NCBI GenBank assembly: GCA_021807595.1
Contig: JAKBCS010000038.1
Location: 1-39,344, forward strand
DNA from: Planctomycetota bacterium
Lineage (GTDB): Bacteria > Planctomycetota > Planctomycetia > Gemmatales > Gemmataceae
DNA: 39,344 nt
Reading direction: 5' to 3'
In this document: piece after piece, positions 1-39,344 of the stretch
Layout: each line of letters begins with the position of its first letter
Numbering within the stretch: the stretch's first letter is position 1
The notes under the pieces: model-generated
What the model saw: only the letters and a program-made list of their open reading frames with translations
What the model was told of the DNA's origin: nothing
Database searches by the model: none
Translations under genes and position numbers: made by a program

Positions 1-564
1 AACCTCGACACCTTCACCAGCCGCGCCTTCGCCGTGTGCGATCATCAACTCGCGCATATCTATGTCGCCAACGATGCCGACCGGGCGCGAGCGCGCGAGG
101 TGCTGCTCGGTCTCAAAGGCGTGGCCCGTGTTTTCGACGGTGACGAACGCGAGGACATTCAGCTGCGGCACGAGCGTTCCGGCGAATTGATCGCGCTTTC
201 AGAACCGGACGCCTGGTTCGCCTATCCCTTCTGGCTCGACGACCGCCATGCTCCAGACTATGCGCGCACCGTGGACATTCATCGCAAACCCGGCTACGAC
301 CCGTGCGAACTGTTTTTCGATCCGCAATTGTGGTGGCCCAAGGGACGCGCCATGCGGCGGCTGCTGCAAAAGAAACTCGGCTTCCGCACCTTATTCGATG
401 TGGTTCCGCTCGATGCCGGTTTGGTGCGCGGCAGTCATGGTCTGGCCGCAGCGGAGAGTCTAGATCGCCCCCTGCTGATCGGCGACGGTCCGGCACCGAG
501 CGAGAGCGAGTTGCCCATGACGGCGGTTCACGATCTCCTCTTGCGAGAATTGCTCCCCGGTTAG
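1..564 (+). CDS. C-terminal part of an alkaline-phosphatase-superfamily phosphodiesterase (partial)
   Basis: The reading frame is open from the first base of the window, so the 187 visible residues are only the C-terminal part of a longer protein. Seen: a CDHQLAHIY stretch at the start, a WFAYPFWLDD motif, and RGSHG near the end, where the His is placed like the last metal ligand of type I phosphodiesterase/nucleotide pyrophosphatase proteins of the alkaline phosphatase superfamily. Such enzymes hydrolyse phosphodiester or pyrophosphate bonds with two bound metals; the substrate here is unknown. The protein ends in Leu-Pro-Gly-stop, and the Gly and stop codons (GGT TAG) lie inside the first unit of the palindromic repeat that begins at 553. 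It converges on the GH15 gene. The family call rests on overall resemblance of the C-terminal part, because the nucleophile region is outside the window. Confidence 0.6.
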   Translation, partial: NLDTFTSRAFAVCDHQLAHIYVANDADRARAREVLLGLKGVARVFDGDEREDIQLRHERSGELIALSEPDAWFAYPFWLDDRHAPDYARTVDIHRKPGYDPCELFFDPQLWWPKGRAMRRLLQKKLGFRTLFDVVPLDAGLVRGSHGLAAAESLDRPLLIGDGPAPSESELPMTAVHDLLLRELLPG

Positions 565-684
565 CCGCGACGCGGAGCGGAGCGCGTTCTCCCCGGTTAG
601 CCGCGACGCGGAGCGGAGCGCGTTCTCCCCGGTTAGCCGCGACGCGGAGCGGAGCGCGTTCGCGCTCCGCGTCGCGGCTAACCG
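553..684. repeat. Family A palindrome: three tandem 36-bp units plus one inverted unit
   Basis: Three identical 36-bp units run head to tail at 553-588, 589-624 and 625-660. Each holds GGTTAGCCGCGACGCGGAGC and ends in GAGCGCGTT. An inverted copy of the core follows at about 661-684, so the third unit and the inverted copy can form a long hairpin. The array fills the whole gap between two convergent genes. The GGTTAG of the first unit gives the last codon and stop of the upstream gene (562-564), and the inverted GGTTAG does the same for the GH15 gene on the minus strand (678-680). Confidence 0.9.
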
Positions 685-2450
685 CCGTTGTGTTGCGTTA
701 GGTTCCTCGCCGTATTGACCAGGCCGACGTGGGTGAAGGCTTGGGGGAAGTTGCCGACGAGTCGGCGCGTTTGCGGATCGTATTCTTCGGAAATCAGCCC
801 CACATCGTTGCACAATCCAAGGAGGCGGCGGAAGAGGTTCTCCGCTTCTTGCCGGCGGCCGCAGAGGACGTAATTGTCGGCCAGCCAAAAGGTGCAAGGT
901 AGAAAGACCCCTTCGCCCGGCGGCAGGCCATCGACATCTTCGCGCGGATTGTAGCGCTTCACGAACCCTTCGTGCATCAGTTCGCGTTCGATGCAGGCCA
1001 CGGTTCCGGCCATGCGCGGATCGTCGGCTGGGAGGAAGCCGACTATCGGGATCATCAGCAAGGCGGCATCTGGCTCGGTCGAGCCGAAATACTGCACGAA
1101 CGATTGTTTGTCGCTGTCGAACCCCTTGGCGCAGACTTCCCGATGGACGGCGGCGCGGAGCGCGCGCCAACGGTCGAGCGGACCTTCGAGTTGGAACTTC
1201 TCCATGCTTTTCACGGCGCGGTCGAAGGCAACCCAGGCCATGACTTTCGAGTGCGTGAAGTGGCGGCGAGGTCCGCGCACCTCCCAGATGCCTTCGTCGG
1301 GATGCTCCCACGCCGTTTCTAAAAAGCCGACGATGAGCTTTTCCAACTCCCACTCGGCTTGCTCCGGTTCCAGACCGATCTGCCGCGACAGATACATGGC
1401 GTCGAGCAATTCGCCGTATACGTCGAGTTGAAACTGTTCGTAAGCGCCGTTGCCGATCCGCACGGGGCGCGATCCCTCGTAGCCGGGCAGCCACGGAACC
1501 TCCCACTCGCTCAGCCGCCGTTCGCCCGCCAGCCCGTACATGATCTGAAGTTGATCGGGACTGCCTGCCGCCGCGCGCAACAGCCATTCGCGCCAGGCAC
1601 GGGCTTCGTCCTTTTGTCCGGCGGCCATCAGGGCATGGAGGGTGAGCGTGGCATCGCGGAGCCAACACAGACGATAATCCCAATTGCGGACGCCGCCGAG
1701 TTGCTCTGGCAGCGAAGTGGTCGCCGCGGCCACCACGCCGCCGGTCGGCGCATAGGTCAGCGCTTTGAGCGTCAACAGCGACCGTTTCATCGGCTCAGCC
1801 CAGGGACCGGTACAATTGCAGCCCTCGGACCAAGCCCGCCACGATTTCTCAGTCTTGTGCAGAAGTTTCATGGGATCGCCGGCGGGCTGCCCGTCCTGGT
1901 GGGAAGGCCGCCACGAGAGCATGAACGGGACTTCTTCACCTTGAGAAACGGTGAATTCCGCTACAGTGTGATGATTTTCGCCGCGCAGCGGAACCCGGGT
2001 ACGCAAGCGCAGCGTGTCGGGACCGGCCGTCGCCAAAAGCCCTCCCTCTTCCAAGTGCGTCACCCAAGGAACGATGGAACCGTAATCGAAGCGGACGACG
2101 AGGTGCATCTTCATCGGCACTTGTCCGCGTTCGCCTCGCACGCAGCGAATCACCACCGGATGCTCGGCGCGAACGGTCATGCCGTCGATAAGGGTGACGA
2201 CTCCCTCCGCCGTTTCGTAAGTGGTTTCGAGAATCAGAGTGCCATCGCGGTAGCGGCGCGCGATTTTTTTGATGGCGGCGGCGGGAGCAATTTGCCAGCG
2301 GCCATGATCCGGCGTACCCAACAGAGCGGCGAAGCAAGCGCCGGAGTCAAACCGCGGCAGACACAACCAGTCGATGGAACCGTCTTTGCCAACCAAAGCC
2401 ACCGTCTCGCAATCGCCCAAAAGAGCGTAATCTTCAATCCGCGACGCCAT
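678..2450 (-). CDS. Glycoside hydrolase family 15 protein (glucoamylase/trehalase type)
   Basis: A complete 590-residue protein of the usual length for bacterial GH15 enzymes. The N-terminal beta-sandwich domain starts with IEDYALLGDCETVALV and SIDWLCLPRFDS (residues 4-35), typical of this family. The (alpha/alpha)6 catalytic domain carries VRNWDYRLCWLRDA (about 254-267), a WEVRG..RHFTHSKVMAW block near 390, and ISEEYDP near 553, where a Glu is expected to be a catalytic residue. GH15 enzymes invert alpha-glucosidic bonds in starch-like glucans or trehalose; substrate cannot be chosen from sequence alone, but members of this shape include trehalases. No signal peptide is visible, so it is probably cytoplasmic and acts on storage glycogen or trehalose. 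The ATG at 2450 has GGAG about 8 bases upstream. The stop codon lies in the inverted unit of the palindromic repeat. Confidence 0.9.
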   Translation of the reverse strand: MASRIEDYALLGDCETVALVGKDGSIDWLCLPRFDSGACFAALLGTPDHGRWQIAPAAAIKKIARRYRDGTLILETTYETAEGVVTLIDGMTVRAEHPVVIRCVRGERGQVPMKMHLVVRFDYGSIVPWVTHLEEGGLLATAGPDTLRLRTRVPLRGENHHTVAEFTVSQGEEVPFMLSWRPSHQDGQPAGDPMKLLHKTEKSWRAWSEGCNCTGPWAEPMKRSLLTLKALTYAPTGGVVAAATTSLPEQLGGVRNWDYRLCWLRDATLTLHALMAAGQKDEARAWREWLLRAAAGSPDQLQIMYGLAGERRLSEWEVPWLPGYEGSRPVRIGNGAYEQFQLDVYGELLDAMYLSRQIGLEPEQAEWELEKLIVGFLETAWEHPDEGIWEVRGPRRHFTHSKVMAWVAFDRAVKSMEKFQLEGPLDRWRALRAAVHREVCAKGFDSDKQSFVQYFGSTEPDAALLMIPIVGFLPADDPRMAGTVACIERELMHEGFVKRYNPREDVDGLPPGEGVFLPCTFWLADNYVLCGRRQEAENLFRRLLGLCNDVGLISEEYDPQTRRLVGNFPQAFTHVGLVNTARNLTQHNGG

Positions 2451-2813
2451 GCTCCGTCTCCAGAGTAAGGGATGGGGGCGACAAGAAGGATTTATGGGTG
2501 AACCAAGGCGGCAATTTCGATGCCGGACGCTTCTCGGTAAAGGTTCGTGCTTGGCCGACGAATTACCTCTCGGAGCGCGGAGCGACCGATTCGGCTACCT
2601 CCGCCGTGGAGATGGGAGGAATCGATTTGCCCATCCGGCCCGAAGCCTTTTATCGTTCGAGGTTCGCGCACAAGAGGGCAATCCTTTGACACTGCTTTGC
2701 ATGGCCATCTATAATCACAGGGCGGATTCGAGAGACACTCGTTACCCCGTCCGATTCTTCTCGTTACCGGGCGTGGAGATTCACGACTCGACTTGCCACG
2801 GTGAGGTGCCGGC
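2451..2813. other. Divergent intergenic region between GH15 gene and nfeD operon
   Basis: This 363-bp gap separates the minus-strand GH15 gene from the plus-strand nfeD gene. It contains the GH15 ribosome site next to 2450 and a near-perfect sigma-70 promoter at 2686-2715 for nfeD. Open frames across it show no family motifs and no ribosome site of their own, so I leave them uncalled. Confidence 0.6.
2686..2715 (+). promoter_or_regulatory. Sigma-70 type promoter of the nfeD-floA operon
   Basis: Consensus -35 TTGACA (2686-2691) and consensus -10 TATAAT (2710-2715) are separated by 18 bases. Transcription would start near 2722 and give a leader of about 90 bases before the nfeD ATG at 2814. 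It is the best match to a housekeeping promoter that I found in the window. Confidence 0.7.
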
Positions 2814-5081
2814 ATGACGGCCAGATACCACGATCCGAGCTTGGCCTTCCTCTTTCCCTCGTCCGCAACTGCGCGGCTTGGAGGGAAAAACATCGGGGGA
2901 TTCCTGGCGGCTTCTCTGCTGTGGGCCTGTCTAGCGCCCGCCATGTCGCTGGGGCAAGACCGTCGCAACTCCGGGGTGATCGCGCCCATTCCCACGACCA
3001 TTACCACCGAGGCGACCAATCGGCTGCGCGGCATCGTTCATGTGCCCTGGAAGCGTTTTGAGAGAGATCGGAACCGCGATCCCAAGAACATCGGCGAGTT
3101 TTACCTCATCTGCGACTTCAACCCCGACAACCGCGAGAATGCCAGCGACGATCCCGGCGCTTGTCAGACGCTCGCTCGCTATCTGCGCGACTTGCAGCGG
3201 AAACAGGGGGTTCAAGTTCTCGCCTACCTACATGGGAAGGTGTCGCGCCACGCCGTCTTGCCGGTCTTGGCCTGTTCCGAGATCATCATGTCTCAAGAAC
3301 CGTCGGTCTCCTTCGGTAAAGTCGCCGACGAACGACATCCTCTCGAACGCCTCGACCGTTTGGCTTACGACGATCTCGCCAACAAACGCTATCGTCCGGT
3401 TCTCATCCGCAAGATGTACGATGCCAACGTCGAAGTCATCCGGGGCAGCGACGGCAACTATCTCGATGCCAACGAGACTCCGCGACCGCGCGGCGAGCCG
3501 GTCTCCGGGCTCGACCGCGGCGAGACGGTCTCGTATTCGTTCACCCTGGCCGCCAAGCTCGGCCTGTGTCAGCCGATCCCTCTCGATTCGCTCGACGCCG
3601 TGCGTCGAGCCTACGGACTGCCGCCGGAGAGTATCTATTCGTCGCTCGATCGCGTCGTCGCACGGCGCATCGTTCTCAAAGGTGCCATCGACGGCGAGAT
3701 GAAGGAGCGAGTCAAGCGGCGCGTCGGACAAGTTCTCGGACAGAAGGCGAACCTCATCATTCTCGAATTGGCCTGCGGCGGAGGCGACAGCGGAGCGGCC
3801 CGCGATTTGGCCGCGTTTCTCTCGGAGATCAACAACGCGCGCCGAGACCCGGTCGAGACCATCGCCTACGTCACCACCGAAGCCCACGACACCGCGGCAT
3901 TCTTGGCCTTTGGCTGCGACAAGATCGTCCTCCAACGCGGGCTGCAACAGAACGGACAGGTCGTTCGAGAAGAGGCGTTCCTCGGCGGCTTCGAGCGTTA
4001 CATCCGCGAGCATCCGACCGAGGAAGAGACGATGCGCCGCGATCTCGTCGAACTCGCCGAGAAGAAGCACTATCCGCGCCTGCTCGCCGAGGGAATGCTC
4101 GACCGCGAAGTGCGCATCGTCGAAGTCGAAAGCACCAAGGAAGCGAGCGTTCGCCAATTCATCGACGAAACCGAATGGAAATCGGACCAACGGGGCGATC
4201 GGCGCTGGCGGGTCATCGCCGTCGTCAAGCCGTCGAGCGAAAAGGAAGAAGGCAATTATCTCACTTTGTCGGCGGAGCGGGCGCGGCGCTATGGCTTGGC
4301 CCGCGAGTTGGTCGAGGACTTCGACGGACTGTGCGAATTGGAAGGCGTCAACCCCACCGAAGTTCCCACTGCCGAATCCGACTTGCTCGACGCGCTCGTC
4401 GATTTTCTCCGCGATCCGTGGACGAGCATGGTCTTGGTCATGCTGGGTATCACCTGTCTGATCCTGGAATTGAAGATGCCCGGTGTCGGACTCCCCGGCA
4501 TCGTGTCGGCCATTTGCTTTCTGCTCTTTTTCTGGTCGCATTCGCAGGTGAGCGGTCAAGTGGTCTGGTTGGCGTTCTTGCTGTTCCTTTTGGGGTTGGT
4601 CTTGCTCGCTTTGGAAATCTTCGTGATTCCGGGTTTCGGCGTCACCGGCATCAGCGGCATCATTCTGGTTCTCGGCAGCTTGGGGCTGGTGGCTTACGGT
4701 CATTGGCCGCGCAGCAATGAGGAATGGATCGGCTACGGTCAGGCTCTCAGTCCGTTCTCGCTCAGCATCCTTGGAGCCGTGGTGTCGGCTTTCTTCCTGG
4801 CTCGATATCTACCGCACATACCCTACGCGAACCGCCTGATGCTGAAACCGCGAGACGAGCCGAGCGAGGAAATCGAACACTTCGCGGACACCATCCATCC
4901 GGAAATCGCCGCCTTGCTAGGAGCCATCGGAGTTGCCGCGACTCCGCTTCGTCCCGCCGGCAAGGTTCGCTTCGGCGACGACTTCGTCGATGTCCTCGCC
5001 GAGGGCAATTACGTTCAACCGGGATCGCGCGTCCAAGTGATCGAAATCGAAGGCAATCGCGTCGTAGTCAAGGAGGTGTGA
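2814..5081 (+). CDS. Long NfeD-family membrane protein with two ClpP-like domains
   Basis: 755 residues. An N-terminal signal or membrane segment (about 28-46) is followed by two regions resembling the ClpP/SppA fold: one around 95-260 (QVLAYLHGKVS, EIIMSQEPSVSFGKV) and one around 285-440 (LIILELACGGGDSG, AYVTTEAHDTAAFLAF, DKIVLQ, then REVRIVEV). A membrane domain with about four to five helices spans 535-665, and a soluble OB-like NfeD domain (PLRPAGKVRFGDDFVDV) closes the protein. In active NfeD/1510-type proteases a Ser sits in an A-S-A-G-like turn; here the equivalent places read VSRHAV and HDTAAF, so both domains may be inactive. NfeD proteins partner with flotillins, and floA is two genes downstream. 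The ATG at 2814 has GAGG 7 bases upstream. Confidence 0.9.
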   Translation: MTARYHDPSLAFLFPSSATARLGGKNIGGFLAASLLWACLAPAMSLGQDRRNSGVIAPIPTTITTEATNRLRGIVHVPWKRFERDRNRDPKNIGEFYLICDFNPDNRENASDDPGACQTLARYLRDLQRKQGVQVLAYLHGKVSRHAVLPVLACSEIIMSQEPSVSFGKVADERHPLERLDRLAYDDLANKRYRPVLIRKMYDANVEVIRGSDGNYLDANETPRPRGEPVSGLDRGETVSYSFTLAAKLGLCQPIPLDSLDAVRRAYGLPPESIYSSLDRVVARRIVLKGAIDGEMKERVKRRVGQVLGQKANLIILELACGGGDSGAARDLAAFLSEINNARRDPVETIAYVTTEAHDTAAFLAFGCDKIVLQRGLQQNGQVVREEAFLGGFERYIREHPTEEETMRRDLVELAEKKHYPRLLAEGMLDREVRIVEVESTKEASVRQFIDETEWKSDQRGDRRWRVIAVVKPSSEKEEGNYLTLSAERARRYGLARELVEDFDGLCELEGVNPTEVPTAESDLLDALVDFLRDPWTSMVLVMLGITCLILELKMPGVGLPGIVSAICFLLFFWSHSQVSGQVVWLAFLLFLLGLVLLALEIFVIPGFGVTGISGIILVLGSLGLVAYGHWPRSNEEWIGYGQALSPFSLSILGAVVSAFFLARYLPHIPYANRLMLKPRDEPSEEIEHFADTIHPEIAALLGAIGVAATPLRPAGKVRFGDDFVDVLAEGNYVQPGSRVQVIEIEGNRVVVKEV

Positions 5082-5131
5082 TCGGCAATCGGCTATTCGC
5101 TATCAGCCGCATACAATGAATAGTAGTTTGC

Positions 5132-5165
5132 CGAAAGCCGAGAGCCGACGAAAGCCGAGAGCCGA
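5132..5165 (+). repeat. Tandem 17-bp direct repeat in front of the short nfeD gene
   Basis: Two exact copies of CGAAAGCCGAGAGCCGA lie at 5132-5148 and 5149-5165, ending one base before the preferred ATG at 5167. An upstream in-frame ATG at 5116 would translate through them, but repeat-like sequence argues that they are spacer. Confidence 0.8.
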
Positions 5166-5166
5166 T

Positions 5167-5700
5167 ATGGACAACAATACTCTCATCTTGGGTTATCTCT
5201 TGATCGGCGTGGGGTTTCTGCTCTTGGTTGCCGATCTGTTTTTGATGAGCGGCGTCTTGGCTGCCTTCTCGTTGGGGGCCATCGTCGTCGGGGTCATTTT
5301 GACGTTTCTGAGCGGCGGGACGACGATTGGGATCATTACCTGCGTCGCGGTATTTTTCGCTTTGCCGTTGACGATTCGCCTGCTGTTGACGTTTTGGCCG
5401 CGAACGCCGATGGGTCGGCAATTTTTCTTGAGCGAACAATCGGAAGACGCCACCCTGGCCGCCGTGCCGATCAATCGAGAACTCGAGCATCTCAAGGGGC
5501 GCGTGGGCCGCGCTCTGTCGGCGTTGCGCCCGGCCGGGATGGTCGATTTCGGCGGAAAGCGTATTGATAGCATCACCGAGGGCATGATGGTGGAGGCCGA
5601 TCAGATGGTGCGCTGCATTGACGTGCGCGCCGGCAAAGTCGTGGTTCGTCCCATCGAGAAAATGGACCTCGGCGATCTGGAAACAGCGATTTTTACCTGA
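5167..5700 (+). CDS. Short NfeD-family membrane protein
   Basis: 177 residues from the ATG at 5167. The N-terminal half is hydrophobic, with about three to four membrane helices ([20 protein letters not shown] onward to about residue 78). The C-terminal part contains a soluble NfeD OB-fold: [30 protein letters not shown] and [10 protein letters not shown]. This is the short class of NfeD, which in many bacteria is encoded beside a flotillin and is thought to help organise membrane microdomains. It follows the long NfeD by 85 bases and precedes floA by 89 bases, so the three are probably co-transcribed. I prefer 5167 to the ATG at 5116 because the 17 extra residues would be encoded by the tandem repeat; no strong ribosome site separates the two choices. 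Confidence 0.85.
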
Positions 5701-5789
5701 TAACCTTGGCGAACCGGCAACGCCAGCTGCCGGTTCACTTCGATCGACCGACGGCGTCGGCTATCCGTTCACAAACACCGGAGACAAGT

Positions 5790-6851
5790 ATGAATGCTTT
5801 CTTGTTCGCCCAACAACAAGCGCAGCAACCGAATCCCTTTGCTGGCAATCAGTGGCTCTGGATCGTCCTCGTCCTTGGGGGGATTGCCGGGCTGGTCGTG
5901 TTGTTTGTCTTCTTCAGCTTCGTGCAATTGTGGATACAGTGCCTTTTGACGGGAGCGAAGATCGGCATTTTGGACATGGTTCGTATGAAACTGTGCAAAG
6001 TAGACTACTCGTTAATCGTACGGCAGAAGATCGCCTTGGTGCAAGCAGGGGTCAAGGTTTCGACGCAGGAGATGGAAGCGCATTACCTGTCGCGCGGCAA
6101 TGTGCAGCGCGTGGCCGGGGCGGTCATCGCCGCTCACAAGGCCGGGATGGATCTGCCCTGGCGCGTCGCTGCTGCCATCGACCTGGCCGGACGCGACATC
6201 TACGAGGCCGTCAAACGCAGCGTCGATCCCAAAGTGATCGACTGTCCCGATCCGAGCAAGGGCCGCGCCACGCTCGACGGCGTATGCAAGAACGGTATTC
6301 AGTTGAAGGCTCGCGCCCGCGTCACGGTGCGGACGAAGCTCGATCGGCTCGTCGGTGGAGCGACCGAGGAGACGATCATCGCTCGCGTGGGCGAGGGGAT
6401 CGTCAAAGCCATCGGCAGCGCCGAGCATCATACCGACGTGTTGGCCAATCCGAATCTGATTTCGCAACAGGTGCTGCGCAACTCGCTGGATTCGCAAACC
6501 ATGTTCGAGATCGTGTCCATCGACGTGGCCGAGATCGACGTGGGCCAAAACATCGGCGCGAACTTGCAGGCCGATCAGGCGGCGGCCGATCTGCGCGTCG
6601 CGCAGGCCAACGCCGAGAAACGCCGTGCCCTGGCCGTGGCGCTCGAGCAAGAGATGCGGGCCAAAGTAGAGGAGAACCGGGCGCAAGTCGTGTTGGCCGA
6701 GGCCGAGGTGCCGCGCGCCATCTCCCAGGCGTTCCGCGAGGGACATCTCGGTGTGATGGACTATTACAATCTGAAAAATCTTCAGTCGGACACGCAGATG
6801 CGCAACGCCATCGGCGGCGCTTCCGAACGCAACGACCGCAATCCCGGATGA
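5790..6851 (+). CDS. floA: Flotillin-like protein FloA
   Basis: 353 residues from the ATG at 5790, with GGAGA 5 bases upstream. A hydrophobic membrane-insertion segment (about residues 21-46) is followed by the sequence of the FloA/YqfA family: [56 protein letters not shown] and [21 protein letters not shown], then an Ala/Glu-rich coiled coil with [21 protein letters not shown]. Flotillins form oligomers on the inner face of the membrane and mark microdomains that hold signalling and secretion proteins. The two NfeD genes upstream are the usual partners. Its stop codon overlaps an in-frame ATG of the next gene (ATGA at 6848-6851), indicating tight coupling. Confidence 0.95.
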
Positions 6852-6865
6852 ACGGAGGACGCCCC

Positions 6866-7399
6866 ATGCAATGGGAAATTCTGATAATCCCCCTCATCGC
6901 CTTGGGGGTGTGGATTTTGGGAACCTTGCTCAAAAGCGACGACGAGAAGACGAAGCCGGGTGTGCGCCGCCCCAATTCGTCGGGGCGTACTCCAGCGCGC
7001 CGTCCGGTGACAAATCTCGAACAATTTCTCGACGAGGCGCGCCGCCGCCGCGAGGCGGAATCGCGCCCGAAGACGCCGCCCGCGCCGCCCGCCCCCCACG
7101 CTACCGTCTCTCGTCCGGCCTTGCGCGAGCCACAGGCTCGTCCAAGCCCGACGCCACGGCGTGCCGCTCCGCTCCGCGAAGAAGTTCCGGCGGCCAAGCC
7201 GGTCGCGCGCCCCGTCGCGCAAGTCGATGTGGTCGAAGTCGTCGCCGAAGGGCTTCCCGCACCCCCCTCCCCACGCGCCGCCCAACCCACGCCGATTGTG
7301 AAACAAGTACGATCCTTGTTGTCGCAACCGCAAACCGTGGGGACGGCGTTCGTGCTGCGTGAAATCTTCGATCGGCCATTGTGTCGGCGGCGTCGTTGA
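6866..7399 (+). CDS. Pro-rich single-pass membrane protein, unknown function
   Basis: 177 residues. One membrane helix (IPLIALGVWILGTLL, about 8-22) is followed by a long, low-complexity tail rich in Pro, Ala and Arg, with a possible short helical segment near 50 (NLEQFLDEARRRREA). The C-terminus (VRSLLSQPQTVGTAFVLREIFDRP) resembles a conserved last segment seen in small planctomycete membrane proteins encoded after flotillin genes, but I cannot name a family. The ATG at 6866 has a perfect GGAGG at 6854-6858, 7 bases upstream; the ATG at 6848 overlaps the floA stop and lacks this. Its place at the end of the nfeD-floA cluster suggests a role with the flotillin. The C-terminal segment looks like ordered sequence, so the gene is likely real. 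Confidence 0.7.
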   Translation: MQWEILIIPLIALGVWILGTLLKSDDEKTKPGVRRPNSSGRTPARRPVTNLEQFLDEARRRREAESRPKTPPAPPAPHATVSRPALREPQARPSPTPRRAAPLREEVPAAKPVARPVAQVDVVEVVAEGLPAPPSPRAAQPTPIVKQVRSLLSQPQTVGTAFVLREIFDRPLCRRRR

Positions 7400-7417
7400 G
7401 ATGTGCGATGGAGCAGG

Positions 7418-7463
7418 AATGGAACGAGACCCACCAGAGGAGAATGGTGAGTCTCGTTCCATT
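7418..7463. terminator. Strong hairpin after the floA operon, possible terminator
   Basis: Arms at 7418-7435 and 7446-7463 pair over 18 bases with one mismatch around a 10-base loop; the outer 13 bases (AATGGAACGAGAC and its complement) are perfect. It lies 18 bases after the last stop of the operon and between convergent genes. No T-run follows, so it could also act as an RNA 3'-end stabiliser or be a repeat element. Confidence 0.5.
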
Positions 7464-7511
7464 CGTCCCACCCTACCCAATTGCTTGGCGAGGTGGAGCG
7501 GTTGGCAATAA

Positions 7512-7598
7512 TGGCCGCGAGATTCCGCCTCGCTAACACGAACCCCTCGGTTAGACGGCACATCTCTCGGAGGGGCGCGAGGCGGAAGCTCGCGGCCA
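7512..7598. repeat. Imperfect palindrome (family E)
   Basis: TGGCCGCGAG...CCGCCTCGC at 7512-7533 is mirrored by GCGAGGCGG...CTCGCGGCCA at 7577-7598, with three unpaired bases in the middle of each arm. CCCCTC and GAGGGG inside the loop can extend the structure. It lies in the gap between the convergent floA operon and sigma factor gene. No protein is encoded here. Confidence 0.75.
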
Positions 7599-7621
7599 AA
7601 TGCACGAGTGAGTCGCAACGG

Positions 7622-9040
7622 TTAGCGTTTACCGCCTTCGGACTTTTTCAACTGCTCGCGCAGTTCTCTCACCGCTCTATCCAGCACGTCGAGGGTCCGT
7701 TCCATCTCCTGCTTGACGCCGGGCTTCTGCATATTCTGCATCATCTCTACCCATTTCACATCTTTGCCTTCGAGGATGATCCTGAAGGGAACCCCTTTGC
7801 CCTGCCCTTTGGGAGCGGGGGGAGTGGTCTCGATTTTGGGAATAGGCTTAAACTCAATTTTCCCTTCAATCTTGGGTGCCGGCTTCGATTCTTTGTTCTT
7901 GGGTGCCGCCGGCTTGACCTCAATGCCGATGCCGGACTTTCCCGCCGGTTGTTTGCCGCCGCTCTCGAAAATCATGGGAACTTGTTTACCGTCTAAATTG
8001 AGGATGATGCTCCTCATCGGCGCAGTGGCGGGCGAGCTTTTGAGCGTGCGTAACTCGGCTTCTTGGGCGCGAACCTTTTCCAGCACGACTTCCAGATTGA
8101 GCTTGAGCAATTCGTTTTCGCGGCGCAGTCGTTCCAATTCTCCTTGCGGTTTTCCGTCGCCCCGTTTCTCGTTTGGAGTCGCCGTCTGTCCCACCGCTTG
8201 GTAGACCAGACCGCTCGTTCCGAGCGCTACGGCGACAACTACCGCGCCAACCATCATCTTCAGTTTGGATAGGAACATGGACTTCAACACTCCTTTCATC
8301 AAGAGGGCACTGGAAGCGGAGAGTGCCGACAACTCGCCCGCCGCAACCAACGCCGCCGCTTGCACCGTGGATGAGAGTAAAGTTGCCGGTACTTGAGCCG
8401 TGACGGCGCATTCTCCGAGAATCGCGGCCACCGCGACACCCGACAACATCAAACCGTGGCGGGAGAGGCGTTTGGCCAACAAACGTCTTCCCCGCGCCAG
8501 TCGAGACGAAACCGTCCCCTCGGCCAGCCCTAAGAAGCGGGCAGCCTCTCGACGCGACCGCCCCTCCAGATCGCACGCCACGATCGCTTCGCGGTAGCAA
8601 TCCGGCAGACGGCTCAGCTCCAGATCGAGCCAAGGCCGCCAATCGTTCGCTTCGGGCGGTGTGACATCGGGGTGCGGCATGTCCTCCACCTGCCTCTCTC
8701 GCGCGCGTCGCCGAGCGTTTACTGCCCTTGCCTCCAACGAAGTCCGATAGGCAACGGCATACAACCAACTGCCTACCGATTCGTGTTTCACCTTCGCCGC
8801 TTTTCGAGCCAACACCATGAACGTCGCCTGGAAGCAATCCTCGGCATCCTGAGCGTGGTGCAGCATGCGCCGACACACGGCAATAACCATCGGGCCATGC
8901 CTTTTCACCAGGGACGCGAATGACGCTTCATCCCGCGACGCGATAAACTGCGCCAGCAACTCGCCGTCCGACCGGTCGCCTCCCGGAGGCGCAAGGACGC
9001 GATGCAGGTGCTGGAGAACCTTGCTCAAGCTCGTTGTCAT
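7622..9040 (-). CDS. ECF RNA polymerase sigma factor with membrane-spanning C-terminal extension
   Basis: 472 residues, more than twice a normal ECF sigma factor. Region 2 lies at about 40-105 (FASLVKRHGPMVIAVCRRML, DAEDCFQATFMVLARKA) and region 4 at about 145-195 (LPDCYREAIVACDLEG, REAARFLGLAEGTVSSRL). The extra part has two hydrophobic segments (near 205-222 and 266-285), a Leu/Glu-rich coiled coil (about 300-340), a Lys/Pro-rich stretch of KPAPKIEGKIEFKPIPK type, and a final amphipathic helix. Planctomycetes carry many ECF factors of this Gemmata-like kind in which the extension may replace a separate anti-sigma factor, tethering the protein to the membrane. No anti-sigma gene is adjacent, which fits. 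The start at 9040 has GAGGG about 8 bases upstream. The regulated genes are unknown. Confidence 0.9.
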   Translation of the reverse strand: MTTSLSKVLQHLHRVLAPPGGDRSDGELLAQFIASRDEASFASLVKRHGPMVIAVCRRMLHHAQDAEDCFQATFMVLARKAAKVKHESVGSWLYAVAYRTSLEARAVNARRRARERQVEDMPHPDVTPPEANDWRPWLDLELSRLPDCYREAIVACDLEGRSRREAARFLGLAEGTVSSRLARGRRLLAKRLSRHGLMLSGVAVAAILGECAVTAQVPATLLSSTVQAAALVAAGELSALSASSALLMKGVLKSMFLSKLKMMVGAVVVAVALGTSGLVYQAVGQTATPNEKRGDGKPQGELERLRRENELLKLNLEVVLEKVRAQEAELRTLKSSPATAPMRSIILNLDGKQVPMIFESGGKQPAGKSGIGIEVKPAAPKNKESKPAPKIEGKIEFKPIPKIETTPPAPKGQGKGVPFRIILEGKDVKWVEMMQNMQKPGVKQEMERTLDVLDRAVRELREQLKKSEGGKR

Positions 9041-9376
9041 ATCGTTGCCCTCTATAATGATTAATGGGGTAGTGCAGCCCAGCGCGTCCCACTTTTCGGA
9101 AGAAATTCAAAAAAACGTCCCAGAGACGGCATCATAAGCTCCCCTCTCCCTGAGTACAGGAGGAGAGGGGTTTCTCGGATCGCCTCTCCGCGAATGAGGC
9201 TGCCTCAACGATCGGGACCCAGTCGCGCCTCCCGCGGCGAGTCGCACCCGGAAGATCGGCTGGCTTTTGAAAGGAACCTCTCGTGCTATTCGGTCTCATC
9301 GAGCCTCGGCTTCCCAGACGATTATAACAAGGCATCGAGACGGTTTCCGACTCTCACCTTACGCGGGAGAGGCAAG
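9041..9376. other. Divergent intergenic region between ECF sigma gene and hydrolase gene
   Basis: A 336-bp gap with no gene I can support. It contains the minus-strand ribosome site of the sigma factor, the family D repeat at 9139-9186, and a GGGAGAGG ribosome site before the hydrolase ATG at 9377. On the minus strand GGGACG occurs twice about 30 bases apart, roughly 50-80 bases before the sigma gene, which could be part of an autoregulated ECF promoter, but I see no convincing -35/-10 pair. Confidence 0.45.
9139..9186 (-). repeat. Family D repeat, copy 1
   Basis: Read on the minus strand this begins GAGGCGATCCGAGAAACCCC and continues into CTGTACTCAGGG with flanking C-rich and G-rich arms that form a hairpin. 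The same start and the same CTGTACTCAGGG centre occur on the plus strand at 28891-28940. Confidence 0.75.
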
Positions 9377-10396
9377 ATGCGCAAACTGACGTTGTGGATC
9401 GCGGAACACCCAGCGTTCACCGCCCTTCTGTGTCTGTTGATTCTCTTTGTCATTCTCAATTGGTTGGCGTATTGTCACGCTCGCAGCATGACCCATTTCG
9501 TCGAAACCAATCGCCGAACACGACGAACCGAGAAGTTGCGTCAACGCGCCGAATCGCTGTCGTTCGGGGACAGGCTGCGGCTCGCCATCAAAGGCGTCGC
9601 CTTGGAACGTCCTTACGAGGCGATTCGGCCCGATGACGTGGACTTGCCTTACGAAGCACACACCTACCGGGGTGGCGAAGGGCGGCTCGATGCTTGGCAT
9701 ATTCCGCATCCGCACTCGGCGGGTCTGGTCGTTCTGTTTCACGGCTACCTGGGCTGCAAAGCCCGGCTGCTGCCGGAGGCCCGCGCCTTGCACGATCTGG
9801 GTTATGCCTGCTTTCTCGTCGATTTTCGCGGCTGCGGCGACTCCGAGGGCGATCGCACTTCAATCGGCTATCACGAAGCCGACGACGTGGTCCGCACCAT
9901 GACCTATGCGCGCGAGAGATGGCCGGACGAACCGTCGATCGCATTCGGACAGTCGATGGGGGCCGTCGCCGTACTGCGTGCCTTGAGCCGCCGATCCATC
10001 GAGCCGAACACCGTTCTCTTGGAATGTCCGTTCGATCGCCTGTCGTCCACGGTCGAGTCGCGCTTCGCGTCGACCGGACTGCCGAGCTTTCCGGCGGCAC
10101 ATCTGTTGGTCTTCTGGGGCGGCCTGCAACACGGCTACAACGGGTTCGATCACAACCCCGTCGAGTACGCACGGCGTGCCGCCTGTCCGACGCTGCTGAT
10201 GCACGGACTCGACGATGTGCGCGTTTCAAAAGGGCAAATCGAGTCGATCTACAACAATTTGGCTGGGGAGAAAGCCCTGCATTTCTTCGAGGGGATCGGC
10301 CATCAATCGTACGTCGCCCATCGGCCCGACGAATGGAAAGAGTGCGTCGCTCGCTTTCTGCACATGCGGAATCGTCACGTGGTAGCCGGTTGTTAA
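9377..10396 (+). CDS. Membrane-anchored alpha/beta hydrolase
   Basis: 339 residues from the ATG at 9377, which has GGGAGAGG 4 bases upstream; longer in-frame starts give an unlikely N-terminus. A membrane helix (about 13-32) is followed by a cytoplasmic-or-periplasmic alpha/beta hydrolase fold: VVLFHGYLG (oxyanion region, about 118-126), DFRGCGDSEG (149-158), the nucleophile elbow GQSMGA with Ser193, Asp279/280 in HGLDDVRV, and His309 in GIGHQS. The whole triad is therefore present. Relatives are serine hydrolases of the lysophospholipase/YqkD kind, with esterase or lipase activity likely, though no substrate can be named. It diverges from the sigma factor gene. Its TAA overlaps the TAA of the convergent next gene in the shared bases TTAA (10393-10396). 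Confidence 0.85.
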   Translation: MRKLTLWIAEHPAFTALLCLLILFVILNWLAYCHARSMTHFVETNRRTRRTEKLRQRAESLSFGDRLRLAIKGVALERPYEAIRPDDVDLPYEAHTYRGGEGRLDAWHIPHPHSAGLVVLFHGYLGCKARLLPEARALHDLGYACFLVDFRGCGDSEGDRTSIGYHEADDVVRTMTYARERWPDEPSIAFGQSMGAVAVLRALSRRSIEPNTVLLECPFDRLSSTVESRFASTGLPSFPAAHLLVFWGGLQHGYNGFDHNPVEYARRAACPTLLMHGLDDVRVSKGQIESIYNNLAGEKALHFFEGIGHQSYVAHRPDEWKECVARFLHMRNRHVVAGC

Positions 10397-11790
10397 TCTT
10401 GACGGCAAAGGTAGACCCCTTGCTCGATCAGTTTTCGACGTTCGCTTTCGTCGAGAGTGGGAGACGAGAATGCGACGGTCGTTTCGTTCAGCTTGAGGGC
10501 TTTACGGCCGAGCGCGGCCACGACGCGGTCGGCGGCGACCGCATCGGGACAACGGATCAATAAGGCCGGTTCCGACGAGACGGCCCGCAGCCAGCCAGAC
10601 CATTCGCGCACTTCGTGGACCACGTTTCCCGGAAGGGGAACGCGCGAGATGCGTTGGAGACGGTTGAGAATCTCGTCGCCGGTCAGCCCGGCAATGCTCG
10701 CTCTAACTACCGACGATCGCGTAATGCGCAGCACCGATGCGCCGGTACGGCTGGGTTCGCGCTCGCAGAAGGGGAGCAACTCGGCCAACGGGGAACGATC
10801 GACGCCAATCACCACGACGCTGAAATCCGGTTGCACCACGACCTGGGTCTCGCCGAGAACGGATGCCGAGGCCTCGACCGGCAGGTCGCGGCCAAAGTAG
10901 ACATCGAGACGCGGCAGGCGAGCGATCGTCAGTTCGCCGTCGGCGTCCACGCCGGCTTGCAGACAACCCATCGACACCAGACGATTGCTGACGAATTGTC
11001 CGAGCAGCCACCGCCCCGTATCGTAGCGCGATTGCTCGCGCGGATGCACCAGGCGGCCGTTGATTCGCACGCACACTTCGTCGGACTGGTGGCCCAGAAG
11101 GATCGGGTTGTCCAATCCGTAACAAACGTGCGCGGCAAAATTATCGAGGCGATGGAAAACTCCAAGCGGCAATTTTTGAAAGCAGGCGTACAACTTGTCG
11201 CGCAAGGGTTGAAGTTGCTCCACCGACGAGACGAACGGATAGAAATAGCTGACTTGGCTTCTATCTCCGTCCTTTATGGATATAACCGAGATCGACGCAC
11301 CCAGAAACCAGCCGTCGTCTCGCAGGCTCATTTGCAAGGCGGTCTGGTCGTAAGGACGGCTGCCTTCCCGCAGACTTTTAAAGATGAAAGCGAATTGCTC
11401 CTCGACGTGCGAGGCCAACCACTCTCGCCCCGTGTCGCTCGTCTCCAGCCATAGCCTATCCCCCTCGGTACGATCTTCCGTCAGACGAAAGCTCTTGGCC
11501 CAATATAAGGCAATACTGCAACGACGCGACGGGCTCAGATTATACATCTTCTCCAGCCAAGACGGCAGCGGGTCCAACACCGCCTCGAATCGCTCGGACT
11601 CTTTCTGAAACAAGGCGCGATTGCGGCGGAGGCGCGCTCGCTCGGAAGTCACTTCCAGCAACACCGAGCGAAGATCGGACAGGTCGATCCCGCCCGTCGG
11701 CCCCGGGTCGGCGAGAGCGGGACAGGGCAGCAGCGGCGGCCGCGTCTTCGGCTCACTCGACAACTTCGGCTCCCAGCGGTTGAAAAACAT
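10393..11790 (-). CDS. Orphan Helicase_C_3 (XPB/Ssl2-N-like) domain protein
   Basis: 465 residues from the ATG at 11790, which has GGAGGAG about 8 bases upstream on the minus strand; the ATG at 11823 lacks one. The region at about 317-435 matches the helicase-associated domain found beside bacterial XPB-like helicases: VVVQPDFSVVVIG, LPFCE, ASVLRITRSSVVRASIAGLTGDEIL, LQRISRVPLPGNVVHEVREW and LLIRCPD. This domain resembles the N-terminal damage-recognition part of XPB/Ssl2. No Walker A, DEAH or other helicase motif is present in the protein or beside it. The first 300 residues contain a Leu/Arg-rich helical region (about 38-80) and a section I cannot assign (120-300). It may be a DNA-binding protein that lost or never had the motor. 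Function unknown. Confidence 0.65.
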   Translation of the reverse strand: MFFNRWEPKLSSEPKTRPPLLPCPALADPGPTGGIDLSDLRSVLLEVTSERARLRRNRALFQKESERFEAVLDPLPSWLEKMYNLSPSRRCSIALYWAKSFRLTEDRTEGDRLWLETSDTGREWLASHVEEQFAFIFKSLREGSRPYDQTALQMSLRDDGWFLGASISVISIKDGDRSQVSYFYPFVSSVEQLQPLRDKLYACFQKLPLGVFHRLDNFAAHVCYGLDNPILLGHQSDEVCVRINGRLVHPREQSRYDTGRWLLGQFVSNRLVSMGCLQAGVDADGELTIARLPRLDVYFGRDLPVEASASVLGETQVVVQPDFSVVVIGVDRSPLAELLPFCEREPSRTGASVLRITRSSVVRASIAGLTGDEILNRLQRISRVPLPGNVVHEVREWSGWLRAVSSEPALLIRCPDAVAADRVVAALGRKALKLNETTVAFSSPTLDESERRKLIEQGVYLCRQD

Positions 11791-12383
11791 TACGCATCTC
11801 CTCCAAGTCAGAGGCTGTTCCAAACTCCCTCTCCCCTGCGAGACAGACGAAAAAGTCGGGAGAGTGGGATTGTCCTAGTATAACCTCCCGCCGGGAGGGT
11901 TGCGACCGAAGTTACTGCCTAGCGACTTTGTGCCGCTCAATTCCTCCGAAAGCCAAGGGTTCGCCCAAGTGGTACCGCAAGAGCATTTCCTGCTATGAAT
12001 GCCGATAGTGACTTGACAACCGGCATGAATGTGTTGCCGGCCAACAGCAACGAAGGCGGCGAGGCGTCACGGGAGTGTGTTTTTAGGGAACAAATGTCGA
12101 TGGAAGCCGTGAAGCGGCTCTTTTCTCGCACGTCCAACCAAAGACTTTTTCATCTGTCTTCACAGGGGGAGAGGGCTTTTAGGACAGACGCTAACCTCCT
12201 CCCCGTTCTGCGCTTCGGGACGAATCGTCAGCAAAAGCGAAAAGGTGGACTTTTCACGAAAAGAGGAATTTGCTAAAACGAGATTGTGGCGGATTGCCGT
12301 CCTTCTTAATGTGGGATGCGCTCCCCGTTGCAGCGTGTGCAACAATACATTACAGCGAGATAACCTTTACTTTGGGAGAGTGT
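11791..12383. other. Long intergenic region upstream of rpsU
   Basis: 593 bp without a convincing gene. Small open frames on both strands lack ribosome sites and recognisable sequence. The stretch is less GC-rich than its neighbours in places and contains CCCTCTCCC / GGGGGAGAGGG runs near 11828 and 12164 that resemble the arms of the family D repeat. The last 60 bases carry a small inverted repeat (GTTGCA 12327-12332, TGCAAC 12338-12343) and a possible rpsU promoter. The rest shows nothing I can name. Confidence 0.5.
12328..12356 (+). promoter_or_regulatory. Possible rpsU promoter
   Basis: TTGCAG (12328-12333), a 17-base spacer and TACAGC (12351-12356) precede the rpsU ATG at 12384 by about 28 bases. 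The -10 is weak and the -35 overlaps a small inverted repeat, so this is a low-confidence call. Confidence 0.3.
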
Positions 12384-12587
12384 ATGCCCCTTCGGATGCG
12401 CGTTCACGAACGAGAACAGATAGGCCAGGCTCTGAAGCGGTTCAAGAAACTGCTCGAACGCAGCGGAATTCAGAAAGAGCTACGCAAGCGGAAATACTAC
12501 GAAAAGCCCTGCGAAGCACGACGTCGCGCCGAGTTGCGCAAACAGAGCGCCATCCGTAAGGCCAAGAATACACCGCGTAAACCCTGA
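12384..12587 (+). CDS. rpsU: 30S ribosomal protein bS21
   Basis: 67 residues, very basic, with the bS21 pattern: EQIGQALKRFKKLLERSGI, ELRKRKYYEKPCE and RRRAELRKQSAIRKAK. bS21 binds the 3' end region of 16S rRNA in the small subunit platform and helps initiation. The ATG at 12384 has GGGAGAG 3 bases upstream and gives the normal length; the open frame extends further upstream but those residues are not part of the family. It stands alone, far from the other ribosomal genes of the window, and is followed after 36 bases by the desaturase gene. Confidence 0.93.
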   Translation: MPLRMRVHEREQIGQALKRFKKLLERSGIQKELRKRKYYEKPCEARRRAELRKQSAIRKAKNTPRKP

Positions 12588-12623
12588 GATGGCACTCGTG
12601 CCTCCACCGCGGAATCGGGTGAG

Positions 12624-13595
12624 TTGCCACGAGATGACCCAAGGAATCGCATTGAACAGAAGGAGCGTTCTATCAGTACGATCATTTCTCCAGCCGTCCG
12701 CCCCTCCGCACGTTTGCGCAAGCCGTCCAAGCCGTTTTCCATGAAGTTGCCCAACTGGCTGAAAAGTGTGCCGTTCATCGGTCTTCACTTGGCTTGCCTC
12801 GCGGTCTTGTACACGGGCGTCGATACGACCGCGCTGATTCTCTGCGCCGCTTTTTACTTCCTGCGCATGTTCGGCATCACGGCCGGCTATCATCGCTATT
12901 TCGCACATCGCTCCTACAAAACCAGCCGTGTGATGCAGTTTCTCATTGCCTGTTTGGGATGCAGCGCCTTGCAAAAGGGGCCTCTGTGGTGGGCCTCGCA
13001 CCATCGCCAACACCACCGATTCTCCGATACGCCGGACGATCCGCATTCCCCGCTCGTCACCAGCTTCTGGTGGGCGCATGTGGGTTGGATTCTCTCCGAA
13101 GAGCATATCGAGACGCCGTGGGACTCGATCCGCGATTGGGCGCTCTTTCCGGAGCTGCGTCTGTTGGATCGCCTCCATTGGGTTCCCGGTCTGCTTTTGG
13201 CTGGATTGTGCTTCGGCATCGGCTATCTCACCGGCGGCATCGCCGGCGCGTGGAGTTCGTTGGTGTGCGGCTTCGTCATCAGCACCGTGTTGGTCTACCA
13301 TGCGACGTTCTTCATTAACTCGCTGAGCCACCTGATCGGCAAGCGCCGCTACGCCACCGACGACGACAGCCGCAACAACCTCGTCTTGGCTTTGATTACC
13401 CTCGGCGAAGGCTGGCACAACAATCACCATCACTACCAGAGTTCTGCGAATCAGGGCTTCTTCTGGTGGGAAATCGACATCAGCTACTACGGCATCCGCT
13501 TCCTGAAGATGGTCGGCTTGGTCTGGGACATCCGCAAACCAGGCTCCAAAGCGCTGACGTATCGGAACGTCGAAATCACACCGCCGCACAATTGA
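12624..13595 (+). CDS. Membrane acyl-CoA/acyl-lipid desaturase (delta-9 type)
   Basis: Up to 323 residues. The three histidine boxes of membrane di-iron desaturases are present: HRYFAH, HRQHH and HNNHHHY. Several membrane helices surround them (SVPFIGLHLACLAVLYTG, LLLAGLCFGIGYL, LVCGFVISTVLVYHATF). Enzymes of this group insert a cis double bond, usually delta-9, in acyl-CoA or lipid-bound acyl chains and so adjust membrane fluidity. The start is uncertain: the listed TTG at 12624 has no clear ribosome site, and the only downstream ATG, at 12741 (MKLPNWLKS), would still keep all boxes. An AAGGAG at 12659-12664 lies between these choices without a standard start codon at the right distance. The next gene, a DNA glycosylase, begins 29 bases after the stop. 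Confidence 0.88.
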   Translation: MPRDDPRNRIEQKERSISTIISPAVRPSARLRKPSKPFSMKLPNWLKSVPFIGLHLACLAVLYTGVDTTALILCAAFYFLRMFGITAGYHRYFAHRSYKTSRVMQFLIACLGCSALQKGPLWWASHHRQHHRFSDTPDDPHSPLVTSFWWAHVGWILSEEHIETPWDSIRDWALFPELRLLDRLHWVPGLLLAGLCFGIGYLTGGIAGAWSSLVCGFVISTVLVYHATFFINSLSHLIGKRRYATDDDSRNNLVLALITLGEGWHNNHHHYQSSANQGFFWWEIDISYYGIRFLKMVGLVWDIRKPGSKALTYRNVEITPPHN

Positions 13596-13624
13596 CGTTT
13601 GCTCTGTGCTTCAAGGAACGCCCC

Positions 13625-14260
13625 GTGACGGATACCCTGGCCAAGACCTTGCAAAAAGCCTGTCGTCACCTGCGCCGATGCGATGCTCGATTGGCTCAAT
13701 TGATGAGGCATGTCGGTCCTTGCACGCTGGTTCCAGGATCGGACCCTTTTCCCTCATTGGCGCGGGCCATCGTGGCACAGATGATTTCGACGAAGGTGGC
13801 CAAGGTCATCTCGGAGCGTTTGGAGACGGCATTGTCCCCCCGCGGTCTGACTCCCGCCGCCGTGAAGAAGGCGAGCGAAGAAAAGCTGCGCGGCGTCGGC
13901 TTGTCTCGCAACAAAGTGCTGGCTCTGAAGGATTTGGCCGAACGATCCACGAACGGCCAATTGCCCTTAGATCGATTGGCCGAGGTCGACGACGAAGATG
14001 CGATTGCCTCTCTGACTGCGGTTCGCGGCATCGGTCGTTGGACCGCCGAGATGTTTCTCATCTTCTCTTTGGGCCGCCTCGATGTGCTTCCGGTGGACGA
14101 CTTCGGTTTGCGCGCCGGGGTGCGCGATCTGTATCAATTGTCGGAATTGCCGGGCCGCGCCTCGCTGCGCTCCCAGGGAGAAACCTGGCGTCCCTATCGC
14201 AGCATCGCCACCTGGTATTTCTGGCGCGGACGCGGCTGGGTGCCTCAATCCGAGGAGTAG
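13625..14260 (+). CDS. AlkA-type DNA-3-methyladenine glycosylase (HhH-GPD family)
   Basis: 211 residues from a GTG at 13625 with AAGGAA 6 bases upstream. The helix-hairpin-helix is at about 128-148 (LTAVRGIGRWTAEMFLIFSL), followed by the Gly/Pro-Asp loop VLPVDDFGLRAG, where Asp158 or 159 is the expected catalytic Asp. FPSLARAIVAQMISTKVA (42-59) is the conserved helix that opens the GPD fold. Such enzymes flip out alkylated purines, cut the glycosidic bond and start base-excision repair. The protein is about the length of AlkA catalytic cores without the N-terminal TBP-like domain of E. coli AlkA. It shares a strand with, and closely follows, the desaturase gene; functional linkage is not obvious. 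Confidence 0.88.
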   Translation: MTDTLAKTLQKACRHLRRCDARLAQLMRHVGPCTLVPGSDPFPSLARAIVAQMISTKVAKVISERLETALSPRGLTPAAVKKASEEKLRGVGLSRNKVLALKDLAERSTNGQLPLDRLAEVDDEDAIASLTAVRGIGRWTAEMFLIFSLGRLDVLPVDDFGLRAGVRDLYQLSELPGRASLRSQGETWRPYRSIATWYFWRGRGWVPQSEE

Positions 14261-14518
14261 CGTTGCGGAACCCTCGCACCACCACGTCCCGATCTCGCGC
14301 AAAGAGATCGAGTCTCGGTTCCATCCCTAGCGAGAAAACTACCTCTGTTGTCTCTAGTGATTCTGCGACTTGTGCCGTCCGCGTAGTCTGCGGCATCGGC
14401 GAGATTAGGGCGAAGCGACAACCGCCGCTTGTCCTCTCCCCTCGTCCCGCGTTAAATGGTAGGAAGGAAGAGAGCGATACCGGCCCTCGCGGCCGGAGGC
14501 TTTACGGAACAAGAAATC

Positions 14519-17338
14519 ATGAGTCAGGGTACGGTTGCCAGTCGTCTCAATTTAGACGCCATTGAGGCGGCCTATCAAAGTTGGCGAAGCAATCCCGATT
14601 CGGTCGATCCGAGTTGGCAATTCTTCTTCGAGGGCTTTGAGCTGGGAGCCGCGCAGCCGAGTGCGCCGCGCAGCCGACCCGGCGACGGCGCTTCGCAAAC
14701 GTCTATCGTTCGCTTGATCTACGCCTACCGCGACCTCGGCCATTTCCTCGCTCACCTCGATCCCCTCAGCGAGCCGCGCGCCAGCCATCCCTTGTTGGAA
14801 CTGTCCGAATTCGGTTTCGGCGAGGCCGATCTCGAGCGCAACTTTAGCACCGCTCCGTTTCTAGGGCTAAAGAGCGGCACGCTGCGGGAACTGATCGACG
14901 CTCTCAAGGACACCTACTGCCGCAGCATCGGCGTCGAGTACATGCACATCCAGGACACGCGCATTCGCCGTTGGCTTCAGGAACGCATGGAGCCGGGCCG
15001 CAATCGCCCGCGCTTCGATCGGGTGAAAAAAGTACGCATCCTGAACAGCCTGCACTACGCCGAGCTATTCGAGCGCTTCCTGCACACCCGCTACACCGGA
15101 CAGAAACGCTTCTCGTTGGAAGGGGCGGAGACGCTCATCCCGATCTTGGAAACGATCGTCGAACAAGCGCCGAGTTTCCACGTCCGGGAGATCGTACTGG
15201 GCATGGCGCATCGCGGTCGGCTCAACGTCTTGGCCAACATTCTCCGCAAGCCCTACGAAGAGATCTTCGCGCAGTTCGAGGACAAGTATCTGCCGGACTC
15301 CACCGATGGCGACGGCGACGTGAAATATCATCTGGGCTTCTCCAGCGATCGCGTTAATTCGGACGGCAAGAAAGTGCATTTGTCGCTGGCACCCAATCCC
15401 AGCCATCTGGAAGCGGTCGATCCGGTCGTCGAGGGACGAACGCGCGCCAAGCAGACGTTGTTCGGCGACCGCGAGCGCTTGTGGGGCATTCCGGTTCTGG
15501 TTCACGGCGACGCGGCCTTCGCCGGACAAGGACTGATCGCCGAAACGTTGAACCTGTCGCAGTTGGCCGGCTACACGACCGGCGGCACGATTCACGTCAT
15601 CGTCAACAATCAGATCGGCTTCACCACCGCTCCCAGCGACGCGCGTTCGACGACCTACTGCACCGACATCGCCAAGATGATCCAAGCGCCGATCTTCCAC
15701 GTCAACGGCGAAGATCCGGAGGCTTCGGTCTTCGTGGCCGAATTGGCCTTCGAGTTCCGCCAAGCGTTTCGCCGCGACGTGGTGATCGATATGTTCTGCT
15801 ATCGACGCCACGGCCACAACGAGGGCGACGATCCGTCGTTCACGCAACCGATCATGTACGGCAAGATTCGCCATCGCCCCTCGCTGTCGTCGATCTACAC
15901 CGAACAACTCATTATGATGGGCGATCTGACGGTCGAGGAGACCGAGGCCGTTACCGAGAAATTCGAGAATAAACTGCAATCGTCGCTGGAAGGAGTGCGA
16001 ACCGGGCCATCGCACTATCCGACCATGCACGGCTTCGACGGTCAATGGAAGGGCATGACCGCGCGCTATTCCCACACGCCCGTGGAAACCGGAGTCGCCG
16101 AGGAGACCTTGGGCAAGATCGTCGAACGACTGACGCGCGTGCCGGACAACTTTGAAATGCACCCGACGGTGGCGCGTATCTTCAAGACCTATTTACAGGA
16201 CATAAGGGATCGCAAACCGATTCTTTGGCCCTTAGCCGAGCTGTTGGCGTTCGGGACGTTGTTGCTCGAAGGCACGCCGGTGCGGCTGAGCGGTCAAGAC
16301 AGCCGCCGCGGCACCTTCAGCCAACGGCATTCGGTCGTCTACGACGCTCGCACCGGCGAACCGCATTCTCCACTCGACGATCTCGCTCCCCAGCAGGCGC
16401 GCTTCGATGTCTACGACAGTCTGTTGTCCGAAGCCGCGGTGTTAGGGTTCGAGTTCGGCTACGGCATGGACGCGCCGCACACCTTGGTGCTATGGGAAGC
16501 GCAGTTCGGCGACTTCGCCAACGGCGCGCAGGTCATCATCGATCAGTTCGTCGCCTCCAGCGAATCGAAATGGCAGCGCGACAGCGGCGTGGTGATGTTG
16601 CTGCCGCACGGCTACGAGGGGCAAGGCCCGGAGCATTCGAGCGCGCGGCTCGAACGCTATCTGCAATTGTGCGCCGAAGACAACATGCAAGTCTGCTACC
16701 CCTCGACGCCGGCGCAGTATTTCCACCTTTTGCGTCGGCAAATGAAGCGTAACTTCCGCAAGCCGCTCATCGTGATGACCCCCAAGAGCCTGCTTCGACT
16801 CAAGGCGGCGAATTCTCCTCTCGACGAATTCGTCGAAGGCCGTTTCCACGAAGTGCTGGACGATGCCGGAGTGGAGGCGGCGCGCGTTCGCCGCGTCCTG
16901 CTTTGTAGCGGCAAAGTGTATTACGATCTGTTGGAGCGCCGCACCGAGAGCAAGGCCAGCGACGTGGCCATCGTCCGCGTCGAGCAACTCTATCCTTTCG
17001 CGGAAGATTCGATGCAACGCATCCTGGCACGCTATCGCAAGGCCAAGGAATGGGTGTGGGTGCAGGAAGAATCTCAGAACATGGGCGGTTGGTCGTTCGT
17101 CGAGCCGCGTCTCCGCGCTTTGGGCTACAACTTTGAATACGTTGGCCGCGACGCCAGCGCCAGTCCGGCCACCGGCTCTCTGGGCGTGCATCGGCGCGAA
17201 CAGAAGGAATTGGTTGAGGCGGCCATCGGCGGCCCCGCGCCGCATCTGGTCCGCGCCGGCAGCGCCGCCTCGCTCTATTCGACGACCGCTACCAACGGCG
17301 CGGCATCCGAACGAATCCCCGCTCCGGCTGGGAAATGA
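14519..17338 (+). CDS. sucA: 2-oxoglutarate dehydrogenase E1 component
   Basis: 939 residues from the ATG at 14519, giving an N-terminus (LDAIEAAYQSWRSNPDSVDPSW) typical of E1o; the frame is open a further 21 codons upstream. Visible family motifs are RFSLEGAETLIPIL, LGMAHRGRLNVLANI, KYHLGFSSDR, LSLAPNPSHLEAVDPVVEG, GDAAFAGQG and the thiamine diphosphate binding HVIVNNQIGFTT. FCYRRHGHNEGDDPSFTQP follows, then in the C-terminal half DSRRGTFSQRHSV, LPHGYEGQGPEHSSAR and WVQEESQNMGGW. The enzyme decarboxylates 2-oxoglutarate on thiamine diphosphate and passes the succinyl group to the lipoyl arm of E2, encoded next. The N-terminus is not fused to an E2 domain. The 93-base gap to sucB is filled by a long hairpin. 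No lpd gene is in the window. Confidence 0.96.
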   Translation: MSQGTVASRLNLDAIEAAYQSWRSNPDSVDPSWQFFFEGFELGAAQPSAPRSRPGDGASQTSIVRLIYAYRDLGHFLAHLDPLSEPRASHPLLELSEFGFGEADLERNFSTAPFLGLKSGTLRELIDALKDTYCRSIGVEYMHIQDTRIRRWLQERMEPGRNRPRFDRVKKVRILNSLHYAELFERFLHTRYTGQKRFSLEGAETLIPILETIVEQAPSFHVREIVLGMAHRGRLNVLANILRKPYEEIFAQFEDKYLPDSTDGDGDVKYHLGFSSDRVNSDGKKVHLSLAPNPSHLEAVDPVVEGRTRAKQTLFGDRERLWGIPVLVHGDAAFAGQGLIAETLNLSQLAGYTTGGTIHVIVNNQIGFTTAPSDARSTTYCTDIAKMIQAPIFHVNGEDPEASVFVAELAFEFRQAFRRDVVIDMFCYRRHGHNEGDDPSFTQPIMYGKIRHRPSLSSIYTEQLIMMGDLTVEETEAVTEKFENKLQSSLEGVRTGPSHYPTMHGFDGQWKGMTARYSHTPVETGVAEETLGKIVERLTRVPDNFEMHPTVARIFKTYLQDIRDRKPILWPLAELLAFGTLLLEGTPVRLSGQDSRRGTFSQRHSVVYDARTGEPHSPLDDLAPQQARFDVYDSLLSEAAVLGFEFGYGMDAPHTLVLWEAQFGDFANGAQVIIDQFVASSESKWQRDSGVVMLLPHGYEGQGPEHSSARLERYLQLCAEDNMQVCYPSTPAQYFHLLRRQMKRNFRKPLIVMTPKSLLRLKAANSPLDEFVEGRFHEVLDDAGVEAARVRRVLLCSGKVYYDLLERRTESKASDVAIVRVEQLYPFAEDSMQRILARYRKAKEWVWVQEESQNMGGWSFVEPRLRALGYNFEYVGRDASASPATGSLGVHRREQKELVEAAIGGPAPHLVRAGSAASLYSTTATNGAASERIPAPAGK

Positions 17339-17343
17339 CATCT

Positions 17344-17411
17344 CGGTTTGCCGCGACGCACGGCGGCACGCAGGATTGCTCCCGCGTGCCGCCGCGCGTC
17401 GCGGCAAACCG
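17344..17411. repeat. Family A palindrome between sucA and sucB
   Basis: Outer arms CGGTTTGCCGCGACGC (17344-17359) and its exact complement (17396-17411) enclose a second pair, GGCGGCACGC and GCGTGCCGCC, around a loop of about 12 bases. The hairpin begins 5 bases after the sucA stop and ends 20 bases before sucB, leaving the GAGAGG ribosome site free. Confidence 0.92.
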
Positions 17412-17431
17412 ACAAACACCGAGAGGTTCTC

Positions 17432-18688
17432 ATGTCCGTGGAGATTAAAGTACCGCCCGTCGGCGAATCGGTGACGGAGGGAACCATCGGTCGTTGGCTG
17501 AAGGCGAACGGCGCGGCGGTTAAAGCCAACGAGCCGGTGTGCGAGTTGGAGACCGACAAGGCCATGACGGAGGTGATGGCTCCCGTTTCGGGGCGTCTGG
17601 CCATCGCCGCGGTAGAGGGACAGAAAGTCGCCATCGGTTCGGTGATCGGACGCGTTGAGGAAGGAGCGGCACAATCTGCTCCTGCCTCTCCCTCGAAACC
17701 GGCGCAACCTGCCAAGCGCAACGGCGAAGCGCCAACCGTCGTCGCCGAGCCGATCTTGTCGCCGGCAGCACGCCATCTCGCCGCCAACGAAGGCATTGAT
17801 CCCCATCAACTGACGGGCAGCGGACGCGGGGGGCGCATCCTCAAGGAAGACATCTTGGCCCACGTTCCCTCGCGCGTCGCAAACGCCGTGGGGCAGACAC
17901 TTCCGCCCGATACGTCGCCGATTCAAGCCGGAAAGTCCGACCTTCCCGCTCCGATTCAGGCCGAAAAGCCCGACCTCCCAGCGAAGAACGGAAGAGAACG
18001 GCGCGAGCGCATGACGCCGATTCGCGCGCGCATCGCCGAACGCCTGCTTGCCGCCCAGCAGAACGCCGCCATTCTGACGACGTTCAACGAGGCGGACATG
18101 AGCGCCATCATGGGGTTGCGAACGAAGTACAAGGAGAGCTTCCAGAAGAAGCACGGCGTTGGCCTGGGCTTTATGAGTTTCTTCGTCAAGGCGGCGGTCG
18201 AGGCGTTGCATGCCTACCCTGCCGTCAACGCCTCCATCGACGGCGGCGACATTGTTTTTCACAACTACTACGACATCGGAGTCGCCGTCAGCACCGAGAA
18301 GGGGCTTATGGTTCCGGTGCTGCGCAACGCCGACGACTTGAGTTTTGCCGGTATCGAGAAGGGCATCGCCGCCCTGGCTCAGAAGGCGCGCGACAACAAG
18401 ATCGGCGTGAACGATCTGCAAGGCGGCACGTTCACCATCACGAATGGGGGCATATTCGGATCGCTTTTGTCCACTCCAATTCTCAATCCTCCCCAGAGCG
18501 CGATCCTTGGCATGCACGCCATCCAAAAGCGTCCCGTCGCCGTAAACGATGAAGTTGTCGTTCGTCCGATGATGTATCTGGCGCTGTCTTACGATCATCG
18601 CCTGATCGACGGGCGCGAGGCGGTAAGTTTTCTAGTGCGCATGAAGGATTGTCTGGAAAGCCCCGAACGGCTGCTGTTGGAGATCTGA
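17432..18688 (+). CDS. sucB: Dihydrolipoyllysine-residue succinyltransferase (E2 of 2-oxoglutarate dehydrogenase)
   Basis: 418 residues from the ATG at 17432, with GAGAGG 5 bases upstream. The lipoyl domain covers 1-78, with the lipoylated Lys43 in ELETDKAM. The E1/E3-binding domain is at about 109-146 ([16 protein letters not shown]...[11 protein letters not shown]). The linker contains a duplicated PIQAxKxDLPA motif (163-184), and the trimer-forming catalytic domain runs from about 190 to the end, with the catalytic His389 and Asp393 in DHRLIDG. The enzyme moves the succinyl group from the lipoyl arm to CoA. It lies directly after sucA and is presumably co-transcribed through the hairpin. 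The lone lipoyl domain and length are normal for SucB. Confidence 0.95.
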
Positions 18689-18700
18689 TACCTTCGACCG

Positions 18701-18727
18701 GGGCGGGAAATGTTTGGACTCCCGCCC
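18701..18727. terminator. Hairpin between convergent sucB and DUF1573 gene
   Basis: GGGCGGGA (18701-18708) pairs with TCCCGCCC (18720-18727) around an 11-base loop, 12 bases after the sucB stop. A second small hairpin, GCGCCC/GGGCGC (18756-18771), overlaps the stop of the convergent gene. There is no T-run, so intrinsic termination is only a possibility. Confidence 0.4.
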
Positions 18728-18762
18728 TTCGACGCGCTGGAAGCCGCGATGTGGTGCGCCCC

Positions 18763-19749
18763 TCAGGGCGCGGAAACGCCGTCGATGGTGACGACGACCG
18801 GCGCGTCTTGCAGGTCGGTCTTTATTTTGATTTCTCGTTTGAACTCTCCCATGCGGGACAAGACGCATTGGAACGACAACACTTGCACCGGCGAGGCCGT
18901 CTCGGAGGGCTTGGGATCGAGTTTTATTTCTTCGTTAAGTCCCTCGACGCCGAGAACCCGGAACGGCTTGGTTCCGCGAATGACGACCCGACGCGCCGTG
19001 GCTGCGCCGATCTTGACGGTTCCCAAACTCAGCGCCGACGGCGATACGGTCAAGTTTGACTGGATTGTCCCCTCTACCAACACGGGTAGCAACGGACTGG
19101 CGGGATCGTTCGTTTTTAGCAATAAATCGCCGCGCATCGCGCCAACCGGCGCATCCGCCTTCAGCGTCACACGGATGCGATAGCCGACTTGTCCCGGACG
19201 GCGATAGAGTTCGCTCAGGGATAAATCGACGGGCAATTCCTTCGCCGACACCTCGGTCACTTGCCAATCGAGAACGCCGGCATATTCCACGTCCACAACT
19301 TGACTGGCTGTTTGGCCGCGCGTCGTGGTGCCGAAGCTGACTTGACCCGGATTGAAAACGATGTCGGCGCGGCTATTGGCACTGACGCGCAGTTGCGCGG
19401 TGGAGATGAAATCGGGTCCGACCGACACGGAGATGCCGACCGTTTTCGGCCCGACGAAACGGCGGGCATCCATGGTCACCTCGATAGCGGTTGCCTCGCG
19501 CGGTTCCAAAACCCGCTTGACTGGAGTGGCGGCCACACAGCCGCAGCCGCTCTTCACGGCGGTTATCTCCATGCGCACCGCGTAGATGTTGGTGATGATA
19601 AAACGATGGGACAGTTGCGCCCCGCGGGGCACACTGCCGAAGTCGTGATTGAGTCCGTCCTTAAACATCTTCTCGGCCCACGGTCCCTGAGCTGCCGCCG
19701 GAGCCGACCCAAATGCGACCGTAAATAATAGAATGAAAGCGTGCTTCAT
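18763..19749 (-). CDS. Exported DUF1573 protein (paralogue 1)
   Basis: 328 residues with a signal peptide (MKHAFILLFTVAFGSAPAAAQ, likely cut near residue 21). The first Ig-like DUF1573 domain carries HDFGSVPRGAQLSHRFIITN and SGCGCVAA, the Cys-Gly-Cys being typical of the family, then LEPREATAIEV. Two further beta-rich repeats follow (VSFGTTTRGQ at about 140 and LSLGTVKIG at about 245), each starting like a DUF1573/ASPM-type domain. DUF1573 proteins are common in planctomycetes and Bacteroidetes and act outside the cytoplasm, but no biochemical role is established. A closely similar gene on the same strand lies at 20467-21447, so this looks like an old tandem duplication with a DinB-like gene in between. 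Confidence 0.85.
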   Translation of the reverse strand: MKHAFILLFTVAFGSAPAAAQGPWAEKMFKDGLNHDFGSVPRGAQLSHRFIITNIYAVRMEITAVKSGCGCVAATPVKRVLEPREATAIEVTMDARRFVGPKTVGISVSVGPDFISTAQLRVSANSRADIVFNPGQVSFGTTTRGQTASQVVDVEYAGVLDWQVTEVSAKELPVDLSLSELYRRPGQVGYRIRVTLKADAPVGAMRGDLLLKTNDPASPLLPVLVEGTIQSNLTVSPSALSLGTVKIGAATARRVVIRGTKPFRVLGVEGLNEEIKLDPKPSETASPVQVLSFQCVLSRMGEFKREIKIKTDLQDAPVVVTIDGVSAP

Positions 19750-19916
19750 GTTTAACTACTCCTTCCGAGCAATGCACGACGGACATGCGAGAGGCCCACG
19801 AGCGAAGCCAGTTAATTTTACCCAGATGCCTTGCCACGGTGAAGACGGATTCTGAACGCCCCGTCGTTCGAGAGACGAATAAAACTAGGAAAACTCGGTA
19901 ATTGGGAGAAATCAAA

Positions 19917-20378
19917 ATGACGGTAGACGCGGCAGCCTTAACGAAGACGGCACTCATTGAGACTTTGGAGAAGCTGCGCGATGAGGTGCGCAGCCTGGCG
20001 GAACCGCTAAGCGAGACGGCTTTTTGGACGAAAGCCATCGATCCCGGCAATTCATTCGGACATTTGGTTTTGCATCTGACCGGCAACCTCAATCACTTCG
20101 TCGGCGCTCAACTCGGCGGGAGCGGGTACGTCCGACAGCGCGAGCGCGAGTTTACCGAGGAGAATCCACCGAACAAACGAGAAGCCCTGCACAAACTCGA
20201 TGAAGCCGTGGCGACTTTTCGCCTCGTCGTGTCCGGACTGAGCGAAGAGCAGTTGGCCGCTCCACATCCCGAATCGCGCTTCGGCTGCACGCTCAAAGCG
20301 CTCACCTTCCTGCTTACCCATTTCGCTCTTCATCGCGGGCAGATGTCGTATCTCGTCCGCCTGATCCCCGCAAAATAG
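19917..20378 (+). CDS. DinB-like four-helix protein
   Basis: 153 residues from the ATG at 19917, with GGGAGAA 6 bases upstream. The helix-rich sequence has the three spaced histidines of the DinB/YfiT fold that bind a divalent metal: His in FGHLVLHLTGNLNHF (helix 2) and THFALHRGQMSYL (last helix). Bacterial members of this superfamily include thiol-dependent transferases, and many are uncharacterised; the present one resembles the DUF1572/DinB_2 group. It is transcribed opposite to both DUF1573 genes that flank it. A 9-base inverted repeat (GGGATTTCG at 20396-20404 and its complement at 20456-20464) lies between its stop and that of the convergent DUF1573 gene and may mark transcript ends. 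Confidence 0.82.
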   Translation: MTVDAAALTKTALIETLEKLRDEVRSLAEPLSETAFWTKAIDPGNSFGHLVLHLTGNLNHFVGAQLGGSGYVRQREREFTEENPPNKREALHKLDEAVATFRLVVSGLSEEQLAAPHPESRFGCTLKALTFLLTHFALHRGQMSYLVRLIPAK

Positions 20379-20466
20379 AGCAACTTTGCGTTCGAGGGAT
20401 TTCGCCGGAACATGGAACGATTGGACAAATCGCGCCATCTTCCAACGAAATCCCCCCAACGAGACC

Positions 20467-21447
20467 CTACGGTACGATCGTCGCTCCGACCTGGAAGTCG
20501 AGTTTATTGTCGCCTTCCAAGTCGGTGAGAATGCGCAGTTTGCGCGTCACCTCACCGGGTTCACCCGCTTTGAACTTGACGGTCAACACATGGACCGGCT
20601 TGGCGTCGGGGCTGTCGATCTTCACGGCAAGATTGGCGTCGGTCCCTAGGACTTCGGCAATCTTAAACGGTTTGACGCCGCGAACGATGATGCGTCGTTC
20701 GCTGTCCGTCCGCGTTTTCAGCGAGCCGAGCGCCACATTCTCTGGGTGAATGCTGAGCGCCGATTCGATCTCCACCGTCAAGGGCACGCGAATGGGTGCC
20801 ATGGCGGCATCGTTGGTTTTCAACCAGATGTCGGTGTACCACTTGCCGACGGGGGCATCGGCCCGCAAGCGAGCAGTGAGTTGGAAGCCGACTTCGGTAT
20901 CCGAGCGTCGGACTTCTTGGACGATCGGCTGAATGTAATTGCTCTCGCTTTTGACTTCGGCAATTTGGAGCGAGTTGTTGCCGTAGAACGAGAGCAACAC
21001 GGATGCGGACGGCGTTCCGCCGCGCTTGATCTGCCCGAAGGCCAAGGTATCGGGCGTGACGGAGAAATCGTTGCGACCGTTGGCCTGCACGAGGAGCCGC
21101 ACTTCCTCGAAGTTGGGCCGATTGAACTGGACGAAGACAGTCACCGTCTTGTAGCCGGTGAAGCGGGTAGTGTCCATGCGCGCGACGATGTGCGTCGATT
21201 CTCCGGGTTCGAGATGGCCCTTGAGAGCGACGGCGCTGACACAACCGCAGGAAACGCGAACGCTAGAAATGTTGACGGGCCCCCGAGTGTTGTTGGTAAC
21301 TCGGAAGGGATGCGACAGCGTGGGTCCGCGAGGCACGGCCCCAAAATCTTTGGAGAACTCTTCAAAGAGCGCGTCGGCCCAGGTGGCCGACAGAGCGGGA
21401 CTGGCTGCCCACAGACCCACTACGACAACCAAACCATACCGCAACAT
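20467..21447 (-). CDS. Exported DUF1573 protein (paralogue 2)
   Basis: 326 residues from the ATG at 21447; the frame stays open another 115 codons upstream, but those residues look like untranslated sequence, and the N-terminus MLRYGLVVVVGLWAASPALSA is a good signal peptide. The first domain has KDFGAVPRGPTLSHPFRVTN, SCGCVSA with the family Cys pair, LEPGESTHIVARMDTTRF and KTVTVFVQF, closely parallel to paralogue 1. Further beta-rich repeats start at LAFGQIKRGG and VALGSLKTR. The parallel domain order and the conserved phrases such as TRFTGYKTV against RRFVGPKTV show common descent of the two genes. Location is periplasm or cell surface; the role is unknown. Confidence 0.85.
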   Translation of the reverse strand: MLRYGLVVVVGLWAASPALSATWADALFEEFSKDFGAVPRGPTLSHPFRVTNNTRGPVNISSVRVSCGCVSAVALKGHLEPGESTHIVARMDTTRFTGYKTVTVFVQFNRPNFEEVRLLVQANGRNDFSVTPDTLAFGQIKRGGTPSASVLLSFYGNNSLQIAEVKSESNYIQPIVQEVRRSDTEVGFQLTARLRADAPVGKWYTDIWLKTNDAAMAPIRVPLTVEIESALSIHPENVALGSLKTRTDSERRIIVRGVKPFKIAEVLGTDANLAVKIDSPDAKPVHVLTVKFKAGEPGEVTRKLRILTDLEGDNKLDFQVGATIVP

Positions 21448-21790
21448 AGTTACCCTATCTTGCTTCTCGGCCCCGAGAGAACGCCTGGAGCTACGCGCCG
21501 CGAAAGAGGCGAACTCGGAAAGCCACCCAATCCTTCCCCCCGCGCGCTCCAATGTCAACGAGGGAGGGACAGATTTGCCGCTGCCGACTTCCTTTCGAGA
21601 GTATCTATCGGAGTTGTAGCTTCGATCCCTATAGATTCCCTGTTTTCCAATATCACCAACGTGAGTTTTTGTTTCCCAACGGCGTCGATTCTTGTAAAGA
21701 GAAGCGGCTTTCTCTCGATGCGCCGGATCGAACGGTTTGCTTTTTGGGAGAGACTGGTAAAGTAAGGGAAATCGATGTGTGGAGGATGCC
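21448..21790. other. Divergent intergenic region between DUF1573 gene 2 and NTF2-like gene
   Basis: A 343-bp gap. The minus-strand DUF1573 frame is open through most of it, but without a ribosome site or plausible protein sequence. The half next to the NTF2-like gene is richer in A and T than its surroundings, as expected for a promoter, yet no pair of -35 and -10 boxes with normal spacing stands out. Confidence 0.4.
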
Positions 21791-22192
21791 ATGAACGATG
21801 CGACGACGACCGAATTATTGGAACTGAATCAGAGACTTTTGGACTCTATTACTCTAGGCGACTGGGCGACGTATCAGGAATTGTGCGATCCGTCGCTAAC
21901 GGCGATGGAGCCGGAATCGCTGGGCCATCTGGTCGAAGGAATGGACTTTCACCGCTACTACTTCGATCTCGGCGGCATTCGCGGCCGGCATCAAACGACC
22001 ATGTGCGACCCGCGAGTGCGCCTCATGGGCGACGTGGCGGTCCTGTCCTATATGCGTCTGGTGCAGCGCATAGGTCCGGACGGCAACGCGCTGACGGTCG
22101 GCCACGCCGAGACGCGCGTCTGGCAACGCCGCGACGGCCGCTGGCGGCACGTCCATTTCCATCGCTCGATGCTGATACCGATGTCGAATTGA
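21791..22192 (+). CDS. CaMKII association-domain / NTF2-like protein
   Basis: 133 residues from the ATG at 21791, with GGAGG 5 bases upstream. The sequence follows the association domain of calcium/calmodulin-dependent kinase II, a cone-shaped fold of the SnoaL/DUF4440 group: LLELNQRLLDSITLGDWATYQEL, DPSLTAMEPESLGHLVEGMDFHRYYFD, TTMCDPRVRLMGDVAVLSY and ETRVWQRRDGRWRHVHFHRS. Bacterial members are stand-alone, form oligomers and may bind or convert small ligands; there is no kinase domain here. It converges on the reductase gene, with only 31 bases between stops. Confidence 0.85.
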   Translation: MNDATTTELLELNQRLLDSITLGDWATYQELCDPSLTAMEPESLGHLVEGMDFHRYYFDLGGIRGRHQTTMCDPRVRLMGDVAVLSYMRLVQRIGPDGNALTVGHAETRVWQRRDGRWRHVHFHRSMLIPMSN

Positions 22193-22223
22193 ACGAACGC
22201 ATGGTCCACACGGAACGGGGATG

Positions 22224-23285
22224 CTAAATCGGATCCCCTTCGTCTTCTCGTTCCACCCCCGGCACTTGTAGCACGAAGTCGGCCCCGAAAGCCAACGACG
22301 GCGTTTGATACCCCGGTGGAGCGTCGCCGGCCAATACGCGCGCCAATACTGCCAAGGCGGTCAGCATGGTGAACGTGTATCCTTCCGGCCCACGCAAGCG
22401 GGAGACCATCCGCCGACCTTGGCCATCTTCCACTTCTCCCCACAACAGCGTGCAGCCCTTGGCGCGTTCCTCGGCGGACGGTCCCGGAGGCCCCGCTTGG
22501 ATGCGGCGCTTGAGAAAATATTGCACCGGCGACGAACGCAGCGCCCAACCGAGATGCCGGCTCAGTTGCATGAAGCGCAGTTCGCGCCGCGAGACGGCCG
22601 TGTAGACCTCCACGTCGCCGATGCCGGTACTGCGGAAGGCGGTGGATACATCTCCCCACGGAATGGTGACAGCGAGTCGCGCGCCGCGGCCGAAGTCGAT
22701 GTCGCGCGTCCGCCACGCCGCCGGCACACTCGTCAACGCGCCGCCCCGCCGCACGCAGCCACCGCCATGAAGATTCTCGACAATGGTTGTGGCCGTACCG
22801 CGCGAATAGCGTCCGATGCCGTGAAATCCCAAGGCCAAATGCTCGGCCCCGGGAAGGCGTCGGTGGAGATGAGCGGCGAGACAGTCGGAAGGAACCACGT
22901 CGAAACCGACGCCGGGCAACAACAAAATCCCTGCCGCCATTGCCTCGGTATCGCGCGCCGCGATGCTCTCAAAGACGCCGATTTCGCCGGTGATGTCGAG
23001 ATAGTGAACGCGCGCCTCCAGACAGGCATCGACCATCGGTTGCGCCGTGTGGGCAAACGGGCCGGCACAGAGTAGGACGGCTTTGACCCGCTCTAAACCG
23101 GCGCGAGTCGCAGCCGCGTCGTCCAACGCGAAGATGCGATGTTCCAGTCCAAGTTCGTGGGCCAGGGAACCCACTGCCTCGGCGTTGCGTCCCGCCAGAA
23201 TCGGACGCAAGCCGCGAACCACGGCCTCCCGAGCGATGAGTTGCCCCGTGTAGCCGTTCGCACCGTAGAGTAAAAACGCGGACAT
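22224..23285 (-). CDS. Saccharopine dehydrogenase-like NAD(P)-binding reductase
   Basis: 353 residues. The N-terminal Rossmann motif YGANGYTGQ (8-16), followed by GLRPILAGRN, LCAGPFAH, CLEARVHYLDITGE and GVGFDVVPSDCLAAHL, is typical of the saccharopine dehydrogenase-like family that includes mycobacterial trans-acting enoyl reductases. These proteins bind NAD(P)H; bacterial members are mostly uncharacterised and should not be taken as true lysine-pathway enzymes. The remaining part is a mixed alpha/beta region ending with GYTFTMLTALAVLARVL, also seen in relatives. No lysine or polyketide genes are nearby, so the substrate cannot be inferred. It begins 131 bases from the divergent TolC-family gene. 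Confidence 0.82.
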   Translation of the reverse strand: MSAFLLYGANGYTGQLIAREAVVRGLRPILAGRNAEAVGSLAHELGLEHRIFALDDAAATRAGLERVKAVLLCAGPFAHTAQPMVDACLEARVHYLDITGEIGVFESIAARDTEAMAAGILLLPGVGFDVVPSDCLAAHLHRRLPGAEHLALGFHGIGRYSRGTATTIVENLHGGGCVRRGGALTSVPAAWRTRDIDFGRGARLAVTIPWGDVSTAFRSTGIGDVEVYTAVSRRELRFMQLSRHLGWALRSSPVQYFLKRRIQAGPPGPSAEERAKGCTLLWGEVEDGQGRRMVSRLRGPEGYTFTMLTALAVLARVLAGDAPPGYQTPSLAFGADFVLQVPGVEREDEGDPI

Positions 23286-23416
23286 AGCAGCCTCCCTCGC
23301 CTATGTTACCGATTTTTCGACGAACCTCGACTGGGCGATCCCTGAAACTAAATGCATAAAAATTAACCGCCTCGCTCCATCGCGGTCGATACGATGGTTA
23401 GGCTTTGCGCCATCGG

Positions 23417-25582
23417 ATGGCGCGCATAGGCGTATTGAGCAATGCGGCGAGGCGTCTCTTGCTAACGCAAAGAAAAACGGTGCGAGCGATCGTTCGATTT
23501 GTGACGCGGCGAGGGTTTCTCTTCGCGCTGCTCGCGCTGTCCGGTTGCTACTTCCCCGTCCGCGAGAAGATCGACCGAGACGTTTGCCAACTCGCCAAAC
23601 AACCGTTCGACGCCGCCCAACTGCAAGAACCAGATCGTCCGCCGAGGATGCCTCCCGCCTCGGAGGACGGCATTCAGCGAACTTCGCACACTACGACCGA
23701 AGAACACGCGGGAGCAAGTGGTCGAGGTAGTTTGGAGTTCCCGTTCGATCCGTCGGCTTATCTGAACGCGGAGGAAATCGATCACATCATCCTCGCGGAT
23801 GGGCTGGCCCAACACAAAAAGGACGACAGGATATTCGATCCCTTCAAGGATCTGCGAACCGGCACGCCCAAGGCGTTGCAGGTGCCTCCCGATTTGCTGC
23901 CGGGTGGACCGCCGAAGCCTCTCGATCTCGGCCCCATTGGGTCGGCGCTCCGGCGCGAGCGCTTACGGAGAGAGTTTTCGCCGCTCCGTCCTCCGGGGCC
24001 AGACTACGAAGGCGACGACGGACCTTTCGGCCATCCGTTGACGCTGACCGAATTGCAGCATCTCGGTCTGAGCAATAGCCCGCTCATCAAGCAAGCGGTG
24101 GCCCGCGTCGAGAATCTAAGAAATATCGCCGTGCAGGCTGGATTGCCTCCCAATCCCATCGTCGGCTTCGAGGACGACACGTTCGGTACCACGGGCGGCG
24201 CGGGTTACGTCGGTGGCTTCATGGAGCAACTTTTTGTCACCGGCGGCAAGTTGCGCCTGCGCCGCGCCATCGCGGCCATGGATATGCGCAACGGCGAGAT
24301 CGCCCTGCGCCGCGCACAGATGGATTTAGCCACACAGATTCGCACCAACTATTTTCAATTGTTGGTGGCGCGGGAGAAAATGCGCGTCAATCGACTGTTG
24401 GTGGCCTTCACCAATTCGTTGTACGAAGTGCAGGCGCGCGAAATGCGCAGCAAGTCCGAGTTGAACATCGCGGCCCACGAGCCGATCTATTTGCGATTTT
24501 TAGCCTATACGGCTCTGACAAATCTTAATGAAGCACGCAACAACTATTTAATGGTCTGGAAGCAGTTGACCTCCGCCATGGGCATACCGGGCTTGCCTCT
24601 TACCGAGGTTGCCGGCGGTGTCGACATGGCCATTCCCAACTTCGACTTGAATCGCGTGTGGACGCACATCGGTTTGAATCATACCGAGGTGGCCACGGCC
24701 GAAAACTCCTTGCACCAAGGACGCCTCGCCGTCTTTTTGTCTCAAGCACAACTTATTCCCGACGTCGATGCACGCTTCTTGATGCAAAAGGATTATACCG
24801 GCCCGCCCAACGCCATCGCGCCGAGTTTCCAGGTGTCTATGCCGATCCCAACGTGGAACCGCAATCAGGGCGGCATCGCGGCGGCGCAGGCCGATCTGGT
24901 GCGCTTGAGCGCCGAACCGCATCGCGTGCGTTACTCTCTGTATTCTCGGCTCGTCGAGGCCTACTATCGGTATCAGACATTCCGTCAAAACCTCACGCTG
25001 TATCGCACGCAAATGCTGCCCGACATGGTGATTGTTTTCGATGCCGTTTACAATCGCTATCAAGCGCTGGGCGGCATACAACCCGCGACTCCCAATCCCG
25101 GCGGTTCGCCGTCCGCGCCGCCCGGTGGCGGAGTCGGTCCCGTACCGGTGTTCCAACCGCCCCAGCCGACCATCAACGATGTCGTGGTGGCTCAACAGAA
25201 TCTGGCGGGAGCCATCTACAATTACATCACCAATTTAGCCGGCATGTGGCAGGCCGTCGTAGATATAACCGATCTGGTTCAGACGCACGATATGTTCCTC
25301 CTCGATCAAAAACCCATTCCCACCACCGAGATGCCGCCTTTGGAACTGCAATTGTTGAAACCCCTGGCACCGATAAGCCCTTGCTCGCCGCTACAAGATC
25401 CGAAGCTGCGCGGCGGCGATACCGTGTGGCCGAAAGCCGTTCCCACGCGCGATAACCACTCCATGCCCGCCGCGGACGAAACGAATCCGAAGCCGTCCGC
25501 TCCAAAACCTCCTCCATCGACGGCCCTCGATCCGCGTCTGTCCGAACCGCCGCCGCAATTCGCAAATCGGGCGAATCCCTAG
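23417..25582 (+). CDS. TolC-family outer-membrane efflux lipoprotein with long terminal extensions
   Basis: About 721 residues from the ATG at 23417. A signal peptide ends in LLALSGC (lipobox, Cys44), so the mature protein should be lipid-anchored. Its n-region is long; a GTG at 23501 would give a more compact signal, and no ribosome site decides between them. A Pro-rich section of about 150 residues precedes the outer-membrane efflux domain (LTLTELQHLGLSNSPLIKQA onward, about 207-640), with the repeated coiled-coil pattern of TolC/CzcC: LPPNPIVGFED, EQLFVTGGKLRLRRA and VSMPIPTWNRNQGGIAAAQADL. A Gly/Pro-rich insert lies around 555-585, and a Pro-rich tail ends the protein. TolC proteins form trimeric exit ducts; no inner-membrane pump or adaptor gene is adjacent. 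Confidence 0.88.
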   Translation: MARIGVLSNAARRLLLTQRKTVRAIVRFVTRRGFLFALLALSGCYFPVREKIDRDVCQLAKQPFDAAQLQEPDRPPRMPPASEDGIQRTSHTTTEEHAGASGRGSLEFPFDPSAYLNAEEIDHIILADGLAQHKKDDRIFDPFKDLRTGTPKALQVPPDLLPGGPPKPLDLGPIGSALRRERLRREFSPLRPPGPDYEGDDGPFGHPLTLTELQHLGLSNSPLIKQAVARVENLRNIAVQAGLPPNPIVGFEDDTFGTTGGAGYVGGFMEQLFVTGGKLRLRRAIAAMDMRNGEIALRRAQMDLATQIRTNYFQLLVAREKMRVNRLLVAFTNSLYEVQAREMRSKSELNIAAHEPIYLRFLAYTALTNLNEARNNYLMVWKQLTSAMGIPGLPLTEVAGGVDMAIPNFDLNRVWTHIGLNHTEVATAENSLHQGRLAVFLSQAQLIPDVDARFLMQKDYTGPPNAIAPSFQVSMPIPTWNRNQGGIAAAQADLVRLSAEPHRVRYSLYSRLVEAYYRYQTFRQNLTLYRTQMLPDMVIVFDAVYNRYQALGGIQPATPNPGGSPSAPPGGGVGPVPVFQPPQPTINDVVVAQQNLAGAIYNYITNLAGMWQAVVDITDLVQTHDMFLLDQKPIPTTEMPPLELQLLKPLAPISPCSPLQDPKLRGGDTVWPKAVPTRDNHSMPAADETNPKPSAPKPPPSTALDPRLSEPPPQFANRANP

Positions 25583-25590
25583 AGGCCTCT

Positions 25591-25650
25591 CGGTTCGCCG
25601 CGACGCTCGGCGAAGCGCGGGGCCGACTCGCTCCGCCGAGCGTCGCGGCA
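25591..25650. repeat. Family A palindrome between tolC-like and esterase genes
   Basis: GCCGCGACGCTCGGCG (25597-25612) is matched by its exact complement (25634-25649) around a loop of about 21 bases. It starts 8 bases after the TolC-family stop and ends 4 bases before the stop of the convergent esterase gene. Confidence 0.9.
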
Positions 25651-25653
25651 ATC

Positions 25654-26691
25654 CTACTTTAGCCATCGATCCAGCCACGCATATGCAATCTTGCGTGACT
25701 CTGGGGGAAAATCGTGTTTACAATCGGGATAATGAGCCTTGAGTTTCTCCTTGGCGTCTAGCATCGCATACACTGGCCGCGCCGATTCGATGCAGTCGCG
25801 CACGCCGGAAACCTCGAAGTTATCGTCGTGCAACGGAGCCACGGCCAAAAACGCGCGCGGTGCCAGAGCCGAGACGAGGTCGGGAAAATCGAACGGCATT
25901 TTGTCCGGCTTCAACTCGTACTTGCTGGCGATCAGCGGCATATAGCGCGCGCTAGTCCAACCCTTTAAGTTGCCCCCATAGTATTTGGGAAAACTCGTAA
26001 ATCCGCAGTTCGACACACACGCCTTAATGCGCGAATCGAAAAGGGCGGTGAACATGGTATTATGCCCGCCCAACGAATGACCGATGCACCCGAGACGCTC
26101 CGCATCGACCTCTGGAAGCGACGACAATACATTGAGGGCGCGCATGTTGTTCCAAATCGCTTTCATGCTGCCCGACTTATACTTGCTCTTGGTGAAATCG
26201 TAGCGGTATTCGCCGAAGCTGGGATAGTCGGGGCAGAGGCAGACGAAGCCGCGTTCGACGAGATGCACGCCGATCCGTTGGTTCTCCTGAGTCCCCAAAC
26301 CCACTGGCTCGCCCTTGCCGATGGCGATGGTCTGGTGCAGGACGAGAACGCCCGGCAGCTTGCCTTCGCGCTTCTTGGGAATCAGCAGATACGCCGGTAC
26401 CCGATCGTCTTTTTCGACGGCAAAGGTCAGTTTTTTTCGAATGTAATGCGGCAGATCGACGACTTCGGAGACTCTTACGTCGAGCGGTACTTTGTCCCTT
26501 TCGCCGGGTAGCGGCCCCACGACAAGCTGCACGTTGGCGAGGATACGCTCCCGTTTGGCGGCCCATTCCTTGGGTGTGGGCACTTTCGGTTCCGAGCCAG
26601 TCGCCGTCGCCACGAAAACACCGAAGAAAATAGAGGCTAGAAAAGAGAAGAGGGAGCAAGGCGGAGGGAAGATAACGCGACGGCGAGTCAT
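25654..26691 (-). CDS. Exported alpha/beta hydrolase, dienelactone hydrolase/acetyl esterase type
   Basis: 345 residues from the ATG at 26691, which has GGAG 8 bases upstream; an ATG 7 codons earlier lacks this. The hydrophobic N-terminus (SLFSFLASIFFGVFVATATG, 13-32) is a signal peptide. The hydrolase fold shows GVLVLHQT (114-121), CPDYPSFGEYRYD, and the nucleophile elbow GHSLGG with Ser206. LHDDNFE near 288 probably holds the acid, and His326 in KHDFPPE is the base. Similar planctomycete proteins are annotated as dienelactone hydrolase-like or acetylxylan esterases and may remove acyl groups from polysaccharides outside the cytoplasm. It converges on the TolC-family gene. The assignment to an esterase is secure, the substrate is not. 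Confidence 0.85.
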   Translation of the reverse strand: MTRRRVIFPPPCSLFSFLASIFFGVFVATATGSEPKVPTPKEWAAKRERILANVQLVVGPLPGERDKVPLDVRVSEVVDLPHYIRKKLTFAVEKDDRVPAYLLIPKKREGKLPGVLVLHQTIAIGKGEPVGLGTQENQRIGVHLVERGFVCLCPDYPSFGEYRYDFTKSKYKSGSMKAIWNNMRALNVLSSLPEVDAERLGCIGHSLGGHNTMFTALFDSRIKACVSNCGFTSFPKYYGGNLKGWTSARYMPLIASKYELKPDKMPFDFPDLVSALAPRAFLAVAPLHDDNFEVSGVRDCIESARPVYAMLDAKEKLKAHYPDCKHDFPPESRKIAYAWLDRWLK

Positions 26692-26822
26692 GAAAAAGAC
26701 TCCATTAGACATCTTCTATATCTTATTTACGTCGGAGGAGCCGTAAAACTTGGGGTTCATCCTAGCACGAGAAGACGAATCTTGCTATGGTGATGCGGAC
26801 AAACAAGCAAGGAGTATCCACC

Positions 26823-27839
26823 ATGCTCGTCGTTATGCACAGCCACGCCACGCCGCCCCAAATCGAGCAAGTTCTCGCCGCCATTCGCCGCATGAATCTG
26901 ACGCCGCATCCGCTGCCCGGCGCGCAGCGCACCGCCATCGGCATCACTGGGAATATCAGCGCCGTCGATCCGCGTTCGCTGGAAGTGCTGCCCGGCGTCT
27001 TGGAATTGATCCGCGTCACCAAGCCGTACAAGCTGGCCAGCCGTGAGATGCACGAGGCCGACACCTACGTTCGGCTGCCACAAACGACGATCGGCCCGGG
27101 AACCTTCACGCTCATTGCCGGACCCTGCTCGGTCGAGAACGAGGATATGATTTTGCGCACCGCCGAGTTTTTACGCTCGCACGGTGTCAACCTTCTGCGT
27201 GCCGGTGCCTTCAAACCGCGCAGCAGTCCGTATGTTTTCCAAGGTCTCGGCCAAGAGGGTCTCGACATCTTGGGGCGCGTTCGACAGCGAACCGGCATCG
27301 GCATCGTCACCGAGTTGATGGACTCGGAAACCGCCGACGCTGTGGAACAGGTAGCGGACATCATTCAAATCGGCACGCGCAACATGCAGAATTTCAGTCT
27401 GCTGCGTCGCGTGGGACGTTCGACGAGGCCGGTGTTGCTGAAGCGCGGCATGGCGGCGACGCTGGAGGAATGGTTGATGGCCGCCGAGTACGTCATGGCG
27501 GGCGGCAATTACAACGTCGCTCTGTGCGAGCGCGGCGTCCGGACCTTCTCCGATCACAGTCGCAATACCCTCGATCTCTCGGTGATTCCGCCCGTCAAGC
27601 AGTTGTCGCACCTGCCGATCCTGGTCGATCCCAGCCACGGAACAGGCAAGCGCGATTACGTCCCGGCGATGGCGTTGGCGGCGTTGGCGGCTGGTGCCGA
27701 TGGGCTGCTCATCGAAATCCATCCGGAACCGGAACGCGCTTTGTCCGACGGCGCACAATCGCTCAACTTCGAGTCGTTCATCTGCCTCATGGAAGCACTG
27801 CGCCGACTGGCCGAGCCGTTGGGAAAGACGATTCAGTGA
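26823..27839 (+). CDS. aroF: 3-deoxy-7-phosphoheptulonate (DAHP) synthase
   Basis: 338 residues from the ATG at 26823, with AAGGAG 9 bases upstream. An N-terminal ferredoxin-like regulatory domain (about 1-70: [21 protein letters not shown]) precedes the (beta/alpha)8 barrel, as in the Thermotoga-type DAHP synthases (AroA-I beta group). The barrel shows [59 protein letters not shown] and [14 protein letters not shown]. The enzyme joins phosphoenolpyruvate and erythrose 4-phosphate in the first step of the shikimate pathway. The N-terminal domain usually mediates feedback inhibition by Tyr or Phe. The downstream neighbour is a prenyltransferase gene; chorismate-derived menaquinone makes a pathway link plausible. 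Confidence 0.94.
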
Positions 27840-27895
27840 ACCCTACCACCCGCACATCGAACGAGCGCGAACTGCACGGGAGCCGTTCAAAATAT

Positions 27896-27928
27896 CGGTT
27901 GGCCGCGACGCGCAGCGGAGCGCGTTCG
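27896..27928 (+). repeat. Family A single arm
   Basis: CGGTTGGCCGCGACGCGCAG followed by CGGAGCGCGTTCG matches one arm of the family A palindromes but has no inverted partner. It lies 57 bases after the aroF stop and before the prenyltransferase gene. Confidence 0.8.
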
Positions 27929-27999
27929 GTTGTGCGACAGCGATTTGTGCGGTGTCTAATACAAAAGAGGGATGCCACGCCGTCGAGTGAGACCCTGCC

Positions 28000-28890
28000 A
28001 TGATTCAGACTGTCCGATCGCTTCTGGAACTGATTCGCTTCAGCCACACGCTGTTCGCGCTGCCGTTCGCTCTGACGAGTGCGCTGCTGGCGTGGACTCG
28101 ATCCGAGTTTCACGTTCTGCAACTCGTCGGCATCCTGTTGGGTATGGTGTTCGCCCGCAGTGCGGCCATGACCTTCAATCGCCTGGCGGATCGTCGATTC
28201 GACGCCCTCAATCCGCGCACGGCAACGCGCCATCTCCCGGCGGGGCGATTGTCCGTCGCCGCGGCGTGGACGTTTGCGCTTTTCTGCTCCGCCGGGTTCG
28301 TCGCCTCAACGATGATTTTTCTCGTCTTTGACAATGGCTATCCGTTGTATCTTTCACTCCCGGTGTTGCTGTTTCTGTGCGGATATTCGTATGCCAAACG
28401 GTTTACGTCGCTGTCGCACGTCTGGCTGGGGGCGGCCTTGGGCTTGTCGCCCTTGGCGGCGTGGATTGCCATTCTTCCTCCACAAGTGCCGATGGACCTA
28501 TTCGCACCGCTGGTGTTGGGGGGAGCGGTTCTGACCTGGGTGACGGGGTTCGATATTTTCTACGCCTGCCAAGACGTGGAGTTCGACCGCGAGGCGCGCT
28601 TGCATAGCATCCCGGCGACATTCGGAGTACGCGCCGGATTGCGCATCGCTTTGCTGTGTCACCTTCTGATGTTGATTTTGCTCGTCGTTCTGTATTGGGC
28701 GGCCGCGCCGAGTTTGGGCGGCATCTACCTCGCCGGTGTCGCTGCGGTAGCTTTGCTGCTGGGTTACGAACATTGGCTGGTGCGGCCGGACGATCTCAGT
28801 CGCGTCAACCGCGCGTTCTTTCAGGTCAACGGCATCATCGGCGTCGGCCTGTTCCTCGTGGTGGTGCTTCAACTCGCCTGCGGCGTCTAA
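28000..28890 (+). CDS. UbiA-family prenyltransferase (MqnP-like, menaquinone biosynthesis)
   Basis: 296 residues with about eight to nine membrane helices. The two Asp-rich motifs that bind the prenyl diphosphate and magnesium are present: NRLADRRFD (60-68) and DVEFDREARLHSIP (192-205), together with TATRHLPAG after the first. The set NRxADRxxD and the adjacent sequence are closest to the UbiA-like proteins annotated as MqnP, which attach the polyprenyl chain in the futalosine menaquinone route, rather than to MenA. Other futalosine genes are not in the window, so the pathway is inferred. The ATG at 28000 leaves 160 bases after aroF; the gap holds a single arm of the family A repeat. The gene ends directly at a family D repeat. 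Confidence 0.85.
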   Translation: MIQTVRSLLELIRFSHTLFALPFALTSALLAWTRSEFHVLQLVGILLGMVFARSAAMTFNRLADRRFDALNPRTATRHLPAGRLSVAAAWTFALFCSAGFVASTMIFLVFDNGYPLYLSLPVLLFLCGYSYAKRFTSLSHVWLGAALGLSPLAAWIAILPPQVPMDLFAPLVLGGAVLTWVTGFDIFYACQDVEFDREARLHSIPATFGVRAGLRIALLCHLLMLILLVVLYWAAAPSLGGIYLAGVAAVALLLGYEHWLVRPDDLSRVNRAFFQVNGIIGVGLFLVVVLQLACGV

Positions 28891-28940
28891 GAGGCGATCC
28901 GAGAAGCCCCCACTCCCCCTGTACTCAGGGGGTGAGGGGG
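28891..28940 (+). repeat. Family D repeat, copy 2
   Basis: It starts with GAGGCGATCCGAGAAGCCCC immediately after the prenyltransferase stop, then forms a hairpin with a C-rich arm (about 28906-28920) and a G-rich arm (about 28925-28939) around TACT, 13 of 15 bases pairing. It matches the minus strand of 9139-9186. A further small inverted repeat (CCTCTC/GAGAGG) follows at about 28963-28988. Confidence 0.75.
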
Positions 28941-29014
28941 TGAGTCTTCCGAGATTTCTTGCCTCTCCCCTGAGGACAAGAGAGAGGGTCTTTGCGGATA
29001 GTCTTTAATCGTTT

Positions 29015-29129
29015 GTCCCACAAGGGTAGTGCTTCCGGAGCCACGACCGTCAGGAGCGGTTTTTGGAGCCGTATCGGCCCCCGCTTCCTCACGGTCACGG
29101 TCGGGATTCTGAAATCCCCCTTATGGGAC
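29015..29129. repeat. Family C inverted pair between convergent prenyltransferase and rplQ
   Basis: GTCCCA (29015-29020) and TGGGAC (29124-29129) bound two inverted copies of one unit. The left copy has CCACAAGGG, GTGCTTCCGGAGCC, ACGACCGT and AGGAGCGG; the right one, read on the minus strand, has CCCATAAGGG, TTTCAGA, GACCGTGAGG and AAGCGGGG. A single copy of the same unit lies at 34178-34222. Confidence 0.75.
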
Positions 29130-29135
29130 GGACGC

Positions 29136-29726
29136 TCAGGCCGGGGGTTGCTGTTCCGGCGCGGCCGTTGGGGCGGATGCAGGCGCTTCAGGCGCGGCGC
29201 TCGCTTCCGGCGCTGGAGACGGAGGTGTCTCGACGGGTGGCGGCGGGGTGGCAACGCGCGGCGCGGGGGCGGGAGAGCGCGTCTTGACTTTCGATTCGCC
29301 TAGCTTGAGCAGTTCGATAAAGGCGGTTCTTCCGGCGTCGCCGAGGCGTCGCTCGTGGCGTTTGATGACGCGCGTGTAGCCGCCGGGACGACTGGCGAAG
29401 CGCGGGCCAATGTCGTCGAACAATTTCTTCAGGATGAAATCGTCGGTCGGGTTGCCCGCATCGTCGTAGAAGGGAGCTTTGGCGAGGGGGCCAAGTCGGC
29501 TCAGCACCTGACGGCGGGCATGGAGCATCCCGGCCGGATTGGCGCTGGCCAACCCCTTCTTGACGATGGTGATGATCTTCTCGACGAACGGCCGCAGTTC
29601 CTTGGCCTTCTCGGTCGTGGTGATGATGCGCTCGTGTTGAATCAGCGAGCGGGTCAAATTGCGCTTCAACGCCAAACGGTGCGAGGCATTGCGACCGAGC
29701 TTGCGGCCGGCTTTTAGGTGTCTCAT
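29136..29726 (-). CDS. rplQ: 50S ribosomal protein bL17 with Pro/Ala-rich tail
   Basis: 196 residues from the ATG at 29726. The bL17 core covers about 1-147: MRHLKAGRKLGRNASHRLAL, LIQHERIITTTEKAKELRPF, KLFDDIGPRFASRPGGYTRV and GDAGRTAFIELL. Residues 148-196 form a tail of Pro, Ala, Glu and Thr that is absent from most bL17 proteins (usually 115-140 residues). There is also a small insertion in the middle (APFYDDAGNPTDDF). bL17 lies near the exit of the peptide tunnel in the large subunit. It is the last gene of the rpmJ-rplQ operon, 81 bases after rpoA, and converges on the prenyltransferase gene. The ribosome site before 29726 is weak. Confidence 0.93.
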   Translation of the reverse strand: MRHLKAGRKLGRNASHRLALKRNLTRSLIQHERIITTTEKAKELRPFVEKIITIVKKGLASANPAGMLHARRQVLSRLGPLAKAPFYDDAGNPTDDFILKKLFDDIGPRFASRPGGYTRVIKRHERRLGDAGRTAFIELLKLGESKVKTRSPAPAPRVATPPPPVETPPSPAPEASAAPEAPASAPTAAPEQQPPA

Positions 29727-29752
29727 GGCAAGGTATCCATATCTAAGAGTAA

Positions 29753-29791
29753 TCGGTAGTCGGTGGTCCATTGCCGATTGCCGACTACCGA
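29753..29791. repeat. Inverted repeat in the rpoA-rplQ spacer
   Basis: TCGGTAGTCGG (29753-29763) and its exact complement (29781-29791) flank 17 bases that contain the partial copies GCCGATTGCCGA. It fills the middle of the 81-base gap between rpoA and rplQ. Confidence 0.7.
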
Positions 29792-29807
29792 CTAACGGCT
29801 ACTTCTT

Positions 29808-30809
29808 TTAGCGTCGCATGGAAGCTGGCAATTTCATGCCCAGGTACATGCCGCGCTCTTCCAGTTTGATTTTCACTTCTTTCAACGTCGTTTCACCGAA
29901 GTTGCGCACTTCCAACAATTCCTCGTCGTTGCGGCTGACGAGATCGCGCACCGTGGTGATGCCTTCCGATTCGAGACAGTTGGTCGCCCGTACCGACAGT
30001 TCCAACTCGGCGAGGCTCATATTGAGTTTGCGTTCCAATTCGAGATCGACTTGATCGCCGCCGGCTCCGACCTCGCCGCGATCTTCCATGCTGATCTCCG
30101 GTCCAGGCTCGGAATACTGAATGAACGGGTTGAGGTGTTTGCGGAGAATCTTGGCCCCCTCGACGATGGCCATTTGCGGCGTAATGGTTCCGTTGGTCCA
30201 GATCTCGATGACCAACTTATCGTAGTTGGTGCGTTGGCCGACGCGGGTATCTTCGATTTCGTGCTTGACGCGAACGACGGGGGAGAAACTCGAATCGACG
30301 GGGATGACGCCGATTTCGCGTTCCTTATCGACGTTCTCTTCGGCCATGTGATAGCCGCGACCGTTCTCGACGCGCATCTCGACCACGAACGGCACGTCGT
30401 CGGTCAAGGTGGCAATGATGTGGTCGGGATTGATGATTTCCACGTCTTGATCGGTGATGATGTCGGCGGCCTTGACCACGCCGCGTTCGTGGCGTTCGAT
30501 GCGCAAGGTGCGCGGTGAGTCGCTGCCGTTTTTCACGACTAGGCTTTTGACGTTCAGGATGATGTCGGTGACATCCTCGACGACGCCGGGGATGGTACTG
30601 ATTTCGTGCTGCACGCCCTGGATCTTGACGCGGGTGACGGCGCTGCCTTCCAGGCTGGACAGCAAAATGCGGCGCAGGCTATTGCCGACGGTCACGCCGA
30701 AGCCGCGCTCGAACGGTTCGGCCGTGAACTTGCCGTAGGTATCGGTCAACGACGATCGATCGCTGACCACGCGGTTGGGTAATTCCAGACCCCGCCATCG
30801 AATGCGCAT
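29808..30809 (-). CDS. rpoA: RNA polymerase alpha subunit
   Basis: 333 residues, the normal length. The N-terminal dimerisation domain shows [33 protein letters not shown] and the later [14 protein letters not shown] and [13 protein letters not shown]. The C-terminal domain (about 255-333) has [19 protein letters not shown] and EEVEV-like text ending [16 protein letters not shown], which binds UP elements and activators. AGGAGAA lies 8 bases upstream of the ATG at 30809. It follows rpsD by 90 bases and precedes rplQ, the usual bacterial order. The protein seems ordinary in every part. Confidence 0.97.
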
Positions 30810-30836
30810 GTGTTCATTTCTCCTAAGAGATTCCCA

Positions 30837-30887
30837 AGCCGCTACCGCGAGAGAGTGGCGAGGGTCCGCTCCCTCGCGTTGGCGGCT
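30837..30887. repeat. Inverted repeat in the rpsD-rpoA spacer (degenerate family C)
   Basis: Outer AGCCGC (30837-30842) and GCGGCT (30882-30887) enclose a hairpin GCGAGGG (30858-30864) / CCCTCGC (30871-30877) with a 6-base loop. On the minus strand GAGCCGCCAACGCGAGGGAG resembles the GAGCCGCGACCGTGAGGGAG of the family C copy near 34198. Confidence 0.6.
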
Positions 30888-30899
30888 CGTAAAATCGCG

Positions 30900-31535
30900 C
30901 TATCGGGAGCAAACCTCGATAATTAACTGTTCTTGAATGTCCTGGATGCGCGGGTCGATGTCGCCGCGCGTCGGCAGTCGGCTCATGCGTCCTTCGGGCG
31001 GATCGTCGCCGAGACGTTCCAGGAAATCGGGAACGGGCGGCGGATTGTCTTGCAGATGGAGCTTGACGAGTTGCAGGCTGCGCGGATGGCTTTTGACGGT
31101 CACCGTATCCCCGGATTTGAGCAACAAACTGGGGATGTTGCACAGATGGCCGTTGAGATAAATGTGGCCGTGCGACACCAGCTGCCGCGCCGCCGCGCGA
31201 TTGGGCGCGAAGCCCAGCCGATGCACGACGTTATCGAGCCGGCGCTCCATGAGAGTCAGCAGCGACTCGCCGGTATTCCCTTTGGAGCGCGAGGCCAATG
31301 AGAAGTAACGACGGAACTGGCGCTCCATCAGGCCGTAGAAGCGTTTGAGTTTCTGCTTCTCGCGGAGGCGGAGGCCATATTCGCTGGCTTTGCTGCGGCG
31401 CTGCCAGTGCATGCCGGGCGTCTGATTGCGCCGTTCGATGGCGCACTTGGGACTGTCGCAACGGCTGCCCTTAAGGAACAATTTCACGCCTTCGCGGCGG
31501 CAAAGGCGACAAACCGGATCGGTGGTGCGTGCCAT
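30900..31535 (-). CDS. rpsD: 30S ribosomal protein uS4 (zinc-binding form)
   Basis: 211 residues from the ATG at 31535; the longer frame adds 11 residues that do not belong. The N-terminus holds the four Cys of the zinc-type uS4: CRLC, then 13 residues, C, four residues, C (VCRLCRREGVKLFLKGSRC and SPKC), the same pattern as in Thermus. ERQFRRYF, GNTGESLLTLMERRLDNVV and the RNA-binding S4 domain (RAAARQLVSHGHIYLNG) follow. uS4 is a primary 16S rRNA binding protein that starts small-subunit assembly, and in some bacteria it controls its own operon. It lies 117 bases after rpsK, with a repeat-rich gap, and 90 bases before rpoA. Confidence 0.96.
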   Translation of the reverse strand: MARTTDPVCRLCRREGVKLFLKGSRCDSPKCAIERRNQTPGMHWQRRSKASEYGLRLREKQKLKRFYGLMERQFRRYFSLASRSKGNTGESLLTLMERRLDNVVHRLGFAPNRAAARQLVSHGHIYLNGHLCNIPSLLLKSGDTVTVKSHPRSLQLVKLHLQDNPPPVPDFLERLGDDPPEGRMSRLPTRGDIDPRIQDIQEQLIIEVCSR

Positions 31536-31544
31536 GATAAGTAC

Positions 31545-31644
31545 TGAGTTCCAAGTCCTGAGTTCCAAGTCCTAAGTTCTGAGTTGTTCGCTTCGCTCCG
31601 CGTCTGAGTGTTGGCTTTTTACTCGGCACTCAGAACTCAGAACT
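31545..31644. repeat. Direct and inverted repeats in the rpsK-rpsD spacer
   Basis: TGAGTTCCAAGTCC occurs twice in tandem (31545-31558, 31559-31572). AGTTCTGAGTT (31575-31585) is then matched by its exact complement AACTCAGAACT (31634-31644). The 116-base spacer is nearly all repeat and contains no gene. Confidence 0.8.
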
Positions 31645-31651
31645 CTTTACG

Positions 31652-32032
31652 TTATACGCGGCGTTTCTTGGGCGGGCGGCAGCCGTTGTGCGGCAGCGGG
31701 GTCACGTCTTCAATGGCCTTGATGTTCAGGCCCGAAGATTGCAAGGCGGTGATGGCCGACTCGCGGCCCGAACCCGGCCCCTTGACGCGCACTTCGACCT
31801 CTTTGAGTCCGTACTTGGCGGCGCGTTCGGCGGCCACCTCAGCCGCGCGCTGCGCGGCAAACGGTGTACTCTTGCGGCTACCCTTGAAACCAACCGTGCC
31901 CGCCGAGGCGAAGCACAGCGTATCGCCGTTGGTATCGGTGATGGTGACAATCGTGTTGTTGAACGTCGCCTTGATGTGGGCCACACCTCGGCTAACGTTG
32001 CGTCGTGTCTTGCGTTTCTTGCTCTTGGCCAC
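31652..32032 (-). CDS. rpsK: 30S ribosomal protein uS11
   Basis: 126 residues from a GTG at 32032, which has AAGGGG about 10 bases upstream on the minus strand; this gives the usual N-terminus ([10 protein letters not shown]). Family motifs: [51 protein letters not shown] and the C-terminal [18 protein letters not shown]. uS11 sits on the small-subunit platform next to the Shine-Dalgarno helix. It follows rpsM after an 89-base gap filled by a strong hairpin. An in-frame ATG at 32092 lies inside that hairpin and would add 20 unlikely residues. Confidence 0.96.
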
Positions 32033-32058
32033 GGATACAATTCCCCTTGTCGCTTCCC

Positions 32059-32116
32059 GAGCGGGGGGCGTTCGCCCCCTGAGCGAAGGCACTCAGGGGG
32101 CTAACGCCCCCCGCTC
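32059..32116. repeat. Strong palindrome in the rpsM-rpsK spacer (family B)
   Basis: Arms 32059-32083 and 32092-32116 pair at 24 of 25 bases around an 8-base loop. The left arm reads GAGCGGGGGGCGTTCGCCCC and then CTGAG. It sits inside the ribosomal operon, 5 bases after the rpsM stop in transcription order, and just upstream of the rpsK ribosome site. Confidence 0.92.
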
Positions 32117-32121
32117 AGTGA

Positions 32122-32508
32122 TTAGCCGCGCATTTCCTTGACGCCCTTCTTGCCCGCCACCGTCTTTCGTGGACCCTTACGCGTGCGCGCGTTGGTGCGC
32201 GTTCGCTGTCCGCGAACCGGAAGACTACGGCGATGCCGCAGCCCCCGATAGCATTGAATGTCTTTCAACCGCGCGATGTTCTGTTGAATCGAACGGCGGA
32301 GTGGCCCTTCGACCGTGTAATCGCGGTCGAGAATCGTCGCCAAGCGCGCGATGTCTTCGTCGCTCAGCTCCTTGGCCGGACGCTGTGGATCAATGCGCGC
32401 TTGCTCGCACAGACGCAGGGCCAGCGAGGGACCGACGCCGTAGATGTAGCGCAGCGAAATATGTGTCGGTTTGTCGTTGGGCAAATCGACGCCCAGGATA
32501 CGCGGCAT
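32122..32508 (-). CDS. rpsM: 30S ribosomal protein uS13
   Basis: 128 residues with the normal uS13 sequence: MPRILGVDLPNDKPTHISLRY, IYGVGPSLALRLCEQA, LSDEDIARLATILDRDYTVEG, and the C-terminal CYRGLRHRRSLPVRGQRTRT with the Lys-rich end GPRKTVAGKKGVK. uS13 sits in the head of the small subunit and contacts the P-site tRNA and uL5. GAGGAG lies about 6-9 bases upstream of the ATG at 32508. It follows rpmJ by 15 bases. Nothing in the protein is unusual. Confidence 0.97.
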   Translation of the reverse strand: MPRILGVDLPNDKPTHISLRYIYGVGPSLALRLCEQARIDPQRPAKELSDEDIARLATILDRDYTVEGPLRRSIQQNIARLKDIQCYRGLRHRRSLPVRGQRTRTNARTRKGPRKTVAGKKGVKEMRG

Positions 32509-32523
32509 GATGCTTCTCCTCGA

Positions 32524-32637
32524 TCAACCCTGGCGCTGTTTGTGACGGGGATTGCTGCAAATGACCAGCAGCTTGCCGTGCCGCCGCACCAGCTTGCAGT
32601 TCTCACAGATGCGCTTCACACTCGAACGAACTTTCAT
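32524..32637 (-). CDS. rpmJ: 50S ribosomal protein bL36
   Basis: 37 residues: [20 protein letters not shown] and then [17 protein letters not shown]. The zinc ligands Cys11, Cys14, Cys27 and His32 are all present, so this is the zinc-binding form of bL36. GGGAGG lies about 7 bases upstream of the ATG at 32637 on the minus strand, and a good promoter precedes it. It is the first gene of the rpmJ-rpsM-rpsK-rpsD-rpoA-rplQ transcript, a common bacterial order. In many bacteria infA or secY lies directly before it; here the cluster starts at rpmJ and the upstream neighbour is a divergent DUF1501 gene. Confidence 0.96.
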
Positions 32638-32683
32638 CGATAGCCTCCCATCAGCAGATCTTATGCCGGAGTAGGAAAGCGTA

Positions 32684-32712
32684 ACTATAGCAATCCACGC
32701 CTACCCCGGCAA
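32684..32712 (-). promoter_or_regulatory. Promoter of the rpmJ-rplQ operon
   Basis: On the minus strand TTGCCG (32712-32707), a 17-base spacer and TATAGT (32689-32684) form a good sigma-70 promoter, 46 bases before the rpmJ ATG. It lies back to back with the promoter at 32746-32774. Confidence 0.6.
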
Positions 32713-32745
32713 GAGGGGAAAACGATTCGCACTCTTGTCGAACGC

Positions 32746-32774
32746 TTGGCAATCGCAACGAGACCGGGTACAGT
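32746..32774 (+). promoter_or_regulatory. Promoter of the DUF1501 gene
   Basis: TTGGCA (32746-32751), a 17-base spacer and TACAGT (32769-32774) lie 67 bases before the DUF1501 ATG at 32842. A TATAAG overlaps the end of the -10 box. Confidence 0.55.
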
Positions 32775-32841
32775 ATAAGAACCTGCCGCCGCGCTTTCCA
32801 CAGCCCGGCGTCCTCCCACCATACGCTCTGGAGTCGCTGTC

Positions 32842-34170
32842 ATGCCGATCGTTCTTGGACCTCGCCATCGCTACTGTGACGGCCTTAGCCGACGTTCCTT
32901 TTTGCAAATCGGCGGTCTCGCGCTGGGCGGATTGACGCTGCCCAACTTGCTGCGCGCCGAAGCCCGCTCCGGAGCCAAGAAATCGGATCGCTCCGTCATC
33001 ATGGTCTATTTATCCGGCGGATTGGCGCATCAGGATACATTCGATCTCAAACCGAGCGCTCCCCAAGAAGTACGCGGCGAATTCAAGCCCATCGCCACCA
33101 ACGTGCCCGGCATCCAGATCGGCGAACTGCTGCCCAACCTGGCCCGCTGCATGGATAAGCTCATTGTCCTACGCTCGCTGGTCGGCCTCCGCGACGAACA
33201 CAGCAGCTTCCAAAGCACAACCGGCTTCGTGATGAACGAGGTCAAGCGCGACGGCAAACCGCACTTCGGCTCGGTGATCGCCAAGATGCAGGGGCCACGC
33301 GATCCCATCGTGCCGCCGTTCGTCGATCTGTTCCCCACCATGCAGCACAAGCCGTATAACAGCCCCAACGCCGGCTTCCTCGGCCGCGCCGCCAGCCCCG
33401 CCAAGCTCGACGGCTCCGACCTGGCCGCCATGAAGCTGCAAGCCCTGACGCTCGATCAACTCAGCGACCGCCGCCGCCTGCTGGAAAAGGTTGACACCTG
33501 GAAGCGCGACGCCGACGGACGCGATCGCACCGGCATGGACGCGATGTACGAACGCGCGTTCGACGTGCTGACCTCGCACAAACTGGTCGATGCCCTGGAC
33601 GTGACGCGCGAGCCGGAGGCCGTGCGCGAGCGCTATGGCCGCGGCTCGACCAAACACCTCGGCGACGGCGCGCCCATGTGGAACGATCAACTTCTGATGG
33701 CGCGCCGTCTCGTCGAAGCCGGCGCGCGCTGCGTGACGGTGGCCTACGGCTTCTGGGACACGCACGGCCAAAATTTCCGCCATCTGAAGCAACATCTGCC
33801 CTTGTTCGATAAAGGTATTTCGGCCTTGGTGGAAGACCTGTACGCACGCGGTCTGGATCGCACCACGACGCTAGTGGTATGGGGCGAGTTTGGCCGCACG
33901 CCGAAGATCAACAAAGACGCCGGCCGCGATCACTGGTCCCGCGTCAACGGCGCTCTCTTGTCCGGCGGCGGCATGCGCACCGGCCAAGTCATCGGCTCGA
34001 CCGACTCCACCGCCGCCGAAGCCAAGGATCACCCCATACCCTACCGCGACGTATTGGCCACCGTTTACCACAACCTCGGCATCGACCCCAACGGCATGGT
34101 CTACGACGTCTCCAACCGCCCCACTCCCATTCTCCCCAGCGAAAACCGCCCCATCGAACGTGTGTATTGA
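32842..34170 (+). CDS. Tat-exported DUF1501 protein
   Basis: 442 residues. The N-terminus has a twin-arginine signal, SRRSFLQIGGLALGGL (16-31), followed by the DUF1501 domain: VIMVYLSGGLAHQDTFDLKP, PGIQIGELLPNLA, DEHSSFQSTTGF, PFVDLFPTMQHKPYN, WDTHGQNFRHLKQHLPLFD, VVWGEFGRTPKIN and GRDHWSR. DUF1501 belongs to the alkaline phosphatase/sulfatase-like superfamily, and many planctomycete genomes encode dozens, often paired with DUF1549/DUF1553 cytochrome proteins. Here no such partner is adjacent. Conserved His and Asp residues (DTHGQN, GRDHWS) suggest metal binding, though the reaction is unknown. The protein folds in the cytoplasm and is exported by the Tat system. Confidence 0.93.
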   Translation: MPIVLGPRHRYCDGLSRRSFLQIGGLALGGLTLPNLLRAEARSGAKKSDRSVIMVYLSGGLAHQDTFDLKPSAPQEVRGEFKPIATNVPGIQIGELLPNLARCMDKLIVLRSLVGLRDEHSSFQSTTGFVMNEVKRDGKPHFGSVIAKMQGPRDPIVPPFVDLFPTMQHKPYNSPNAGFLGRAASPAKLDGSDLAAMKLQALTLDQLSDRRRLLEKVDTWKRDADGRDRTGMDAMYERAFDVLTSHKLVDALDVTREPEAVRERYGRGSTKHLGDGAPMWNDQLLMARRLVEAGARCVTVAYGFWDTHGQNFRHLKQHLPLFDKGISALVEDLYARGLDRTTTLVVWGEFGRTPKINKDAGRDHWSRVNGALLSGGGMRTGQVIGSTDSTAAEAKDHPIPYRDVLATVYHNLGIDPNGMVYDVSNRPTPILPSENRPIERVY

Positions 34171-34177
34171 CGCGATT

Positions 34178-34222
34178 CCCATAAAAGGGTGCTTTCAGAG
34201 CCGCGACCGTGAGGGAGCGGCG
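34178..34222 (+). repeat. Family C single copy
   Basis: CCCATAAAAGGGTGCTTTCA (34178-34197), then GAGCCGCGACCGTGAGGGAG and CGG, starts 7 bases after the DUF1501 stop. It matches the two inverted units of 29015-29129. Bases 34223-34401 hold only a small GC palindrome (CCGCGCGG twice, near 34245 and 34270) and no gene. Confidence 0.7.
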
Positions 34223-34401
34223 TATTGAACCATTTGGAGCGACCGCGCGGGCGAGAGCGACCGTCCGCGCGGCGCATTCATCCCGAACGGCCCTCTTGTC
34301 AAACGCGCTTCAAACTCTGAAGAAAAGCAGTGCAATCGCCGTTGCTACTCCTTTTGCCGATGGGGCGAGGAGAGGCGAGGCAGTTCGTGGACTTTGCCGA
34401 T

Positions 34402-35394
34402 ATGACGACGTGTTTAATCACCGGAGCGACGGGTTTCGTGGGCGGACATCTCGTCGAGGCGTGTGCCGCGCGCGGCTGGAGTCTTCGCGCCCTAGTCCGG
34501 GCCAACAGTGAGACGAATGTACTCCAGCGCGCCAATGTCGCTCTCATTCGCGGCGACCTGACGGATACCGCGGCCGTCCGCCAAGCGTTGCAAGGCGTCG
34601 AGATCGTCTTTCACTGCGCGGCCAAGGTCGGCGATTGGGGGCCGGTCGAAGAGTATCGCGCCGTGAATGTCGAGGCGCTGCGAAACTTGCTCGACGCCTG
34701 CCGCGAACAATCGTTGCAGCGCTTCGTGCATTTCAGCAGTCTCGGCGTCTATGCGGCCCGGCATCACTACGGAACCGACGAAAACGAACCGCTGCCGTCC
34801 CATCACATCGACGGTTACACGCAGACGAAAGTCGAATCGGAACAACTCGTGATGAGTTATTATCGCCAACATCAGCTGCCGGTAGTGGTGCTGCGACCGG
34901 GTTTCATCTACGGCCCGCGCGATCGCACCTTGATGCCGAGGCTGTTGGAGAATCTGCGTCAACGCAAAGTGCGCTACATCGGCGGCGGCAAGCGGGCCAT
35001 GAACTGCATCTACGTCGGCAATCTCATTGAGGCGGCGCTGTTGGCCGTCGATAAGCCGGAAGCGGTCGGACAGATTTTCAACCTCACCGACGGCGAATTT
35101 GTCTCGAAACGACAGTTCATCGACACCATCGTCGCGGGTTTGAATCTCCCGAAGCCGAAGCGCGTCTCGGTACCGTTGTGGCTGGCGCGCTGCTTGGCTT
35201 GGTGGATGGAGCGCGACGCCCGCAAGAAGAATAGTCCTACTCCCCCGCGCCTAACCCAAGGCCGCTTGAAACTGTTCGGTCTCAATCTCGATTTCAGCAT
35301 CGAGAAAGCGAAGCAACGCCTGGGCTATCGGCCGCGTTGGACTTTCGACGACGGCATGCGCGAAACGCTGGCCTGGTATAAGCAGAATGCGTAG
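34402..35394 (+). CDS. NAD-dependent epimerase/dehydratase family protein
   Basis: 330 residues from the ATG at 34402, where the Rossmann motif begins at once (TCLITGATGFVGGHLVEA, 3-20). Other short-chain dehydrogenase features are GDLTD (51-55), HCAAKVGDWG (71-80), the Ser of FSSLGVY (111-117), and the catalytic Tyr139 and Lys143 in YTQTK. LRPGFIYGPRD follows. The extended SDR form with RPGFIYGP and a WxLARCLAW-like helix resembles the 3-beta-hydroxysteroid dehydrogenase/isomerase and dihydroflavonol reductase group. These oxidise or reduce sugars, sterols or hopanoids with NAD(P); the substrate is not predictable. An earlier ATG at 34330 would add 24 residues before the Rossmann fold without a ribosome site. 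No strong ribosome site precedes 34402 either. Confidence 0.88.
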   Translation: MTTCLITGATGFVGGHLVEACAARGWSLRALVRANSETNVLQRANVALIRGDLTDTAAVRQALQGVEIVFHCAAKVGDWGPVEEYRAVNVEALRNLLDACREQSLQRFVHFSSLGVYAARHHYGTDENEPLPSHHIDGYTQTKVESEQLVMSYYRQHQLPVVVLRPGFIYGPRDRTLMPRLLENLRQRKVRYIGGGKRAMNCIYVGNLIEAALLAVDKPEAVGQIFNLTDGEFVSKRQFIDTIVAGLNLPKPKRVSVPLWLARCLAWWMERDARKKNSPTPPRLTQGRLKLFGLNLDFSIEKAKQRLGYRPRWTFDDGMRETLAWYKQNA

Positions 35395-35420
35395 AATGCC
35401 TCAACCCGCAAACCCTTCAT

Positions 35421-35485
35421 GGTTCGCCGCGACGCGCAGCGGAGCGCGGAAGAGTCCCGCGCTCCGCTGCGCGTCGCGGCGAACC
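35421..35485. repeat. Family A palindrome, perfect 29-bp stem
   Basis: Arms 35421-35449 and 35457-35485 are exact complements over 29 bases around a 7-base loop. The left arm starts GGTTCGCCGCGACGCGCAGC and continues GGAGCGCGG. It lies between the epimerase and DJ-1/PfpI genes and ends 7 bases before the GAGGAG ribosome site of the latter. Confidence 0.95.
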
Positions 35486-35503
35486 GAATACGAGGAGCCA
35501 TTG

Positions 35504-36052
35504 ATGGAACTACAAGGAAAGCGCGCGGCAGTGTTGGTCGAGCAACAATACCAAGAAATGGAAATTTGGTATCCGGTTTATCGTCTGCGCGAGGCCGGGT
35601 GCAAGGTGACGCTGGTTGGACCCGAAGCCGGACATACTTATCCGAGCAAACTCGGCTATCCGGCCAAGAGCGACAAAGCGGCCCGCGATGTCTCGGCCAA
35701 CGATTTCGACATCCTCGTCATTCCCGGCGGCTTCGCTCCCGATTTTCTGCGCCGGCACGAGTCGGTAATTCGTTTTGTGAGCGACATGGCCGAACAGGGC
35801 AAAGTCATCGCCGCCATCTGTCATGGCCCGTGGGTGCTGTGTTCGACCCAAGCGCTGAAGGGCAAACGCGCTACTTGTTTTTTCGCTATCAAAGACGATG
35901 TCAGCAACGCTGGAGCGCGTTACGTCGATGAGGAAGTGGTGCGCGACGGCAACCTGATTACCAGTCGGAAGCCCGACGATCTGCCGGCATTTATGCAGGC
36001 GATTTCCCAAGCGGCGCGCGAACTGAAACCGGCAATGGCGGGGGCGCGCTAA
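35504..36052 (+). CDS. DJ-1/PfpI family protein
   Basis: 182 residues from the ATG at 35504, with GAGGAG 7 bases upstream. The class I glutamine amidotransferase-like fold is complete: KRAAVLVEQQYQEMEIWYP (Glu18/20 region), CKVTLVGPEAG, DFDILVIPGGFAPDFLR and the nucleophile elbow AAICHGPWVL with Cys106 and His107. LKGKRATCF and NAGARYVDEEVVRDGNLITSRKPDDLPAF end it. The second half is typical of the PfpI/YhbO subgroup, proposed to act as cysteine peptidase-like, deglycase or glyoxalase-type stress proteins; which activity applies here is open. The gene is bracketed by two perfect family A palindromes, at 35421-35485 and 36057-36122. Confidence 0.92.
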   Translation: MELQGKRAAVLVEQQYQEMEIWYPVYRLREAGCKVTLVGPEAGHTYPSKLGYPAKSDKAARDVSANDFDILVIPGGFAPDFLRRHESVIRFVSDMAEQGKVIAAICHGPWVLCSTQALKGKRATCFFAIKDDVSNAGARYVDEEVVRDGNLITSRKPDDLPAFMQAISQAARELKPAMAGAR

Positions 36053-36056
36053 CGGA

Positions 36057-36122
36057 GGTTAGCCGCGACCCGAAGGGGAGCGCAGGCTTGCTCTCGCGCT
36101 CCCCTTCGGGTCGCGGCTAACC
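36057..36122. repeat. Family A palindrome, perfect 27-bp stem
   Basis: Arms 36057-36083 and 36096-36122 are exact complements over 27 bases with a 12-base loop. The outer part GGTTAGCCGCGAC is as in the other copies, while the inner part reads CCGAAGGGGAGCGC instead of GCGCAGCGGAGCGC, changed on both arms. It starts 4 bases after the DJ-1/PfpI stop and precedes xylA. Confidence 0.95.
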
Positions 36123-36156
36123 AAAGACGAATCCACAACAACGGGGTAATTCATCC

Positions 36157-37323
36157 ATGAGTTCCAACCAGTTCTCTCCCACCAAAGAAGACAAATTCGC
36201 CTTCGGCGTCTGGTGCCTCCAGAACCGAGGCCGCGATCCGTTCGGCGATCAGACTCGTCCGGAATTGCCGGCGCTCGAATGTATCAAGGGCTTGGCCCAG
36301 CGCAACTGCTACGGGTTCGAGTTCCACGATAACGACATTATCCCCTTCGGTGCCAGCACCGCGCAGCGCGAGCAGATCCTCCGCGACGTAAAAAAGGCCA
36401 TCGGCGATTGGGGCATCAAGGCGACGATGGCCACGACGAACACCTTCTATCACCCCGTTTTCAAAGACGGCGCGTTCACCAGCACCGACCCCGCCGTGCG
36501 TCTGTACACGACGCAAAAAGTAATGCGGGCCATCGACGTGGCCGCCGACCTGGGCACGCAACTGTTCGTCTTCTGGGGCGGACGCGAGGGCGTCGAGGTG
36601 GATGCCAGCAAGGATCCGGTCGAGGCGACCAAGTGGTTCCGCGAGTCGATGAACTTTCTGTGCAACTACGTTCTCAGCCAGGGCTACGATATCAAGTTCT
36701 CGATTGAGCCGAAGCCGAACGAGCCGCGTGGCGACCTGTATTTGCCGACCGTCGGCAGCGTCCTCGCCTTCATCGCCACACTCGACCATCCGGAGATGGT
36801 CGGCATCAATCCCGAGACGGCTCACATCAAAATGGCGGGGTTGAATCCCTACCACGAGTTCGCCCAGGCGCTCGATGCCGGCAAGCTGTTCGACGTGCAT
36901 CTCAACGGGCAAAAGCCGCTGCGCTTCGATCAGGATCTCACCTACGGCAGCGACGATTTGAAGGAAGCGTTCTTCACGGCCAAGCTACTCGTCGATCACA
37001 AATATCCCGGAACCATCGGCTTCGACGCCCATCCCTATCGCAGCGAATCCGACCCGTGGGACTTCGTGGACCGCAATATGCGCACCTACAAGATTATGCA
37101 AGCGAAGGTGCGGCAGTTCAACGAAAACAAAGAGATTCAGGATATTCTTAAGGATATTCATGGCGCGAGTGCCAACCTGCGCGGCTTCACGGCGCAATTC
37201 AGCAAGGAATCGGCGCAGAAGCTCAAGGACATGACGTTCGAGCCGGAGAAATTGGCGACGCGCAAACTGCCCTACGAACGACTCGATCAGCTGTTGACGG
37301 AGCTGTTGTTGGGGGTGTTGTAA
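36157..37323 (+). CDS. xylA: Xylose isomerase
   Basis: 388 residues, the length of the short (class I, actinobacterial-type) xylose isomerases. FAFGVWCLQNRGRDPFGD opens the protein; FHDNDIIPFG contains the catalytic His and Asp. FVFWGGREG, FSIEPKPNEPRGD (metal-binding Glu), GINPETAHIKMAG, FDVHLNGQ and GFDAHPYRSESDPWDF supply the remaining metal ligands and substrate contacts. The enzyme interconverts D-xylose and D-xylulose, and D-glucose and D-fructose in vitro, using two divalent metals. No xylulokinase gene lies beside it. The ATG at 36157 has only a weak purine-rich leader (GGGG about 12 bases upstream). The gene is flanked by family A palindromes on both sides. Confidence 0.95.
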   Translation: MSSNQFSPTKEDKFAFGVWCLQNRGRDPFGDQTRPELPALECIKGLAQRNCYGFEFHDNDIIPFGASTAQREQILRDVKKAIGDWGIKATMATTNTFYHPVFKDGAFTSTDPAVRLYTTQKVMRAIDVAADLGTQLFVFWGGREGVEVDASKDPVEATKWFRESMNFLCNYVLSQGYDIKFSIEPKPNEPRGDLYLPTVGSVLAFIATLDHPEMVGINPETAHIKMAGLNPYHEFAQALDAGKLFDVHLNGQKPLRFDQDLTYGSDDLKEAFFTAKLLVDHKYPGTIGFDAHPYRSESDPWDFVDRNMRTYKIMQAKVRQFNENKEIQDILKDIHGASANLRGFTAQFSKESAQKLKDMTFEPEKLATRKLPYERLDQLLTELLLGVL

Positions 37324-37333
37324 GATGACAATC

Positions 37334-37407
37334 CCTCGTTTAGCCGCGACGCACCGCGGAGCGCGTGAGCAGATACGCGCTCCGCTGCGCGTCGCGGCTA
37401 AACGAGG
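37334..37407. repeat. Family A palindrome between convergent xylA and rfbC
   Basis: CCTCGTTTAGCCGCGACGC (37334-37352) is exactly complementary to 37389-37407. The inner arms GCGGAGCGCGT and ACGCGCTCCGC also pair after a two-base bulge, around the loop GAGCAGAT. It begins 10 bases after the xylA stop and ends 9 bases before the rfbC stop. Confidence 0.93.
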
Positions 37408-37416
37408 ACGGTAGGT

Positions 37417-37965
37417 TCAAGTGAACAATTCCGCCTTCGCCAGCGGCAAGCCCTGTGCGTCCTTCGGCGACAACAGCGGGGGGACGGCGTCCCTCAGCGG
37501 CCATCGGATGCCGATTTGCGGATCGTTCCACATCACGGTTCTCTCGCTTTTCGGATCGTAATAATCTGTGACTTTGTAGACGATCTCGGCCCACTCGCTG
37601 ACGGTGTAGAAGCCGTGGGCGAAGCCGGCGGGAACCCAGAGCTGACGGTGATTTTTCGCCGACAAGGTGACGCCGACCCAATGGCCGAAGGTCGGGGACG
37701 AACGGCGAAGATCGACGGCCACGTCGAAGATCTCGCCGGCCACGACGCGGACGAGTTTGCCCTGCGGTTTGTGGATCTGATAGTGCAAGCCGCGCAGCAC
37801 GCCCTGCCGCGAGCCGGAGTGATTGTCTTGCACCATCGGCTGCGCGATGCCTGCCTCTGTGTATTTCTGGGCCTGATACGTCTCCAGGAAGAATCCCCGT
37901 TCGTCTTGAAAAACGCGCGGTTCAATCGAAAGCACTTCGGGAATCGTCGTGGGGATGAACTGCAT
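37417..37965 (-). CDS. rfbC: dTDP-4-dehydrorhamnose 3,5-epimerase
   Basis: 182 residues, normal for RfbC/RmlC. The cupin fold shows IPEVLSIEPRVFQDERGFFLETY, QDNHSGSRQGVLRGLHYQ with the catalytic His, QGKLVRVVAGEIFDVAVDLR with the conserved Lys and Asp, and LWVPAGFAHGFYTVSE. YKVTDYYDPKSERTVMWNDP and IGIRWPL follow. The enzyme epimerises C3 and C5 of dTDP-4-keto-6-deoxyglucose on the way to dTDP-rhamnose for cell-surface polysaccharide. The other rfb genes (rfbA, rfbB, rfbD) are not in the window. An AAGGTGG lies about 5-11 bases upstream of the ATG at 37965. It converges on xylA through a palindrome and diverges from the small gene at 38172. Confidence 0.95.
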   Translation of the reverse strand: MQFIPTTIPEVLSIEPRVFQDERGFFLETYQAQKYTEAGIAQPMVQDNHSGSRQGVLRGLHYQIHKPQGKLVRVVAGEIFDVAVDLRRSSPTFGHWVGVTLSAKNHRQLWVPAGFAHGFYTVSEWAEIVYKVTDYYDPKSERTVMWNDPQIGIRWPLRDAVPPLLSPKDAQGLPLAKAELFT

Positions 37966-38171
37966 GGCACCGCCACCTTCAACGTAAGAGGAAAAGCCGA
38001 CCGATTCGGCTCATTCGGGTTTTGATAGCAGGCGGAGAGTGCGCTGGGAAGGCGAACCCGTCGCCGTCGCTCCCTTGCGATCCACGCCGACTCTCGTAAC
38101 ATAATCTGTCGTAGAGCCTCCGGCGCGAAAGGGGAGGCCGAGTTAACCGTTGAGAGATAGGAATACCGATC

Positions 38172-38339
38172 ATGGTCGAACGCCGCATCGAGTTGAATCG
38201 CCGCTATCATCGTAAAAAAAAGATGGCGAAGCTGAAAGAACGTCTCGCCGCCGCCAAGAGCAATTCCGAACGCGAGACGATCCTGCGTAAGATACACATT
38301 CTCAGTCCGTGGTGGCAAGAACCCGCCGTTCAGAATTGA
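38172..38339 (+). CDS. Small basic protein, DUF6800-like
   Basis: 55 residues: MVERRIELNRRYHRKKKMAK, then LKERLAAAKSNSERETILRK and IHILSPWWQEP near the end. It is Arg/Lys-rich and almost entirely helical until a final IHxLSPWW motif. The sequence resembles the small planctomycete proteins annotated DUF6800, recalled from memory and not checked. An AGGAAT lies about 7 bases upstream of the ATG at 38172, and the codon pattern matches the neighbours, so I believe it is expressed. The basic helix suggests RNA or ribosome contact, but this is only inference. It is followed after 73 bases by the unrecognised membrane protein on the same strand. Confidence 0.7.
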   Translation: MVERRIELNRRYHRKKKMAKLKERLAAAKSNSERETILRKIHILSPWWQEPAVQN

Positions 38340-38412
38340 CGGTTGCGAACGGAAGCGCCCTCGCTTATCTTTGGAGGAGAGGCATTCCACCCACGCATCC
38401 AGGAGCGCTCTC

Positions 38413-39225
38413 ATGTCCACGGAGAACGATGTACCGTTGGGAGACGATTCGCGTCGCTATTACGAGCAACAGTTCGGCGACCGCATTCGCCAAGTGAACA
38501 AAGGCCGAGGCGCGACGCCGAAAAGCAACTCCGAGGGCTCCAACTGGAGTAGCCGCGCCGGTTGTGGAGGCGGAGCGGTGGCGGCGTTTGTCATCATCCG
38601 GATCGTGATTGCCCTGTTTCGCGTGTCGTCGAGTCATTCGTCCCAGAATTACTCGAATCCGGATCCGACCGCGTTTCATCAAGATCTGGATCGGTTGCTC
38701 CAACAGAACCGCGAGCAACAGGGCGATCTGCCGGTACCCGTCGATGGGGCAGCCAAGGGAATCGGCTTGATCCAGCTCGTGGGCAAGGAAGACATCCCGC
38801 TGCCGAAAGGTCTGTGCTATCGCATCCACCGAGAGAGCCTAGGACCGGGAAACTCGCCGGGCAAACATATCCTCCAACTTCTGGACCCCGACGCACGCGC
38901 CCTTCTCATTCGTTCGGCGGAGGGAAACGAACTCCTGCCTCAAGAAGAGAAGGATTTGCTCGAAGCCTTGGACGATGTGTTATACGAGAATAACTTTTAC
39001 GACGCGGTCGTCTTTCGCAACGTGCCCGGAGTGGCCATCTGGCGATTGCTCGGCGACATCGGCTCGCCGCGTTCCAATCGCCAGCTCCTCGAAAAGTGCT
39101 ATCCTCAACAAATCGTGCCGCTCGACAAGCGCGACAAGTTAAACGATCGAGACCGGGCGCGCTGGAAAGAGCAGGCGCAGGAAGATCTGGACAAGGCCAA
39201 GGCGGAAGACCGGCGCGCCAAGTAA
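38413..39225 (+). CDS. Unrecognised single-pass membrane protein
   Basis: 270 residues from the ATG at 38413, which has AGGAGC 6 bases upstream. A polar N-terminus with GRGATPKSNSEGSNWS is followed by a membrane helix at about 52-70 (GGGAVAAFVIIRIVIALFRV). Then comes a soluble domain of about 190 residues with PLPKGLCYRIHRESLGPGN, HILQLLDPDARALLI, EEKDLLEALDDVLYENNFYDAVVF and GVAIWRLLGDI. It closes with a charged helix, LDKRDKLNDRDRARWKEQ, and an Asp/Lys/Ala-rich end. I do not recognise the domain. The gene lies between the small basic protein and moaE, all on one strand with 73 and 54 bases between them, so they may share a transcript. Function unknown. Confidence 0.7.
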   Translation: MSTENDVPLGDDSRRYYEQQFGDRIRQVNKGRGATPKSNSEGSNWSSRAGCGGGAVAAFVIIRIVIALFRVSSSHSSQNYSNPDPTAFHQDLDRLLQQNREQQGDLPVPVDGAAKGIGLIQLVGKEDIPLPKGLCYRIHRESLGPGNSPGKHILQLLDPDARALLIRSAEGNELLPQEEKDLLEALDDVLYENNFYDAVVFRNVPGVAIWRLLGDIGSPRSNRQLLEKCYPQQIVPLDKRDKLNDRDRARWKEQAQEDLDKAKAEDRRAK

Positions 39226-39279
39226 TCGGCGAACTGGCTGCGCGAGCAGCCGGGTATCTTTGTGCGAGGCATCGTTCGC

Positions 39280-39344
39280 ATGGTTCGTTTGACGCATGAG
39301 CCGATCGACTATCCTTCGCTCGCCGAGCAAGTCCGCCGTTCGCA
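39280..39344 (+). CDS. moaE: Molybdopterin synthase large subunit MoaE (partial, N-terminus)
   Basis: Only the first 21 codons are inside the window: MVRLTHEPIDYPSLAEQVRR and Ser, running off the end. The opening xRLTxEPIDxxxLxxxV is characteristic of MoaE, which together with MoaD inserts sulfur into precursor Z to make molybdopterin. The start at 39280 follows GCGAGGCATCGTTCGC, with a weak GAGG about 10 bases upstream. The call depends on the N-terminal motif alone and would need the following sequence to confirm. Confidence 0.7.
   Translation, partial: MVRLTHEPIDYPSLAEQVRRS

Follow-up and report, generated by a model that had tools for sequence, protein, structure and literature searches.

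Introduction

Does a long NfeD protein that is encoded beside a flotillin gene and carries two ClpP-like domains still act as a protease, or does its ectodomain serve another purpose? The question is raised by the gene at positions 2814–5081 of the window, which is the whole stretch of 39,344 nucleotides analysed here. NfeD1b proteins with a ClpP domain are known, as is the association of SPFH5 (FloA type) with YqeZ, planctomycetes included (PMC2636767). Clp–NfeD fusions are known as well (PMC2605481). Searches of the open-licence PMC literature listed no paper whose title concerns NfeD domains that are tandem or catalytically inactive.

The long NfeD and its gene neighbourhood

The long NfeD was delimited by ORF calling, Pfam, and our own profiles. 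Its parts, the residues in its catalytic columns, and the two genes that follow it are listed below.

2814..5081, + strand: long NfeD (NfeD1b-like), 755 aa, with a signal peptide at the N-terminus recognised by eye
3093..3635, + strand: ectodomain 1 (residues ~94–274), ClpP/NfeD1b-like, catalytic column without Ser
3246..3248, + strand: R145, in the domain-1 column of the catalytic Ser
3669..4370, + strand: ectodomain 2 (residues ~286–519), NfeD1b_N
3888..3890, + strand: D359, in the domain-2 column of 1510-N Ser97
3891..3893, + strand: T360, the residue after the Ser column
4017..4019, + strand: T402, in the domain-2 column of 1510-N Lys138, an assignment less secure than the one for Ser
4422..4799, + strand: NfeD integral membrane domain (residues 537–662), PF24961, E 2e-24, over the cut-off
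4911..5072, + strand: NfeD OB (partner-binding) domain (residues 700–753), PF01957, E 7e-13, over the cut-off
5116..5700, + strand: short NfeD with an OB domain (PF01957, E 6e-7) and without a ClpP-like domain
5706..6851, + strand: FloA, a flotillin-like SPFH protein (PF12127, E 2.3e-138; NF010186, E 1.2e-142), start codon uncertain

By its predicted domains the long NfeD is an NfeD1b protein, with C-terminal membrane and OB domains, a ClpP-type domain, and an SPFH gene downstream. The gene order long NfeD, short NfeD, FloA is conserved in the window's family, and an operon is predicted. FloA lies downstream in 61 of the 62 family copies that have at least 650 aa and at least 2 kb of downstream sequence. 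Two copies of the order, L112 and L146, show at least 2 kb downstream and lack FloA. No second long NfeD is seen in the window's genome (5.67 Mb in 282 contigs, 95.5% complete), whose other two PF25145 matches are S49/SppA-like proteins of 608 and 398 aa. Among the matches listed for the order, a second, intact long NfeD was not found. No relative turned up among the viral contigs scanned.

The region around these genes has several further features. A small ORF follows FloA at 6852–7399, in the frame of ORF 5618–7399; it begins MQWEIL and has a hydrophobic start and a Pro/Arg-rich tail. The neighbour at 678–2450 (− strand) is a glycoside hydrolase family 15 protein with a trehalase-like N-terminus. 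The one at 7622–9040 (− strand) is a sigma-70-like protein, presumably of the ECF type, with regions 2 and 4 only and a long C-terminal extension. At positions 553–661 a GC-rich unit of 36 bp occurs in three perfect copies in tandem, and an inverted copy is present at 652–684. This unit has at least 64 matches in its own genome (40 of 232 candidates scored), many of them as +/− pairs of ~30 bp separated by a few bases, and is a dispersed REP/BIME-like element.

Relatives compared

Matches were obtained in 91 of 95 genomes of the window's family (f1), 98 of 102 of its order, and 227 of 294 of the phylum. The second family of the order is denoted f94, and three other families of the class f2, f3, and f4; 39 of 41 genomes of f3 and 22 of 26 of f4 have a match. 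The set kept from the fetched loci consists of 199 distinct ORFs that are at least 380 aa long and score above 100 bits with the family profile. Frames below this length were left out, as were rows that shared an identical 150-aa C-terminus with another row, and a genus without ectodomains is thus excluded from this set. The two-domain copies of the order number 81, 74 from f1 and 7 from f94. L132 and L125 (two frames) are order rows that represent fragments or broken genes, and G389, a gene of f94, carries an in-frame TAG. Rows outside the class represent an uneven sample, picked from top matches and long frames. L169, L185, and L196 were scored as one-domain, having a single ClpP-like domain by HMM.

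Evidence for two ClpP-like domains

A preliminary description of the window placed two successive ClpP-like regions at about residues 95–260 and 285–440. Profile and hhalign cross-matches confirm both, with limits at ~94–274 and 286–519. The Pfam family NfeD1b_N (PF25145) covers residues 286–440, and thus ectodomain 2 only (E 1.7e-11, 44.5 bits, cut-off 40), while the match to the domain-2 profile spans 289–522 of the stop-to-stop frame. Ectodomain 1 has no Pfam match of its own. It matches our domain-1 profile at E 7e-51, and NfeD1b_N is matched by 9 of the 46 domain-1 segments of alignment A1 (E up to 0.01). A profile made from domain-2 regions alone recognises domain 1 of the window protein at E 4.8e-15. 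With hhalign, domain 1 (46 sequences) aligns to the active domain 2 (16 sequences) at 99.9% and E 5.5e-32, and to the order's domain 2 (31 sequences) at E 4.1e-31; the order's domain 2 and the active domain 2 align at E 9.9e-46. By these profile comparisons, domain 1 is a second copy of the same domain as domain 2.

Searches of the PDB identify 1510-N (2deo, 3bpp/3viv, 6m4b) at E ~1e-12 with the order's domain-2 profile and at E ~1e-25 with the active-set profile. The domain-1 profile gives only weak crotonase-fold matches (best E 0.025), and phmmer with the window protein alone gives no PDB match up to E 1. Two AlphaFold runs on 4-sequence alignments (the window and three related loci) are poor, with mean pLDDT of 46.3 and 49.1. 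The top Foldseek match of the poor two-domain model is the tandem S49 SppA 3bez (E 6.8e-5, TM-scores 0.17). 1510-N and ClpP occur in its first 50 matches (TM-scores 0.14–0.41), intermixed with methylenetetrahydrofolate reductase, KaiC, and other unrelated folds. The poor model of domain 1 alone finds nothing below E 0.001; an unrelated NYN domain comes first, and SppA is at rank 7 (E 0.069). Since the models are poor and the Foldseek results on them weak, the fold assignment rests on the profiles.

Catalytic columns in the window protein and its order

The catalytic dyad of 1510-N consists of Ser97 and Lys138 (PMC3795559). The 1510-N Ser shares a column with the active-set Ser, and the 6m4b chain carries A at that position. 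In the profile alignment, this column corresponds to R145 in domain 1 (VS-R-HAV) and to D359 in domain 2 (H-D-TAAF). The earlier claim that both domains are without a catalytic Ser is therefore borne out, and the domain-2 Lys is absent too, as the Lys138 column falls on T402; the loop preceding that column aligns poorly. The residues of a Ser–Lys membrane protease of the 1510-N type are thus missing from the aligned columns.

The same applies to the order. The Ser column in the 81 two-domain copies comprises G (49), R (27), L (2), A (2), and K (1) in domain 1, and D (55), G (15), N (5), A (5), and S (1) in domain 2. Ser and Lys occur together in none of the 81. The sole Ser-bearing copy, L115, is without Lys, and the two copies with K at column 402 (L099 and L121), where the alignment is doubtful, are without Ser. 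As judged from these alignments, the loss of catalytic residues is a clade property of the window's order.

Thr360 had been put forward as a conceivable replacement for Ser. It sits one residue past the Ser column, and among 74 family members the position is T in just 17 (A in 28, L in 19). Thr360 as nucleophile was rejected on account of the wrong column and this poor conservation.

Distribution across families and classes

Window's order: By HMM counts, 73 of the 74 f1 copies of at least 650 aa have two ClpP-like domains, and one has three matches. With a short frame included, f1 has 75 two-domain copies, none with Ser and Lys; FloA was seen in 65, a short NfeD only in 5, and the flank is too short in 5. 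The seven two-domain copies of f94 also have Ser and Lys in none, with FloA in 5 and a short NfeD only in 2.

Family f2: All 16 two-domain copies retain Ser and Lys in domain 2. FloA and short NfeD are both absent beside all eight of these copies with at least 2.4 kb seen. The best FloA loci of seven f2 genomes have a short, OB-only NfeD upstream in 6/7 and a long NfeD in 0/7, and two second FloA loci in f2 genomes are also without NfeD. In the f2 genome at L279, two FloA genes of opposite orientation, separated by less than 1 kb, flank a short NfeD.

Families f3 and f4: The 56 two-domain copies have Lys in none and Ser in 20. Their neighbourhoods contain FloA (29), a short NfeD only (7), or neither within 2.4 kb (7), and the flank is too short in 13. 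All 23 one-domain copies have both Ser and Lys; FloA or a short NfeD was seen beside none of them, and for five of them at least 2.4 kb was in view.

Outside the class: This sample comprises 14 one-domain copies (FloA beside 13) and 7 two-domain copies (FloA beside 5), and Ser and Lys are present in the C-terminal ClpP-like domain of all 21. The rule that a copy beside FloA is dead was rejected on these grounds. The two-domain copies L149, L150, L153, L154, and L157 have G or A in the domain-1 Ser column. On domain 1 of L153 and L157 the domain-2 profile matches very strongly (E 1e-44 and 2e-47), and these two may represent separate duplications.

Across all groups, the domain-1 column is free of Ser in every two-domain copy, one row being gapped at this position. 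The preliminary description had asked if every planctomycete orthologue lacks Ser and Lys. This is not so: the loss holds for the window's order, and domain 2 is intact in f2 and in the other classes sampled. Its statement that most long NfeD proteins have one ClpP-like domain agrees with the phylum's other classes, where the listed matches mostly start near residue 286, and does not hold in the window's class, where tandem copies are usual.

Tree and order of losses

Trees were calculated from the columns of domain 2, the membrane domain, and the OB domain, with motif columns removed and f1 subsampled, using FastTree (147 rows) and quick IQ-TREE (68 rows); no root was inferred. Three clades are present, namely the order's copies, the dead two-domain copies of f3 and f4, and the unlinked Ser–Lys copies (two-domain in f2, one-domain in f3 and f4). 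Parsimony requires 2 changes for Lys with IQ-TREE and 3 with FastTree, where L099 is scored K. For Ser, 4 changes (IQ-TREE) or 14 (FastTree) are required. The AU test (p 0.075, 68 rows) does not reject a tree in which all dead copies group together as one clade. On these reconstructions Lys was lost once or twice and Ser repeatedly. Lys probably disappeared before Ser, because 20 of the 56 two-domain copies of f3 and f4 keep Ser without Lys.

Selection and ectodomain loss

Dead and intact ectodomains were compared at a membrane-domain identity of 0.40–0.60. In f1 (465 pairs), the median identities are 0.302 for domain 1, 0.291 for domain 2, 0.481 for the membrane domain, and 0.593 for the OB domain, and in f2 (95 pairs) they are 0.465, 0.508, 0.478, and 0.481. 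Dead f3 copies are near f1 (0.352 for domain 1, 0.305 for domain 2, 0.474 for the membrane domain; 471 pairs), and intact one-domain f3 copies are near f2 (0.435 for domain 2, 0.496 for the membrane domain; 109 pairs). NG86 dN/dS values for four f1 pairs are 0.267, 0.142, 0.101, and 0.047 in domain 1, 0.192, 0.113, 0.103, and 0.039 in domain 2, and 0.008, 0.045, 0.024, and 0.024 in the membrane domain. One f2 pair gives 0.035, 0.010, and 0.028, respectively. Judged from these sequence comparisons, the dead ectodomains are under purifying yet relaxed selection, weaker than that on the membrane and OB part.

One genus of the window's family, g237 (seven genomes; loci L135–L140 and L281–L283), has an NfeD open frame of 294–316 aa. 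The membrane and OB profiles match 6/6 of its loci searched. The domain-1 and domain-2 profiles match 0/6 (best E 0.53), two of these loci having fewer than 300 bases upstream. FloA is directly downstream of this NfeD in 3/3 loci tested, with no short NfeD between.

The main rival of a scaffold function is a plain relic, in which the ectodomain merely folds harmlessly and drifts towards deletion while the gene survives on account of its membrane and OB part, which binds FloA. The weaker constraint and the genus without ectodomains also fit such a decaying relic: ectodomain identity is far under membrane-domain identity, unlike in the intact family, and both domains are absent from g237. A 26-kDa NfeD that apparently lacks a ClpP domain works with FloA in S. 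aureus (PMC11222466). Nevertheless, dN/dS is well below 1 in both domains in 4/4 pairs, and F102, L120, H146, C154, G168, and C368 are kept in 75–81 of the 81 order copies. The two-domain layout is also nearly constant among the f1 copies of at least 650 aa, a count that does not include g237. On balance, a relic is rather unlikely.

Conserved residues and other catalytic arrangements

Another explanation is a hydrolase with new chemistry, in which catalysis would have passed to D359, H146, or a near-invariant Cys of the LAC motif (C154, C368). H146 is kept in 75/81 order copies, C154 in 79/81, and C368 in 80/81, and D occupies the Ser column in 55/81. C368 is also present in 53 of the 56 dead f3/f4 copies, as against less than 85% of the 23 intact f3/f4 copies. 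However, the intact f2 copies keep C368 (16/16) and C154 (15/16), so the Cys does not mark dead copies, and the LAC-motif Cys was rejected as a nucleophile despite its lower conservation in intact f3/f4. Moreover, D359 is replaced by G, N, or A in 25/81 copies, and H146 belongs to domain 1, which is without Ser even where domain 2 is intact. Few polar columns across both domains are conserved in at least 85% (D101, H146, C154, Y185, R302, C368). A new chemistry is therefore very improbable.

In SppA the active site is shared, with the Ser in one domain and the Lys in the other. Although 3bez heads the Foldseek list of the poor two-domain model, its TM-scores are 0.17, and such a cross-domain dyad is scarcely credible here: Ser occupies the catalytic column in 0/81 copies in domain 1 and 1/81 in domain 2, neither window domain having one, which leaves no nucleophile for any Lys.

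Comparison with known systems

NfeD1b/STOPP: The window protein resembles this type (PH1510, 1510-N; Bacillus YqeZ type) in its ClpP-type ectodomain, membrane domain, OB domain, and downstream SPFH gene, and its domain 2 matches 1510-N. It differs in having two ectodomains, where the known type has one. Unlike in 1510-N, the Ser97 and Lys138 columns of domain 2 and the Ser column of domain 1 are replaced. In contrast to PH1510, the SPFH gene of the locus encodes FloA (SPFH5) rather than p-stomatin, and an additional short NfeD separates it from the long NfeD.

Staphylococcus aureus NfeD–FloA: Both systems combine an NfeD membrane and OB domain with FloA, and the accessible text of PMC11222466 reports no proteolysis for the S. 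aureus protein. That protein (26 kDa) is described there without a ClpP-like domain, whereas the window protein keeps a large, dead tandem ectodomain.

Escherichia coli SppA: SppA (S49, tandem ClpP fold) likewise has two ClpP-fold domains in one chain and is an active protease. In contrast, the window protein is without a nucleophile in either domain, and its membrane and C-terminal parts differ.

Two-domain NfeD of f2: The domain order and the lack of Ser in domain 1 are shared. Unlike the window protein, these copies keep Ser and Lys in domain 2 (16/16) and have no adjoining FloA or short NfeD (8/8).

A probable pseudoprotease scaffold beside FloA

Taken together, the window protein is probably the FloA partner of an NfeD1b–FloA operon, its tandem ClpP-fold ectodomain now being a non-proteolytic module. 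A scaffold is preferred to a protease because both domains are without the cutting residues, as in nearly all relatives of the order examined. In analogy with S. aureus NfeD–FloA, the membrane domain and the cytoplasmic OB domain would hold FloA at a membrane microdomain. The ectodomain, presumably periplasmic, would act by shape only, for example by holding hydrophobic peptide stretches or a partner uncut. The conserved work would thus be done by the membrane and OB part, and the ectodomain would at most bind; its function in the window's family appears weakly constrained and could be lost outright.

Two studies provide parallels. The K138A variant of 1510-N is inactive, yet its dimer binds a hydrophobic substrate peptide (PMC3795559), so peptide binding is within reach of an NfeD domain of ClpP fold that has lost its activity. 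The S. aureus NfeD, a 26-kDa protein, comprises membrane and OB-like regions and associates with FloA via its OB-like domain, and FloA–NfeD stabilises unfolded proteins without ATP (PMC11222466). The pseudo-protease scaffold of the preliminary description, proposed to bind flotillin or substrates, accordingly remains the best-supported reading for a protein beside flotillin with the catalytic residues gone from both domains. Flotillin binding by the ClpP-like domains themselves is not indicated, as this contact is assigned in S. aureus to the OB-like domain (PMC11222466).

Several findings count against the scaffold reading. Outside the class, 18/18 copies with FloA seen are catalytically intact, and seven dead two-domain copies of f3 show neither FloA nor a short NfeD within 2.4 kb. 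For both reasons, FloA linkage as such does not equal loss of catalysis. The poorly aligned loop before the Lys column, the poor structural models with their mixed Foldseek lists, and the fit of relaxed constraint and ectodomain loss to a decaying relic also weigh against it.

A duplication of the gene in the class may account for the distribution, although this is put forward tentatively and the odds are somewhat against it. A tandem membrane protease would have been split into a flotillin-linked copy, which lost catalysis stepwise (Lys once or twice, and Ser many times thereafter), and an unlinked copy, which kept Ser and Lys. The window's order would have kept the dead linked copy only, another family only the live unlinked copy together with a bare short-NfeD–FloA operon, and one genus would have dropped both ectodomains.

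Implications

If this split is true, flotillin function and NfeD proteolysis could be separated from each other, and flotillin microdomains would contain a pseudoprotease, the dead tandem ectodomain, that binds peptides or a partner. Among related bacteria the FloA neighbour has a live protease domain, two dead protease domains, or no protease domain at all, and these bacteria thus constitute a natural experiment. Whether flotillin function needs NfeD proteolysis becomes testable, and a natural pseudoprotease offers a way to ask about the binding role of the ClpP-like fold itself.
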